This document shows positions 1 to 64,000 of a DNA stretch of 64,000 bases, one piece after another (the stretch's first letter is position 1; each line of letters opens with the position of its first letter). The position numbers were made by a program, and so were the translations under genes. The stretch is from Tubulanus polymorphus. Lineage: Eukaryota; Nemertea; Palaeonemertea; Tubulaniformes; Tubulanidae. The DNA lies in contig NC_134034.1 of assembly GCF_964204645.1 (NCBI RefSeq), positions 1,238,001 through 1,302,000 of the forward strand, given 5' to 3'. The notes below the pieces were generated by a model, which was given only the letters and a program-made list of their open reading frames with translations, was not told the origin of the DNA and searched no databases.

Positions 1-63
1 AGATTCCACGTATTTGATTGGGTAACGTTGAGTCCGATTCCCACGTTGTCGCCACGGTTACAG

Positions 64-3000
64 CACGAGGATGCATTGTTGGAAGGCTGTCTGACATTCC
101 TCGCCACACTGCTCGGTTTCCGTAATCATTGGGGTACGTCTCTTAAAAACTGGAACTAGGTCTAGAACCCACAATTGTGGAACTGGGCCAAGAACCCACA
201 ACTGTGGAACTGGGCCAAGAACCCACAACTGTGGAACTAGGTCTAGAACCCACAACTGTGGAACTGGGCCAAGAACCCACAACTGTGGAACTAGGTCTAG
301 AACCCACAACTGTGGATCTGGGTCTAAAACCCACAACTGTGGAACTGGGTCTAGAACCCACAATTGTGGAACTGGGCCAAGAACCCACAACTGTGGAACT
401 GGGCCAAGAACCCACAACTGTGGAACTAGGTCTAGAACCCACAACTGTGGAACTGGGCCAAGAACCCACAACTGTGGAACTAGGTCTAGAACCCACAACT
501 GTGGAACTGGGTCTAGAACCCACAACTGTGGAACTGGGTCTAAAACCCACAACTGTGGAACTGGGCCCAGAACCCACAACTGTGGAACTGGGTCTAGAAC
601 CCACAACTGTGGAACTGGGCCCAGAACCTACAACTGTGGGATGAAATTTTCAACAACTGTGGAACTGGGTTTATTATTTACAACTGTTTAAACTTTGATT
701 CCAAATTTATAACTGTGAAATTGTGTGTAGAACCCACAACTGCGGAACTGGGTTCCTAATTGACAACTGGGAAATGTGGTCCTGTAGTACACACAACTGT
801 GGAACTGGGACTGTAATTCGTAAGGTTCTTCTGTTTCATATATGTTTGCTGTGTTAATTGTAAACAGGTATTGGGGAAGAAGAATTAACACGTATCGAAA
901 TGGTTACTCTGTTATGCGTTAGTGATCGCACGCATTCACAATTGATGGATCTGATGCCAGAGAAATGCGGCTTGAGCGGACAAACGAAACAGTTTGAACC
1001 CATTCTCAGACAGGTACGTCTATCGGTGACACCTAGTGTTGCTCTTTTCAACTACTAGTTACGCACAGCCATCTATTGTCATTCGAATCAACTAATTCAA
1101 CATCCTCATACAAATACATCTACGAATATTTATTACAATCCAACCATTTCCATGGTATATGGAGGAAAAACAGTATTTACAATTAATTACATAAACAGCA
1201 ATAAAAGCCTTTAAACCTCAATAAACTGGGCTCACACTTATATGCGTAAAAAACTATTAACTAGTCACCAAGTGTCCTTCTAATCAACTAGTCACAAAGA
1301 GCCACCTAGTGTCACAAACATCAACTATTTCTTTGGCGATGTGGATATCGAATTATTGTATTTGCCGTTACAGATTGGTGACTATAAGGCTCCTAATTTC
1401 GAGGCTGGTGGTGGTACTATGCAACAGGGCATGTATGTGCCTAAAGGTAAATAACCAATCTACGTCTGCTCATGAAATACATTACATGTATTATCGATTT
1501 TCCTTTGAAATTTTCAACGAGAAACATTTTTAACTGATTAACTGCTGTTTATTTGAAAAGTTTACGCCCGTTGTTATTTGTAGAATTAGTTTGGAATGAA
1601 GATTTCGACCCGATGTATGTTTCTTTGAGAGCCGTTCATCGCAGGGACTTTCAGAGCGCCATGGATCGATATACTACGGCGTAAGAATCCGGCACACTGG
1701 CGACACCTGGTGGATCCTCACTTACCTCAAGTGGAATCTTCTATTGCCGCAGTAGTTGATATCCTACTGCGCGCTAGCGACACCTGGTGGATCCTCACTT
1801 GCCACAAGTGGAATCCTCTATTGCCGCAGTAGTTGATGTCCTACTGCACGCTAGCGACACCTGGTGGATCCTCACTTGCCACAAGTGGAATCCTCTATTG
1901 CCGCAGTAGTTGATGTCCTACTGCACGCAAGCGACACCTGGTGGATCCTCACTTGCCACAAGTGGAATCCTCTATTGCCGCAGTAGTTGATGTCCTACTG
2001 CACACTAGCGACACCTGGTAGATCCTCACTTGCCATAAGTAGAATCCTCTATTGAAGCAGTAGCATCATCCGAAACCCCATATCAAACCCTGGTTTTTAA
2101 CTTTTAACTATTTCGTAATCATTTTATTTTCGATAGAATGCGTCAGTCTGGTAAATACAGCGGTAAAGGAAGTCCGTGGCCGCCGTTCCGTCTGCCGAGG
2201 AAACCCCCAGCGGCTCTCGCCGGATTGAACAACATTCTCAACAGTAGAAACCTTCACAGCGTCTTATTCACAATTCTCTACAAGGTAAAACAGAGGAGGG
2301 TGGCGCCGTCTACCTGGCGAAATCAGGGAAAATTCAGAGAATAGTCGCGGAAATTAGTTTAGATTGCTCGATTGAAAATAATCAAACAGTAAACGTCGAT
2401 GTGTTACGTATTTGACTGTGTTAATTGATCGGATTCTTAGCGGATCAGGAAAAACTGACATGTCGGGGAATAATCAGGGGGAAATCAAAACGGCAAACGA
2501 AAATGGCCACCCTGATTGTATCCTCGAAATTGAGATATCTTGATATCCTCAAAACATAGATACCGACGAAAATCAGATACCCTCGACAAAATTCTGATAA
2601 CCTCAAAATATAGATCTCCTCGATGTTCATTGCTGTAAGTTTGTTGATGTTGTTTTTGTAGGCATTGACTCAATCGCATATACCAGAGGGTGTTCTGTAT
2701 TTGGCGATTTATTTGCTGGAAATAGCGGTGAAGAACGCGCCCCCTACCGCGAATGACGGAACTACTACGCCGTCGTCGTTATCAACGGACGTAAAAGATA
2801 GAGTTTTGAGCGATTGGTTCCCGAGCGATTCGATTATTCGTAATATCGGACACACGATCGAGAGCGTGTCGACGCTGGTGATGAAAACAGGGCTGACGGA
2901 TTCACAACAGCAGACGGATTTACAGCAGGCGCCATCTACGCAGAATGAATTCACTCAAACAGGTTGGTTGAAATATTGATCATATAATATCTTTTGTGTA

Positions 3001-6000
3001 GGGGAGAGGAAGAGAGTGGGATTTGCAGGGACAGAGAGAGAGAGAGAGGGAGAGAGGGAGAGAGGGAGAGATGGAGATGGAGATGGAGAGAGAGAGACAG
3101 AGAGAGGGAGAGAGGGAAGAGAGAGGGAGAGGGAGAGGGAGAGAGAAGGTAGAGGGAGGGAGAGGGAGGGAGGGAGGGAGAGAGGGAGAGGGAGAGGGAG
3201 GGAAGGTAGAGAGAGAAGGTAGAGGGAGAGAGGGAAATGAAGAGGGAGAGAGGGAAGAGAGAGGGAGAGGGAGAGGGAGAGGGAGAGGGAGAGGGAGGGA
3301 GGGAGGGAGGGAGAGGGAGAGAGAGAAGGTAGAGGGAGAGAGGGAAACGAAGAGGGAGAGGGAGATAGGGAGGGATGGACTTCGGTTTTAAAACTACACG
3401 TAGTAGTTCGACATTTCTAATGTTTTTACCCAAATATTTACCAACAACTTTAGGAACTTGGTCGTAATGCTTCTTGAGGAATTTAGATTCATTCGAAATG
3501 TAGAAAATTTTGCTTGATCGTTGTTCTAATTCACGTTAATAATAAAATTTCAGATTCGGCGTCTGCCTCGACTTCGACAGCGGTCACCGCCGCGATGGGA
3601 GCAACGGGCGCGATAGTTCTTCCGACTCTTCCTCAAGACGGGCCTCACTCGACCGCGTTATTCGTTGGAATACCGACTCCCCTTTCCGATTACAACGCCC
3701 TATCAATCATACAACAAGTCATCGACAACGCCGACGATGAGCAGACGGATTTCGAACCGTCGCGCGCGGCGATGCGTCGTCTGCTCGCGCGTAGTTTCAA
3801 CAATCGTCAAGTTCGAATCGACGAGAGTATTCTATCGCTGCTCGTGAAGCTGCACGCGAAACTTTCGGACCGTGGCAGCGCGTACGCGGTCGACCGCGGC
3901 CGTCTGCCGTCGTCGTCTCGCGTCGGTGACGGTGAATTCTTCATCGGGAATCTGTTGGATTCGATCGTGCAGACGGACAACCGGTTGGCTGAACAGGTCG
4001 ACGCGATTTGTAAGAGTTTGATGCCGACCGGCGGTGAGTCCCCGAAGATGGAGGATCAAGAGGAAAGGTAAAGCGGGTTTCATGGTTCTTTGAAGTTTTT
4101 GCCAGATATAAAACCTTGAAAAATGAAACCGCGCCGGTGAAAAATCTCCCTTAAGCCTGAAAGCGATTCATTTTTTCAGACGTCGTAAAGCGCGGGAAAG
4201 ACAACGTAAATTAATGGCTGAAATGGCGTCGAAACAGAAAGCATTCTTGGCCGCTGCCATGGAAACAGAAGGACCAGGTAACAGACGTGACAGACGGGCG
4301 GTCAGCATCGTTCAATTCTTGAGTCGTTATTCGTTACACTTGTTATTTATAGATGGCGTCAGCGGTGACATGGATGCGATGGATGCGGACTCACAACTGG
4401 AACCGGACTCATCCCTGGCTCGTTTTGAGAATACGTACGATTGCGTCATCTGTAGCCAGACGACACCGAGTACGGAAGAGCGCCCTCTAGGACTTGTTAC
4501 TCTCGCGCAGTCAACTAGCGGTCAGTTATCTAATCATGGCTCCTCTCTTAAATCCCCCTATGACATCATAAAATTGTCTACTAGTGATTTGATCTATATA
4601 GACACTTATAGAAAAGATGCCTGCCTCCATAAATCACCCTATGACATCTTCAAATTGTCTACTAGTGATTTGATCTATATAGACACTTTTAGAAAAGATG
4701 TCTGCCTCCATAAATCCCCCTATGACATCACATTTTGTACTAGTGATTTAATCTATAGACAGTTCAAGAAAAAATGTCTGCTTCTGTGAATCACCCTATG
4801 ACATCATCAAATTGTCTAGTGGTGATTTGATCTTTCCAAAAAAGATGTCTACCTCCATAAATCTCCCTATGACATCATCAAATTACGTTTTTGTATATTT
4901 GAATAGTTTTGGGACACAGACGACAGACGCCCGACGCTCAAGTGCTTCCCGTCAACGACAAGATGACGACGTCGTTTTACAGCGCCACCTGTCGCGCGAT
5001 TAACGACAACTGGCGTAAGATGTTGAAGTCGTATTTCGAGGAGCGCTTCGCGTTGTTATCGGTGAATATGGGCTGGGAGGGCGGAGTGAGCGTTCAAACC
5101 TGCGGACATTATATACATTTAGACTGTTATCGCAGCTATATGCAATCGTTAGTGGTAAGTGTCTGATGCTGGTCGCTTCAGTTTAACCAATAGATAGTTG
5201 ACAAAGAGACAATTGAAAGTCCATTGTTACTATGGTATTTATCCGCCAGTTATCTTTAACAAACTTTTCAGAAACTGCAGCCCCTGTTGTGTGCGGCAAA
5301 TTGACCTATTTTGAATTTTCGCATAAATCTTAGCAAAATTAGCACCTAATTTGTATAATTTATTCAATATTGCATATATTATGCGAATCGGGTCCATTTT
5401 TAGCATACTCGAATTTCTTAATACTTTGCGTCTGCTTAAATTGACATGTACATGTAATATGTCTCTACATGCGCATGTAACTGTTCGACGATGTTGTTTT
5501 TTAGTCGGATGAACATTTGCTGCACATGAATCAAATGTTAGCCGTCGATAAAGGTGAATATCGCTGCCCGGTGTGCCGTAAACTAGCCAACACTATCATA
5601 CCGGTCGCCCCGGATACGAGACACTGCGCGATGTCGAAACAGATTCCAACCGACTCGACGGCTCTCGTCCGCGAACTAGCGCAATTATTGGATAAACGAC
5701 CTTTCACACCGGTAAATACAACATGTCTGCTTCCATAAATCCCCCTATGACATCATCAACTTGTCTACTATTGATTTTTCTACAGACACTTTTATAAGAA
5801 AAGATGTCTGCCTCCATAAATCCCCCTATGACATCATCAAATTGTCTACTATTGATTTGATTTGTAGATACTTCTAGAAAAGATGTCTGCCTCCATAAAT
5901 CCCCCTTTGATGTTGATTTGTTGAAATGCTGAATTTCAGGGTCACAACAGTTTAACGGCTGCGATGGGTAAAGCTATGGAAGACATAAACAACGCCACCT

Positions 6001-9000
6001 ATCAAAAGTATAAGAACTACAGCACGACGAATCTTCCGGAAGGCGTTCAGTTGTTCGTTCATTCGGTCGCTCGTAGTAACCTTGAGTTAGAACTGTTAAA
6101 CTGCGGAGGTCGACTCGGTTTACAACAAGAGCAGACGCATCGATCAGCTCTAGGTATGTATTACATCATGGCTGCCTCGAGCCTTAATCACCCTATGACA
6201 TCATCAACATTGTTCTTTAGACGCTTCCAGAAACATGTCTGTTTCCATAAATCCCCCTATGACATCATCAAATGTTACATCATCATTTCTAGTAATCATT
6301 ACTAGTAATTTGATCTAAAGACCCTATTAGACAAGATATCTAAGACCCTATTAGACAAGATATCTTCCTCCATAAATCCCCCTATGACATCACAATTCAT
6401 TGATTCATTTCAGTGCCGCTGATACAGGTTTTGAGTATGCACAGTAAAATACTGACCACTAAACCTCACAGCGATCTGTGGGCTCAAATCACTGGTGTTT
6501 GTTGTCACGTAGAGGAACAAACTTCAAGGTAAACCTCATCGAAAACTTTTAAACATCAGTGTCTTAAGCCGGGCGTAGGTCGACCTTGCGACGCGACGCG
6601 ATCGTCAAGTCGGGGCGTAAGTCGGTTGCGACGTGATTGTCAGCGACTGTGTGCGACTAGTTGCTGCCAGTTGCAAGAGCGCGTAGATCGGTTGCGATGG
6701 TCGCGTCGCGTCGCAGAAAGTAGAACATGTGCGACTCATTGCGACTGGCGTCGCTGGCAGTTGCAAGGTAGGTCGGTTGGTCGTTGCGACGCGATCGTCG
6801 CTGGCGGTCGCAGTGAATCGCGTCGCAGTGAGTCGCAAGCCGTCGCAAGGCCGACCTACGCCCGGCTTTAGTTTTATAAATATTCCATCAGACATAAGCA
6901 TGTTGAACGTTTCGTGGTATTTTTTTTCAGCGTACAAGTTTATCAAAAAGAGGTGCCGTTACTGTTGAAAGATGTGACGGCTTTACTGGTTCAATTACAC
7001 CTAGCCCTTCCACCACTTGTTGAAAAAGGTTTGTGTCTAATGTCTATTTCAACCTGACTTGAGAGCATTCCTGGTGGCCTAGCTCGCTCATTTTTGGTAG
7101 TACATACCTGATAAAGGTCTTAATAGGACCAGAAAGGACAGGCAGTCGAACTTAAACATCATTTTATAATCCATTTGAAACTGTATTGAAGGATATCCAA
7201 AAAGTCTTCACTGAAAGGGGTTAAATGAAGAGAAGTGACTCCATGATTTGAAAGTTTAACAATATGTTTCCATGCCTACGTATCAAACTTCAGTTGGTAG
7301 GCATGGAGACATATTGTTAAACTTTCAAATCATGGAGTCTCTTTTCTCTCATGAACCCTTCTCAATGAAGATGATTTGGATATCCTTCAATACAGTTTTA
7401 AATGGATTAAAAAATGATGATTTAGGTCGACTGCCAATGCATTCTGGTCCTAATACGACTTTCATCAGGTATGTACTATCAAAAACGAGCGAGCTAGGCC
7501 ACCAGGAATGCTCTCAAGTCAGGTTGAAATAGACATTAGGTTTTACTCGATTCCAGAATTATCTAGTGGCGCCATTGTTACGATCAGAATACGCCCGATC
7601 CCTTCCTGTAAAGCATAATTTGTAAACCTGAAGCGGCCAGTAGAGATTGGTCTCCACTGATTCCGGAATTCGGGAATTCTCTTCCGACGTGTTCGTTTCA
7701 ACCAGAATATTCTCTCTACCGGAATAGCATGATCAGTAAGCCTGATAGAAGCAGCTTGAAATCGAACGGTTTTATATTTTGTAGAATATTTCCAGTGTAT
7801 CGTGAAGGTTCTTTATAATGTGTTATACGTTAAAGCATTAGCTGTGATGAGTTGTAAATTCACCGAGGAAGAGCGCGACGCCTGGAGACGCAAAGTGCAA
7901 CAGGTCTGTCGTAAAACAATACATTTCACTTCCCCAGAACTCGTAAACATTCCACTTCCCCTGAGCTCGTAAACATTCCACTTCCCCAGAGCTTGTAAAC
8001 ATTCCGCTTTCCCCAGAACTCGTAAACATTCCACTTCCCCAGAGCTTGTAAACATTCCGCTTTCCCTAGAACTCGTAAACATTCCACTTCCCCAGAGCTT
8101 GTAAACATTCTGCCTTCCCCAGAGCTTGTAAACATTCCGCCTTCCCCAGAACTCGTAAACATTCCGCCTTCCCCAGAACTCGTAAACATTCCACTTCCCC
8201 AGAACTTGAAAACATTCCACTTCCCCAGAACTCGTAAACATTCCACTTCCCCAGAGCTTGAAAACATTCCACTTCCCCAGAACTCGTAAACATTCCACTA
8301 CCTTAAAACTCGTAAACATTCCGCCTTCCCCAGAACTCGTAAACATTCCACTTCCCCAGAGCTTGTAAACATTCCACTTCCCCAGAACTGCCCCATGTTT
8401 TATGAATGAAGAGCAGCGACATCTAGCGGATATCTGGCAAACTTATGAATATTGGAAGAACAGATTATTACACCCAAAATGCTTGGATGATTGGTTAAAT
8501 GACATGGATGTAAATATACGCTCCAAAAGGATTTCTTATTAAAAGACTTACTTTGTTTTGCGCAGGTGTCGACGCAGACTCTTGAGGGATTGTTGAATCT
8601 GGTTATCGGACAATTCGTTCTAAGTCAACTTTATTCCGATGTAGAAATGAATCAAGATACGCCAGCGGTAAGTGAATTTCACCGCTCGCCGAACGAATCG
8701 TCGAAATTAAGCGGCGGATTGTGCCGTACCTCAGATTTCTCGAACACGTACGTGAGATAATTTCTTATTTCAGATATGTCAGACAGTGTGGTCTCCTCAC
8801 AGCGTCGAGTCCTCGGTTCAGGATTATTGTTTGCCGTTCGTACGGATTGCTAGTTTATTGATGCACCACGTTTACGACGAGGCCCTTCCCGACATACAGG
8901 TTCGCTATTACAAACCTAGCTGCCTTGTGGCTATATTGGAAATTGTACAAATCTGTGAATTTTTATCGTTGCCGTGTGGATATATTTGAAATGATGAAAT

Positions 9001-10890
9001 TATTTCAATGATTATCGCACTTGTGGCTTTATTCGAAATCATAAAAAATATGTTATCGCTGCCTTGCGGCTATATTTAAAATCATACCTGTTATTGTTGC
9101 CTTGCTTCGAAATTACAATTATCGGCGTACATTTCAACGCATGAAGAATCATTTTGCAAAAACATTTTTTTGTTCAGAATTCGGATTGTGAATTTGCATT
9201 GTTGTGTAACTATCTGGGTTTGGGCACGACGACGCCTGGCAGCGATCCGCGCCAATTTCAGAGCGCCGCGGCCATCACGTGGTTTACCGATAAACCCCGC
9301 TCGCTGATTCGCACCTGGTGCATCGAATTTACAAACTTTGTCGCTAAGAATGAAATGGTGGCAAGGGTAAGTAGCAGTCCGATTCAGGTTGGCCTCTGAC
9401 CTGGAAAATCTGGCCGAAACGTCAACCCTCAAATACAATCTTTCTGAATTTTTCAATGTTGGCTTCGTAATTGTGGGATTTCTCTCGTCAACTACCGAGA
9501 TGATGTCATGTTCACGTGTTTTCGTCGTTTCTGTTTTCGGTAGAATTTGTTACTGGTGAATCCGGTGTTTTACCCGCCGAGGTTGTACGCGCTGCCGAAC
9601 GAGTACGACGCGATATTCCAGTACTACAGACGTAAAACGTGTTCGACCTGTCTCCAACAGCCGAAAGAACCGGCGCTGTGTCTCGTCTGCGGTCAGCTGC
9701 TGTGTTTCAAGGAGTCGTGCTGTAAATCGCAGGGAATGTACGAATGCGTTCAGGTGAGATTGAAATCGATACGACTCGCTCTAATGCCGGATCTTGGCAA
9801 CAAGAATTTCCTCATCCTCCCCCGGCAGGGATTCGAACCTGATGGCATCGAGATTGCCACGGCACGAAACCCTGCCATAATTGACCGTGCGCGCAGATAC
9901 ATGCGCAGTTCAGATGATGTGATTTTTAGCCAATCAGAAATCCCGTTTTATTTTAGCCCGGGTTTTCCCATTTATAGTTCTTCCTTGAAATTTGCCTCAA
10001 CGATTATACAGCGAGCAATCTGATTGGTGCCGCCAGTTTTCGTTTGGAAAGCTGCGCATGTACCTGCGCACCCGGTCTACTGATGCAGGGGTTCGTGCCG
10101 TGGCTGAGTGTAGCGATGCCATCAGGTTCGAGTCCCTGCAGAGGGAGGATGGAATTTCCGTAGCTATCAATGAATTTCAGAAATATCGAGTAAATAATTT
10201 ATCTTTTCGCGTCGTTTTAGCATTCGATAAATTGCGGAGCCGGAACGGGATTATATCTCGTCGTCAACTCGTCGGTGGTTGTTCTGATTCGCGGAGACCG
10301 CGCGACCTTGTGGGGATCGGTTTATCTCGATGAATACGGAGAAGAGGATAAAGATTTAAAGTGAGCTGATTTAATCGAAGGCCGTCCCTTTCTCTGAGAA
10401 TATCAAATTTTTGGTATTTTAAGATATCCCTAGCTCTAGTGGGTGGTTCAAATACTGTAAACATCGGTGGCATTCCGATTGGAGATATCTCTTTGTTTAG
10501 TGGGTGGCTCCAAGAATATCCATATCACAATATTAGGAGTCATCCCATTCTCTAGTGAGTGGCTCTTAGAATGTACAAATCATTACCTTCAAGACATATT
10601 TCCCAAGTGGGTGGCTCCAAGAATATCCAAATTATGGTATTTAGGAGTCATCTCGGCATCATGAAAACTCTGTTTAGCTGGTTACATTGCTACGTTACTT
10701 ATTGTCTAAAATTCATGATAATTTCGCTGTCAATTACTATCGCGATGATTTCTCTATTTTTTTGCGTTGTAGGCGCGGTAAGCCGCTGTATCTTAGCGAC
10801 GATCGGTACAAACTGTTACAGCAACAATGGATCAACCATTCGTTCGATCACACGTGCAAAAAGTGGATCTGGCATCAGGATCGATTGTAG
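64..10890 (+). CDS. UBR3: UBR3-type E3 ubiquitin ligase, 5'-partial (21 exons)
   Basis: Exons by splice sites: 64-133, 868-1013, 1374-1446, 1584-1680, 2137-2284, 2662-2962, 3554-4067, 4181-4277, 4353-4520, 4907-5154, 5505-5711, 5940-6153, 6414-6538, 6931-7028, 7785-7903, 8566-8667, 8774-8899, 9178-9366, 9544-9753, 10221-10360, 10773-10890. They sum to 1170 codons including the TAG at 10888; the N-terminus (with any UBR box) lies left of the window. Recognised from UBR3-like blocks: EMVTLLCVSDRTHS and DLMPEKCGL, YKAPNFEAGGG, RAVHRRDFQSAMDRY, YDCVICSQTTPSTEERPLGL. A RING-H2 is split over three exons: CVIC in 4353-4520, CGHYIHLDC in 4907-5154, CPVC in 5505-5711. The conserved UBR C-terminal domain holds CSTCLQQPKEPALCLVCGQL, a Cys-rich site, and GSVYLDEYGEEDKDL. 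Family role: RING ligase transferring ubiquitin to N-degron-type or other substrates in the cytosol. Exon 3554-4067 has a linker and a charged coiled region. No frame break seen. Confidence 0.93.
143..655. repeat. 27-bp minisatellite in UBR3 intron
   Basis: About 18 units of AACTGTGGAACTGGGTCTAG followed by AACCCAC, with GGGCCAAG and AGGTCTAG variants. Degenerate copies continue to about 820. The period is a multiple of three and contains no stop in several frames, which explains the open frames on both strands. Confidence 0.96.
1110..1215. repeat. Short dispersed repeat in UBR3 intron
   Basis: CCAACCATTTCCATGGTATA, TGGAGGAAAA and AGTATTTACAA, shared with 27150-27250. Confidence 0.6.
1690..2062 (+). 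repeat. 77-bp tandem array in UBR3 intron
   Basis: Nearly five units of CTAGCGACACCTGGTGGATC, CTCACTTGCCACAAGTGGAA, TCCTCTATTGCCGCAGTAGT, TGATGTCCTACTGCACG. Confidence 0.96.
3010..3378. repeat. GA-rich low-complexity tract
   Basis: Almost pure purine strand of GAGAGG/GAGGGA units with a nested longer repeat (GAAGGTAGAGGGAGAGAGGG, AAATGAAGAGG). Not coding on either strand despite long open frames. Confidence 0.96.
4550..4885 (-). repeat. ~79-bp family array, UBR3 intron 9
   Basis: Four units: TGTCTGCCTCCATAAATCCC, CCTATGACATCATCAAATTG, TCTACTAGTGATTTGATC. Degenerates toward the next exon. Confidence 0.94.
5718..5915 (-). repeat. ~79-bp family array, UBR3 intron 11
   Basis: Two and a half units of the same family. 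Confidence 0.93.
6165..6400 (-). repeat. ~79-bp family, UBR3 intron 12
   Basis: Three degenerate units, with a local 24-bp duplication (AAGACCCTATTAGACAAGAT) at 6317-6365. Confidence 0.9.
6566..6870. mobile_element. GC-rich MITE in UBR3 intron
   Basis: Terminal inverted repeats of about 28 bp: AAGCCGGGCGTAGGTCGACC and, inverted from the right end, AAGCCGGGCGTAGGTCGGCC. Interior is dense in GCGACTGGCGTCGC-type half-palindromes and CpG, unlike the surrounding AT-rich intron. No coding capacity. Confidence 0.85.
7037..7539. mobile_element. 503-bp near-perfect palindrome (foldback element)
   Basis: CTAATGTCTATTTCAACCTG at the left end is the exact reverse complement of the right end; the two arms, about 240 bp each, pair through CCATGCCTAC/GTAGGCATGG to a loop of about 17 bases. 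A solo end of a related element lies at 12600-12640 (TAATGTCCATTTCATTTTGA, CTTGAGAGCA). Confidence 0.9.
7917..8392. repeat. 26-bp minisatellite in UBR3 intron
   Basis: About 18 units of ACTTCCCCAGAACTCGTAAA followed by CATTCC, alternating AACTCG and AGCTTG variants. Confidence 0.96.
9793..10166. mobile_element. Palindromic element with tRNA-like arms, UBR3 intron
   Basis: Two inverted arms of roughly 150-180 bp. Each contains GGTTCGTGCCGTGGC or its TTTCG variant, GATGCCATCAGGTTCGA and TCCCTGC, i.e. a Pol III B box (GGTTCGAATCC, minus strand near 9830; GGTTCGAGTCC, plus strand near 10126), plus GCGCATGTA further in. No ORF. Confidence 0.75.
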
Positions 10891-11399
10891 CCACCAGATG
10901 GCGGTTCGAATTAAAGACACAAAGTCATGCTTAAGTCGTCCTAGTTGAGATGATGATTACTATGTTGACAATTGACCTGAATGCTCAGACTAACACTTGC
11001 GTAAATCGGATTGGAAATATGTAGGCTCATAAAATAGAGACGACTTCGGTAGATGTGACAGTTTATCGGAAGATGTTCGTTTGTAAAAGACACTCTTAAA
11101 AAAACACTAAAAAGAACAGAATTCTGCTCCGTTGTCGAGCTGTGTGTAATTTATAAATCATGTTTTGTTTATGAAAATTTGTGATACGCCTCCCAGATAT
11201 AAGTAGACCATTCATAAAATATTTACGAGTGACAGGTGATTGGGGAAGGGGGGTTAAAGTGTCTATTACTTGGATTGGCATTACGAGTGGGGGGGGGGGT
11301 AGGCTTGGGATAATGTTTATGACCATTAGGAATCATTTCGTCAAGTCAGGGAATGTGAAATCCGAGTGCTAGTGCATTCTAGTAAATCTCAAAGTTCTG

Positions 11400-11775
11400 G
11401 TTTTTCCACCATTGCTTTTGTGATATCTTGTCGTTCTGGATCCTCAAATGTTGCGTTAATGTTATCTCAATTGTTCTGGATCTGCAACCATTGATTTCGG
11501 ATCTGTCACCATTGAATCAATGAGATATCTTATAGAATCAATGTTGGCCGTACCGAAATCAATGGTTTTGCGATGTCTATTCTATTTTAAAGTACTGGTT
11601 CTGCAACGATTGCTTTCGAGATATCTTGCAATATAGGATACTCAACTGTTGCCTTTAGGAGATATTTCAATGTTCTGGATCTGTGACCATTGATTCTGGA
11701 TCTGTTAACATTGATTCAATGAGAAATCATATAGAATCAATGTTAACGAAACCCGAATCAATGGTAATTTTTTGT
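11400..11775. repeat. Degenerate repeat block with CATTGATTC core
   Basis: Two long degenerate units with GGTTCTGCAACGATTGCTTT, GGATCTGTTAACATTGATTC, TATAGAATCAATGTTAACG. Same organisation at 30045-30415 in SCAP. Confidence 0.8.
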
Positions 11776-12887
11776 AAGGTCCACAAAAAATGCGTAAATA
11801 GAGGATGAGGGATTAAAGTTAGCAATTTCACGTCCCTAGTCAGTATTTTATGAATGGTCATATAAGGCATGCGGGCTCAGGTATAGTCATTTAGAAGGCT
11901 GTTTATATTTGAAAAATATGAATTTATCATTTGTTGTTAATTAATTAAATTTGCGAGTTTTATTTAGTATCATGTTTAACGATATTAGTCGAAATCTGCA
12001 TGTTTTCGATTTTTTTAAAGTCGTCAATTGTTTCGCTTGTATGCGTACTGCAGGGGTCCGAGATGGCTCATCCTGTGTACGATTCATTCAAAATGAGCGT
12101 TAAGCCTGTGTCTTATAATCCATTGACTTCGTCGACTGCTGTAAATATTTCCACACGAGTTGAGAATCTGGGAACTTGAAGGTTTTTTTCTGAAAAATCT
12201 GTATGATTCACCTAAAAGCCAAAATGATAAGGACTGTATCTGCAAATAACTAGATTCCGTCTAATTTCAAATGTTTCGACCCCTTAAGTTCAATTGTAAC
12301 TACAATTTAAGGAACTGGGTCCTGGACGCTCACGATCGTCTCCAGATCTCTCCAAGTGTTTAGTTACTGGCTGTTAGTTTCCCTCTCACTAATTTCCCCG
12401 ATGTGGTTGTGTAACCTCCTTAACTAAATGATTTACGATTCTGTGATGAATGATTATTATCTGACTATAATTTATTGTGCAAAGAACGTGAGACAGATAT
12501 CTGCTATATAAAATATATGTGTTTAAAGCTGAAAATATATATGACTGAATTTATTTTGTTCTGTCGGTTTCGGTTTTGGAAGATCTGGATACAAATGGTT
12601 TAATGTCCATTTCATTTTGACTTGAGAGCACATCGGTTGACCTTGACCAGTCGTTCGTTCGTTCGTTCGCGCTTCTGTCAAATTTATCTTCAAATTGCAA
12701 CTAGTCCTGCAGTTTTAATCAGATCAATTCCAAATTTGGTATGAATATTCTATGGACCAATACCTACAAAGTTCAGAGCCCTTTTTGGATTTGGCCTCAA
12801 GGGAACACGACAACGAAATTTACTTAAAAAATCTAAACTTATAGATTAATTTAAAAAACAACAACTTATAAATAACTGAATATTCAC

Positions 12888-12945
12888 TTTATCGAAATGA
12901 TGGCTAGTTGTTTTAACGATCTGAGTTGTCATTGGCAGACGTGAA
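12888..12945 (-). pseudogene. ADGF exon 8 remnant, outer edge of arm A
   Basis: About 58 bp matching the 3' end of ADGF exon 8 (compare 17257-17315), including the exon end and the following splice donor (minus-strand GATAAAGT), but with substitutions and no flanking reading frame or other exons. A matching fragment lies at the outer edge of the other arm at 56510-56575. Confidence 0.7.
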
Positions 12946-13824
12946 CTGTGATGAATCCGATACGATTATCATCATACTATAATTTCTTGTTCAAAGTTTC
13001 GAATCTATTTCATTTCCCTTGAAGCTGAGCCATGGACCGGACTGATGCGGTCTGTATTAGGAATCACTTCTCGTCGTGTATATTGACTTGTCTCGCCTAG
13101 GAAAAAACATACATTTATTCTAACCACTGTTTCATCATTAAATTCTCGTGTATAGAACTGAGTCCACCGAGCCGTCAACGCGTCTTAACGTGACCGTTTG
13201 TCGTACGCGCCATGAACTGTTTTGTACCAGAACAATCAAAAACTGACCTATCCGGTCAATCTATAGATTGCGCATGAGTGGTCCGCGAAAGGATTATGTT
13301 AGTTCGTCTCGAGCATGATCAACCAGAGGATAGGAGCTCATAAAATGATGATTACAATATAACAGATCTGCCACGACCACGATTTTGACCTTTAAATACT
13401 AAAAGGGAGCAGACGTGAAAGCTACGTGTGGATACGTATTTCGGAGGCATCGGATTTCCGCTCTCCCGCCCGCCATAAGTTCTCTGAGTTTGATGGTACA
13501 GTAGACTCCACTTAAGTCAGATCTAATCGACTTTAAGATAAGCGTCTTCAACATTTTGTGGTGACTTCAAGATACGAAAGCGTGGTTTTTTTCGTGCAGC
13601 CTTTTAAAAGTCCAGTCGAAAAAGCACATAACTGCAAGACCTCAGTAGCTATCCGCAACTGCCAGAAAATATTCAAATGCTTAAAAATCAAAATAGTTTC
13701 AATGATTTTGGTTCTACGATAACGTGTAACGTTTATTTATTCAATATGAATTCCAAAAATGTTATTAATTGTTGTTTATTTTATCGCGGTCGTTACCACC
13801 AACATCAACTACAATACAGGTTAA

Positions 13825-15034
13825 TTATTGCTTTCCTAAATCTGCTTCTTTCGTTAACATATCATCTTCCAACATCGAGTAGAAAATGTTACATTTTTCC
13901 GAAAGTTGCTTGCGAAGTTTCTCTTTGGCGTAATCTTCAAATTCTTTCATCGATAGACTGCCGTCATTGTCTTCATCTAACTTTTTTTTCATATCGCGCC
14001 CTCGCCTTCCGGTAAAACCCAAGGATGCTATAAAATTCTCTATTTCCTCCTCGCCGTCCAGCGTACCACTTTCGTCGTAATCATACTCAGCGAAGCACTG
14101 TTTCCAATATTCCACGACCCTCTTACTGAAATTGAAATTTATCATATGAAAACATCATCCCACATGCAAACAATTCAACACTCGCGCAAAAACTTTATTT
14201 ACGCAAGCTAGTTAGGCTTTGGGTCACGTCATCAAACGAAAGAATAGAACTTGCTCAATGTAGTTCTTGCAGGAAACCTTATAACGATGATAATGATTGT
14301 AGTTGTAATTAATGATATGTTTTTCTATATCGATTAACAGTTGTCAAAGCTAAACCACCACACTTCCTACCCCGGGACCTAAAACAGGTGACAATATGAA
14401 GTGAAATAAAGTTTTCTTGCATTTGCAATATTTTGTTTATATCGAGTAAGAAATTAAGCATGCTGCTTCATTAGATGTAATTGATTCATCAACAATTTAC
14501 TCATGGTAAAATCGTCATTTTTTATAAACAGTTTAACTTACGTGAACCAGTCTTCCATGTATTCCTCTAGTGACAAACCATCGCCATCGCGATCATACGT
14601 TTCAAATAAATCCTGCAAGTATAAAAGTAAAAACGTTGAAATGTAGCAGATATATTTCACTCAGCAACGTTACTAGCGAAAAATACTTTTATAAAGTGGA
14701 CAGTTTGATGAGCTTATATTGTTTTTTGTGTAATGTATAACTGATCATTTATCGTATTAAGTACAAATTCTTTTTAAATAAACTACTTGATATAGGTATT
14801 TAAAAAAAAAAACATTTCTAAAGTGCTATCACGATCAACTGGAGTAATAATTACCTCGAGATATTTCTTGTTTTCGATCACTTCTGACATTTCCTCTTTT
14901 GAAAGACGTGTATTTCTATCGGAATGTTTGCCGACGAATTTTTCCACGACCTGATTCAGTTGCTGTTTGTACTTTTCGTCGAGTCCATACTCATCGATAA
15001 GTGGCTCGAAAACGTCTCCGTAGTCCATATCCAT
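13825..15034 (-). CDS. EF-hand calcium-binding protein (calbindin/secretagogin- or SCP-like)
   Basis: Three exons on the minus strand: 14855-15034, 14542-14612, 13825-14125; the sum is 552 nt, 183 residues plus stop. Domains in order: a degenerate first EF loop (GKHSDRNTRLSKEE), then three good loops, DRDGDGLSLEEY (exon 2), DYDESGTLDGEE and DEDNDGSLSMKE (exon 3). The segment before loop 3 (VEYWKQCFAEYD) resembles calbindin/calretinin/secretagogin, where FxKxWxxYD precedes a loop; sarcoplasmic calcium-binding protein or calexcitin are alternatives. No signal peptide, so a cytosolic calcium buffer or sensor is likely. AATAAA signals on the minus strand lie at 13775-13780 and 13732-13737. The gene sits in the downstream part of the ADGF-A arm, between two copies of a ~140-bp segment (13335-13480 and 16545-16690), and has no counterpart in the B arm. 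Confidence 0.82.
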
Positions 15035-15867
15035 CTTGCAGGGTATTTTGTGAATTCTCGCTTCGCTCCTGAAACTCGACCAGTTATTGAGCGCTATTGA
15101 CGCCTAATGTGACTGGTTTAGCGGTGGTGGCCGTTTTTATACTTTACTAGTAATTTATTTCGGGCAAGTTTAGGCCAGCCAAACTATTCCTGGTCGAACG
15201 CGTTCAATTCTAGGAATTCGTTGTTTTCGAAACAACAAATATAAGTCCCCGACGTATGGGTTAGTGAAATTGTTCTTAAGGGCATGACCGTGAAGTGATT
15301 TTGGATATTTTCTCATAACTTATAGATTCACGCAAACGTCTAGAATATGACACACTCGGGAATAGTAAAATCAATCACTAATATATTGTCAATGTTTTTC
15401 AAAGTCGATGACTAAACGAAACCCAAAGTTGATAATACATACGTTTATTCTAAAAGCAAACTTAAATTTATCATTGAACACAAATGAACCGACGAAATGA
15501 AATTATTCCTTTTTTGAAATTAGTTAAGACTAGTAGTGCGTGTAGTCGGACGTGTATTACTCGTAAACAAAGAACCCGCAATATTTTTGACTGAATCGTT
15601 ATGAAAATAAAGCCTATTTTCTGAAAAATGTTCCCCTTCGCATCGTCATAGATTGATTCCACATTTACAAAATTCCAATGGCAATACAAAATGATTAACA
15701 TTTTGAATAAACTCTGATGATGGAAAGACTAAGAGAACAACAATTTCTTCAACGACGAGAGGAGTAAGGTTAACTGTTTATTTGAGACGACGATCTGGGT
15801 TCTATCTCGTGCGTCAGATAGATTGTTAAAGCGTAAAGTACGTCAGGTCTCGCTGATACAGTGGAAG

Positions 15868-15868
15868 G

Positions 15869-15912
<44 letters not shown>
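15868..15912. repeat. (ATA)n microsatellite
   Basis: Pure trinucleotide run of about 14 units seen directly, ending in a single TGATAAT variant. Confidence 0.95.
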
Positions 15913-15913
<1 letters not shown>

Positions 15914-16494
15914 TAATATTCATGATAGTAATTATCACATCCTTTCTCTGTATCTCTACGAATATTTCTTTTAACGTATTTATCGCTTTTTGTTTTGTTT
16001 ACGGAAAGACAATGTTTTATTTCGATATGAAAATCGTGATTGGTTGACGTTATTTGACTTTATGTTCTGTTTATAAGTGACACGCACAATATGTTCAATA
16101 TGATCAACGCTTATTACTTATCACGAAATCCATGGAATTCATGAAGTTCAAGGTGAACTTGGCTTGGATTTTTATGTTTCAATTTTGTTTTCTTTTACGA
16201 TTAACATAAGATATCATTTTCTTATGCATGAACGTACATGAAATAGCGCAGCTCCACAGCGCTGCAAAAGAATATAGCTTGTTTCTAGGTGGCATTATGT
16301 GTGAATCGGTCAGGCGATTCACAACAGTGTCTGATACAAGCATTGTATTGCTTCGTTAAACCGAGTCGAAAGTTCATGTAGATCGACAAGACCGGACGGG
16401 TCGTTGCCAATGTGAGCATTTACATGTACTTTGTAGGAAAACAGTTCAATAGACTTTCTATTCAATTCGGATCTCTTCGGACACGATTTGTCAC

Positions 16495-16536
16495 AATTAA
16501 TAATTCAAGATCGGACACGATCTTGAATTATTAATT
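16495..16536. repeat. Perfect hairpin, 18-bp arms, 6-nt loop
   Basis: Arm AATTAATAATTCAAGATC, loop GGACAC, then the exact reverse complement. It lies 3' of ADGF-A. It could be a decayed foldback element; nothing indicates a function. Confidence 0.85.
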
Positions 16537-16804
16537 GGATATAGGCTAGGGGCTCATAAAGCGATGATTACAATATGATAGGCTGCTACGGTAAAAAATT
16601 CCACCTCAAATACTTTTTGAAAGGAGACCCTCATTTCGTTCGAAGCTATCGGACGCATCGCTCTCCTAGAAAAATGGTTCCGCAAAACTCGTTCTAATTC
16701 CTAACCTATAACCAACGACGAAAAAACATTTATGAGATGCAAAATATATTTGAATATATTTCGAAACACAAATCTTATAGATCATCATGAATAAGGGGCG
16801 GGGT

Positions 16805-16810
16805 TTTATT
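16805..16810 (-). terminator. ADGF-A polyadenylation signal (AATAAA)
   Basis: AATAAA on the minus strand in the context CGAATAAAACCCCGCC, about 180 bp after the ADGF-A stop. The same signal and context stand at 55682-55687 after ADGF-B, so position and sequence are conserved between the paralogues. Confidence 0.7.
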
Positions 16811-16987
16811 CGAGACGTTATATGCTAATTATACAGAAAAATGATTGACACATGCACACTAGTTCAAAAATCTTTTTTTTCAACGGTCGAAGTTAAGTTA
16901 GATTTCTTTTATCGAATGACGATGTCGTTCTGATATTGCTAAGTCTCTGTGCTGGATGGTCGGTGTGTCGGCGGTGAGCTGCTCTTT

Positions 16988-19900
16988 CTAGTTGGAAACG
17001 ACATAGTTTTGTTGGTTGAAGCGACTTTCGGCTAAAACTTTGTCTATGAATTGCGACCATTTCGTCTGCCAAAGTCTAAACGCCTTGACCTTCTCTTCAT
17101 CGCTCATTGCGCTGTATCTGCGCACGTTTGAAAAAAAGAGAAATTTCAAATGATCTATATACCATTGGTACGTATATAAATGGTGGATGAATGATGATAA
17201 AATTTATCAAAAAATCGAGTAAATTAAATTTCATTTGATAATCTGGTAATATTTACTTTATCGAATTGATGGCTAGTTGTTTTAACAATCTGAGGTCGTC
17301 CTCGGCAGACGCGAAGCCCATGAACGCCATGTAGAAGTCGTGAGATAGCGGTAAAGCTCCCCAGATCGGTGGATCATCAGAAGACACGACCACCGGGTAA
17401 TCGGTGCTGAATAAAGCCGAGGCCGGATGATTCCTTAAATCATCTACCAGTTTTAACACCTACAATATATCAAAATTCAGACATTTACTGGACTCAGTGC
17501 GTCACAAATGCGTCCGGGGCTCTGATTCATTTACAGGTTCAAGTTTAAAACCAAAGTTTTGAAGAGGAACCGCTTTAACCAGATCTACGTAGATCAGCAA
17601 ACGGGAAAAAATTTGGGTACTTTGTAAGTTAACTAGATATCATTTGAAATACTCTCTCACACTCCATCTCTCTCTACCTCTCCAACTCTCCCCACCTCTC
17701 TCTCTACCTCTCCCCACCTCTCTCACCTGATTAGACACCGGATTTAACTCGACCGCGATCGGTTTTTCTCGAATCGATTTCGCGACGAACGGATGTTTAA
17801 GTATGGCGAACCCGTGACCAACACGTGACGTATTTAACAATACAGCGTCAACCATATTATCATCGACATCCTCCCCGTTCCAATCTGAAATAAAACAGTA
17901 TCATTGGTGATGTCATAGGGGGATTCATGGAGGCAGATATCTTTTCTAGAAGGATCTATAGATTAAATCAAATTTGATGTCATAAGGGGATTATGGAGAC
18001 GATCTGTTAAAGAAGGGTCTATTTGATGATGTCATAGGGAGAAGGTATCTAGATTACTGGTCTCGCCGGCGTGATAGAAGTACGGTAGATCGACTGGTGG
18101 GTTCATCTGCGACGGTAATAACAGATCATCGAGAAAATAGAGCAGCGAATGTCCGGGGTCCTCCTGACCGACCAAGTCAAATCCGGCGTAGAACGACGGG
18201 TATTTCTGACGGAATTGGATCGCCTCTTTCACCCGGTCACCGATCAGCGACGCGTTTTGAGCTCTGCAATTTCAAAAATAACGAGAAAAATAATTTATAT
18301 GCAAATCAATAATCTTTATCATTCGCGTGTCGGCACGTGACTGCTACGTACCGAATCGCCGAGCCGATGACCTTGAACCCGACGAAATCGTTCGGGTAAT
18401 TTTTTACGAACTCCTGAGTGGCTGATCGTAAAATGTCCAACGATTCCTCGCGACTGTTCAACGAACCGTCGATGTTATAAGTCTGGAAATTTAAAAGAAG
18501 TCATATTTCTAGAGTCCAGAGAACTAAGCGAACAATAGTGTCGTCGAGGAGCCGTGTTAATTTAGAAGCCTAGATTGCACGTTCGTGTCTTGATAAGTCA
18601 TCTTTAGATTGGTTTCAAAGCTGTTAGATTGTTAGCCATGGCTTTTGGGGTCAGTTGCACAGTCGTGACTTAAGTCCAATAGTGGTCTTTATCTTAAGAC
18701 TGGTCTTAAGTTGTTAGATTAGCTGTAGAACTAAGTTGGTCTTAGCCAGGTCTTAAGTCTAAGCCATGACTATGCAACCAGTCCCTGGGGTCAGTTGCAC
18801 AGTCGTGACTTAAGTCCAATAGTGGTCTTAAATATAAAGACAGGTCTTAAGTTGTTAGATTGGCTATAGAACTAAGTTGGTCTTAGCCAGGTCTTAAGTC
18901 TAAGCCATGACTATGCAACCAGTCCCTGGGGTCAGTTGCACAGTCGTCACTTAAGTCCAATAGTGGTCTTAAATATTAAGACTGGTCTTAAGTTGTTAGA
19001 TTAGCTGTAGAACTAAGTTGGTCTTAGCCAGGTCTTAAGTCTAAGCCATGACTATGCAACCAGTCCCTGGGGTCAGTTGCACAGTCGTGACTTAAGTCCA
19101 ATAGTGGTCTTAAATATTAAGACAGGTCTTAAGTTGTTAGATTGGCTATAGAACTAAGTTGGTCTTAGCCAGGTCTTAAGTCTAAGCCATGACTATGCAA
19201 CCAGTCCCTGGGGTCAGTTGCACAGTCGTGACTTAAGTCCAATAGTGGTCTTAAATCTTAAGACTGGTCTTAAGTTGTTAGATTGGCTATAGAACTAAGT
19301 TGGTCTTAAGTTGTTAGATCGGCTATAGAACTAAGATGGTCTTAGACTGGTCTTAAGTTGTTAGATTTGCTATAGAACTAAGTTGGTCTTAGCCAGGTCT
19401 TAAGTCTAAGCCATGACTATGCAACCAGTCCCTGGGGTCAGTTGCACAGTCGTGACTTAAGTCCAATAGTGGTCTTAAATCTTAAGACTGGTCTTAAGTT
19501 GTTAGATTGGCTATAGAACTAAGTTGGTCTTAGCCAGGTCTTAAGTCTAAGCCATGACTATGCAACCAGTCCCTGGTGTAAAGCGCCAGTATAACGTAAG
19601 GACATCAGGAGTGTAGGAGAACTGATTTTATTAGAAATTAGAAGCTTTATCTACTGAGCTATTTTAAAGTTTTAGACAAAAGTTTTATTTCTCCATCGGC
19701 TCATTTACCCGATGAAGCTACTAAATATCCATTTTAACTGCAAAACTCTTGATAATAATATAAAGAATAAGTTAACCTACACAACTAGCCTAACTGTTCA
19801 TCGAGTTTATCAAGAAAACTGAACAGTTTTTACGTGAAGATTTTACCGGGGTTAAAAGGCATCTCGCTTCGACGTACTGCACATTGTCCTCCACGGCTGA

Positions 19901-22900
19901 CTTGAAAGCCGCCTCCAGATATTTCGCCATCAACGGTTTGTAATGTACCAATCCACCAATCGATAGAAACACGTTTAAAAATCGCTTCCAGACGGCGTTT
20001 ATCGTCGGGTACAGTTTCTGCGGGTTGGGCGTCTCCATACTCATTTTCTTATACAACCTGACAGTTATTTAATTCAGAAGAAAAGAATAAATATAGCCGC
20101 AAAGCAGCGATAACGGGTTTTCTGTACAGCCACGTGATGTTAATGAAAAACAAGGAGAAAAGAATAAATATAGCTGTAAAGCAACGATAACGGGTTTTCT
20201 GTACAGCCGCGTGATGTTAATGAAAAACAAGGAGAAATGAATAAATATAGCCGCAAAGCAGCGATAACGGGTTTTCTGTACAGCCGCGTGATGCTAATGA
20301 AAAATAAGGGAATTATAGAAGTTTTCGGGATTCGAACTTGATGTGCCACCAAATTGTCTTATACTACCTATTACTTAATTAATTCATTGATTCAGAGAAA
20401 AGAAGTAAAGACCTATTTCGTGAAAAAGGAAAATTAAGTAATTAATTGATTGGATTATAAGTGATTTATTTCTAATCACAGAAAGTTAGCCTGTTGTGGC
20501 AGGTGCGCGATAACGTTGTATCTTCTTTATTGAAAAAATAAAGATATTTTTTACCTCAAAAAATTATCGCATCCTGTTTAAACTATGACTACAAAATTTA
20601 CAATAATTTTTAACAGATATCATTGATACGAAAGACAAATAACATTTCAGTTTAAAACAGATTAAAACGGTATTATTGTTTGCATTTCCTGTCACGTGAT
20701 GTCTCGACACCGTCGCGAAAATGATGAATCGCGCGAAATTTAGGATAGCGCGCTCAAAATCTTAACACCGGGTTTGACCCTAATCTCGCTCGTATGTAAC
20801 GCTAATCCGTGACCATCAGACGAACATTCTGACCAAGTGAATAAACAAGTTTGTTTGGTCAAGTCTAGTGACCTTTTAGCTGTGACGATCGGTCATACTC
20901 TGACTCTACAATGGTTTCTTATTATGCCTCATTTTGTTGTCAGAAATTTCCAAGGAGGACATTATTGTTCCCAGAAATTAAAATCACCTGCTTAAATCAT
21001 TCGTTACACCGAAATATCGTCGTATCTATAGGTCTATTGTTTAATACCTCACCACTAGCAGAATTCATTCAAAAACTGTGACGAGGATTTACAAAAAGAG
21101 CACATTTCCCCAATAGTTATCCTAAACCTAGCAGGACTCGAACCTGACACCATGAGCATGCCAGCCGACAACGCTAACCCCCAGACCATAGGCCAGTAGT
21201 GCTTGAAACAGTTTGTAAGTTAATCTGGACAGTGTGGTGACTGGTGACCAGTCGGGTGTTAGACCGTGTGGTAACTGGTGACCAATCAGGGTGCAGTAAA
21301 TAGTGACCAATCACCATTCCCCGAGTTTATTAGGCCCCACTTTGCCGGAAGTTTTCAAGAACATCTTTGTTCTCAAAATATTAGAATTACCTACGAGATT
21401 TAAAACCGTGTAGTTGTAACAACTATTTCTATGTATCGTAATAAAGCATAAGATTTCCCGTATGACTTCCCCGAAACATTGATAGCTAACTCCATAGCCT
21501 TAATTAGATAAATTCCAGCGGTTTTCAATTATTTTACTAATTAAATCTGTCACAAGTTGATGACTCACATATTGTCGAACGCCTCCGGAGAGGCGGCCTC
21601 GTCACGAGCTTTCATTACATTCCTCCAACTGCATTCTGTAAAATCATAAACACCATACTTAAAAAAATTCATCTGAATTAGAGCTATACATTTCATGATC
21701 GTGAACACTGCAGACTTGTTACTGTAATTCAATTTACGGATCCCGTTTCACGGAACATTTCACGATTTATTTCATGTATAATTAATTTCAATATCATATC
21801 GCGGAAAAAATTTTTTTTCATGGGGATCTCTGCATCAGACTGTAGGATAATTCTAATACCCGTCTATAAAACCAGGCCCAGTTTAAGGATTTATCCATAG
21901 GGATAACTTTGATACCCGGTCTATAAAACCAGGTCCAGGTTAAGGATTTATCCCTAGGGATAACTTTGATACCCAGTCTATAAAACCAGGCCCAGGTTAA
22001 GGATTTATCCCTAGGGATAACTTTGATACCCAGTCTATAAAACCAGGTTCAGGATAAGGATTTATCCATAGTGATAATTTTGATATCCAGTCTATAAAAC
22101 CAGGCCTAGGTAAAGGATTTATCCCCTAGGGATAACTTTGATACCCGGTCTATAAAATAATCATTCATTCTGTTTCTATAGCATTGACACAATTTGTCAA
22201 ATATCACGATATTTGTCCATTATGTCATGATCGTTATCGGAAAAAGCTCTCTGAAAAGTGGAGTCCATTTTATCAACTGATTTTCGCAGACGGCAGCGCA
22301 CGGTTCGTTTGTTGTTGGCGTCGAATGAAAGATACGTTATCTTTCATTCATTTTATTAAAACCTAATCTTTATGACCCGTTTTGATAAAGGCTTAGATCA
22401 TTTACATGTTGTTTCGGCGATAACGACAGAAGGTCACGTTTCGGACTCTCTCTTGTCAGGCGTGGTGTTGTTTTGAAATTTTTTGAAATTTTTCGATATT
22501 TTCTTTTCTTTAAATAAAACATTCGTTCTTACCAGGTTTAGCGGGCAGTTTATTCATGTATTTAAACTGTAAGGTGCCGTCATTAGTAAAACACATGTAA
22601 ACATCAGGTGAGTATGTGGCCAGCTTAATTAGCTCGTGGAAGTCTAGCATCGATGAATCGTGGGCGTGCAGAATGGCTCCTTAAAAAGAGAGATAAAGAG
22701 TGGAGAGAGCAGAGGGAGATGAGAGAGAGAGATGGGAAGAGAGATGGAGAGGGGAATGAAGAGAGGGGAAGAGAGAGGTGAAATCTGGGGGATTGCAGTG
22801 ATTCCTTAATTCAAAAAATTCAAAAAGTTAAAAATCAGTGAAATTTGAATGAATTGAAGCCAGATGAATAACGGCCGTGATTGTGATGGAATTTTGTGTA

Positions 22901-23399
22901 AAATATTTTGAAATGGAATGAAAAGTTTACTTTTATCAGATTGTATGAATATTTACAAATATCTTCCAAATGAATTTACCTTTTTATCAATCTTTCATTT
23001 GGAATTGTAATCAAGTCTCTTTTTATCATAAAACAAGACATAAATAAAAATGAGTCCCTTACCTTTCGGCATGATTTTGATGATTTTAAAAACGGCACTT
23101 TTTTCAATATCGTCTCGAGCCAAGAAAAAATGTCTGGACGGCGGGAATTTGCCGTCTGTCAGACCCTGCGCGATCTCGCTACGTTTGGCATCCATCAGTA
23201 TTTTATTCACGGACGCTTCGGCCGCGTTCAGTTTCAATTTAGCCCCGATCCTAGTCGAGAATTCCTCGTTGAAGACGGCCTTACGCCGGGCCAGGTAGTC
23301 GACTCGACTCAGGGATAGGCCCGGGTTCGGTAGGCTCAGTATTAGTAAGAGAAATACCCACGATGAAATCATTGTGGCTGTAGATCCTAGGTTGTTCAT
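16988..23399 (-). CDS. ADGF: Adenosine deaminase-related growth factor (ADGF/ADA2), copy A
   Basis: Nine exons (minus): 23063-23399, 22533-22679, 21569-21635, 19847-20057, 18352-18482, 18058-18263, 17727-17884, 17257-17459, 16988-17117; 529 residues. Signal peptide: hydrophobic VFLLLILSL within the first 30 residues. ADA2/ADGF N-terminal dimerisation region follows, then the zinc deaminase fold: HAHD at 117-120 (metal site), HAGE at 362-365 (catalytic Glu), GHG around H390, SSDDP at 445-449 (metal and substrate Asp). All expected active-site residues are present, so a secreted enzyme converting adenosine to inosine is likely; the mollusc-derived growth factors are of this family. About 17 substitutions from copy B by eye, clustered in exons 4-5, and a longer C-terminus (QQNYVVSN against QQIN). 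Introns carry minisatellites, a SINE and CT tracts partly shared with B. Confidence 0.95.
17895..18048 (-). repeat. ~79-bp dispersed family, ADGF-A intron 6
   Basis: Two to three degenerate units with TGATGTCATAGGGGGATT and AGGCAGATATCTTTTCTAGA. The B paralogue has related copies in the same intron (54550-54765). Confidence 0.85.
18640..19580. repeat. ~141-bp tandem array of a palindromic element, ADGF-A intron 4
   Basis: Six or seven units; starts of the motif TCAGTTGCACAGTCGTGAC at 18651, 18791, 18932, 19073 and 19214 give a 140-141 bp period, with one rearranged unit before 19438. Each unit has ends that are imperfect inverted repeats (GTTGCACAGTCGTGACTTAA against TTAAGTCTAAGCCATGACTA followed by TGCAAC). 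Single copies occur at 42560-42690 (SCAP intron) and, diverged, at 53880-54005 (ADGF-B intron 4). Confidence 0.9.
20085..20310 (-). repeat. ~77-bp tandem repeat, ADGF-A intron 3
   Basis: Three units containing AGCGATAACGGGTTTTCTGT, just upstream of exon 4. Two related units sit at the equivalent place in ADGF-B (53395-53560), so the array predates the duplication or is shared by conversion. Confidence 0.88.
21110..21335 (-). mobile_element. tRNA-derived SINE copy, ADGF-A intron 3
   Basis: On the minus strand: A-box-like GGTCTGGGGGTTAGCGTTG and B-box GGTTCGAGTCC, preceded by a conserved non-tRNA part (CACACTGTCCAGA, ACAAACTTACAAACTG). The same organisation occurs at 52800-53030 and 60460-60700. 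Confidence 0.82.
21845..22160 (-). repeat. 57-bp tandem repeat, ADGF-A intron 2
   Basis: Five to six units with AAGGATTTATCCCTAGGGAT and TCTATAAAACCAGGCCCAG. The reverse complement family forms a longer array in SCAP intron 18 (41800-42310). Confidence 0.92.
22323..22349. repeat. Perfect 12-bp-arm hairpin
   Basis: GAATGAAAGATA, three-base loop CGT, then exact reverse complement, in ADGF-A intron 2. Seen directly; no assigned function. Confidence 0.8.
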
Positions 23400-23545
23400 G
23401 ATGACGGAGCGACTCTCGTCGTATAGACTGCGTTAACTCACTCAGTGATCGAACTCTTACTGATAAGACCTCGCGCGCGCGATGCAGACAGGCAACAGTC
23501 AGTGAGATCGAGTGCGATTGATGTCGTGAACCCATTAACCCACGT
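23400..23545 (-). promoter_or_regulatory. ADGF-A proximal promoter / 5' UTR conserved with copy B
   Basis: About 145 bp upstream of the ATG align with 51462-51607 upstream of ADGF-B: shared CGCGCGCGAGGTCTTATCAG, GAGTTAACGCAGTCTATAC and GAGAGTCGCTCCGTCATC. Homology ends near 23545/51462, which marks the inner boundary of the inverted duplication. No clear TATA box. Confidence 0.65.
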
Positions 23546-24803
23546 GTGACCCGGCTGCAACAACCATAGGAAGGGCGAAGACACATAATATTAAAGAGTA
23601 TGTACAATCGAAGTCACGATTTCTACTTAAATATTTCAAGATGGTGAACATGAAGCGCAATGAATACTTACTGGAAATCGTGCGCTGCCAACGACATCGT
23701 CACGAGCAGGTTGGTCCAAATCAGGTGGGTGTTGTTCGGGGGGGGGGGGGAGGGGACGTTACCAAAGAGAACTCGAAATTCTCACAGGAGTTTTCACTCA
23801 TTGCCGCATCGGTGATGTGCCGGCCCATAAATTTCAGGACGTAAGTAAGTTTAAAGCCTACTCTATACGGAATTTAAAAGATTAGAAACCATTTAAAACA
23901 TTTAAAAGATAATTTTGAGTATGTGTTTTACTATAAGTTGGCGATAAGCGTTCACAGTTAATCTGTGCCGGTGCACCTTCCCCGGTCGGGCGACTAGGGG
24001 ACAATAAAACGATTCGAATTTGAATTTAACTTCAAATTTGAATTTGACTTTGCGGCCGTACTCTGGATTATTGCCAACAGTCGTAACCCCCCTAAAATAC
24101 TTCCGGGTTGAGAAATTAGAGCGAAAAACCGATTTTAAAGTTCACCGGAGGCTGATAGCGAACCCGGTAGACATTAAAAATGTTTTCCAGTGAATGGAAT
24201 TTGTGATAACGTTCGATAACTCGGGAATCGGGATTTAGAATCGCTGGAATATGAGTTAAAACAGTCCGGGGTAAGTGAAACATCCAGAACAATTACAAAC
24301 TGAAATTGTGCCGTGGCCTGTGGGATTGGTCTAGGTTTAAAAACTGGAGATCTGGATCCAGAACTGTGGAACTGGATCATGAACTGTGAAACTGAATCCA
24401 GAATTGTGGAACTGAGCCCGCCCCGCAGAACTGGAATTTGGTCCTGACTTCAACTGGATCCAGAACTGTGGAACTGGGTTCAGAACTGTGGAACTGGGTT
24501 CAGAACTGTGGAACTGAATCCAGAACTGTGGAACTGGGTTCAGAACTGTGGAACTCGGTTCAGAACTGTGGAACTCGGTTCAGAACTGTGGAACTGAATC
24601 CAGAACTGTGGAACTCGGTTCAGAACTGTGGAACTGGGTTCACAACTGTGGAACTGGATCCAGAACTGTAGTATTGGACCTGGGATGTGTTTATTCGATT
24701 CAATGATATAAATCTTTTCATTTTTTTGCAGGTAATAATGTTGCAGTGACTAGCAGCCCCTCTCACCCCCTCACCCCCTCAGCTTGGCGTTTGTTTCAGT
24801 GAA
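23546..24803. other. ADGF-A / SCAP divergent intergenic region
   Basis: The two genes diverge here. SCAP's start codon follows an acceptor-like TTTGTTTCAG at 24790-24799, so SCAP has an upstream non-coding exon; a possible donor (GGAC/GTAAGT) lies near 23840. It also contains a G-run at 23740 and the 20-bp minisatellite at 24350-24670. Confidence 0.55.
24350..24670. repeat. 20-bp minisatellite upstream of SCAP
   Basis: About 14 units of CAGAACTGTGGAACTGGGTT with TCC/GTT variants. Member of the AACTGTGGAACTGG family found at several other places in the window. Confidence 0.93.
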
Positions 24804-27800
24804 ATGAAGAAGTTTAGAGAAAAGATCGCTCAGTTATATTACACACACGGTTTAATCTGTGCCAGTCATCCTTATTCAATCATTACATGGGTTTTAGTTG
24901 TTGTATTCATTGCCTGGTGAGTATTCTAATAAAATCCTCCATAAATCCCCCTATGACATCACCAAATTACCTTCTAGCAGTTTGATGACGATGTCATAAG
25001 GGGATTTATGGAGGCAGATTTCACTTCTAGGAGTGTCTCAAAATCAAATTATCATTAGACAACTTGATGATGTCATAAGGGGATTTATGGAGGCAGACAT
25101 CTTTTCTAGAAGTGTCTATATATCAAATCACTAAACAATTTGATGATGTCATAGGGGGATTCATGGAGGCAGACATCTTTTCTAGAAGTGTCTGTAGATC
25201 AAATCACTAAACAATTTGATGATGTCATAGGGGGATTTATGGAGGCAGACATATTTTCTAGAAGTGTCTGTAGATCAAATCACTAAACAATTTGATGATG
25301 TCATAGTGGAATTTATGGAGGCAGACATCTTTTCTAGAAGTGTCTGTAAATCAAATCACTAAACAATTTGATGATGTCATAGGGGGATTTAAATCTGTTT
25401 TTTAGTTATCCGTTACGGTATTTGCCGTTGCCCGGCAATGCCCCGTTACAATATAAAACGCCGGTGACCGGGTATAAGATACCGCAGCCTCCGACGGTGC
25501 CGCCCCGGGTCGACGCGGATGTCTCCAACCTCGACGAGACCGGACAACCGTTATGGGTAAATATCGTTTTGCCTGGGCAGAATGTGTATTCTATGATAAA
25601 TTACACATCTGTAAATTCGTAATCATACGTAATTCATGATAAATTACGTGTAATTCATGATAAATTACATGTAATTTTTACATAGATTACTTCCATTGAT
25701 TCGTCTATTGGTAATTGAATGTAATTTATTTACTTAATCGCACGGTTTTCCCACCAGGAGGCGTTTTACAAAAAAATAACTTAAATTTTTGTTTCCTGCA
25801 GTATGTACACGCGCCGCTCAGCTACATCCAACAGATCGAATTCAAGATGGCCGTGTCGCCGTGGCACCCGTACGACCTGATACCGACAGACGCGTTTCGT
25901 GCTCCGCTGATGAAAGTGTTCGATATCGTCAACGCTGTCAACGAAGTCCAGTTTGTCGCTAACGGGTAACACTAAAAATAGGACGCACATTTTTCGAATT
26001 AATAAGTCAACTGAGTATTGAATTCAGAAAAATCGTTTTTATAGAAATATGGTGGTAAAATTTGAGAATTTTTGTTTAATTTCTAGAAGTGTCGATGGTA
26101 AAATGTTGGGTATTTCTGATTTGTGCTTCCGCGTTGAGGAGACTCTTCCCGAATCCGGAGTTAAAGATGTTTTACCGGAATACGACTGTTTGATCGTGTC
26201 ACCGGCCGGTCTGTGGCAGAGGAACCGACAGACGTACGTTAGGTTTAAATCTAGATCAACTTATCCTGGTCTTATCTTAAGATTAAACTCCCTCCCTCCC
26301 TACCACTAAAATGAACATATCCTGGTCTCACCTTAATTTTCAACTTTGGAATTGGACCAATATCAGCTTATCCTGATCTTATCTTCAGTTTCAACTCCCT
26401 CCCTACCACTAAAATGAACTTATCCTGGTCTTGTGGAGTTGAACTGAATTCATCTTAGCCCAGTCCTATCTTCATTGATCTCTTCAGAATTGGCCTGGTC
26501 TTACGTGTCTGAAGGGTTTACCGTGGGACTGAACTTTAAAAACAGCTGATTATAAGGCATATCTTAACCCTTTCAGTGCGTCTACAGTGATGGATTTTGC
26601 TAGTACATCGCACTGCGGTGTATTGATGTAATTAGTAATCATCTCTATTGAAAGATGGCAGCACCTGTCAAACATAGTGAAATACTAGCAACTAACGATA
26701 CACCGTGCAGCGGTGTAGACTCACTATAGTGGTATTCCCGTTATTCAACACACTAGGGTGGAATTTTTCAAAATTTTCAAATTATCTTCAGCCCTATAGG
26801 GTATTAATTAGTCAGCACTGAAAGGGTTAATCAGCTATTGAAGTTAACTCGGTCGCCGTCTGGTCTAATCGTTATATTTACGCTCTCAGTTTTCAGTTTG
26901 ACGGTGAGATTTTAAAGACGATCTCTCGCGCCGTTTGGACGTCGTTGAACAGTTGCCCGTTGTTGAAAGACGTCGTATTCGGTGTGCCGTGGAAGAACAC
27001 CGGTGTGCCGCGATATTTCCTACGCAATCGACAACGAATTATCAATTTCGCGGTGACCCTCGTTCTGAAAACGTACGACCCTCGGTGAGTAGCTCGACTC
27101 GGAATAAATTTTCCTCGCTTCTATCAATCTTAGGATAGCCATGATTACGATTACGATTTTATTTACACTCCAACCATTTCCATGGTATATGGAGGAAAAC
27201 TATTACACATGTATATACAAGTATTTACAAAACAACACTGAAGTGATTAAAATTTAGAGAATTAAAACGTAACAAAATATATATACATCAACTATTTACA
27301 ATACTATATATACTATTGGAGGGATCTATATACATCTAAGCTGGTCTTAATGAATGCGGTGACCAAGGCGCCATCTATCAATTGTGCGGTGAACTATGTC
27401 AAATATTGGTGTCTTCGACGGTGTAAGGGTTAAAAAGTGTATCACAGTAAATCTTGGCCTCGAAATTTTTGCCAATGGGACTCTTGATTCTGGACCTGAT
27501 CGAAAAATCGTGAATAGAATTATTGGTAATTTCGACGACGTTCTCGTTCGTTATTTCAGATTTCAAGAAGCGCTACGGGAGAAATTAACGGCAGATGGAG
27601 TTTACTCGTTGGAGTCGGTCGATAATAAAACGGCGGACGACGATATCGTTCACGTTTACTATAAAGATATCAACTATTTCGTCGAATATACTCTGTTACT
27701 AGTCACGTATCTCGTACTGTTCTTATACATCTATTTCTCAGTTCGTAAGTATTCGAAAAATGTTCTTTTGAGAATTTTTTCTCTCTTCGTTTTCTTAAAT

Positions 27801-30800
27801 TTTTGACAAATTCTTATATTTTTTAGCTATATTTTTGTTAAGAAAGTATATTTTTTTGGAAATTTTCAATTTTGTTTTCATAGTCTCTATTTTCATTTGA
27901 AAATATTTTTTTTGTCGAAGAAATTCTTTCTCGCCTCTTCTGAAAATCCTTTTCGTCGCACTCAAAGTAAACTATCTGAATCTGACAAATGACTAACCTC
28001 TAGGTTCGGGGGAGATTATTTTCTGTAAATATTTGTTTTTTAGGTAAAATCGAGATGGTTAAGTCTAAATGGGGGCTAGCGTTGAGTGCTGTAGCGACAG
28101 TCGTTGCTTCATTACTGATGTCAATCAGTGTTTGTACATTCTTCGGCCTTCAACCATCTCTACTTGGCAGGTAAGCCAATCTGATGATGTCATAGGGGAA
28201 CTTATAGAGGCAGACATATTTTCTAGAAGTGTCTATAGATCTAATCACTAGTAGACAATTTGATGATGTCATAGGGGGATTTATGGAGGCAGACATCTTT
28301 TCTAGAAGTGTCTATAGATCAAATCACTAGTAGGTATAATGATGATGTCATAGGGGATTTATGGAGGCAGACATCTTTTCTAGAGGTGTCTATAGATCAA
28401 ATCACTAGTAGGTATAATGATGATGTCATAGGGGGATTTATGGAGGCAGACATCTTTTCTAGAAGTGTCTATAGATCAAATCACTAGTAGGTATTATGAT
28501 GATGTCATAGAAGGATTTATGGAGGCAGACATCGTTTCTAGAAGTGTCTCTAGATCAAATCACTAGTAGGTATTTTGATGATGTCATAGGAGGATTTGTG
28601 GGGGCAGACATCTTTTCTGGAAGTGTCTATAGGCCTATAGATCAAACCACTAGGGGGCAATTTGATGATGTCATAGGGGGATTTATGCGGTTTTGGTTTC
28701 TGTTTCAGTGAGATATTTGAAATCTTCCCGTATCTAATTGTAATTATTGGTCTGGAGAATATTCTGGTGTTAACGAAATCCGTCGTTTCGACTCCTGTTC
28801 ATTTAGACGTCAAATATCGCATCGCTCAAGGTACAAAAAATAACAACCTCAACTTCCGATTCATCAGATCCCCGAAATCATCGAAGAAATTCTGATTGAT
28901 TATCGTAATATGATTATTTCGATGTTTCTAGGGTTAAGTCGAGAAGGCTGGTCGATAACGAAGAACATCCTCATTGAATTACTGATTTTGTTGTTCGGAT
29001 TCTTTACGTTCGTCCCGGCGATACAGGTACGCCCGTGTAATTTATCATAAATTACACATCCCTGAATTAATTGATTGTATGTAATTTGTGTCGAATTACA
29101 CATTAAAGTGTTTACAATTCTATGTAATTTATCATAAATTGCACATCAATGAATTAACTGTTGTATGTAATAAGCTGAAGTTACACTTTGAATCTAGATC
29201 TATTTTATCATTCTCTTCTGTTAGGAGTTTGTTCTATTCGCTTGCGTCGGACTTCTATCCGATTTTTTCCTACAAATGGTTTTCTTCGTGACCGTTTTGT
29301 CGATCGACATTCGTAGAATGGAGGTAAGCGAGCATTTATGATTTGCCATTTAAACTTTGAGTTAACTTTCCAGGGGCGGAACCATTGAAGGACTTGTCCC
29401 ATCCCAAATGGGAACTTTGATGTCACAAAAATCAATTTTAGGGGCACAACCGCACTGAAATGCGCCAATTATCTTTGTTGACAAAAGGAAGGGCAAATTT
29501 GATGAACATGTACAAGTCTCATTTAGTCCCCCTGGATCTGCCCCTGGAAATCCATGTTCAAGATTTTCTAATTTGTTGACCTAATCATATTCAATCATGT
29601 TAATTATATTCCAGTTGTCCGATTTGCATAAGAAGGGCGTTACGCTGCCAGAGGCGGATTCACCTCATCCTCAGCCGTTTATTCAACACTGTCCGGTAAT
29701 GAGTTGTCTCGAAGGTCACCAGCAGCAGCAGACGGGTGGCATGAAACGAGTCAAGTCGCACCCGAGTTTAACGGTAAAATTTCCTATAAAATAATCAGTT
29801 CTATCATCTATCACTAGAGGGTGCTGTTGTTGATGATATTTAGTTCCGCTTACAGACGTCGTCTGCTGCAGGGGGCGCCACATTGGTAGAAGAGAAAGAT
29901 CATCGATCTCGTCGCGTGTCGCAGACGGCGAATAACGTCCCGAAACGTTTGAGATTGATCTACTTCCTCGCGAGTACTCGCGTCGCTCAACGCATGCTCA
30001 TGGTACGTTATTCTCTAGAGGTATCTCGTAACTCTGGTTCCGCCAATGCTTGCTTTTGAGATATCTCGGAGTGTGGAGTCCTTAGATATTGCCTTTAACA
30101 GATATTTCACTGTTCTGGATCTGCTGCCATTGATTCTGGATCTGTTAACATTGATTCAATGGGATATCTTATAGAATCAATGTTGACCGAATCAGAATCA
30201 ATGGTATCGTAATGTCAACTGTATCTCTTATAGGTTCTGGTTCTGCCACCATTGCTTTTAAGATATCTCATAGTTCTGAAATCTTGAATGTTGCCTCGTA
30301 GATATCATATCACTGTTTTAGATCTGTTACCATTGATTGTGGATATCTCGCCATTGATTCAATGAGATATCTCATAGAAACAATGTTAACCGAACCGGAA
30401 TCAATTGTAGTCGAACTTATATTACCCGATATCTTAATCACGTCATTAAAGACAACATCCCATTGGTGCCATCTGGTGGAATAATCGATTCTGAGAATTA
30501 AGAAATTTTATTTCGCATAATTTGAAAAGAAAGGTGATATTTTTTTTTCCTAGATTTGCACTATAGTATGGATCGGTTTGATCTTGTATAACACCGGTCT
30601 TGTCGATCAGGTCATTCAAGTGACGTTCAATCGCTCGAGTTATCTCTACGACTACGCGCCCGACAACATCGACATTTACAACAATAAAGACTCGTCGTCG
30701 TCGTCGTCGGCAACCGCGTCGAAGGCTTCCGATTCGCACGTTTCGAAATCGTTTTTGGCGCCGGATAGTTTGCAGTCGTGGAAGAAATTGTCGTACGCTC

Positions 30801-33800
30801 ACTGGCCGACGCTGTTCTCATTTTATAACATATCATTGTTAAGCAGGTAGGAGTTTGTTTTCGATTATCTGGACCCAGATCCACAGATGTGAGTTAAGAT
30901 TTTATACAGTAAGACTTTATACAGATAAAACATTTGAAAATGAACTGATTCTTACTCACAACTGTGGAACTGGGTCCCGAGTTCGGGGTTTACTCTAACT
31001 CACAACCGCTGTCCAACTGGATCCCGAGTTCAGGGTTAACTCTAACTCACAACCGCTGTCCAACTGGATCCCGAGTTCAGGGTTAACTCTAACTCACAAC
31101 CGCTGTCCAACTGGATCCCGAGTTCAGGGTTAACTCTAACTCACAACCGCTGTCCAACTGGATCCCGAGTTCAGGGTTAACTCTAACTCACAACCGCTGT
31201 CCAACTGGATCCCGAGTTCAGGGTTAACTCTAACTCACAACCGCTGTCCAACTGGATCCCGAGTTCAGGGTTAACTCTAACTCACAACCGCTGTCCAACT
31301 GGATCCCGAGTTCAGGGTTAACTCTAACTCACAACCGCTGTCCAACTGGATCCCGAGTTCAGGGTTAACTCTAACTCACAACTGTAGAACTGGATCCTCA
31401 GTTCTGAGTTAACTCTAACTCACAACTGTAGAACTGGATCCTGAGTTCAGGGTTAACTCTAACTCACAACTGTAGAACTGGATCCTCAGTTCAGAGTTAA
31501 CTCTAACTCACAACTGTAAAACTAGATCCTCAGTTCAGGGTTAACTCTAACTCACAACTGTAGAACTGGATCCTCAGTTCTGAGTTAACTCTAACTCACA
31601 ACTGTAGAACTGGATCCTGAGTTCAGGATTAACTCTAACTCACAACTGTGGTCCTGGAATTAGCTTTTATTCAGGATGGTTAAGCCAGGGTGAGAGTTAG
31701 TGCAGGCAATGCGCTCGGGTTCGATAGTCTTATAGTTCATTCAACCGTGGAATTCGTGTTCTTGTGTTGTTCGCCGACGTAGATGACTTGCGCAACTTGC
31801 GTTTTCGGTCGACAACAGGTGGCGCCGCATCCGAACGCGGCCATGACGACACTAGCGACGAATAGGACGACGCCAAAGACCAAACGCGCGGCGGCGAGTG
31901 AAATCAATGGGTTGGCTTCATTTCGTCTCAGGTAACTTGTATCAGAAAGGTTCCAATACACGAACACCTCCACTATCGAAAAGACCAACAGGATGCCGGT
32001 GATGATCGCGGTGATGATCGCCATCACCAGACACGTGATCACGTAACATTTACGCGGGTTAATGGAGGCGGCGAGAGCGAATGCGGCGGTCAGAACGCCG
32101 ATCGGTATTTCCCAGAAACACATCGCTGTCGCCTCTGGAAGATAGTTATGCGAGCGGCGGGTGAGAATTTTGTACAGACGTATGATATCGACGATCAGAA
32201 TCAACGCGATTGCGACGAATAAAACGATTGAAATGATCTTCGCTCGTTTACGATATCGTGTTTCGGCCACGTTGTGTTTCGTCAAAGATTCCTCGATGAT
32301 TTCGCAGTTCGCCGGGACGCTCGCGGTTACCGGGGGCGATGAGGATTTCCGTCCATTGTCTTCATCTTCGATCAACTGCTCGAAATCCATCCCTGTTCAA
32401 CGATAAATTAATTAACTTTCATTGGATTGAAAATCAATATGATAACAGTTTTTGAACATGGATCCAGTTGCACAGTTGTGGATCCAGTTCTACAGTTCAA
32501 GATCCAGTTCTACAGTTGTGGAACCAGTTCTACAGTTCTGGATCCAGTTCCACAGTTGTGGAACCAGTTCTACAGTTGTGGATCCAGTTCTACAGTTGTG
32601 GATCCAGTTCCACAGTTGTGGAACCAGTTCTACAGTTGTGGAACCAGTTCCACAGTTGTGGATCCAGTTCTACAGTTGTGGATCCAGTTCTACAGTTGTT
32701 GTGTTCACGCCAGTAGTAATTGTATAAGAAGCTGTACTTTATTTGCGGTTTATATACAGTTACAAGTTACATAGGTCACATGACCGGATAATGCATGGCT
32801 ATTGGTTAATACAAGGAACGCCTCTAGACATTTACATGTAGATGATAAGAGTACACAGTCTCCGACAGCTGTCCGGAGTATCGATGTTATTAGTAATTAG
32901 TTCTTATCTCTATAGAAAGATGGCAACACCTGTCAAACATAGTGAAATATCAGTAATTGATGATACATCGCACCGTGGTGTAGACGCGCCATAGCGGTAC
33001 GTCTCTTATTCAATGCGCTGCGGTGGAATTTTTTGCACTTTCGGGTATTAATTAGTCAGCAGAGAAAGGGTTAAAGTCGGGGTGAGAGTTTAATCAGGAA
33101 ATTCCGCGGGTTTTTTCTGATATTTTGTCATTCACTCCGCTGCGGTGGAATTCCTGTTCGTGTGTTGTTCGCCGACGTAGATGACTTGCGTAACTTGCGT
33201 TTTCGGTCGACAACAGGTGGCGCCGCATCCGAACGCGGCCATGACGATGCTGGCGACGAATAAGGCGACGCTGAAGATGAAACGCACGATGCCCGTGGCT
33301 AATATCAGTCGACGGGTTCGATCACGACTCTCATTACCGGATAGAAATCTTACTAAATGTGAAAACAGTACAATCTCCGGTATCGACCGGACTAACAAGA
33401 TGCCGGTGATGATCGCGGTGATGATCGCCATCACCAGACACGTGATCACGTAACATTTACGCGGGTTAATGGAGGCGGCGAGAGCGAATGCGGCGGTCAG
33501 AACGCCGGTCGGTATTTCCCAGAAACACGTAAACGCCACCTGGTTGTAGAAATTCGTGATCGCTTCGTGAAGTCGTATGATATCGACGATCAGAATCAAC
33601 GCGATCGCGACGAATAAAACGATCGAAATGATCTTCGCTCGTTTGCGATATCGTGTTTCGGCCATGTTGTGTTTCGTCAAAGATTCCTCGATGATTTCGC
33701 AGTTCGCCGGGACGCTCGCGGTTACCGGGGGCGATGAGGATTTCTGTCCATTGTCTTCATCTTCGATCAACTGCTCGAAATCCATCCCTGTTCAACGATA

Positions 33801-36800
33801 AATTATTCAACTTTCATTGGATTGAAAATCAATATGATAACAGTTTTTGAACATGTACCCAGTTGCACAGTTGTGGATCCAGTTGCACAGTTGTGGATCC
33901 AGTTGCACAGTTGTGGATCCAGTTGCACAGTTGTGGATCCAGTTGCACAGTTGTGGATCCAGTTGCACAGTTGTGGATACAGTTGCACAGTTGTGTACCC
34001 AGTTGCACAGTTGTGGATACAGTTGCACAGTTGTTGATACAGTTGCACAGTTGTGGATACAGTTCCACAATCATGGATGCAGTTCCACATCTCTTGACCC
34101 AGTTCCACAGTTGTGGACACAGTTCCACATTTCCGGACCCAGTTCCCGAATTGTTGGTTGATAAGATTTGAGTCGAATTTGACTCAGGAATCGAAAACCG
34201 TTGAACTGGATTTATCTCTCACTTGGAGACTGAATTCTATTTTTTATTATATCTGATGTAATAATGAGGTTCAACTTAATTACAGTCAGCCCGCTTTATT
34301 CCGATCGGTTTTACTCGGATTTCGACGTATCTCGGATGATTTTTAAAAGTCCCTTCAGTTTCTTGTTATAATACCTTACAAAAATGTCACTTAATTCGGT
34401 TTGTATTATTCGGATTTTCGACTATTCCGAATTTGAATTTTCGAGACCCGTTTGTTCATATCCGTCGAAATCTTACCACTTTCATTCGGATGATAAATTT
34501 TGATATCGAATAGAGCACGGCGACAGTGCCGTGCGACGCGACGTGATGCAATCCACGCTCGATAGTCATAGCGATGTGCCGCGTTACGCGTCGCAATATA
34601 CAGTATATGATCAGGCAACGGTCTATTAAAATAGGCTAACGGTATTGATTGTTGCGATAGCAGGCCGTAAGCCCAACCCGACAGTCACCAACGTTCACGG
34701 GGCTTTGGATGTTCGAAACAGATTTGCACTGGCCAAGTCTACCGACGAGAAATTCGTCGATGGAGTATCGGTTTTCTCTCGGAAATGTGAGAACTTTCAT
34801 CAACGGGACGTCCCGAAACGCGCTAAGCAGACGTTGATTTCTGCCTTCTTTGTGAAAAAAGACCGAGACTGTTTATATTGCGATGGCGTATGGTTTATTC
34901 ATGATACAATGTAATAATACGTACAATAAAATTGATATTTTGTTTCGATCTGAAGTGCAACACTCATCGTCGTCATTTTCAATGGTAGAAGCATGGTAAA
35001 TTGCTATCTATTTAATTCGGATTTCACATAATTTTAGCGGTCCCGAGTGATCCGAATAAAGCGGGTTTGACTGTACCTTGATTCAGCATTGTAGAATCCT
35101 ACGTATTCTATATCTCGCAGGTACTGTGTAGCTGCTGCTGCTGCTGCTGCTGATGCCGATGCTGGTATAGTAGTAGTCAGTACTGTCGTTGTTGATTTCC
35201 GCTTGTGTTCTACTTTCTCTTCTGCCGTAGTTATTTGGGTCAGACGCGGACGAGACTGTGCGTAGGTTATTTTTTACCCTCATTAGACAAAGTACACAAA
35301 CGTACACGGTACCATTTGAATATGCTGCAGTTATACCGAGAGGCGATGAATTACACAACGCTATCGACAACATCCGTAAACGTTATCATCGGCTACAGAG
35401 AAAATTCTAACGGTTTCAGGAAATGTTTTCATTCGGAATAAAAGTTGACCTTGTTGACGCGATGGGAGTCGCGAGCGAGGACGGTTGCCGAATGGTTTTA
35501 CAATATGAATGAGGTTTTAAAACCGCCTGTTTACGATACAGTAGACTTCAGCCAGATTCGGACCGGTAGACCTCTTCCCCTTAACTCTTCTAGAACCAGT
35601 CCGACTGCTCCAAGTGGTCTAAAAGGGGCAGAAATGTTGGCGAAAAAAATCAGTCGATATTTTCTAGAAAAGGCTTATTCGAATCATTGCCCGAATAAAC
35701 TTTTTTTATTGATTTGTTTTTTCAGAAAATTTCCTAAGATCCTAAGCCGTGGATCTCGGCCTCTGTTCGGTTTACGAGGAATCCGAACTGAATAGTTAGT
35801 AATAAAACTGGTTTATTGTGGATCACTTCAGAGTTTTTAAAACAGCCCATAAAAACAACAATGTCGTAATTCAAGTTTGTTTATTTATGAAAATATTTGT
35901 CGATCATCTTTAGCTATAGATTTCATTTGTTAAAAAAAAAAGTGTTTATAACAATGATGAAGTTTAAAGGACAGAAAATATTTACAAAGTTTTCATTTTT
36001 AAGGAAACGGATTTTAACAGATTTTATAGTGTATCTACACCACGATGCGGTGTATAAATCAGTGATGGACTTAGCTAGTACATCGCGACATATTGTTGTA
36101 TTTATTAATTAGTTTTTACCTCTATTGAAAGATGGCAGCACCTGTTAAACATAGTCAAATATCTGTAACTAACGATACACCGCACCGCGGTGTAGACACA
36201 TTGAAGCAGTTTGCCCGTTATAGAATACACTGAGGTGAAATCTTTTTAAGTTATCCCCAGCACTGTCGGGTATTAATTAGTCGGCACTGAAACTGGTTAA
36301 TCCAGTTTTAGAGATAGACCAGGTGGGTCATTCACTCCGCTGCGGTGGAATTTGTGTTCGTGTGTTGTTCGCCGACGTAGATGACTTGCGTAACTTGCGT
36401 TTTCGGTCGACAACAGGTGGCGCCGCATCCGAACGCGGCCATGACGATGCTGGCGATGAGTAAGACAACGCTGAAGATAAAATGCACGATGCCGGTGGCT
36501 AATGATATCAGTTGACTGGTTCGATCACGACTCTCATAAGCGGATAGAAATATCACTAAATGTGAAAACAGTACAATCTGGATGCCGGTGATGATCGCGG
36601 TGATGATCGCCATCACCAGACACGTGATCACGTAACATCTACGCGGGTTAATGGAGGCGGCGAGAGCGAATGCGGCGGTCAGAACGCCGGTCGGTATTTC
36701 CCAGAAACACGTAAACGCCACCTGGTTGTAGAATTTGATCGCTTCGTGAAGTCGTATGATATCGACGATCAGAATCAACCCGATCACGACGAATAAAACG

Positions 36801-39800
36801 ATCGAAATGATCTTCGCTCGTTTACGATATCGTGTTTCGGCCATGTTGTGTTTCGTCAAAGATTCCTCGATGATTTCGCAGTTCGCCGGGATGCTCGCGG
36901 TTACCGGGGGCGATGAGGATTTCATGTCTTCATCTTCGATCAACTGCTCGAAATCCATCTCTGTTCAACGATAAATCATTTAAAAATAATCGGATTGAAA
37001 ATTGATTCAGTTGTACATTTGTGGATCGGATCCAGTTCCACTGTTGTGGATACAGTTCCACTGTTGTGGATACAGTTCCGCTGTTATGGATCCAGTTCCG
37101 CTGTTGTGGATCCAGGTCTACTGTTCCAGATCCAAGTGTACATTTGTGAATTTAGTTGTACGTTGTGGATCCAAGTTTATATTGATGGATCAAAAATCAA
37201 CAGTTCAAATATCATTATCTGTGCGTGTTGAGGAGGTAGGGGGTTAAATGTACTCTCTGGTCGTTTGTTTAGATAGTGCTACACTACCTTACGTGTAGAG
37301 ACTGTTGAGACTATTGAGGAATATTGACGAGTGTTTTTGTCGAGGCAGTTGTTAACCTAATTGTGAAAAACACCTTTAAACATCAATGATTTGAGATGAA
37401 ATACATTACGAAAAACAGTACCTTGATTCAGCATTGTAAAATCCTATGTCTCTCTCTCTCTCTTTCTCTTTGCTGGTTTTGTGTGCTGCTGCTGCTGCTG
37501 CTGCTATATTCACTTGTTATTGATCTCTACAGAGTTAGTTATTTGGGTCGAGACCCGACTGTATATGATGTGGTATATAAACCCTCATCAGACACCGCCA
37601 GTACTCGACTGCTGCTGTACTAAACTGCTGTGCATTTATTTCGGAGGTTTCTATAAGGAATTTCATTTGGGGAACTGATTTCGCATATGAAATTAGTCAT
37701 AGGCTGTCCATTTAAGACATCTGAGGTCGAGTGGGTAGGGTTAAGGGAGGTTTGTGGGGGTTTGTTTTGCCTTGGGGTATTTGGATGTGGACATTTTAAT
37801 TCCTGTAAGCCATCAGAACAAATCATGGACGATGATGATTTCAACTACGCATTAGAGGAGAAATAGTTCACATAAATGTATGGAACTACTAATTGTGGTT
37901 CGGGGAGTATTGAACAGTAAGGATATTTACGATTAACCGTAGACTTGAGCCACTAGACCTGATCATTATCAGTAGACCTCTCACCCTTAACTCTCTTGGA
38001 TCCAGTTCGACCTGAGTCCAGAATTGTGGATCTCAGTCCAGAACTGTGGAACTGTGTCCAGAACTGTGGAACTGAGTCCAGAACTGTTGATCTGAGTCCA
38101 GAATTGTGGATCTCAGTCCAGAACTGTGGTGCTGGGTCCAGAATTGTGGATCTCAGTCCAGAACTGTGGATCTGAGTCCAGAACTGTGGAACTGGGTCCA
38201 GAACTGTGGTGCTGGGTCCAGAACTGTGGATCTGAGTCCAGAACTGTGGATCTCAGTCCAGAACTGTGGATCTGAGTCCAGAACTGTGGAACTGAGTCCA
38301 GAACTGTGGAACTGAGTCCAGAACTGTTGATCTGAGTCCAGAATTGTGGATCTCAGTCCAGAACTGTGGAACTGTGTCCAGAACTGTGGAACTGAGTCCA
38401 GAACTGTTGATCTGAGTCCAGAATTGTGGATCTCAGTCCAGAACTGTGGTGCTGGGTCCAGAACTGTGGATCTGAGTCCAGAACTGTGGATCTCAGTCCA
38501 GAACTGTGGATCTGAGTCCAGAACTGTGGAACTGAGTCCAGAACTGTGGATCTGAGTCCAGAACTGTGGATCTGGGTCCAGAACTGTGGATCTGAGTCCA
38601 GAACTGTGGAACTGAGTCCAGAACTGTGGAACTGAGTCCAGAACTGTGGAACTGAGTCCAGAATTGTGGATCTCAGTCCAGAACTGTGGATCTGAGTCCA
38701 GAACTGTGGAACTGAGTCCAGAACTGTGGATCTGAGTCCAGAACTGTGGATCTGAGTCCAGAACTGTTGATCTGAGTCCAGAACTGTGGAACTGGAACCT
38801 GAACTGTGGAACTGAGTCCAGAACTGTGGATCTGAGTCCAGAACTGTTGATCTGAGTCCAGAACTGTGGAACTGAGTCCAGAACTGTGGAACTGAGTCCA
38901 GAACTGTGGAACTGAGTCCAGAACTGTTGATCTGAGTCCAGAACTGTGGATCTGAGTCCAGAACTGTGGAACTGAGTCCAGAACTGTGGATCTGGGTCCA
39001 GAACTGTGGATCTGAGTCCAGAACTGTGGAACTGAGTCCTGAACTGTGGATCTGAGTCCAGAACTGTGGATCTGGGTCCAGAACTGTGGATCTGAGTCCA
39101 GAACTGTGGAACTGAGTCCTGAACTGTGGAACTGAGTCCAGAACTGTGGATCTGAGTCCACAACTGTGGATCTGAGTCCAGAACTGTGGAACAGAGTCCG
39201 GAACTGTGGAACTCCCTCTCTTTCTTGAATTATGAATTTTTGAATTTTTCTCATTATTTCAGATATATCAGTATTTTACCCACGATGCACCTATCGGCCG
39301 TTATTGATCCGTCTGAAGCGATCTCACTGCGTCATCCGGCCGAACATGAAATAGCCGAACAAATCGCCGAGCAACGAAAACTCTACTCAAGGTCGGCGGA
39401 GCACGCCTCCGCGTATCAAATACCGTTCTCGAAACTGGATCCGTATTCGCAGAATTTGATGCTGCACGCAAAAAAACTGACGCAATATCCAAAATCGTCG
39501 AAAGAGTTTATCATCACGGTCGCCTTGGCGATCGCGAGCGCTTTATTCATCGTTTACATCGTCATGACGATGTACCGGTGTATGTGCTCTCGTAACTACG
39601 CCAAGTGGCGGTCGTCGTGGCGACGGCGTCCGAAACGTCGTCGATCGCTGTACTACGTGAAACAGATTCGCGAAACGGTTCCGCTGTTTCTGTGCGGACA
39701 CGAACAGGTAACACTAAATACAGGATGTGTTATAAACCTAGAATCAAATAGTTCACTGTTGGAAGAGGAAAAGTGTTTTTGTGAAAGTAGAAAAGATTTT

Positions 39801-42800
39801 CGACATCATTTCAAAGTGATTATTTTGATTCTGGGGCTGTGTTAGCTGAATTGTTGGTTATAGTTTAAACCAGTGGTTAGTTGACGCGGTGACAATTAAA
39901 GGTTTATTGTTACAGTGGTATTTATCCGCCGGTTATCTTCAAACCAACTTTTCAGCAACAGCAGTCCCTGATTTGTAGTGGTGAAATGGTATTTGTTTGT
40001 TTTGTCAGGAGGTTGAATGTCTGGCGAGTGACGGTCCGCTGGTTATTAGTTCATGTCTAGCTGGTCAGATACGTGTGTGGGACAATACATCAGGGGAATG
40101 CCTTACTGCTGTACATAGAAAAAGGTAGACCTAACCCCTCAACTGATTGGTTGATATTAACTGTATTCTGATTGGTTGATATTTACTATATTCTGATTGG
40201 TTGATATTTACTATATTCTGATTGGTTCATGTAAACTTTATTCTGATTGGTTCATGTAAACTATATTGTGATGGGTTGATATTTACTATATTCTGATTGG
40301 TTGATATTTACTATATTCTAATTGGTTGATGCAAACTTTATTCTGATTGGTTGATATTAACTATATTCTGATTGGTTGATATTTTTCCAGCGCGTCATTA
40401 GATTTGGCACGGTACCCGTGTTCGGGTCGCAATATGGACGACAGCGACGCCGACCTCTACGCCGAGTACCACGGCAACAATGACTACTACGCCGAGAAAA
40501 CAACGCCACCTAGTGATAACGATGATCAAACTAACAACAAAAACAAAATGGCCTCCGGGCGTAAAGGACATCGACGATTCGAATCGTGGCCGGATTTGAC
40601 GCCGATGATCGAAACAAACTTCACGGCATTGGCGCGTAATCGGCGCGACGTCTCGCCGCCATCGTCGCGGTGTAAATCAGTGCCACCAGGTGGCGACGAC
40701 AGAGACTCGACTGACTCATTCGATTTCGGAGCCGTTCGCGATTATTATCGCGAGCACCGGAATTCCGTCGAGGATCGGATGATTCGCCGGCAACATGAGG
40801 AGTTGCTACGGGAACGGTCAACAATGGAGACCGGTGTCGGCGGAGGCGGCGGAGGTCAAACAAATCAACCTCATTCACGCAGTCTCAGTTTCGGTAACAA
40901 ATAGAAAAAAAAAATGATTTCAATTTCGTAATTGAAGAAGAAAAAGATGAAGAAATGAATTTGAATTTTTTTTCTGATTTTTTAGGAGACCAGACGTCAA
41001 CGATTCACTACGATGCTACCGTTCATGAACAACACTTCCTCGGAGATCAAGCGCCACCTATCTGGTGTTTGACGTGTAAGGATAATCTGATTATAGCCGG
41101 CTGTAGCAACGGTCGCATCGAGGTGAGCAACATGTCTGCCTTCATTATTGCTCCTATGACATCATCAAATTGTTTACTAGTGATTTGATCTATAGCTAGA
41201 CACTTCTAGAAAAGATGTCTGCCTCCATAAATCACCCTATGACATCATCAAATTATCTACTAGTGATTTGGTCTATAGACACTTCTAGAAAAGATGTCTG
41301 CCTCCATAAATCAACCTATGACATCATCATATTGTCTACTAGTGATTTGATCTATAGAACCTTCTAGAAAAGATGTCTGCCCTGATGAATCCCCCTATGA
41401 CATCATCAAAATGTCTGTTAGCGATTTGATCTATAGGCATTTCTAGAAATCAACTACCAGTTATAGTCCGTCCAAAAAGAAAATATAGTTAAAAAACAAA
41501 TGTAGTAAATTATTTAATGATTGTTGTTATGTTGATAGTTCTGGGATGCGTTGACCGGAATGTTGAAGTGTATGTATAACAGTAACACGTCAGGAGCAGA
41601 CGGTGGAGTGAACGTCGCTGGAGTGAACGCTGGAGTCACCGGAATCTGTTTCATCTCCAATCGAGTAATCATCGCTCGTTTAAACGGAACAATCGATTTC
41701 CTCGAGTTAGAAACGTTCTGTACGACTCCGATTCCGGGAAATAATCCCACCGAAAAACCATCAAAATTACACAACCGCGGTATGTTCGATATCCTTCTTT
41801 TAGGGCTATCCCTGGTTTCAAATATCAGAGTTATCTATTGGGATAAATCCTTAACCTTGACCTGGTTTTATAGACTAGGTATCAAAGTGATCCCTAGGGA
41901 TAAATCCTTAACCTTGACCTGGTTTTATAGACTGGGTATCAAAGTTATCACTAGGGATAAATCCTTAACCTGGACCTGGTTTTATAGACTGGGTATCAAA
42001 GTTACCCCTAGGGATAAATCCTTAATGGGGACCTGGTTTTATAGACTGGGTATCAAAGTTTTCCCTAGGGATAAATCCTTAACCTGGACCTGGTTTTATA
42101 GTCTGGGTAGCAAAGTTATCCCTAGGGATAAATCCTTAGCCTGAGCCCGGTTTTATAGACTGGGTATCAAAGTTATCACTGGGGATTAATCCTTAACCTG
42201 GGCCTGGTTTTATAGACTCAGTATCAAAGTTATCCCTAGGGATAAATCCTTAACCTAGGCCTGGTTTTATAGACTGGGTACCAAAGTTACCCGTAGGGGT
42301 AAATCCTAAATCTACGGTTTAACTGGTTTACTCCCTCTCTCTAAATCCGATAAACCGTTTTAAATTGCAGGACATTTCCGAGCGGGCAGCGGTCACGTTC
42401 GTACCGGATCGGGCGTGTTCAACTGGAACGATATCATCCATTGTTCGTTAGTCGTATCAATCCGAGCTCATCAGCAGCCGATCAGTGTTATACTGAGCGA
42501 GGGAGGACGTGTTGTCTCAGCTAGTCACGATCATACTTTAAAGGTATAATTTCAACGTGCGGACCTGGGGCCGGTTGCATAGTCAAGGTCCAGTCTAAGA
42601 CCAACTTAATTCTATAGCCAATCTAACAACTTTAGACAAGTCTTAAAATTTAAGACCACTTTTGGACTTAAATCACGACTGTGCGACTGGTCCCTGGCTA
42701 CTATTTTAGAGTATTTTCTCGGGGAATCAGAAAAAAAACAAGAAAAAATCAGGGAATATGACAAATTTTACCACAAAACCTGGAAAGCTCGGGGAATTTG

Positions 42801-44906
42801 GATGTTGTTATTGACCACGCGTTTCTTGATCAGTAAGTGATTTACTGAAAAGTGAATGAATTGTAATTTCTCTGATTCACTCAAAGGGAATTTTGTGTAA
42901 TCACGCATGGGAAAATCAGGGAATACTCGGGGAATTTGTAAATGGGTGACAAGTGGCGAATCTGTTTTTTAGGACTCGACTTAGAAATCTTTCGTTGATC
43001 TTCAATTAAACCACAGTAATATTTATATCAAATTGTTGTCCTTTTTGATGCAAACTAAGACTGAGATATCGGGAAGTCTCTGGTGTGGTTAGTTTGGATT
43101 AGATGATATATATATATATATTTCAGGTGTATCGTTTTGAGGATATGTTGTGTTTGTTTACGTTACACGGACATGTCGGCAGCGTGACGGCCCTGTTCCT
43201 AGACAAGGCAAGTTTCAATGTATTTACACGTATCTTGTTGTAGACGTAAAGAGTGATGTCATAGGGGGAAATAAGGATTATCATAGCAACTGTGATATCA
43301 TAGAGGAAATCAATGATATCGTAGGGGGAATAACAAATATCAAATGGTTCAGCTACGGGTGATAAGTGATATAATAGGGGGAAATCAGTGATGTCATTGG
43401 GTGATACAAGTTACAATAAACATCTATTATTCTCCTGTAGGTGGCGCCGTTAGCTGCGGCGAGTGGCTGCGAGGATGGCTCCGTACGTCTGTGGGATCTA
43501 CTGACCGGAGCGTGTGTTCATAAACTCGACAGCCACCAGGGGGCGGTTACGGCAGTAACGTGTACTCCGATGTTCGTGATCAGCTCCGCGCAGGACGACC
43601 GTCTGTGTATCTGGGAGCGATGCCGCGGAACGCTGCTACATTCCATACGACTTGTAAGTTTAATACGACCCACTAGATGGCGCATTAATACACCTCACTT
43701 GCCACTAGTGGAATCCTCTATTGCTGCAGTAGTTGATGTCCTATTACACTCTAGCAACACCTGGTGGATCCTCACTGGCCACAAGTGGAATCCTCTATTG
43801 CTGCAGTAGTTGATGTCCTATTACACTCTAGCGACACCTGGTGGATCCTCACTGGCCACAAGTGGAATTCTCTATTGCTTCAGTAGTAGTTGATGTCCTA
43901 CTACACTCTAGCGACACCTGGTGGATCCTCACTTGCCACAAGTGGAATCATCTATTGCTGCAGTAGTTGATGTCCTACTGCACACTAGCGACACCTAGTG
44001 GAATCCTATATTGTTTTTCAATTGTGTATTTGTGTATATTTTCTAGGATCCTGGTTCGTGCAGTAGTTTAGCGATGCTCACTAGCAATCTGTTAGTCAGC
44101 TCAGGACAGGTAAGGCCGGGTTCTGAGAGTTTGTTAAGTGGACTCCTTCTCTAGACTTTGTGGAATATAGTAAACTCTTCGTTACAATGGGGTACCCGCA
44201 AAACCAGCTATCCTGCCAGATGGCGTGACGAGCAGTAGGTTGTTTGTTGTCAAAATTAGTTCATTTTCAATGAACTTTGAACTGAACTTTTAGACTTCCG
44301 AATCCATGTACTATCACAGGACCCACCAAATATGAAATACTTTGATTCTTCTACCCAGAAATCGGTTAAGTTTTCATAAATAATTGATTCATTTAAGAGA
44401 AAAGTTCATTCAGTTTGAATTGAAATGTAGAAGGCAATCGAATACGGACGACCAACGAACTACTAGCGACACCTGGTGGAATCCTCGATTGCCACAGTTG
44501 TAGCGGTGCCGGTACCCCATTGGCGCCGAATTGTTGAACTGTAAGATTATTAGGCTAAAAAAAATTGATGCCTTGCCGCTATAGAAATGAACTGTTTATA
44601 AATTTTATCATATTTTACAAAAATGACCTGGCCGCTGCGGAGAAACAAGGTATCATTTTTGTTTAGCCTTAGTTTCAGAGAAAGGACTGTTTTGGTGAAA
44701 TACGCGTTGTTTTGTTGTTTCAGGGTTGTATAATGTTATGGGATATAACGAAGGGCGAATTTCTACGCGTCGTTCCGCTCGGCAGCCACGACCAATCTAA
44801 TTTCGTTCGCCAATTAATAGTCGTCGATAATAGCACCGCCATCTGTGATTACGGCAATGAACTAAGAGTCGTACATTTTCCATCCGTGCTGGAGAAGGTG
44901 GACTAG
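24804..44906 (+). CDS. SCAP: SREBP cleavage-activating protein (SCAP)
   Basis: Exons: 24804-24916, 25406-25556, 25802-25965, 26087-26237, 26897-27084, 27560-27744, 28044-28170, 28709-28830, 28932-29026, 29225-29323, 29615-29773, 29856-30002, 30554-30846, 39263-39707, 40009-40124, 40391-40893, 40986-41122, 41539-41779, 42371-42543, 43127-43207, 43441-43653, 44047-44109, 44724-44906; 1382 residues. SCAP escorts SREBP from ER to Golgi when sterols are low. Seen: TM1 near the N-terminus, luminal loop 1 ([10 protein letters not shown]), sterol-sensing domain in exons 6-10 with [39 protein letters not shown] and [13 protein letters not shown] hexapeptide MELSDL (464-469), luminal loop 7 ending [18 protein letters not shown]8 [19 protein letters not shown], then WD40 repeats ([24 protein letters not shown]) to the C-terminus. 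Longer than human (1279), mainly in exon 16. Intron 20 is GC-AG (43208-43440). Intron 13 hosts three genes. Confidence 0.96.
24945..25392 (+). repeat. ~79-bp family array, SCAP intron 1
   Basis: About six units: GATGATGTCATAGGGGGATT, TATGGAGGCAGACATC, TTTTCTAGAAGTGTCTGTAG, ATCAAATCACTA. The last partial unit runs into the polypyrimidine tract of exon 2. Confidence 0.95.
26564..26830. mobile_element. piggyBac-like MITE with TTAA target duplication
   Basis: Ends are TTAA-CCCTTTCAGTGC and GCACTGAAAGGG-TTAA, inverted repeats beginning CCC/GGG inside TTAA, as in piggyBac elements. About 259 bp between the TTAA copies, with an internal inverted motif (CACTGCGGTGTA against TACACCGTGCAGCGGTGT). No ORF. 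Related, more decayed copies at 32845-33074, 36005-36300 and from 63943. Confidence 0.85.
27150..27320. repeat. Short dispersed repeat in SCAP intron 5
   Basis: Shares CCAACCATTTCCATGGTATA, TGGAGGAAAA and TATTTACAA with 1120-1210 in a UBR3 intron. Likely fragments of one interspersed element; family not recognised. Confidence 0.6.
28172..28690 (+). repeat. ~79-bp family array, SCAP intron 7
   Basis: Seven units of the GATGATGTCATAGGGGGATT family, beginning a few bases after the exon 7 donor and ending just before the exon 8 acceptor, so the array is nearly the whole intron. Confidence 0.95.
30045..30415. repeat. Degenerate repeat block with CATTGATTC core, SCAP intron 12
   Basis: Contains CCATTGATTCTGGATCTG, ACATTGATTCAATG, AGATATCTTATAGAATCAAT and related variants twice over, as does 11400-11775. 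Units include inverted CATTGATTCAATG palindromes. Confidence 0.8.
30950..31655. repeat. 47-bp tandem array, SCAP intron 13
   Basis: About 15 units. The first eight are essentially identical (AACTCACAACCGCTGTCCAA, CTGGATCCCGAGTTCAGGGT, TAACTCT); the rest are variants with CTGTAGAACTGGATCC. The unit carries the wider AACTGT(G)GAACTGG core. Confidence 0.93.
31737..32390 (-). CDS. Four-helix membrane protein, nested copy 1
   Basis: Intronless, 217 residues, antisense inside SCAP intron 13. Cytosolic acidic N-terminus ([11 protein letters not shown]), then TM1 about 52-72, TM2 about 91-110, TM3 about 117-137, TM4 about 164-188 ending GCGATCC, a likely palmitoylation cluster, and a short cytosolic tail. 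Extracellular loop 2 contains an N-glycosylation sequon (NLS). The layout resembles MS4A- or MARVEL-like four-span families, but I do not recognise the family and assign no function. Differs from copies 2 and 3 mainly in the two extracellular loops, while TM1-TM3 and the N-terminus are nearly identical. A minisatellite starts about 65 bp upstream of the ATG. A TTTATT at 31666-31671 could be its AATAAA on the minus strand. Confidence 0.85.
   Translation of the reverse strand: MDFEQLIEDEDNGRKSSSPPVTASVPANCEIIEESLTKHNVAETRYRKRAKIISIVLFVAIALILIVDIIRLYKILTRRSHNYLPEATAMCFWEIPIGVLTAAFALAASINPRKCYVITCLVMAIITAIITGILLVFSIVEVFVYWNLSDTSYLRRNEANPLISLAAARLVFGVVLFVASVVMAAFGCGATCCRPKTQVAQVIYVGEQHKNTNSTVE
32458..32700. 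repeat. 20-bp minisatellite upstream of four-helix gene 1
   Basis: Twelve units of CCAGTTCTACAGTTGTGGAT with C/T and A/T variants, about 65 bp upstream of the ATG at 32390 (minus strand). Confidence 0.95.
32845..33074. mobile_element. Decayed piggyBac-like MITE copy
   Basis: Shares GAAAGATGGCAACACCTGTC, AAACATAGTGAAATA, GGTATTAATTAGTCAGCA and the right end GAAAGGG-TTAA (33071-33074) with the intact copy at 26564-26830; the left end is diverged. Confidence 0.75.
33132..33785 (-). CDS. Four-helix membrane protein, nested copy 2
   Basis: Intronless, 217 residues, same orientation and architecture as copies 1 and 3. Extracellular loop 1 is [13 protein letters not shown]; loop 2 holds [14 protein letters not shown] with an NES sequon. 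The stretch from TM2 through TM3 ([42 protein letters not shown]) is the same as in copy 1 apart from single changes, at DNA level too. Tail ends [14 protein letters not shown] decayed MITE lies immediately 3' and a 20-bp minisatellite immediately 5'. No family recognised. Confidence 0.85.
   Translation of the reverse strand: MDFEQLIEDEDNGQKSSSPPVTASVPANCEIIEESLTKHNMAETRYRKRAKIISIVLFVAIALILIVDIIRLHEAITNFYNQVAFTCFWEIPTGVLTAAFALAASINPRKCYVITCLVMAIITAIITGILLVRSIPEIVLFSHLVRFLSGNESRDRTRRLILATGIVRFIFSVALFVASIVMAAFGCGATCCRPKTQVTQVIYVGEQHTNRNSTAAE
33850..34150. repeat. 20-bp minisatellite upstream of four-helix gene 2
   Basis: About 15 units of CCAGTTGCACAGTTGTGGAT. It starts about 65 bp upstream of the ATG at 33785, the same spacing and sequence context (GATAACAGTTTTTGAACATG) as gene 1. 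Confidence 0.95.
34283..35073. mobile_element. pogo/Tigger-like DNA transposon remnant
   Basis: About 790 bp flanked by TA. Terminal inverted repeats: CAGTCAGCCCGCTTTATTCC at the left and, reverse-complemented, CAGTCAAACCCGCTTTATTC at the right. Interior is mostly non-coding. One short + strand ORF (34645-34914) ends with [15 protein letters not shown], which fits a PCNA-interacting box (Q-x-x-I-x-x-F-F), a feature reported for pogo transposase C-termini. The DDE catalytic core is not present, so the element cannot move by itself. Confidence 0.7.
35076..35620. repeat. Duplicated segment upstream of four-helix gene 2
   Basis: Similar in order to 37420-38010 upstream of gene 3: ACCTTGATTCAGCATTGTA, a CTG-repeat tract (35131-35152), AGTTATTTGGGTC, ACCCTCATTAGACA, then GTAGACTTCAGCCA and CTTAACTCTTCTAGA. 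The gene and its upstream kilobase were duplicated together. Confidence 0.7.
36005..36300. mobile_element. piggyBac-like MITE copy 3' of four-helix gene 3
   Basis: Shares GAAAGATGGCAGCACCTGTT, ACGATACACCGCACCGCGGT, GGTATTAATTAGTCGGCACT with 26564-26830; right end carries AAACTGG-TTAA. Lies immediately 3' of four-helix gene 3, as the copy at 32845 does for gene 2. Confidence 0.75.
36332..36958 (-). CDS. Four-helix membrane protein, nested copy 3
   Basis: Intronless, 208 residues, nine shorter than copies 1 and 2: it lacks NGQ-type residues after EDED, one or two in loop 1 ([12 protein letters not shown]) and several after TM3. Loop 2 ([14 protein letters not shown]) has lost the sequon seen in copy 2. 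Core helices and the GCGATCC motif are kept. All length differences are whole codons, so the frame has been maintained under constraint. Closest to copy 2. A short 20-bp-type minisatellite is upstream (37010-37180). Confidence 0.85.
   Translation of the reverse strand: MDFEQLIEDEDMKSSSPPVTASIPANCEIIEESLTKHNMAETRYRKRAKIISIVLFVVIGLILIVDIIRLHEAIKFYNQVAFTCFWEIPTGVLTAAFALAASINPRRCYVITCLVMAIITAIITGIQIVLFSHLVIFLSAYESRDRTSQLISLATGIVHFIFSVVLLIASIVMAAFGCGATCCRPKTQVTQVIYVGEQHTNTNSTAAE
37010..37180. repeat. 20-bp minisatellite upstream of four-helix gene 3
   Basis: Seven to eight degenerate units of CAGTTCCACTGTTGTGGATA, starting some 50 bp upstream of the ATG at 36958. Confidence 0.85.
37990..39215. 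repeat. 20-bp minisatellite, about 60 units in strict register
   Basis: Unit TCCAGAACTGTGGATCTGAG with a few alternating variants (AACTGAG, TCTCAG, GTGCTGGG). The 20-bp phase is unbroken for about 1.2 kb. It lies in SCAP intron 13, ending about 50 bp before exon 14. A long antisense ORF over it is a by-product of a stop-free repeat. Confidence 0.97.
40140..40385. repeat. 25-bp tandem repeat, SCAP intron 15
   Basis: About ten units of TTCTGATTGGTTGATATTTA followed by CTATA, filling the whole short intron between exons 15 and 16. Each unit contains ATTGG, the reverse of a CCAAT box. Confidence 0.95.
41130..41455 (-). repeat. ~79-bp family array, SCAP intron 17
   Basis: Four units in the reverse orientation: TCTGCCTCCATAAATCACCC, TATGACATCATCAAATTG, CTACTAGTGATTTGATCTAT. 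Confidence 0.93.
41800..42312 (+). repeat. 57-bp tandem array, SCAP intron 18
   Basis: About nine units of GGGTATCAAAGTTATCCCTA, GGGATAAATCCTTAACCTGG, CCTGGTTTTATAGACT. Same family, opposite strand, as 21845-22160. Period divisible by three leaves the frame of exon 18 open for six units. Confidence 0.95.
42560..42690 (-). mobile_element. Single copy of the ~141-bp palindromic element, SCAP intron 19
   Basis: Reverse of the ADGF-A intron 4 unit: GGTTGCATAGTCAAGGTCCA at one end, TTAAATCACGACTGTGCGAC at the other, ending GGTCCCTGG. A lone copy with inverted-repeat ends suggests the unit was originally a MITE. Confidence 0.8.
43690..44010 (+). repeat. 77-bp tandem array, SCAP intron 21
   Basis: Four units of CTAGCGACACCTGGTGGATC, CTCACTTGCCACAAGTGGAA, TCCTCTATTGC, AGTAGTTGATGTCCTA. 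Also at 1690-2060 (UBR3) and, reversed, at 57985-58290. Confidence 0.95.
44551..44672. mobile_element. Small MITE, deletion derivative, SCAP intron 22
   Basis: Ends AGGCTAAAAAAAATTGATGC and, inverted, GGTATCATTTTTGTTTAGCC. Longer relative at 62830-63060. Confidence 0.8.
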
Positions 44907-45399
44907 CAGCCGATGGACTAGTGACAGACATTTGGCCTCCCGAACAAACTGAACAATGATTAGCTTTCTGCAATATGAGTCAGTTGTGCTAAAAATTTGA
45001 GAGTTAACCATTGGATAAAAACTACTCCTCCTTGGCCCCCTTCCTTAGCCTGGTGCCACCCCTCCTCTTCCCGGATCCACCCCTCCTCGCAGCCTGAAGC
45101 CACCCTCTCTTCAGCCCAGAACCACTCCCCTCGAGGCTGGAGCCACCCTCCTGCCTGGAGCCACCCCTCATCAGGTTGGTGCTACTCTCCCAGCCAGGAG
45201 CCACCTCTCCTCATTCTGGAATATCCCCTGGGATGTCAGTTTTCTGATGGTTAACGTATGAGCAACAGATTAACTTCAATACTGTTGATTTTCTAAAGAA
45301 ATGAATGACAAATTGTTTAAAAGTTTAATCACAGTCCATTCAAAATTCTGGTCAGTGATTTTGAAAAATTTCTTAAGCGAGCGAATTCAATGCTTTAAT

Positions 45400-45662
45400 T
45401 AATTACCGGTAGCCCGGTATATTATTACCGGTAGCCCGGTATATTATTACCGGTAGCCCGGTATATTATTACCGGTAGCCCGGTATATTATTACCGGTAG
45501 CCTGGTATATTATCACCGGTAGCCCGGTATATTATTACCGGTAGCCCGGTATATTATCACCGGTAGCCCGGTATATTATTACCGGTAGCCCGGTATATTA
45601 TTACCGGTAGCCCGGTATATTATTACCGGTAGCCCGGTATATTATCACCGGTAGCCCGGTGT
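45400..45662. repeat. 22-bp tandem repeat downstream of SCAP
   Basis: Twelve units of ATTACCGGTAGCCCGGTATA followed by TT, nearly identical; the only frequent variant is TATC for TATT. Confidence 0.97.
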
Positions 45663-45745
45663 TCAAAACCCTGAAATACTGTTTTACTTGTAATGTATAT
45701 TTATGTATTTTTGATGTACTATATTTTTCTATTAAAATGGCATTA

Positions 45746-45748
<3 letters not shown>

Positions 45749-45813
<65 letters not shown>

Positions 45814-45814
45814 C
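45749..45814. repeat. (ATT)n microsatellite
   Basis: About 22 uninterrupted trinucleotide units. Confidence 0.97.
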
Positions 45815-46184
45815 AATATTATGTGACCATTGTAAAAAAAAAACAAACTACCAGATATGTCTGTAAACAAATAAAATTTGATCTCAAAGATTTTGCTTAG
45901 AAAAGAACTGGTGTTAAATTTTTGTTCGTGATTTTGCAGTTAGCGCGTTTTGTGGGGTACAAGCAGCATGTATGGGTCGCTCGTGTGTCTTCTGTAACCC
46001 GTCATTATTTTGTAATGGCGGCAAAGCGCATCGAAGTGGATATAACTCAGTTTGGTGACAATTGTATCTATCATTTTCCTGGAGCCTTTGAAAAATTTAT
46101 AAATTCACTCTTTCTGGAAATGATTAGTGATTAATCGGATTACATCAGTTTCAGTAGTTTTACAAGAATTTAGCCTGACTCGAT

Positions 46185-46375
46185 CCGCCGCGTGTTTCAA
46201 ATCTTTACCGTCAGGTGCTGCCGCTATATACATAACTAGCGGCAAAACTGTAAACTAACTAGGCATGCACGGTATGCTTACTGTGGTAAGCGAGTAACAG
46301 GTTAGTTCACATATTCACCGTTAACGATATGTATAGGGGCAGCAGTTGACGGTTAAAATTTCGCACGGACGATTC
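46185..46375. mobile_element. Short element with ~40-bp inverted ends
   Basis: CGCGTGTTTCAAATCTTTAC, CGTCAGGTGCTGCCGC and TATACATA at the left match, reverse-complemented, TATGTATAGGGGCAGCAGTT, GACGGTTAAAATTTCGCACG at the right. No ORF; probably a MITE. Confidence 0.65.
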
Positions 46376-46892
46376 CCACTGTGGCATGCGAATAATGCAG
46401 ACGAATTCAAAACTGATCCAAATGTCATTCATCAAACTGCGCCAATTGTATGATCTACATCGAGGCTCAAACTTTATATTGAAAATAGATTTATTCTTTT
46501 GCGTGATTTTTAGTAAATTTTTCAAGGAAATTCTTTGTGCCGCGCAGCAGGGGTGGCAACGAATTTTCTGCGGGCCCTTTTAGTGAAATTAATACGAAAG
46601 CAAATTTTTTTTCAGGGCACTTTTCCCCACCCACTAGTTGAGAAGCTGTCCGCAATACAAGATTCAGTTTGCTGTACTTTGCGTCAGGCAACTACCAAAT
46701 ACTTTCTATATATGAGTGCCGAACGCGATACGAAGACATTAGATCCATCCCGCCTCCCTTTTCAAATTCACAGGTTCATTGAGCGCTATCTATAACAATC
46801 TATAACATTAGCAACCAGGAAGCTTTGCTTTCATATTCGTATTTCATCAAGCATCCTTTCACACATGTGAGATCAGTGAGCGACTGAAGAAA

Positions 46893-49757
46893 ATGTCCGC
46901 GTCTAAACTTCTAATTCTCGTGGTTGCGATACTGCTTTGCCGCTATGGTGCCATATCGGAAATTATTGATGAAATCGACAGAACGCCGTGGAGTTCAGAA
47001 AGTAACTTACTAGATTATGAGAAATACCGGTCACTCGGCGGTAGTATGATGCTGTATTCTGGAATAGTCGACGATAAGCGGCGTCCAAACCGACGCGACG
47101 ATATCCTCAGCAGACGCTCTTACTACGGTTGCCCGTCGGTGTGTCGCTGTTATTATCAACGGGGGTAAGTTTGATATCTACTGCTGGGGCGGATTCATAT
47201 CTAAAATTGGAGGCTGGGGTCAAATTGAAAAGCTAAGACAAAGCGGTGTCAAGTGCGGGAGATATCACCCACGACTACACGCGATTAGAAGCGTTTTCAG
47301 AGAGAATGAGCGATCACTGTCTGGACAACCGGCAAATTCAATTAGAGAGAAACGGGCCCGAAACCCCGAACTCGCCCCATCCCTTGTACGTATATTAATG
47401 CTATGACATTTTATTTGATTTTAAAGAAACTTTCTTTTCGCAACATTTGCACCTGAACATATATTTTCAGACATGGTATCGCTAACTGCAGGAATAAAGG
47501 ACTCACGAAGTTCCCCAGAATAAAGAATTACATAAACATTCTTGACTTGTCGCAGAATAGGATAAAGAGTATAAAACCGTTCCGTCGATTGCCGAGATTG
47601 GAACGACTAGGATTCCGGGAAAACGCACTGAGTTCACTGGTGGGACACAAATCACTTCATTATCTACCGAATCTGACACATCTCGATGTTTCATGTAATC
47701 CAGTACAGTCTATTGACAAACAAGCTTTCATGAAGAATGAGTATCTGAAAAGGTTCGCTTACAATTTTATTCTGCTCAACAAGCCTCCAGCATTATCGAT
47801 AAGAAAAGTGTGTAATTCAAAGCACACTGTCGAAGATATTCACAATTTATTTCATTCTTTGCAAAATTGTGCTTTCTTAGAACTTTTATATTTACGAGGT
47901 GCGTGGCTGCTTGAAGCAATTTCGTTGACTACATCAATATTGAAATATTTACCTGTACAGAATTTGAAGTTTTTAAGCCTAATGTGTAATCGAATACCCG
48001 AAATAGATATAGGATTTTTCCATGGGTTTAAAAGTTTGGACATCCTGGAAATGTCATTTTGCAAAACGAATTTTCGAAAGCAACAATTCAAAGGACTCGT
48101 TAAACTTCAGACAATATTCTTGCCACTGAACAACATCCATAATTTGAATCTCACGGAATTCCTTATTTCCAGCCCAAAACTAAACATATTTAACGCATTA
48201 AATTCACCAGGTTTAACTTGCTTCGATAGTCGCACATCATTTCCCAAAAATAACAGACTAACAAAATTACTAATCTCATGTATCATTGGACTGGTTCCCG
48301 GTGAATCACCGTGTGGGGACCATGGTGTTCCCCTCGAGAAAAATTTCTATTTGAGGGAGGACATAAAAAACCTGCGGAATTTGCAAACCTTAGTGATTAA
48401 ATTAAATAGTCCTTTCGTATTCCTATGCCTGAAGTCGTTCGATCTGTTACCCGAATCTATGCATTATATCGGAATAGACAATCTTGCAGGACCGTTTAAT
48501 TATTATCTAAACAAACGATTGCTTCATAACGCGTGCGAAAGCCTTATGTGGAATAAGACGTTTTATAGACTAACTTGGTTAGTCCTTACTGGGACGATTA
48601 TTGGCAGCTGTCCTAGTCATGTACTCCGTCATATCCTGACTAGAGTTCCTTCACTAGAAACACTCGATCTCTCCAGTAATGGAATTAGACATTTGGATAG
48701 AAACACGTTTGAAGCAACACCTAGATTAAAGAACTTGAGGTTGAAGTATAACAGACTGTCCACGATTCAACCAGGTCTGTTAAAACCATTAACGAACCTA
48801 CGCGTTTTGAATTTAGCATCGAATCAACTGAAAACGTTCGATCCTGATGAAATCATGAATTTAAAACATTTTAGATCCATTTTTCTTCTCGATAATACAT
48901 TTGAATGCGATTGTCAACTGAGAAAATTGCGCAATCGGCTAAAAGAGTTAAGTAGTCATAGAACTAGGAAGCATTACTTATACGACTTTAGGGCAGAAGC
49001 CGAACACAATGTAACCACGCTCAAACTCCTTTGTACTTCACCAAGAAAACTATCCGGAGTTCCTATCGCAAACTTTCATTTACATTGGATAGAATGTGAC
49101 AACCACAAAGATATAATCATTTCTCTTTCGACTATTTGCGTCACTGCTATTATTATGGCTATTGGGAGAATTGTTGCCAAAAAGAAATGGCAAATTTACT
49201 ATTGGTGGATGGTAAAAATCAATCGATTTCTACCGAAACTATTACGTATAGCGACGGTAAGCCGTTCTGATGGTATGAAATTTGACGGATTTCTGAGTCA
49301 TAGCATGGAAGACCTTCAATTTGTCTATTTGGATTTCATACCCGAAATAGAAAAATCCAAAGATTTCGCTTCGAAGTTTTGCATCGAGTTTCGAGACTTT
49401 ACAATCGGTGCCTACATACAACAGAACAATATCGACGCTATTTACGGGTCTCGGTGGGTCGTGTTTTTGATGACCGAATCATTCATCGAGGAAAGATGGA
49501 CGGAATTTGTAATAAGCATGGCGGCAAACCGGTGCGTCGAGGAGGGCAATAACATCATACTCGTGCTCGATATCGATCATATACCCGAATCGCGCATGCC
49601 CGAATCCTTGCGGACGATCATTTCAAATGTTGTTTACATGAAATACCCGCGAGACGATAAAGCCCGTTCTACGTTTTGGAAAAAGGTTCGCCTTACCCTG
49701 ATCGGTAAACAGAAAAAATTCATACAGCCAGCTAATATGTATCGATCTAACCGCTAA
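46893..49757 (+). CDS. Toll-like receptor (LRR-TM-TIR)
   Basis: Two exons, 46893-47164 and 47471-49757; 852 residues. Signal peptide at the start (LLILVVAILLC). LRRNT about 80-105 with CPSVCRCYY and ANC; leucine-rich repeats from INILDLSQNRI to LRVLNLASNQL with a loosely conserved middle; a single LRRCT (CDCQLRKLRN to HWIECDN) just before the TM at about 638-660; TIR from about 690. TIR box 1 is FDGFLSHS; box 2 is RDFTIG where most TLRs have RD-x-x-PG; box 3 FW is present (STFWKK). One LRRCT places it in the single-cysteine-cluster type rather than the multi-cluster Drosophila Toll type. Expected role: surface or endosomal pattern receptor signalling through MyD88-like adaptors; ligand unknown. 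No frame break. Possible poly(A) signals at 50871-50876 and 51159-51164. Confidence 0.93.
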
Positions 49758-51461
49758 TCTATTAACATCCAGTACAGCCCCTAATCTTAACATTTGTACA
49801 TAGCGGTGAATTTGGTAACAACTGTAAGCCACCTCATCTCCTCGGCCCCCCTCGTCAACACTTCACCAGGTGACCTGTCTACAGCACCCAGGGCCTGACC
49901 CCAAACCACCTTGCATCGAAAATCAGATCGTCCCAAATTTCCATTGGCAATGATGTAACTTTAACTCCGAGTCGTATCACATTGATATTCATATTTTGCG
50001 AAAAAAATATAATCAAGGAAGTTGAAATTCATAATTCAAAATCAGGAATGTAGATAATTCTATAATATCCCTGTATATTGTGTTTGTTTATTGGTGATCA
50101 TGTGGTATATTGATTGAACTAATGTATAATTGACAAATTACTTTATAAAGCGGAAAGATGAAGTTTATCTACAATGAATTGGTATTGAATTTCGCTCCGA
50201 TAATGGCGCGTGTCATTTGTATATATTGTATTTGCACTTCAAAAGAAATTGAAATATCCACTGAAAAGCATGAATTCAATCGCGTATTGACGCAATTCTA
50301 AACATACAGAGTTCATGCCATTATGATTGGAGTTGGAAGAGTATAATGCGATATTTATTTTCACGTATGACCGTAAGATGAAAATATATAATCGGCTATA
50401 ATCTTTGTATGTACCCCTTGAAGTGCGTTGGATAAAAGATTAAGTTATAAGTAAGCAAAGGAATATTTGATTTGACATTTAGTCTTCGCGCTCAATCAAG
50501 AATCTGATTCCTCCAGTTATCTGCTAGTATGGTCGGCTCTTGGGGTTACGCTGTATCTGGATAAAGGATTATAGTATGTAATCCAAGGAATATTTGATTT
50601 GTCATTTTGTCCAGATTCATAGCTTCATTAGAAGGATTCATGCTCTATTCAAAATTTTTTACTGTTACACATTAATTTTGTGTGTTAGATATATATATTC
50701 AAGCTACGAGCAATTATCTAAATTGCTCGTAGATTCAAGTTTATTCAGAGTGGTATTGATTTGTATTTAAAAATCCTTCTAGATAAACTATTAGTATAGC
50801 CCCGCCCTCTGCTTTGTATATAGATAATAGGTTAATAAGTTACGAAATTGTCATTTTGTACACGAGGAAAAATAAATCAAGAAATTTAACTGTAGTTGAA
50901 ATGAGTGTTTGAACATTGATTCTGCGTGTTGTATATATTCAAGTTCTATAATTGAAAATGATTATTTTTAAGTGTGACATAAAGGTGAATTATGAGTTAG
51001 ATATGTTAAAGTTTATTGAAAGTGATATCATCTTGTATATAATAATTATCCGGGTATAAACTAGTAGGTCCGCTCTTGGAGTGGTTTGTGTAAGGGATCA
51101 AGGCATGTAAACCAAGTGATATTTGATTTGCCATTTTGTTCACGTTTATTCTAGTAAAAATAAATCTTACCGTTGAAATTAGTGTTTGTGCAATTTGCTT
51201 TTGGTGTAAACTTTATGTCAAATGCCAAGTATAAGTCTATAAGGGAGGGAGGGGAGGGGGAGGAGGAGGGGGGGATTACACTTTTCCCGTGGAATTTGCG
51301 ATCGTTCTGGATTCCTGTTTTACTCATATTATTTTTCATCACAGTTTTCGGCGTACTTTGTTTTAATTCCATTACTTTTTTCCATTACTCCGAACCGCAC
51401 ACAAAGATCGAAGATGATTTCGGCATTGTTCTATGGCGCCGAGCTTCAGCCGAGTCTAACC
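49758..51461. other. TLR 3' flank, AT-rich degenerate repeats
   Basis: No coding exon. From 50450 to 51180 a degenerate long repeat recurs (GGAATATTTGATTTG, CATTTTGT, AAAAATAAATC), and a hairpin with CTACGAGCAATT arms lies at about 50703-50731. A GGGA-rich tract lies at 51240-51275. Confidence 0.55.
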
Positions 51462-51607
51462 ACGTGGGTTAAAATGGGCTCGCGACATCAATGCTGGCAC
51501 TCAATCTCACCATGTTGACATCGCACGCGCGCGCGAGGTCTTATCAGTAAGAGTTCGAAGACTGAGTGAGTTAACGCAGTCTATACTGCGAGAGTCGCTC
51601 CGTCATC
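51462..51607 (+). promoter_or_regulatory. ADGF-B proximal promoter / 5' UTR
   Basis: Counterpart of 23400-23545; see ADGF-A. The duplicated upstream block means both genes may share expression control. Confidence 0.65.
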
Positions 51608-54600
51608 ATGAACAACCTAGGATCTACAGCCACAATGATTTCATCGTGGGTATTTCTCTTACTAATACTGAGCCTACCGAACCCGGGCCTATCCCTGAGT
51701 CGAGTCGACTACCTGGCCCGGCGTAAGGCCGTCTTCGACGAGGAATTCTCGACTAGGATCGGGGCTAAATTGAAACTGAACGCGGCCGAAGCGTCCGTGA
51801 ATAAAATACTGATGGATGCCAAACGTAGCGAGATCGCGCAGGGTCTGGCAGACGGCAAATTCCCGCCGTCCAGACATTTTTTCTTGGCTCGAGACGATAT
51901 TGAAAAAAGTGCCGTTTTTAAAATCATCAAAATCATGCCGAAAGGTAAGGGTCACATTCTTATCTTTAAACCTTTTTTATACCTTTTTCAAAGAGCTTCT
52001 AGATTGTAGTGTTCTAGAAATCATTGATTAGAAAATGTCATTAAGAAATTTTTTTTCACTCAAAAATGCAATGAAATCTATTAAAATCATAGCGTTGTCA
52101 ATAAGTTTGTTCGGATTCAAATTTCACTGGTTTCGAACTTTCTAACTTGATCCAAATTGTACCTCTCTCCTCTCCTATCTCTCTCCCTCCCCTCGCTCTC
52201 TCTCGACTTTTTATTTCTCCATCTCTCTTTTAAGGAGCCATTCTGCACGCCCACGATTTGTCGATGCTAGACTTCCACGAGCTGATTAAGCTGGCCACAT
52301 ACTCACCTGATGTTTACATGTGTTTTACTAATGACGGCACATTACAGTTTAAATACATGAATAAACTGCCCGCTAAACCTGGTAAGAACGAATGTTTTAT
52401 TAGAAAAAAGAATATATCGAAAACTTTCAAAAGAACACCACGCCTCGTGAGAGAGAGTCCGAAAGATGACCTTCTTTCAAAACAACAGACCCCGATTTCA
52501 TAGAACAGGTATCAAAATGATCCTATAGTTGGATGCAGAAGCACCCAATGAAAACTTTGAGCTTTTCATGACCCCCCGTAAAAAGTATTGTGGGATGCGT
52601 AAATTGAATTACAGCAACAAGTCTGCAGTGTTCACGATCCTGAAATGTATAGCTCTAATTTAGATGAATTTTTTTAAGTATGGTGTTTATGATTTTACAG
52701 AATGCAGTTGGAGGAATGTAATGAAAGCTCGTGACGAGGCCGCCTCTCCGGAGGCGTTCGACAATATGTGAGTCATCTATTTGTGACAGGTTTAATTAGT
52801 AAAACTAGTCACCACACCTGACCGGCCACCAGTCACAGCACTGTCCAACACGTGACTGGTCACCTGCTACCACACTGTCCAGACAAACTTACAAGCTAAC
52901 TGTATCAAGCATGTATGGTCTGGTGGTTAGCATAGTTGGTTGGCATGCTTGTGGTCGCAGGTTCGAGTCCCGCTTTGGGTTGCCGACGACCTATGGTTTA
53001 TGGCTATTGGGTCGCAGATTCGGTTACGGTGAACCCAAAATCTAATCATCATTTTATCATTATCCCGTGACAGGAAATTTGAACGTATGAAGTAAATACT
53101 TTTTAATCAGTTAGAATCTGAAATATCGGCGATTCATTTTTATCGTTATTTGTTCGACATTTTGTTGATATTTTGATATTTTTATGAAAAATGATTCAAC
53201 GTTATCGCGCACCTGTTACAACAGGCCCGTTTCCTGTGATTAGAATAGATTATTCATAATCAGATCAATTAGTTGCTAAATTTTCCTTTTCACGTTATAA
53301 GTTTTTTACTCCTTTTTTTCTGAATTTATCAACCAACAGGTTGTATAAGAAAATTGGTGCCACATCAAGTTCGAATCCCGAGAATGCAATATAAATTTCA
53401 TTTCTATAATTTTCATAAGCATCACGCAGCTGTACAGAAAACCCGTTATCGTTGCTTTGCGGCTATATTTATTCTTTTCTCCTCGTTTTTCATAAGCATC
53501 ACGCTGCAATGCAGAAAACCCGTTATAGCTGCTTCGCGGCTATATTCATTCTTTTTTTCTTAATCAAATAACTGTCAGGTTGTATAAGAAAATGAGTTTG
53601 GAGACGCCCAACCCGCAGAAACTGTACCCGACGATAAACGCCGTCTGGAAGCGGTTTTTTAACGTGTTTCTATCGATTGGTGGATTGGTACATTACAAAC
53701 CGTTGACGGCTAAATTTCTGGAGGCCGCTTTCAAGTCAGCCGTGGAGGACAATGTGCAATACATGGAAGCGAGATCCCTTTTGACCAAGGTGAAAAATAT
53801 GAAAATACTTATAGAACTTTGGGTTTTCTTAACTTCTTGACTTTTACTTGTACTTACTGATAAGATACCGAAAACTGACCAGCTGCACAGTCATGTCTAA
53901 GTTCATTTTCGTTTTATAGTCAATACCAGTCTGAACTAACCTTGTTTCTAAAGCAAATCTAAAAATGTAAGATTTTTTGATTTAAGACACGAATGTGCAA
54001 CTTGGCCTACTCGGCTTCACGGCAATTATTCCTCACTTACTCGGTAGAATATTGGACCCAGTCCGACGGTTAAGAAAAATTACTATAATTCTAAATTTCC
54101 AGACTTATAACATCGACGGTTCGTTGAACAGTCGCGAGGAATCGTTGGACATTTTACGTTTAGCCACTCAGGAGTTTGTAAAAGATTACCCGAACGATTT
54201 CGCCGGGTTCAAGGTCATTGGCTCGGCGATTCGGTACGTAGCAGTCACGTGACCGACACGCGAATGATAAAGATTATTGATTTGCATATGAATTATTTTT
54301 CTCGTTATTTTTGAAATTGCAGAGCTCAAAACGCGTCGCTGATCGGTGACCGGGTGAAAGAGGCGATCCAATTCCGTCAGAAATACCCGTCGTTCTACGC
54401 CGGATTTGACTTGGTCGGTCAGGAGGACCCCGGACATTCGCTGCTCTATTTTCTCGATGATCTGTTATTACCGTCGCAGATGAACCCACCAGTCGATCTA
54501 CCGTACTTCTATCACGCCGGCGAGACCAGTAATCTAGTTACCTTCTCCCTATGACATCATCAAATAGACCCTTCTTTAACAGATCGTCTCCATAATCTTC

Positions 54601-55500
54601 TTATGACATCAAATTGTCTACTAGTGATTTAATCTATGGACACTTCTAGAACAGATATCTGCCACCATAAATCCCCCTATGACGTTATCAATGATACTGT
54701 TTTGTTTCAGATTGGACCGGGTAGGATGTCCGCCTCCATGAATCCCCTTATGACATCACCAATGATACTGTTTTATTTCAGATTGGAACGGGGAGGATGT
54801 CGATGATAATATGGTTGACGCTGTATTGTTGAATACGTCACGTGTTGGTCACGGGTTCGCCATACTTAAACATCCGTTCGTCGAGAAATCTATTCGAGAA
54901 AAACCGATCGCGGTCGAGTTAAATCCCGTGTCTAATCAGGTGAGAGAGGTAGAGAGAGGTAGAGAGAGATGGAGAGAGGGGGAGAGAGGGGGGAAGGTCG
55001 GAGACAGGTGAAGAGAGTTGCTGAGAGGTCGGCTCAATAAGTGTCTGAATTAAGGTGTATAAATATTTTGTAGGTGTTAAAACTGGTGGATGATTTAAGG
55101 AATCATCCGGCCTCGGCTTTATTCAGCACCGATTACCCGGTGGTCGTGTCTTCTGATGATCCAGCGATCTGGGGAGCTTTACCGCTATCTCACGACTTCT
55201 ACATGGCGTTCATGGGCTTCGCGTCTGCCGAGGACGACCTCAGATTGTTAAAACAACTAGCCATCAATTCGATAAAGTAAATAATATCCAAATATTAGAT
55301 TTAATATGAAATTAAATAGGCTAGATTTTTAACTAAATTTTGTCATCACTCTTGAAATTTCTCTTTTTCTAAACGTGCGCAGATACAGCGCAATGAGCGA
55401 TGAAGAGAAGGTCAACGCGTTTAGACTTTGGCAGACGAAATGGTCGCAATTCATAGACAAAGTTTTAGCTGAAAATCGCTTCAACCAACAAATTAACTGA
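51608..55500 (+). CDS. ADGF: Adenosine deaminase-related growth factor (ADGF/ADA2), copy B
   Basis: Nine exons: 51608-51944, 52235-52381, 52701-52767, 53579-53789, 54103-54233, 54323-54528, 54782-54939, 55074-55276, 55383-55500; 525 residues. Every exon has the same length as in copy A except the last. Signal peptide, HAHD, HAGE, VGHG and SSDDP motifs are all kept, so it too should be an active secreted deaminase. Differences from A include Ser to Leu next to HAHD, CLLTP to SLLTK at the exon 4 end, and QQIN at the C-terminus. Introns 1, 3, 6 and 7 carry the same microsatellites or repeats as A but shorter. Intron 6 has a partial duplicate of the exon 7 acceptor and first bases at about 54695-54740. 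Poly(A) signal at 55682-55687. Confidence 0.95.
52800..53030 (+). mobile_element. tRNA-derived SINE copy, ADGF-B intron 3
   Basis: A-box TGGTCTGGTGGTTAGCAT, B-box GGTTCGAGTCC, and the upstream CACACTGTCCAGACAAACTT. Same intron and same sense orientation as the copy in ADGF-A, so insertion probably predates the gene duplication. Confidence 0.85.
53395..53560 (+). repeat. ~77-bp repeat, ADGF-B intron 3
   Basis: Two units with ACAGAAAACCCGTTATCGCT-type sequence; counterpart of 20085-20310 in the other arm. Confidence 0.85.
54550..54765 (-). repeat. ~79-bp family, ADGF-B intron 6
   Basis: Two to three degenerate reverse-oriented units (CCTATGACATCATCAAAT, GCCACCATAAATCCCCCTAT). Confidence 0.85.
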
Positions 55501-56752
55501 AACAGATCACCACCGACACACCGACCCTCCATATAGCACAGAGATTCAGCAATATCAGAACGACATCGTCATTCGATGTACAAAAAAGTCTTATTTATTT
55601 TTCGACCGTTGAAAAAACAATTTATCTCCTTTTTGTGCAAGTGTCAATCATTTTTTTGTGTAATTAGCATATCGCATTTCGAATAAACCCCGCCCCGTAT
55701 TCATGACTAACTAGAAGATTTGTGCTTTGAAATGTATTCAAATATATATCATTTGCATCTCATTAATTTTTCTTCGCGTTTTTATTGTTGTTTTAAGGCT
55801 CGGAATTAGAAAGAGGTTTGCTGAACCAATTTCTAGTGGAGCAATTCATCCGATATCACCGTGCAGCTTAAAACTAAATTTATCTCTGCTTTCACAAAGT
55901 TGTAGTCAAAATTGTGGTCGTGGCAGATCTATCATATTGTAATCATCATTTTATGTGCTCCTATCCTCTGGTTGATCGTGCTCAAGACGAACTAACATAA
56001 TCCTTTCACGGACCACTCATGCGCAATCTATAGATTGACCGGAAAGGTCAGTTTTTGATTGTTCTGGTACAAAACAGTTTATGGCGCGTACGACAAAAGG
56101 TCACGTTATGACGTGTTGACGGTTCGGTGGACTCAGTTCTATACACGAGAATTTTACAATGAAACAACGGCAAGAATGAATGTTTTTCCTAGGAGAGACG
56201 CGTCGATACGCTCCATAGCCCGATTCCGGGCATACTCACTCATATATATTTCAGCCTGTTGCACATATTGATATTCATTTTATGTTCTGTGTACAAGAAA
56301 TTGATTAATTAATGACTCATTCACCTGATGAAGCTTCTAAACATTAGAAGCGAACGCTCGTGCGTCAAATAAATAGTTAACCCATACTAACCTAGTACTT
56401 CTCATCCCCTTGCTCATTTTAAACCAGGTTAACACGGCTACTCTACGAATATTCTCAAGAAATTCATTATATATAGTAAGATAATAATCATATCGAAATC
56501 GTCACAGTTCGTGGGCTTCGTGTCTGCTGAGGATGCAACTGAGGATTGTTAAAACAGCCATCAATTCGATAAAGCTCATTAGGTTTTAATTTTCTAAAGG
56601 GCGCTGTAGCAATGTAACCACATTCCGTTTGTCGGCTTCGAACGAAATTTACATTAAAAAAAAACATTTCATTATTTTTTCATCTAAAAGAAAATAATCA
56701 TTCGCTGAAAGCGGCTATCGACAAGGCTTTTGTGTCAAATACATTTATCAGC
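55501..56752. other. Outer part of arm B and spacer
   Basis: ADGF-B 3' UTR to about 55700, then 55800-56160 homologous in inverse orientation to 13150-13480 (shared TTCTGGTACAAAACAG, GGCGCGTACGACAAA). An ADGF exon 8 remnant is at 56510-56575. No coding exon seen. Confidence 0.6.
56510..56575 (+). pseudogene. ADGF exon 8 remnant, outer edge of arm B
   Basis: TGGGCTTCGTGTCTGCTGAG, then ATTGTTAAAACAGCCATCAA, TTCGATAAA match the end of ADGF exon 8 (55211-55276) with small deletions that break the frame. Flanking TCACAGTTC is shared with the remnant at 12888-12945. Confidence 0.75.
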
Positions 56753-56758
56753 TTTATT
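56753..56758 (-). terminator. Polyadenylation signal of the CW-PWWP-ARID gene
   Basis: AATAAA on the minus strand about 80 bp after the stop codon at 56837. Confidence 0.6.
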
Positions 56759-56836
56759 TGATCGTTAGAAAAAATATCAAACGTTTAAAACTAACATCTT
56801 CAAAAATCTACGACACAACATTTTTTCGCTCAATAT

Positions 56837-59800
56837 TCATAACATCGCGAAATCGAGGTCGACCTCCAATTTGTCGATGTCATCTTCTAACGCCTGCATC
56901 ACGTGATAGAAATTTGAATTCGAATCTTGTGACGTCGTAGTATGGCAGTTAGTGTGCGCTGAAGGAAAAGATAACAACAACAACAATGAATCAGATACTT
57001 TTGTATATGTGAATATATAACTGCCAAATTTGGAATTTTACTGGACCATGGGTTTAGATCCAGATCCCAGCACAAAGAGCACGTGATTCCGCCGAGATTT
57101 TCCAGCGGCTTCCCCCCTATTACCCCCCCCCCACTATTGCGAATATTTACGCTGATGTAGCAGACGACTGAATTCCAGAGTTGTATCGGTTTCAATCGCC
57201 GATTGTTGGGACGATGGCACCGGACTGTCGTCGTGGTAACAGATTTTCACGTGTTGATTCCGTTCAGCGCCGGTGGTGGCGCACCTAGCCGCGTTACGGC
57301 AATCGGTTTCCATCGTTTCCAGCTCGACCAACATTTCATCAAGGTCGACATCGCTAAGGTCAAGGGCGTTGGCCTTATCTGATAAATAAACAAGTTTGAT
57401 ACAAAAATCAGGTTCAACTTGTTTTAGACTCAAAGATTGATATCTTGTTTCTCTCGTTTCAGCTGAGCTTAAGACTGACCCAGCCGGTAACCTATTTATA
57501 TACCCATACTACCAAACTTACAATAACAGACCAGGCAGTTATAGAAATGAACTGATTACAAATTTCATTGCAGTTTACAAAATTACGCGGCCGATTAGGA
57601 GGAACGTGGAATTATTTCATTTCAACCGTAAAATCATAAAGTTTTTTCTTTTTTAAACTAAGATTTCGAAACTAGTATCACTAGGAGAACTACCCACCGA
57701 AGTTCTCTTCCTGTTCCGCTTCACCCGCCGCCTGCCTGCTTCCCAATCTGCTGCTGACGTCATCATCTACGTCACTAGTCTCGGTCAACGTGTATCGACG
57801 TTCAGTCAGGTATCGTTCGTACGCCAATAGGTGGCGTGTGTAGCATACTTTGACCGCGTGACCGCGACCCGGTTGAGTAGATCCGGTCAGTAGGTTGAAT
57901 ATCTTACTCCAGCCTCTGTTCTCAGTGACCTAGATTTACAAATTCGAAATGAAATATCGGAGTCAGGTACCGGTAAATGCTACTATGGCAAGTGAGGATC
58001 TACCAGGTGTCGCTAGTTCGCAGTAGGACATCAACTACTGCGGGAATTGAGGATTCGACTCGTGGCAAGTGAGGATTCACCAGGTGTCGCTAGTGTGTAG
58101 TAGGACATCAACTACTGCGACAATAGAGGATTCGACTCGTGGCAAGTGAGGATTCACCAGGTGTCGCTAGTGTGCAGTAGGACATCAACTACTGCGACAA
58201 TAGAGGATTCCACTCATGGCAAGTGAGGATTCACCAGGTGTCGTTAGTGTGCAGTAGGACATCAACTACTGCGACTATTGAGGATTCAACTTGTGCAAGT
58301 GGGGACAAGCTAGTAGTTGGTCAGCTATCCGAACTTAGTCGATAGGTACCCTGAAGGGTGATGGAAGATGCCCTTACCTTACTGTAACCCCCTCTATCAA
58401 CGACCAGTAAAAACAGTTGACACAAACTGATATCTCGATTCTGCCATTTCGGCGGCGTGTGGTTCGTTCTGAAACCGCGTCTAGTGCTGAATCTCTGTAG
58501 ATCATGTTTGAACGCTTGTTCGTTGTTGCGGTAACTCTGCAGCGGCGGTGGAAATATTGAAAATGATTATTTACTAAGTGTAACGTTTCGTATGAAATAC
58601 GTCGAGCAATTATTTCACCTGAATGTTGATGGTTGAAATTTGAGTTGAGTTTTCCTCTCCGTCTTTCGTCTGCCCAAGAGGGGACCAGTCTGTCGTCTTC
58701 TCGCTTGGAAGCCCGTCTCTGGTTTGCCCACTCGGGAACCAGTCTCTCGTCTGCTCACTTGGGAACCCGTCTTTCGTCTGCCCACTCGGGAACCCGTTTC
58801 TCATCTGCCCACTCGGAAACCCGTCTCTCATCTGCCCACTCAGGTCCAGCCCTTCAGTTCTCTGCCCGTTCAGCTCGACTGCCAGCGCCTGTTCCGATGA
58901 TGATCTTGCCGCTTCAGATTCATCTTCATACGGATTTTCTGGAAAAAAAAACGATATGCTTTGACCAAAAGGGCTTTAGCTCCCACTAATACAAATCAAT
59001 TTCTGGATACCTTTGAAGATGGTTTTGTCTAATCGTTCTTCCGTTGACAAATCGATCCACGATTCTGCCTCTTTCATTGCGCTGTCAACTTTCTGTTTTT
59101 TATAGGTCTGTTTGCTTCTTAATTTACGTCTGCCCTAAATAAATAAATGCGAAAGAACCGAACCGAACTCATCATCACAAATCAAAAGAACACAACATTG
59201 AACTTTCTCCTTAATGCGGTTCCTGGGCTTTTTACTACCACAAACAACCGCTGATAGTTCAAGACTTACCGCTAATGATTTCTCAGAAATCGGCGCTATT
59301 TTTCCGTAGGGTTCCACGTTTTTCGCAGTAACCCAACCATGAGTGTGCGGCTCGCCGAAATATTCCACGTGATACCAACGAGGAGTCCCGCCCACCAGAG
59401 TGACTGACAGGTCACAGGCCGGGTCCGGGCTGATTATTGCTGGCCATCTGAAAAAAAATATAGAGCCGATGAAAAAGTTTCAAGTTATGAGAGGGAGCGA
59501 GTGGAGGGCTCAGAGATTCACGATAGTTCCCCGATTTCTTTATCTTAAAATAAGGGATTGACCCTGTTAATTATTTGATTGGTAGATTGTTAGGTTGTTA
59601 TGATTTGGTGTCCCTTACAGGCCCACCATTCTTGCCGGGAACGAAACATGGGGTTTGATCATTTGAAATCGGAAATCGTAGTACAGATGAAACAGTTTTG
59701 TGATCGGCGGTCGATTTTACAGGGATTCAGTTCCACAGTTGTGAGTCAGAGTTAACTCTGAGTTAAAGTATGTTCATTTTCAATGAGTTAACCCAGAGAC

Positions 59801-61130
59801 AAATCTTAACTCAGAACTGTGGAACTGGACCCTGAAGTTCACCCATTACTTACTTGCAGTAACCGGTCATTTTAGCCCAGACGATCGTCCCTGCCGCTAG
59901 AACCGACTCGACGTATCTCAATCCACATCGTTTCATCAGTTTCTCGTAGACAGAGAAATCATCCTCCGCGCAGTCGCACGAGTTACGTGTCGAGTCTGGA
60001 TTCATCCGACAGAACCAGCGGTCATCGTCTGCCAATCCGGCCGCCGTCGAGCTGCATATACGCCGCCATTTGTGACAGTTCGTATCGTCGCATTGGATCC
60101 AAGTTTCATCGGCTAACTGAAATATTAAGTACGCAGGAGATACTATCAATCGCTAAGTCCCGACCATCGTGACTAGACTTCCTACGAAGGAGTGGTAAAT
60201 TCTATTGGCTCGTGAAACTAAGGTGTGAGACCCAGGACCCACTTCCACGAGATCGAGCACAAGACTTCGTCTCAAGATTAATAGTTTACCGTTAACTTAT
60301 AGAAAATGCAATTTCGAATCAAACCGACAAACGAAACTAATATTAGTCGTACTCGGTTTCAGTTCAACAGCTCGGAGTTCTAAGTCCTGTTTAAAAGACC
60401 TGTTTTAACTTTGGAACCCACGAAAAACACACGGGTATTCATTGTGACCTACGTACCACACATGACCGGTCACCGAAGTCACCACACTGTCACTGACCAG
60501 ACAAACTTACTAACTGAGAGTGAGGCAGACACAGTCTGGTCTATGGTCTAGTGGTTAGCATGCTCGGCTGTCGTGCTGGATGTCGCAGGTTCAAGTCCTG
60601 CTAGGGTTAGGGTTGTGAGCGAGCTAGGGTATAGGATTGTATAGCATTTGGCAAACTCAAATGGCTGAATGCTGGGCACTGGGGCCCAGATTTTTTCTTT
60701 TATTCTCATTTGCAGCTTAATTGTTCAATTCAACTAATTAGCCCACTGGTTACGTGGGTTTGGGCTACTGTGAGCCTCCAACCGTGTTTCAGAGACTAAA
60801 ACCTACCCTTTTAATCAGTTCATCGCGATTAGTTTTTGACATTCCTAAAAGAGGTTCGGTTTTTCGTCCATTCTTTTTGCGTGAATCAGTTACAAAACCG
60901 CTTAAAGGTATTGGCGACTGTCTCTTTCTTCGATTCGGGAGTGATTTCAGGGGCATTTTTGGGCCTTTAGCTTCATCGTCGGTGATCTGAGACGTGGGAC
61001 CTGGGCCGGGCCCTGCTGCTGGGCAGGTAGTAAGGCGTTGAGATAAAACATTAGCGATAAGCTCAATTTTAGAGCCGCCTCCGTGTTGTTGTTGCGCAAC
61101 CTTCGGAATCGATGGCGATTCGTCCGACAT
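56837..61130 (-). CDS. CW zinc finger + PWWP + ARID chromatin reader (ZCWPW-like)
   Basis: Nine exons (minus): 60807-61130, 59854-60116, 59270-59447, 59011-59134, 58619-58938, 58378-58536, 57698-57929, 57151-57378, 56837-56958; 649 residues. Residues 1-108 are basic and disordered. CW finger about 112-157: WIQCDDTNCHKWRR with Zn ligands C117, C122, C144 and C155, plus W114, W125 and W142; CW domains bind H3K4 methyl marks. PWWP about 183-250: GTIVWAKMTGYCKWPA, WYHVEYFG, HGWV; PWWP domains bind H3K36 methyl marks. Next a decapeptide repeat region (about 330-400). ARID about 404-500: FKHDLQRF, RGFRTNHTPP, ISLCQLFLLVVDRGGY, GWSKI, HLLAYERYL, a DNA-binding fold. Acidic tail (LDLSDVDLDEML). CW then PWWP is the ZCWPW1/2 layout; ARID is not known to me in that family. 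Exons 5 to 7 join in phase, so the three domains are one gene by splice logic, but no transcript confirms it. Confidence 0.85.
57470..57660. repeat. Diverged copy of the 62830 MITE family
   Basis: Shares TATAGAAATGAACTGATTAC, AAATTTCATTGCAGTTTACA-type sequence and GCGGCCG with 62930-63030. Ends are not recognisable. Confidence 0.5.
57985..58292 (-). repeat. 77-bp tandem array in CW-PWWP-ARID intron 6
   Basis: Four units of GGCAAGTGAGGATTCACCAG, GTGTCGCTAGTGTGCAGTAG, GACATCAACTACTGCGACAA; reverse of the family at 1690-2060 and 43690-44010. Confidence 0.95.
60460..60700 (+). mobile_element. tRNA-derived SINE copy in CW-PWWP-ARID intron 1
   Basis: CACCACACTGTCACTGACCA, GACAAACTTACTAACTG, A-box TGGTCTAGTGGTTAGCATGC, B-box-like GGTTCAAGTCC. 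Longer 3' tail than the ADGF copies. Confidence 0.82.
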
Positions 61131-62475
61131 CTTAATTGTGCAAAACCTATGCAGATTTATGGAATTATCCGGATTAAGACGGATTAAAGAATTGATTAGG
61201 GTTCTTCACACATGGCTGACTTCTACCTATAGCCACGTGGTGAACTACGATACGCCAGATCGCGGGTTCGAATCCTGAATTACCGTCGGAAATACGGAAG
61301 CTCTGAAGGACAAACTACTTCAAGCGCAATGCTTATCGATGCTTATCGTATAATCTTGCTTGATCGTTATTTGAGAAATAAGGGTCCTAGAAATAATGAA
61401 TGTTTAGCGGTTATTAGTAGTGGGATTCGGCCCTACATTCAAAATTGCATAAATTGAACGTAGCGCATAGTGTCTCAATGTTCTGAATTAAATAATTATA
61501 CGAATGCAATGCTTTTAGTTTTATTATATAAAAGAGTGTACAAAAAAATCATAAAATCTACAAAATATTTTTCATGCGCGGTTTAACTAAACGAATATTA
61601 CGGGATTCGAGCCCACAAATGCGGAAGCAAATCTCTCAATGCGGAAGTAAAAAAAAAAACAACAAAATTTGCAATTTTGTTCATGTCTTGTAAGTCTTAT
61701 TTTTTCGACCCTGCTGATTCATTCATCGTTCGCTTGAAAGGTTCCAAATAGCTGGGGAGGTTCAAGCAGTAAAGCCTCACAAAATATCGGCTCACTGCCT
61801 TATGGCCTAACCTAAAGCAACAAAACTGGGAAAACGTTTGCCCTACTCATCTCATTCTCAAGAAGGCTCAAGGTTCATTTGTTTTACTATGAATGACTGC
61901 AGTTTAGGTCGGAGTTTTATGTACTTACCATGAACGATCTTAGTGAAGTTTTTGGGTGAATGAATAGTAGCTTAGAATCTAGGAATTTTACAATCCAAAT
62001 TCGCCTACAAACCCGCACCATAGTCACCACACCTGCCGGGAATGGAATGGTTGGTTTGATCTTTCGAAATCGGAAATCGAAGTACAGATATAGTTGTGTC
62101 ATCAGCGGCTGAATTAACGGAATTTGTCGCAACCAGTACCTAACCTAACCCTAAATCCTTCACTATTGCAACACGACCTAAAACATGACCCTCATCCTTC
62201 ATTATTCACTAGTGCCACAATTTTCGAAGGCGACCTTCAAGTTAAACTGCAATTAGTCATAATTGTCAGTACAATTTCAGGCAAAATGCTCTATCTATGT
62301 TTCAGGGATAGACAGGGAAGTTAAAGATCATGATGAAAATCTACTAAAAGCCGAATTTGTATAAATTGCGAAGACCGTCTCGGGCGGAGTTAGTCTAGTA
62401 TCTAGCCGTTGTTCCCAAATAAGTTGCAGTAGGGGAACCGTCTGATATTCAGCGGACTGTGCCGAGTATTACAAG
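61131..62475. other. Divergent intergenic region
   Basis: Between the CW-PWWP-ARID start and the acid phosphatase start. It holds a degraded tRNA-like stretch at 61220-61285 with a B box (GGGTTCGAATCC) but no foldable full tRNA that I can support. AT-rich otherwise; no coding exon recognised. Confidence 0.5.
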
Positions 62476-63797
62476 ATGAATTACGTCGCCTTTCTGCTAG
62501 TGATACTACTAACGTGTCCTCTTTATACGGAATCAGCTTTGAAATTAGTCCATGTCGTAAGTTGAAAAATCGCGTCGCTTTTTAGATTTTGGAGAATTTT
62601 TTTCGCAAAATTTGAAATCTGAATTCGCGTTTTATCGCAGGTATGGCGCCATGGCGACCGCGCCCCGATGGAAGCTTACCCTAACGACCCGAACCCATCG
62701 GTGGATATTTGGCCAAAAGGCTGGCAACAATTAACGAAGGTAGGAATTCATTTTAACTGGACCAAAATGAGCTTAGCCCGGTCTTATCTGTGGAACTGAA
62801 CTAAAGATCAGCAAAGCCGGGTCTCAGGCTAAAAAAAATTGATACCTTCTTTCTCCGCTCTGCTGAGCTTAAATTTTGACCCGGCTGGCCGCCTATCTAC
62901 CCTATAGGCCTACATTACTTTTTATAAAATCGTGATCAATTTTACCATAACGGACCCGGCCGCTATAGAAATGAACTGTTTACAAATTTTATCATATTTT
63001 TCAAAAATGACCCGGCCGCTGCAGAGAAACAAGGTATCATTTTTGTTTAGCCTTATTTTAAGTTTTAACTGGAAATGGACTGAAATAAGCTAAGCCTGGT
63101 CTTATTTTAAGTCACAACTGTAGAACAGCACCAAAATGAGCTTAGCCTGGTCTTATCTTTAGTCTCAACTATGGAACTGCGCCAATAAGTAGTGTTGTTT
63201 ATATTTTCTAGGTCGGGATGAATCAGATGTATGATGTTGGAGCTTTTCTTCGAACGCGGTTCAACAAAAACCAGTTCCTACCTCAGAGATATAGTAACAC
63301 GGATGTACGTTGAGTTCGGTTTAAACCTGGACTCGGTTTAACAGCGCTGAGTTAAAACTACTGTCCTACTCTCCTAAACATTTGGAGCGCGTCGCTTCCA
63401 AACTATAGCCTCCTCATCTTCGTGGAACTTTTTGGGTTCAGAGATTTGGAAAATTGATGATCTGAACTCTTACAGTCCAAAGCATGTGCTTTTCTGTAAA
63501 GCAGATGAAAATGCAGTTTCACTAACCTCAAAACGCTGGTGAACATTTTTCAAATGAATCAGGCGCTATACAAATATTCAGATTATTATTATCATTAATA
63601 TCATTATTATCAAATAAGCTCATTTTTTTTTTACCGATCTATCTTTGATATTACAGATGAGATTAACGAGCTCGGAATCGGAGCGTGCGTTTCAGAGCGC
63701 TCTAGCCGTACTCGCCGGTTTATATCCTCCCACGCCGCCGGAAATCTGGAAACCCGATCTGCCATGGCAACCGATTCCGATGCGAACAAACAGAAAG
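62476..63797 (+). CDS. Histidine acid phosphatase (ACP2/ACPP-like), 3'-partial
   Basis: Four exons: 62476-62556, 62641-62739, 63212-63304, 63657-63797; 138 residues so far, all junctions phase 0, then the gene leaves the window. Signal peptide MNYVAFLLVILLTCPLYTES. Immediately after it LKLVHVVWRHGDRAP, with the catalytic RHGDR of the histidine acid phosphatase family (branch 2 of the histidine phosphatases, His as phosphate acceptor). Then WPKGWQQLT and MYDVGAFLRTRF, the expected family blocks. The MRLTSSESERAFQSALAVLAGLYPP block matches the RSTDVDRTLMSA region; Thr-Asp is Ser-Glu here. A lysosomal or secreted acid phosphatase is likely; the second catalytic motif (HD) lies beyond the right edge. 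Confidence 0.9.
62745..63185. repeat. Repeat-filled intron 2 of the acid phosphatase gene
   Basis: Units of ATGAGCTTAGCCTGGTCTTA occur at both ends, with a MITE (62830-63060) inserted between them. Similar units stand at 26240-26470 in SCAP intron 4 (AACTTATCCTGGTCTTATCT). Confidence 0.75.
62830..63060. mobile_element. MITE, acid phosphatase intron 2
   Basis: Terminal inverted repeats GGCTAAAAAAAATTGATACC and, inverted, GGTATCATTTTTGTTTAGCC. About 230 bp, no ORF, with an internal repeat ACCCGGCCGCT. Short derivative at 44551-44672. Confidence 0.82.
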
Positions 63798-63942
63798 GTG
63801 AGCTAATAAGTTTTTCATTCGGATATCCTTAGAATAACGAAGATGCGCTTTCAAATTCCGGAATAATGTGCCAAATCAAATTTCAACTCCCAATTGCGAG
63901 GTTGACAAGTATATCTGCAAAAAATCATTCCTGAAAATTGCT

Positions 63943-64000
63943 TAGCCGTTTCAGTGCATCTACACTGCAGTGCGGTGTATAAATCGGTTATAGCTTTACT
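63943..64000. mobile_element. piggyBac-like MITE, cut by window end
   Basis: Left end only: CCGTTTCAGTGCATCTACAC, TGCAGTGCGGTGTATAAATC. Matches 26564-26620 and 36030-36065. Confidence 0.65.

Follow-up and report, generated by a model that had tools for sequence, protein, structure and literature searches.

ZCWPW1 and ZCWPW2 are studied in vertebrates as partners of PRDM9. The presence of ZCWPW1 and ZCWPW2 in vertebrates tracks that of PRDM9, and ZCWPW2 is described as a protein of zf-CW and PWWP (PMC8892340), with no mention of ARID in the available text of that paper. In the mouse, CW residues of ZCWPW1 are required for chromatin binding and meiosis (PMC7314539), and possible SCP1-like and MBD-like regions have been described in vertebrate ZCWPW1 (PMC7494361). 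Oyster Prdm9 and Zcwpw2 are both strongly expressed in the male gonad (PMC12111275). PWWP and ARID occur within one protein in ARID4A and ARID4B, which have five domains in total, Tudor, chromobarrel and R2 among them and CW not included (PMC8038949), and the domain pairs given for human chromatin proteins join ARID to JmjC, JmjN and PHD, with zf-CW unmentioned in the available part (PMC2993927). A CW-PWWP-ARID protein was not met in the open-licence literature, as judged by titles and abstract openings among the papers listed, and the available texts of PMC3457860 and PMC12111275 mention ARID 0 times.

The window analysed here is a 64,000-nucleotide stretch of the Tubulanus polymorphus genome. 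Mitochondrial COX1 gave no hit when the assembly was searched for it, with a control that performed well. A single gene model of nine exons was built on its minus strand, from 61130 to 56837, in which a 1950-base reading frame, spliced from the DNA, opens with the ATG at 61130, closes with a TGA whose last base is 56837 and encodes a predicted protein of 649 residues. All introns are GT-AG with compatible phases, which is weak evidence for the model because the splice sites of this prediction from DNA alone were picked to fit. The features of the gene are as follows.

60807 to 61130, minus strand: exon 1, the ATG followed by the N-terminal region, aa 1-108, without a Pfam domain (gene model, Pfam)
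59854 to 60116, minus strand: exon 2, CW finger and beginning of PWWP, aa 109-195 (gene model, Pfam)
59961 to 60104, minus strand: zf-CW domain, aa 113-160 (Pfam, structure-sequence matches)
59270 to 59447, minus strand: exon 3, remainder of the PWWP core, aa 196-255 (gene model, profile on exon)
59054 to 59891, minus strand: span of the PWWP domain, aa 184-282, over exons 2-4 (Pfam)
59011 to 59134, minus strand: exon 4, post-PWWP stretch, aa 256-296, alignable to the paralogue on contig C26 (gene model, alignment)
58619 to 58938, minus strand: exon 5, acidic linker bearing 27-bp repeats, aa 297-403 (gene model, sequence composition)
58378 to 58536, minus strand: exon 6, first half of ARID, aa 404-456 (gene model, Pfam)
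57698 to 57929, minus strand: exon 7, second half of ARID, aa 457-533 (gene model, Pfam)
57816 to 58521, minus strand: span of the ARID domain, aa 409-494, over exons 6-7 (Pfam)
57151 to 57378, minus strand: exon 8, acidic C-terminal region, aa 534-609 (gene model, sequence composition)
56837 to 56958, minus strand: exon 9, acidic C-terminal end closed by the TGA, aa 610-649 (gene model, sequence composition)
56753 to 56758, minus strand: AATAAA located 78 bases downstream of the TGA, a possible polyadenylation signal (motif scan)

The repeat unit of exon 5, at 27 bp, is a multiple of three.

Three domains exceed their curated Pfam cut-offs: zf-CW with 46.9 bits against 27.5 (E 2.8e-12), PWWP, directly after it, with 55.0 against 25.6 (E 1.2e-14), and ARID with 57.7 against 24.1 (E 1.6e-15) over profile positions 2-89 of 89; at these E-values chance matches are excluded. 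With E up to 1, the Pfam scan of the 649-residue protein reported these three families only, without Tudor, chromobarrel or SET. For the two domains that cross introns, splicing raised the score above that of a single exon, which was 28.8 bits for PWWP on exon 3 and 33.6 for ARID on exon 6, and this backs the splicing of the model. The joining of CW, PWWP and ARID in one gene model, as proposed in the sequence-only reading, is thereby borne out, and the ARID profile on exons 6-7, which that reading had named as a point where it might fail, matched across the splice. The described vertebrate ZCWPW members have CW and PWWP as their only recognised reader domains, a trait that does not formally define the family, ZCWPW2 being set apart here by its description and not by the full human sequence, and the ARID is additional. 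Because ARID is present beside CW and PWWP, the predicted protein is called a variant of the ZCWPW family.

That body is assigned by its sequence to the ZCWPW family. Among solved CW proteins the CW finger matched human ZCWPW2 best (52.0 bits), followed by ZCWPW1 (36.2), ASHH2 (33.6) and MORC3 (31.1), which by score places it closer to ZCWPW2 than to ZCWPW1, and CW is followed by PWWP as in ZCWPW2. The sequence-only reading had compared the protein with ZCWPW1; the likeness of the CW-PWWP body stood, but the nearest relative by CW score is ZCWPW2, and a ZCWPW1-like gene sits elsewhere, on contig C26. In the alignment the aromatic residues at both ends of the CW binding site are kept, as W114 and as F162 just past zf-CW, which correspond to W256 and W303 in human ZCWPW1 (human residues from PMC7314539), and E301 of human ZCWPW1 is replaced by D. 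Human ZCWPW2 has F at the F162 position, so that its CW and that of the ARID-bearing protein both end in F, whereas W is the last residue in ZCWPW1 and in the C26 gene, whose CW fingers are one residue shorter. Grouping of the CW with ZCWPW2 was favoured over grouping with ZCWPW1 or the C26 gene by 6.6 log units, although over 50 alignment columns these alternatives (AU p 0.114 and 0.087) were not rejected at the 5% level. A six-sequence CW tree placed the ARID-bearing protein beside plant ASHH2 (support 42), within a group with ZCWPW2 (support 60).

The PWWP, with the core GYCKWPA and EYFG further on, found its best solved matches in NSD3, NSD2 and MSH6 among the best 60 of 64 matches, the first PWWP of NSD2 and NSD3 reaching 35 bits among the matches listed. 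NSD proteins bear a SET domain; none was found by Pfam in the CW-PWWP-ARID protein. ARID4A matched the protein through its ARID alone (best stretch, among the best 60 of 64 solved matches), and the Tudor and chromobarrel of the ARID4 family are both missing from it by Pfam with E up to 1. What we take, by eye, to be a separate ARID4-like exon lies elsewhere in the same genome.

The C26 gene is a CW-PWWP gene whose CW scored 47.4 bits to ZCWPW1 and 39.0 to ZCWPW2, and it continues for 653 residues from the CW onward without an ARID. Its CW-PWWP body aligns with that of the ARID-bearing gene over 187 residues at 29% identity, and the two genes have in common the post-PWWP stretch and two introns of identical position and phase, including the phase 2 intron ahead of the WP motif (before exon 3). 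The paralogue has P-W where the PWWP of the ARID-bearing protein has C-K. An AlphaFold2 model made from an alignment of exon 2 to its C26 equivalent had a mean pLDDT of 46.0 and was set aside.

The ARID was compared with the solved ARID classes and gave 26.8 bits to ARID4A, 26.1 to ARID5B, 24.4 to KDM5A, 24.0 to SWI1 and 23.1 to ARID1B, and in the one control run ARID1 of the same genome scored 88.8 bits with ARID1B, against 71.9 for the class ranked next. By these scores the domain fits no known class (ARID1-5, KDM5, JARID2), none being clearly best. An origin by borrowing from an existing ARID gene was considered and is disfavoured. In a survey of the genome's ARID set the ARID profile matched seven of nine scored candidates, the gene described here included, and the genome's ARID5 was found only by the human ARID5B sequence (69% identity over 39 residues). 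ARID1 was assigned by its match to the ARID1B structure and ARID5 by the human ARID5B match, and the genes taken to be ARID2, ARID3, ARID4, KDM5 and JARID2 were assigned by eye on features of their translations.

Contig C12 of the same genome carries a PRDM9-like gene. Its SET region scored 146.1 bits to PRDM9 structures and 93.1 to PRDM11, the next PR protein, and it keeps the three catalytic tyrosines Y276, Y341 and Y357 and has six C2H2 zinc fingers. KRAB was not reported in it by Pfam, and an SSXRD profile gave zero matches in the genome, its control being likewise silent. When the human SET region was searched against the genome, three other places outscored the C12 gene, and one of the three, the one on which a back-search was run, proved PRDM14-like.

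The interpretation preferred here, at about even confidence, is that the locus is a ZCWPW-family gene, ZCWPW2-like by its CW, with an added ARID, and that its product is a germline reader of H3K4me3 and H3K36me3 which the ARID tethers to DNA. In germ cells the PRDM9-like methyltransferase would deposit H3K4me3 and H3K36me3 at its sites, the CW finger would grip H3K4me3 and the PWWP H3K36me3, and the basic ARID (net charge +8), carried on the acidic repeat-bearing linker, would contact nearby DNA and prolong or steer binding; partners may be recruited by the acidic tail. We infer that this protein binds histones and DNA, is expressed in the germline and has a link with PRDM9, and the supposed germline role is strengthened by the PRDM9-like gene in the same genome and by the high oyster Prdm9 and Zcwpw2 in the male gonad. 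More tentatively, a PRDM9 reader system with ZCWPW1-like and ZCWPW2-like arms may be older than vertebrates, the ZCWPW2 arm being here a three-part reader to which the ARID adds DNA recognition; in that case a pair of histone marks together with DNA contact would select or hold recombination sites. Outside vertebrates, a PRDM9-like writer accompanied by readers of both types, one ZCWPW1-like and one ZCWPW2-like with an ARID, would date the reader pair earlier, and the animal would provide a natural experiment on whether a reader, and not PRDM9 alone, can incorporate DNA contact. The ARID may have been either lost from vertebrate ZCWPW2 or gained in the Tubulanus polymorphus lineage.

The marks read by CW and PWWP are found at active genes generally, and most ARID proteins are transcriptional regulators. 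These points, with the strongly acidic C-terminal region (net -22), fit a real three-domain protein of ordinary transcription, which would read H3K4me3/H3K36me3 nucleosomes at active genes in many tissues, use its ARID on AT-rich or non-specific DNA and be independent of PRDM9. Such a role is considered rather unlikely, as the nearest solved CW relatives, ZCWPW2 and ZCWPW1, track PRDM9 in vertebrates (PMC8892340) and a PRDM9-like gene is present in the same genome. It is less probable still that the ARID is a degenerate copy serving as a protein-interaction or structural module off DNA, in a protein that works as an ordinary CW-PWWP dual reader: the weak and even matches to the solved classes, at best 26.8 bits where the genome's ARID1 reaches 88.8, suggest that so divergent an ARID may lack DNA binding, but the nearly full-length Pfam match and the net charge of +8 argue against degeneration.

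Introns 4 and 5, which connect the modules on either side of exon 5, measure 72 and 82 bp, and the ARID frame is without an ATG in exons 6 and 7 and in the 11 codons upstream to a stop at 58569. The gene strand carries four AATAAA or ATTAAA motifs in 56201-61200, two of them past the stop codon (56585 and 56753), one in intron 1 (60699) and one in exon 1 (60810), and neither motif is present between 56837 and 60698. Two separate genes are unlikely because the introns beside exon 5 are short, the ARID frame lacks a start codon and neither motif lies between exon 2 and the stop; the fusion put forward in the earlier reading thus holds as a prediction, the DNA giving no sign of a second gene. A pair of genes or of main isoforms, with CW-PWWP stopping in or past exon 5 and the ARID exons in another transcript, draws on the intron 5 acceptor (no long T-rich tract adjoining the AG), on its GTGAAA donor and on the stop that readthrough from exon 5 reaches two codons on, intron 5 retention then yielding a 405-residue protein, and is very improbable against an intron of only 82 bp, an ARID frame without ATG and the lack of either signal from exon 2 to the stop. 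A retrocopy was considered as cDNA evidence and rejected: the sole other strong match to exon 1 (contig C3, locus L022) extends 26 bp into intron 1 and carries a stop and indels, and is therefore a genomic fragment.

The CW-PWWP-ARID gene is a minus-strand gene of nine exons whose start codon ATG lies at 61130 and whose TGA stop ends at 56837. The model encodes a protein of 649 residues, the same length as in the sequence-only reading. Introns 1 to 8 measure 690, 406, 135, 72, 82, 448, 319 and 192 bp. All eight have GT-AG borders and compatible phases, in line with the earlier claim of in-phase splicing, which lends the model weak support because splice sites were picked to fit. Exon 5, encoding an acidic linker, carries a tandem repeat (58659-58841; period 27 bp, 6.8 copies, 77% matches) whose period is a multiple of three, so that the linker reading frame is kept across it. 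Another tandem repeat occupies 57986-58305 in intron 6 (period 77 bp, 4.2 copies, 92% matches). A stray genomic duplicate (L022, G000:C3:21818311-21818562, minus strand) matches the end of exon 1 plus 26 bp of intron 1 over 285 columns at 81% identity and carries a stop and indels.

A Pfam search of the 649 residues, with families kept at E up to 1, returned three families only, each over its cut-off, as the proposal of a CW, PWWP and ARID protein had predicted:

Residues 113-160, zf-CW, 46.9 bits
Residues 184-282, PWWP, 55.0 bits
Residues 409-494, ARID, 57.7 bits

Introns interrupt both PWWP and ARID. In an exon-wise genome search the PWWP scored 28.8 bits from exon 3 alone, versus its joined score, and the ARID 33.6 bits from exon 6 alone, so the splices within both domains gain support; the ARID profile on exons 6-7, singled out beforehand as the check on the fusion, passes when these are spliced. 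Introns 4 and 5 (72 and 82 bp) are the joints that decide between one gene and two. No ATG in the ARID frame was found in exons 6-7 or upstream of exon 6 as far as the stop at 58569. Between 56201 and 61200, AATAAA or ATTAAA occurs on the gene strand at 56585 and 56753, beyond the stop codon, at 60699 (intron 1) and at 60810 (exon 1), with none between the stop codon and 60699. At the level of sequence, the three-domain finding is real and the architecture supported. Intron 5 is the weakest splice, with donor GTGAAA and the stretch CCACCGCCGCTGCAG beside the acceptor. Read-through from exon 5 meets a stop after two codons, so retention of intron 5 would give a CW-PWWP protein without the ARID, and joint skipping of exons 4 and 5 keeps the frame by phases and would bring the PWWP near the ARID; isoforms are therefore possible.

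The zf-CW profile matched five of six scored candidates across the genome, and a second CW-PWWP gene was found:

G000:C26:54000-73900 (L006, L007), long last exon, zf-CW and PWWP, ZCWPW1-like by its CW

The 653 residues of the C26 gene assembled from the CW onward contain PWWP and zf-CW over the Pfam cut-offs and no Pfam ARID, and the ARID profile was silent across C26. An alignment of the two bodies spans 187 residues with 29% identity. Two introns sit at matching places, a phase 2 intron ahead of the WP motif of the PWWP and a phase 0 intron following the PWWP core; the C26 gene has one extra intron within the PWWP. The 118-kb C26 contig is probably not foreign, because repeats of 228 bp (92%) and 95 bp (98%) are common to it and the window.

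Among solved structures, the best match of the window CW alone was human ZCWPW2 (52.0 bits), ahead of ZCWPW1 (36.2), plant ASHH2 (33.6) and MORC3 (31.1). The earlier comparison with ZCWPW1 needs adjusting: the body is of ZCWPW kind, but the CW is closer to ZCWPW2. The C26 CW scored 47.4 bits with ZCWPW1 versus 39.0 with ZCWPW2. In a four-sequence likelihood test, the pairing of the window CW with ZCWPW2, and of the C26 CW with ZCWPW1, came out ahead by 6.6 log units (resampling weight 0.917), the alternative groupings not being rejected at 5% (AU p 0.114 and 0.087). In a CW tree extended by MORC3 and ASHH2, the window sequence adjoins ASHH2 (support 42) within a ZCWPW2-containing group (support 60). 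The window gene, a variant of the ZCWPW kind, is therefore labelled ZCWPW2-like and not proven ZCWPW2, the apparent ZCWPW1 or ZCWPW2 assignment of both genes being based on few sites.

The window PWWP has W188 in VWAK, Y194 and W197 in GYCKWP, and F226 in EYFG, among which we take the H3K36me3 cage residues to lie. The chief H3K4me3 contacts of human ZCWPW1 are given in PMC7314539 as W256, E301, T302 and W303. At these sites the aligned window protein has aromatic W114 and F162, with D at 301 and D at 302; the corresponding residues in human ZCWPW2 are W, E, D and F. Recognition of H3K4me3 by ZCWPW2 is stated in PMC7494361, citing Liu et al. 2016.

The window ARID matched solved structures of ARID4A, ARID5B, KDM5A, SWI1 and ARID1B at 26.8 to 23.1 bits, less than 4 bits apart, an unnamed ARID protein at 26.1 bits, and more classes lower. 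The ARID1 of this genome, used as control, matched ARID1B at 88.8 bits, the next class being ARID3 (Dead ringer) at 71.9. Genome-wide, nine candidates were scored with the ARID profile and seven matched, the window one among them; a human query also turned up a separate ARID5. Animals have seven common ARID classes; all can be assigned to genes elsewhere in this genome (five of the seven by eye), so the window ARID is classed from its sequence as an eighth, divergent one. PWWP and ARID in one protein are already known from ARID4A and ARID4B (PMC8038949).

With a human PRDM9 SET-region query, 10 of 13 scored candidates matched across the genome, including a gene labelled PRDM9-like on sequence grounds:

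G000:C12:427000-436999 (L050), minus strand, SET, tyrosines and C2H2 fingers

It ranked only fourth by single-exon score because its SET region is divided among exons; the three joined SET exons matched PRDM9 structures at 143 to 146.1 bits, with PRDM11 the runner-up among PR proteins at 93.1. One higher-scoring place, on C5, matched PRDM14 instead when searched back, and the remaining two are on C2 and C1. The C12 gene keeps aligned counterparts of the catalytic tyrosines Y276, Y341 and Y357, under an assumed numbering offset that places Y at all three positions in human. These PRDM9 tyrosines are named in PMC7237205. The gene also has six consecutive C2H2 fingers. Two adjacent ones are identical over an exact run of 79 bp, offset by 84 bp, which points to recent duplication within the array. 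An upstream exon resembles the PRDM9 KRAB region, judged by eye; KRAB was not reported by Pfam in this gene, and the SSXRD profile matched nothing in the genome, its control being silent too. KRAB in an ancestral form is reported from sea urchin, among other invertebrates (PMC8835667).

PMC8892340 describes ZCWPW2 with zf-CW and PWWP, couples both ZCWPW1 and ZCWPW2 with PRDM9 across vertebrates, and dates the origin of PRDM9 before vertebrates. A Nematostella zf-CW and PWWP protein is placed in the ZCWPW1 clade (PMC3457860), which puts the origin of the two-domain family before the bilaterians. Oyster Prdm9 and Zcwpw2 are high in male and low in female gonad (PMC12111275), the ZCWPW2 name thus being already in use in a mollusc, and clam PRDM9 is testis-specific (PMC9716669). 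Among the matches listed in open-licence literature there was no CW-PWWP-ARID protein; the architecture may already be present in public databases through automatic annotation.

The predicted protein has three domains in one reading frame and keeps aromatic residues; its ARID is basic (+8) and its C-terminal region acidic (-22). The CW would read H3K4me3, the PWWP H3K36me3, and the ARID would hold DNA, the protein acting in meiosis at PRDM9-marked sites. A somatic transcription role would fit the sequence too, as would loss of DNA binding by the ARID. That one genome contains a PRDM9-like writer together with both ZCWPW arms, the arms assigned on few sites, may matter more than the ARID.

Two plus-strand neighbours were observed. 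From 62477 onward lies a gene start with a histidine acid phosphatase look by eye (VWRHGDRAP), 41 residues of which gave no Pfam match. At 51575-55500 lies an adenosine deaminase-like gene (ADA2/ADGF-like by eye), a later piece of which stays under the A_deaminase cut-off (19.5 versus 27 bits); A_deaminase_N reaches 61.5 bits in one frame.
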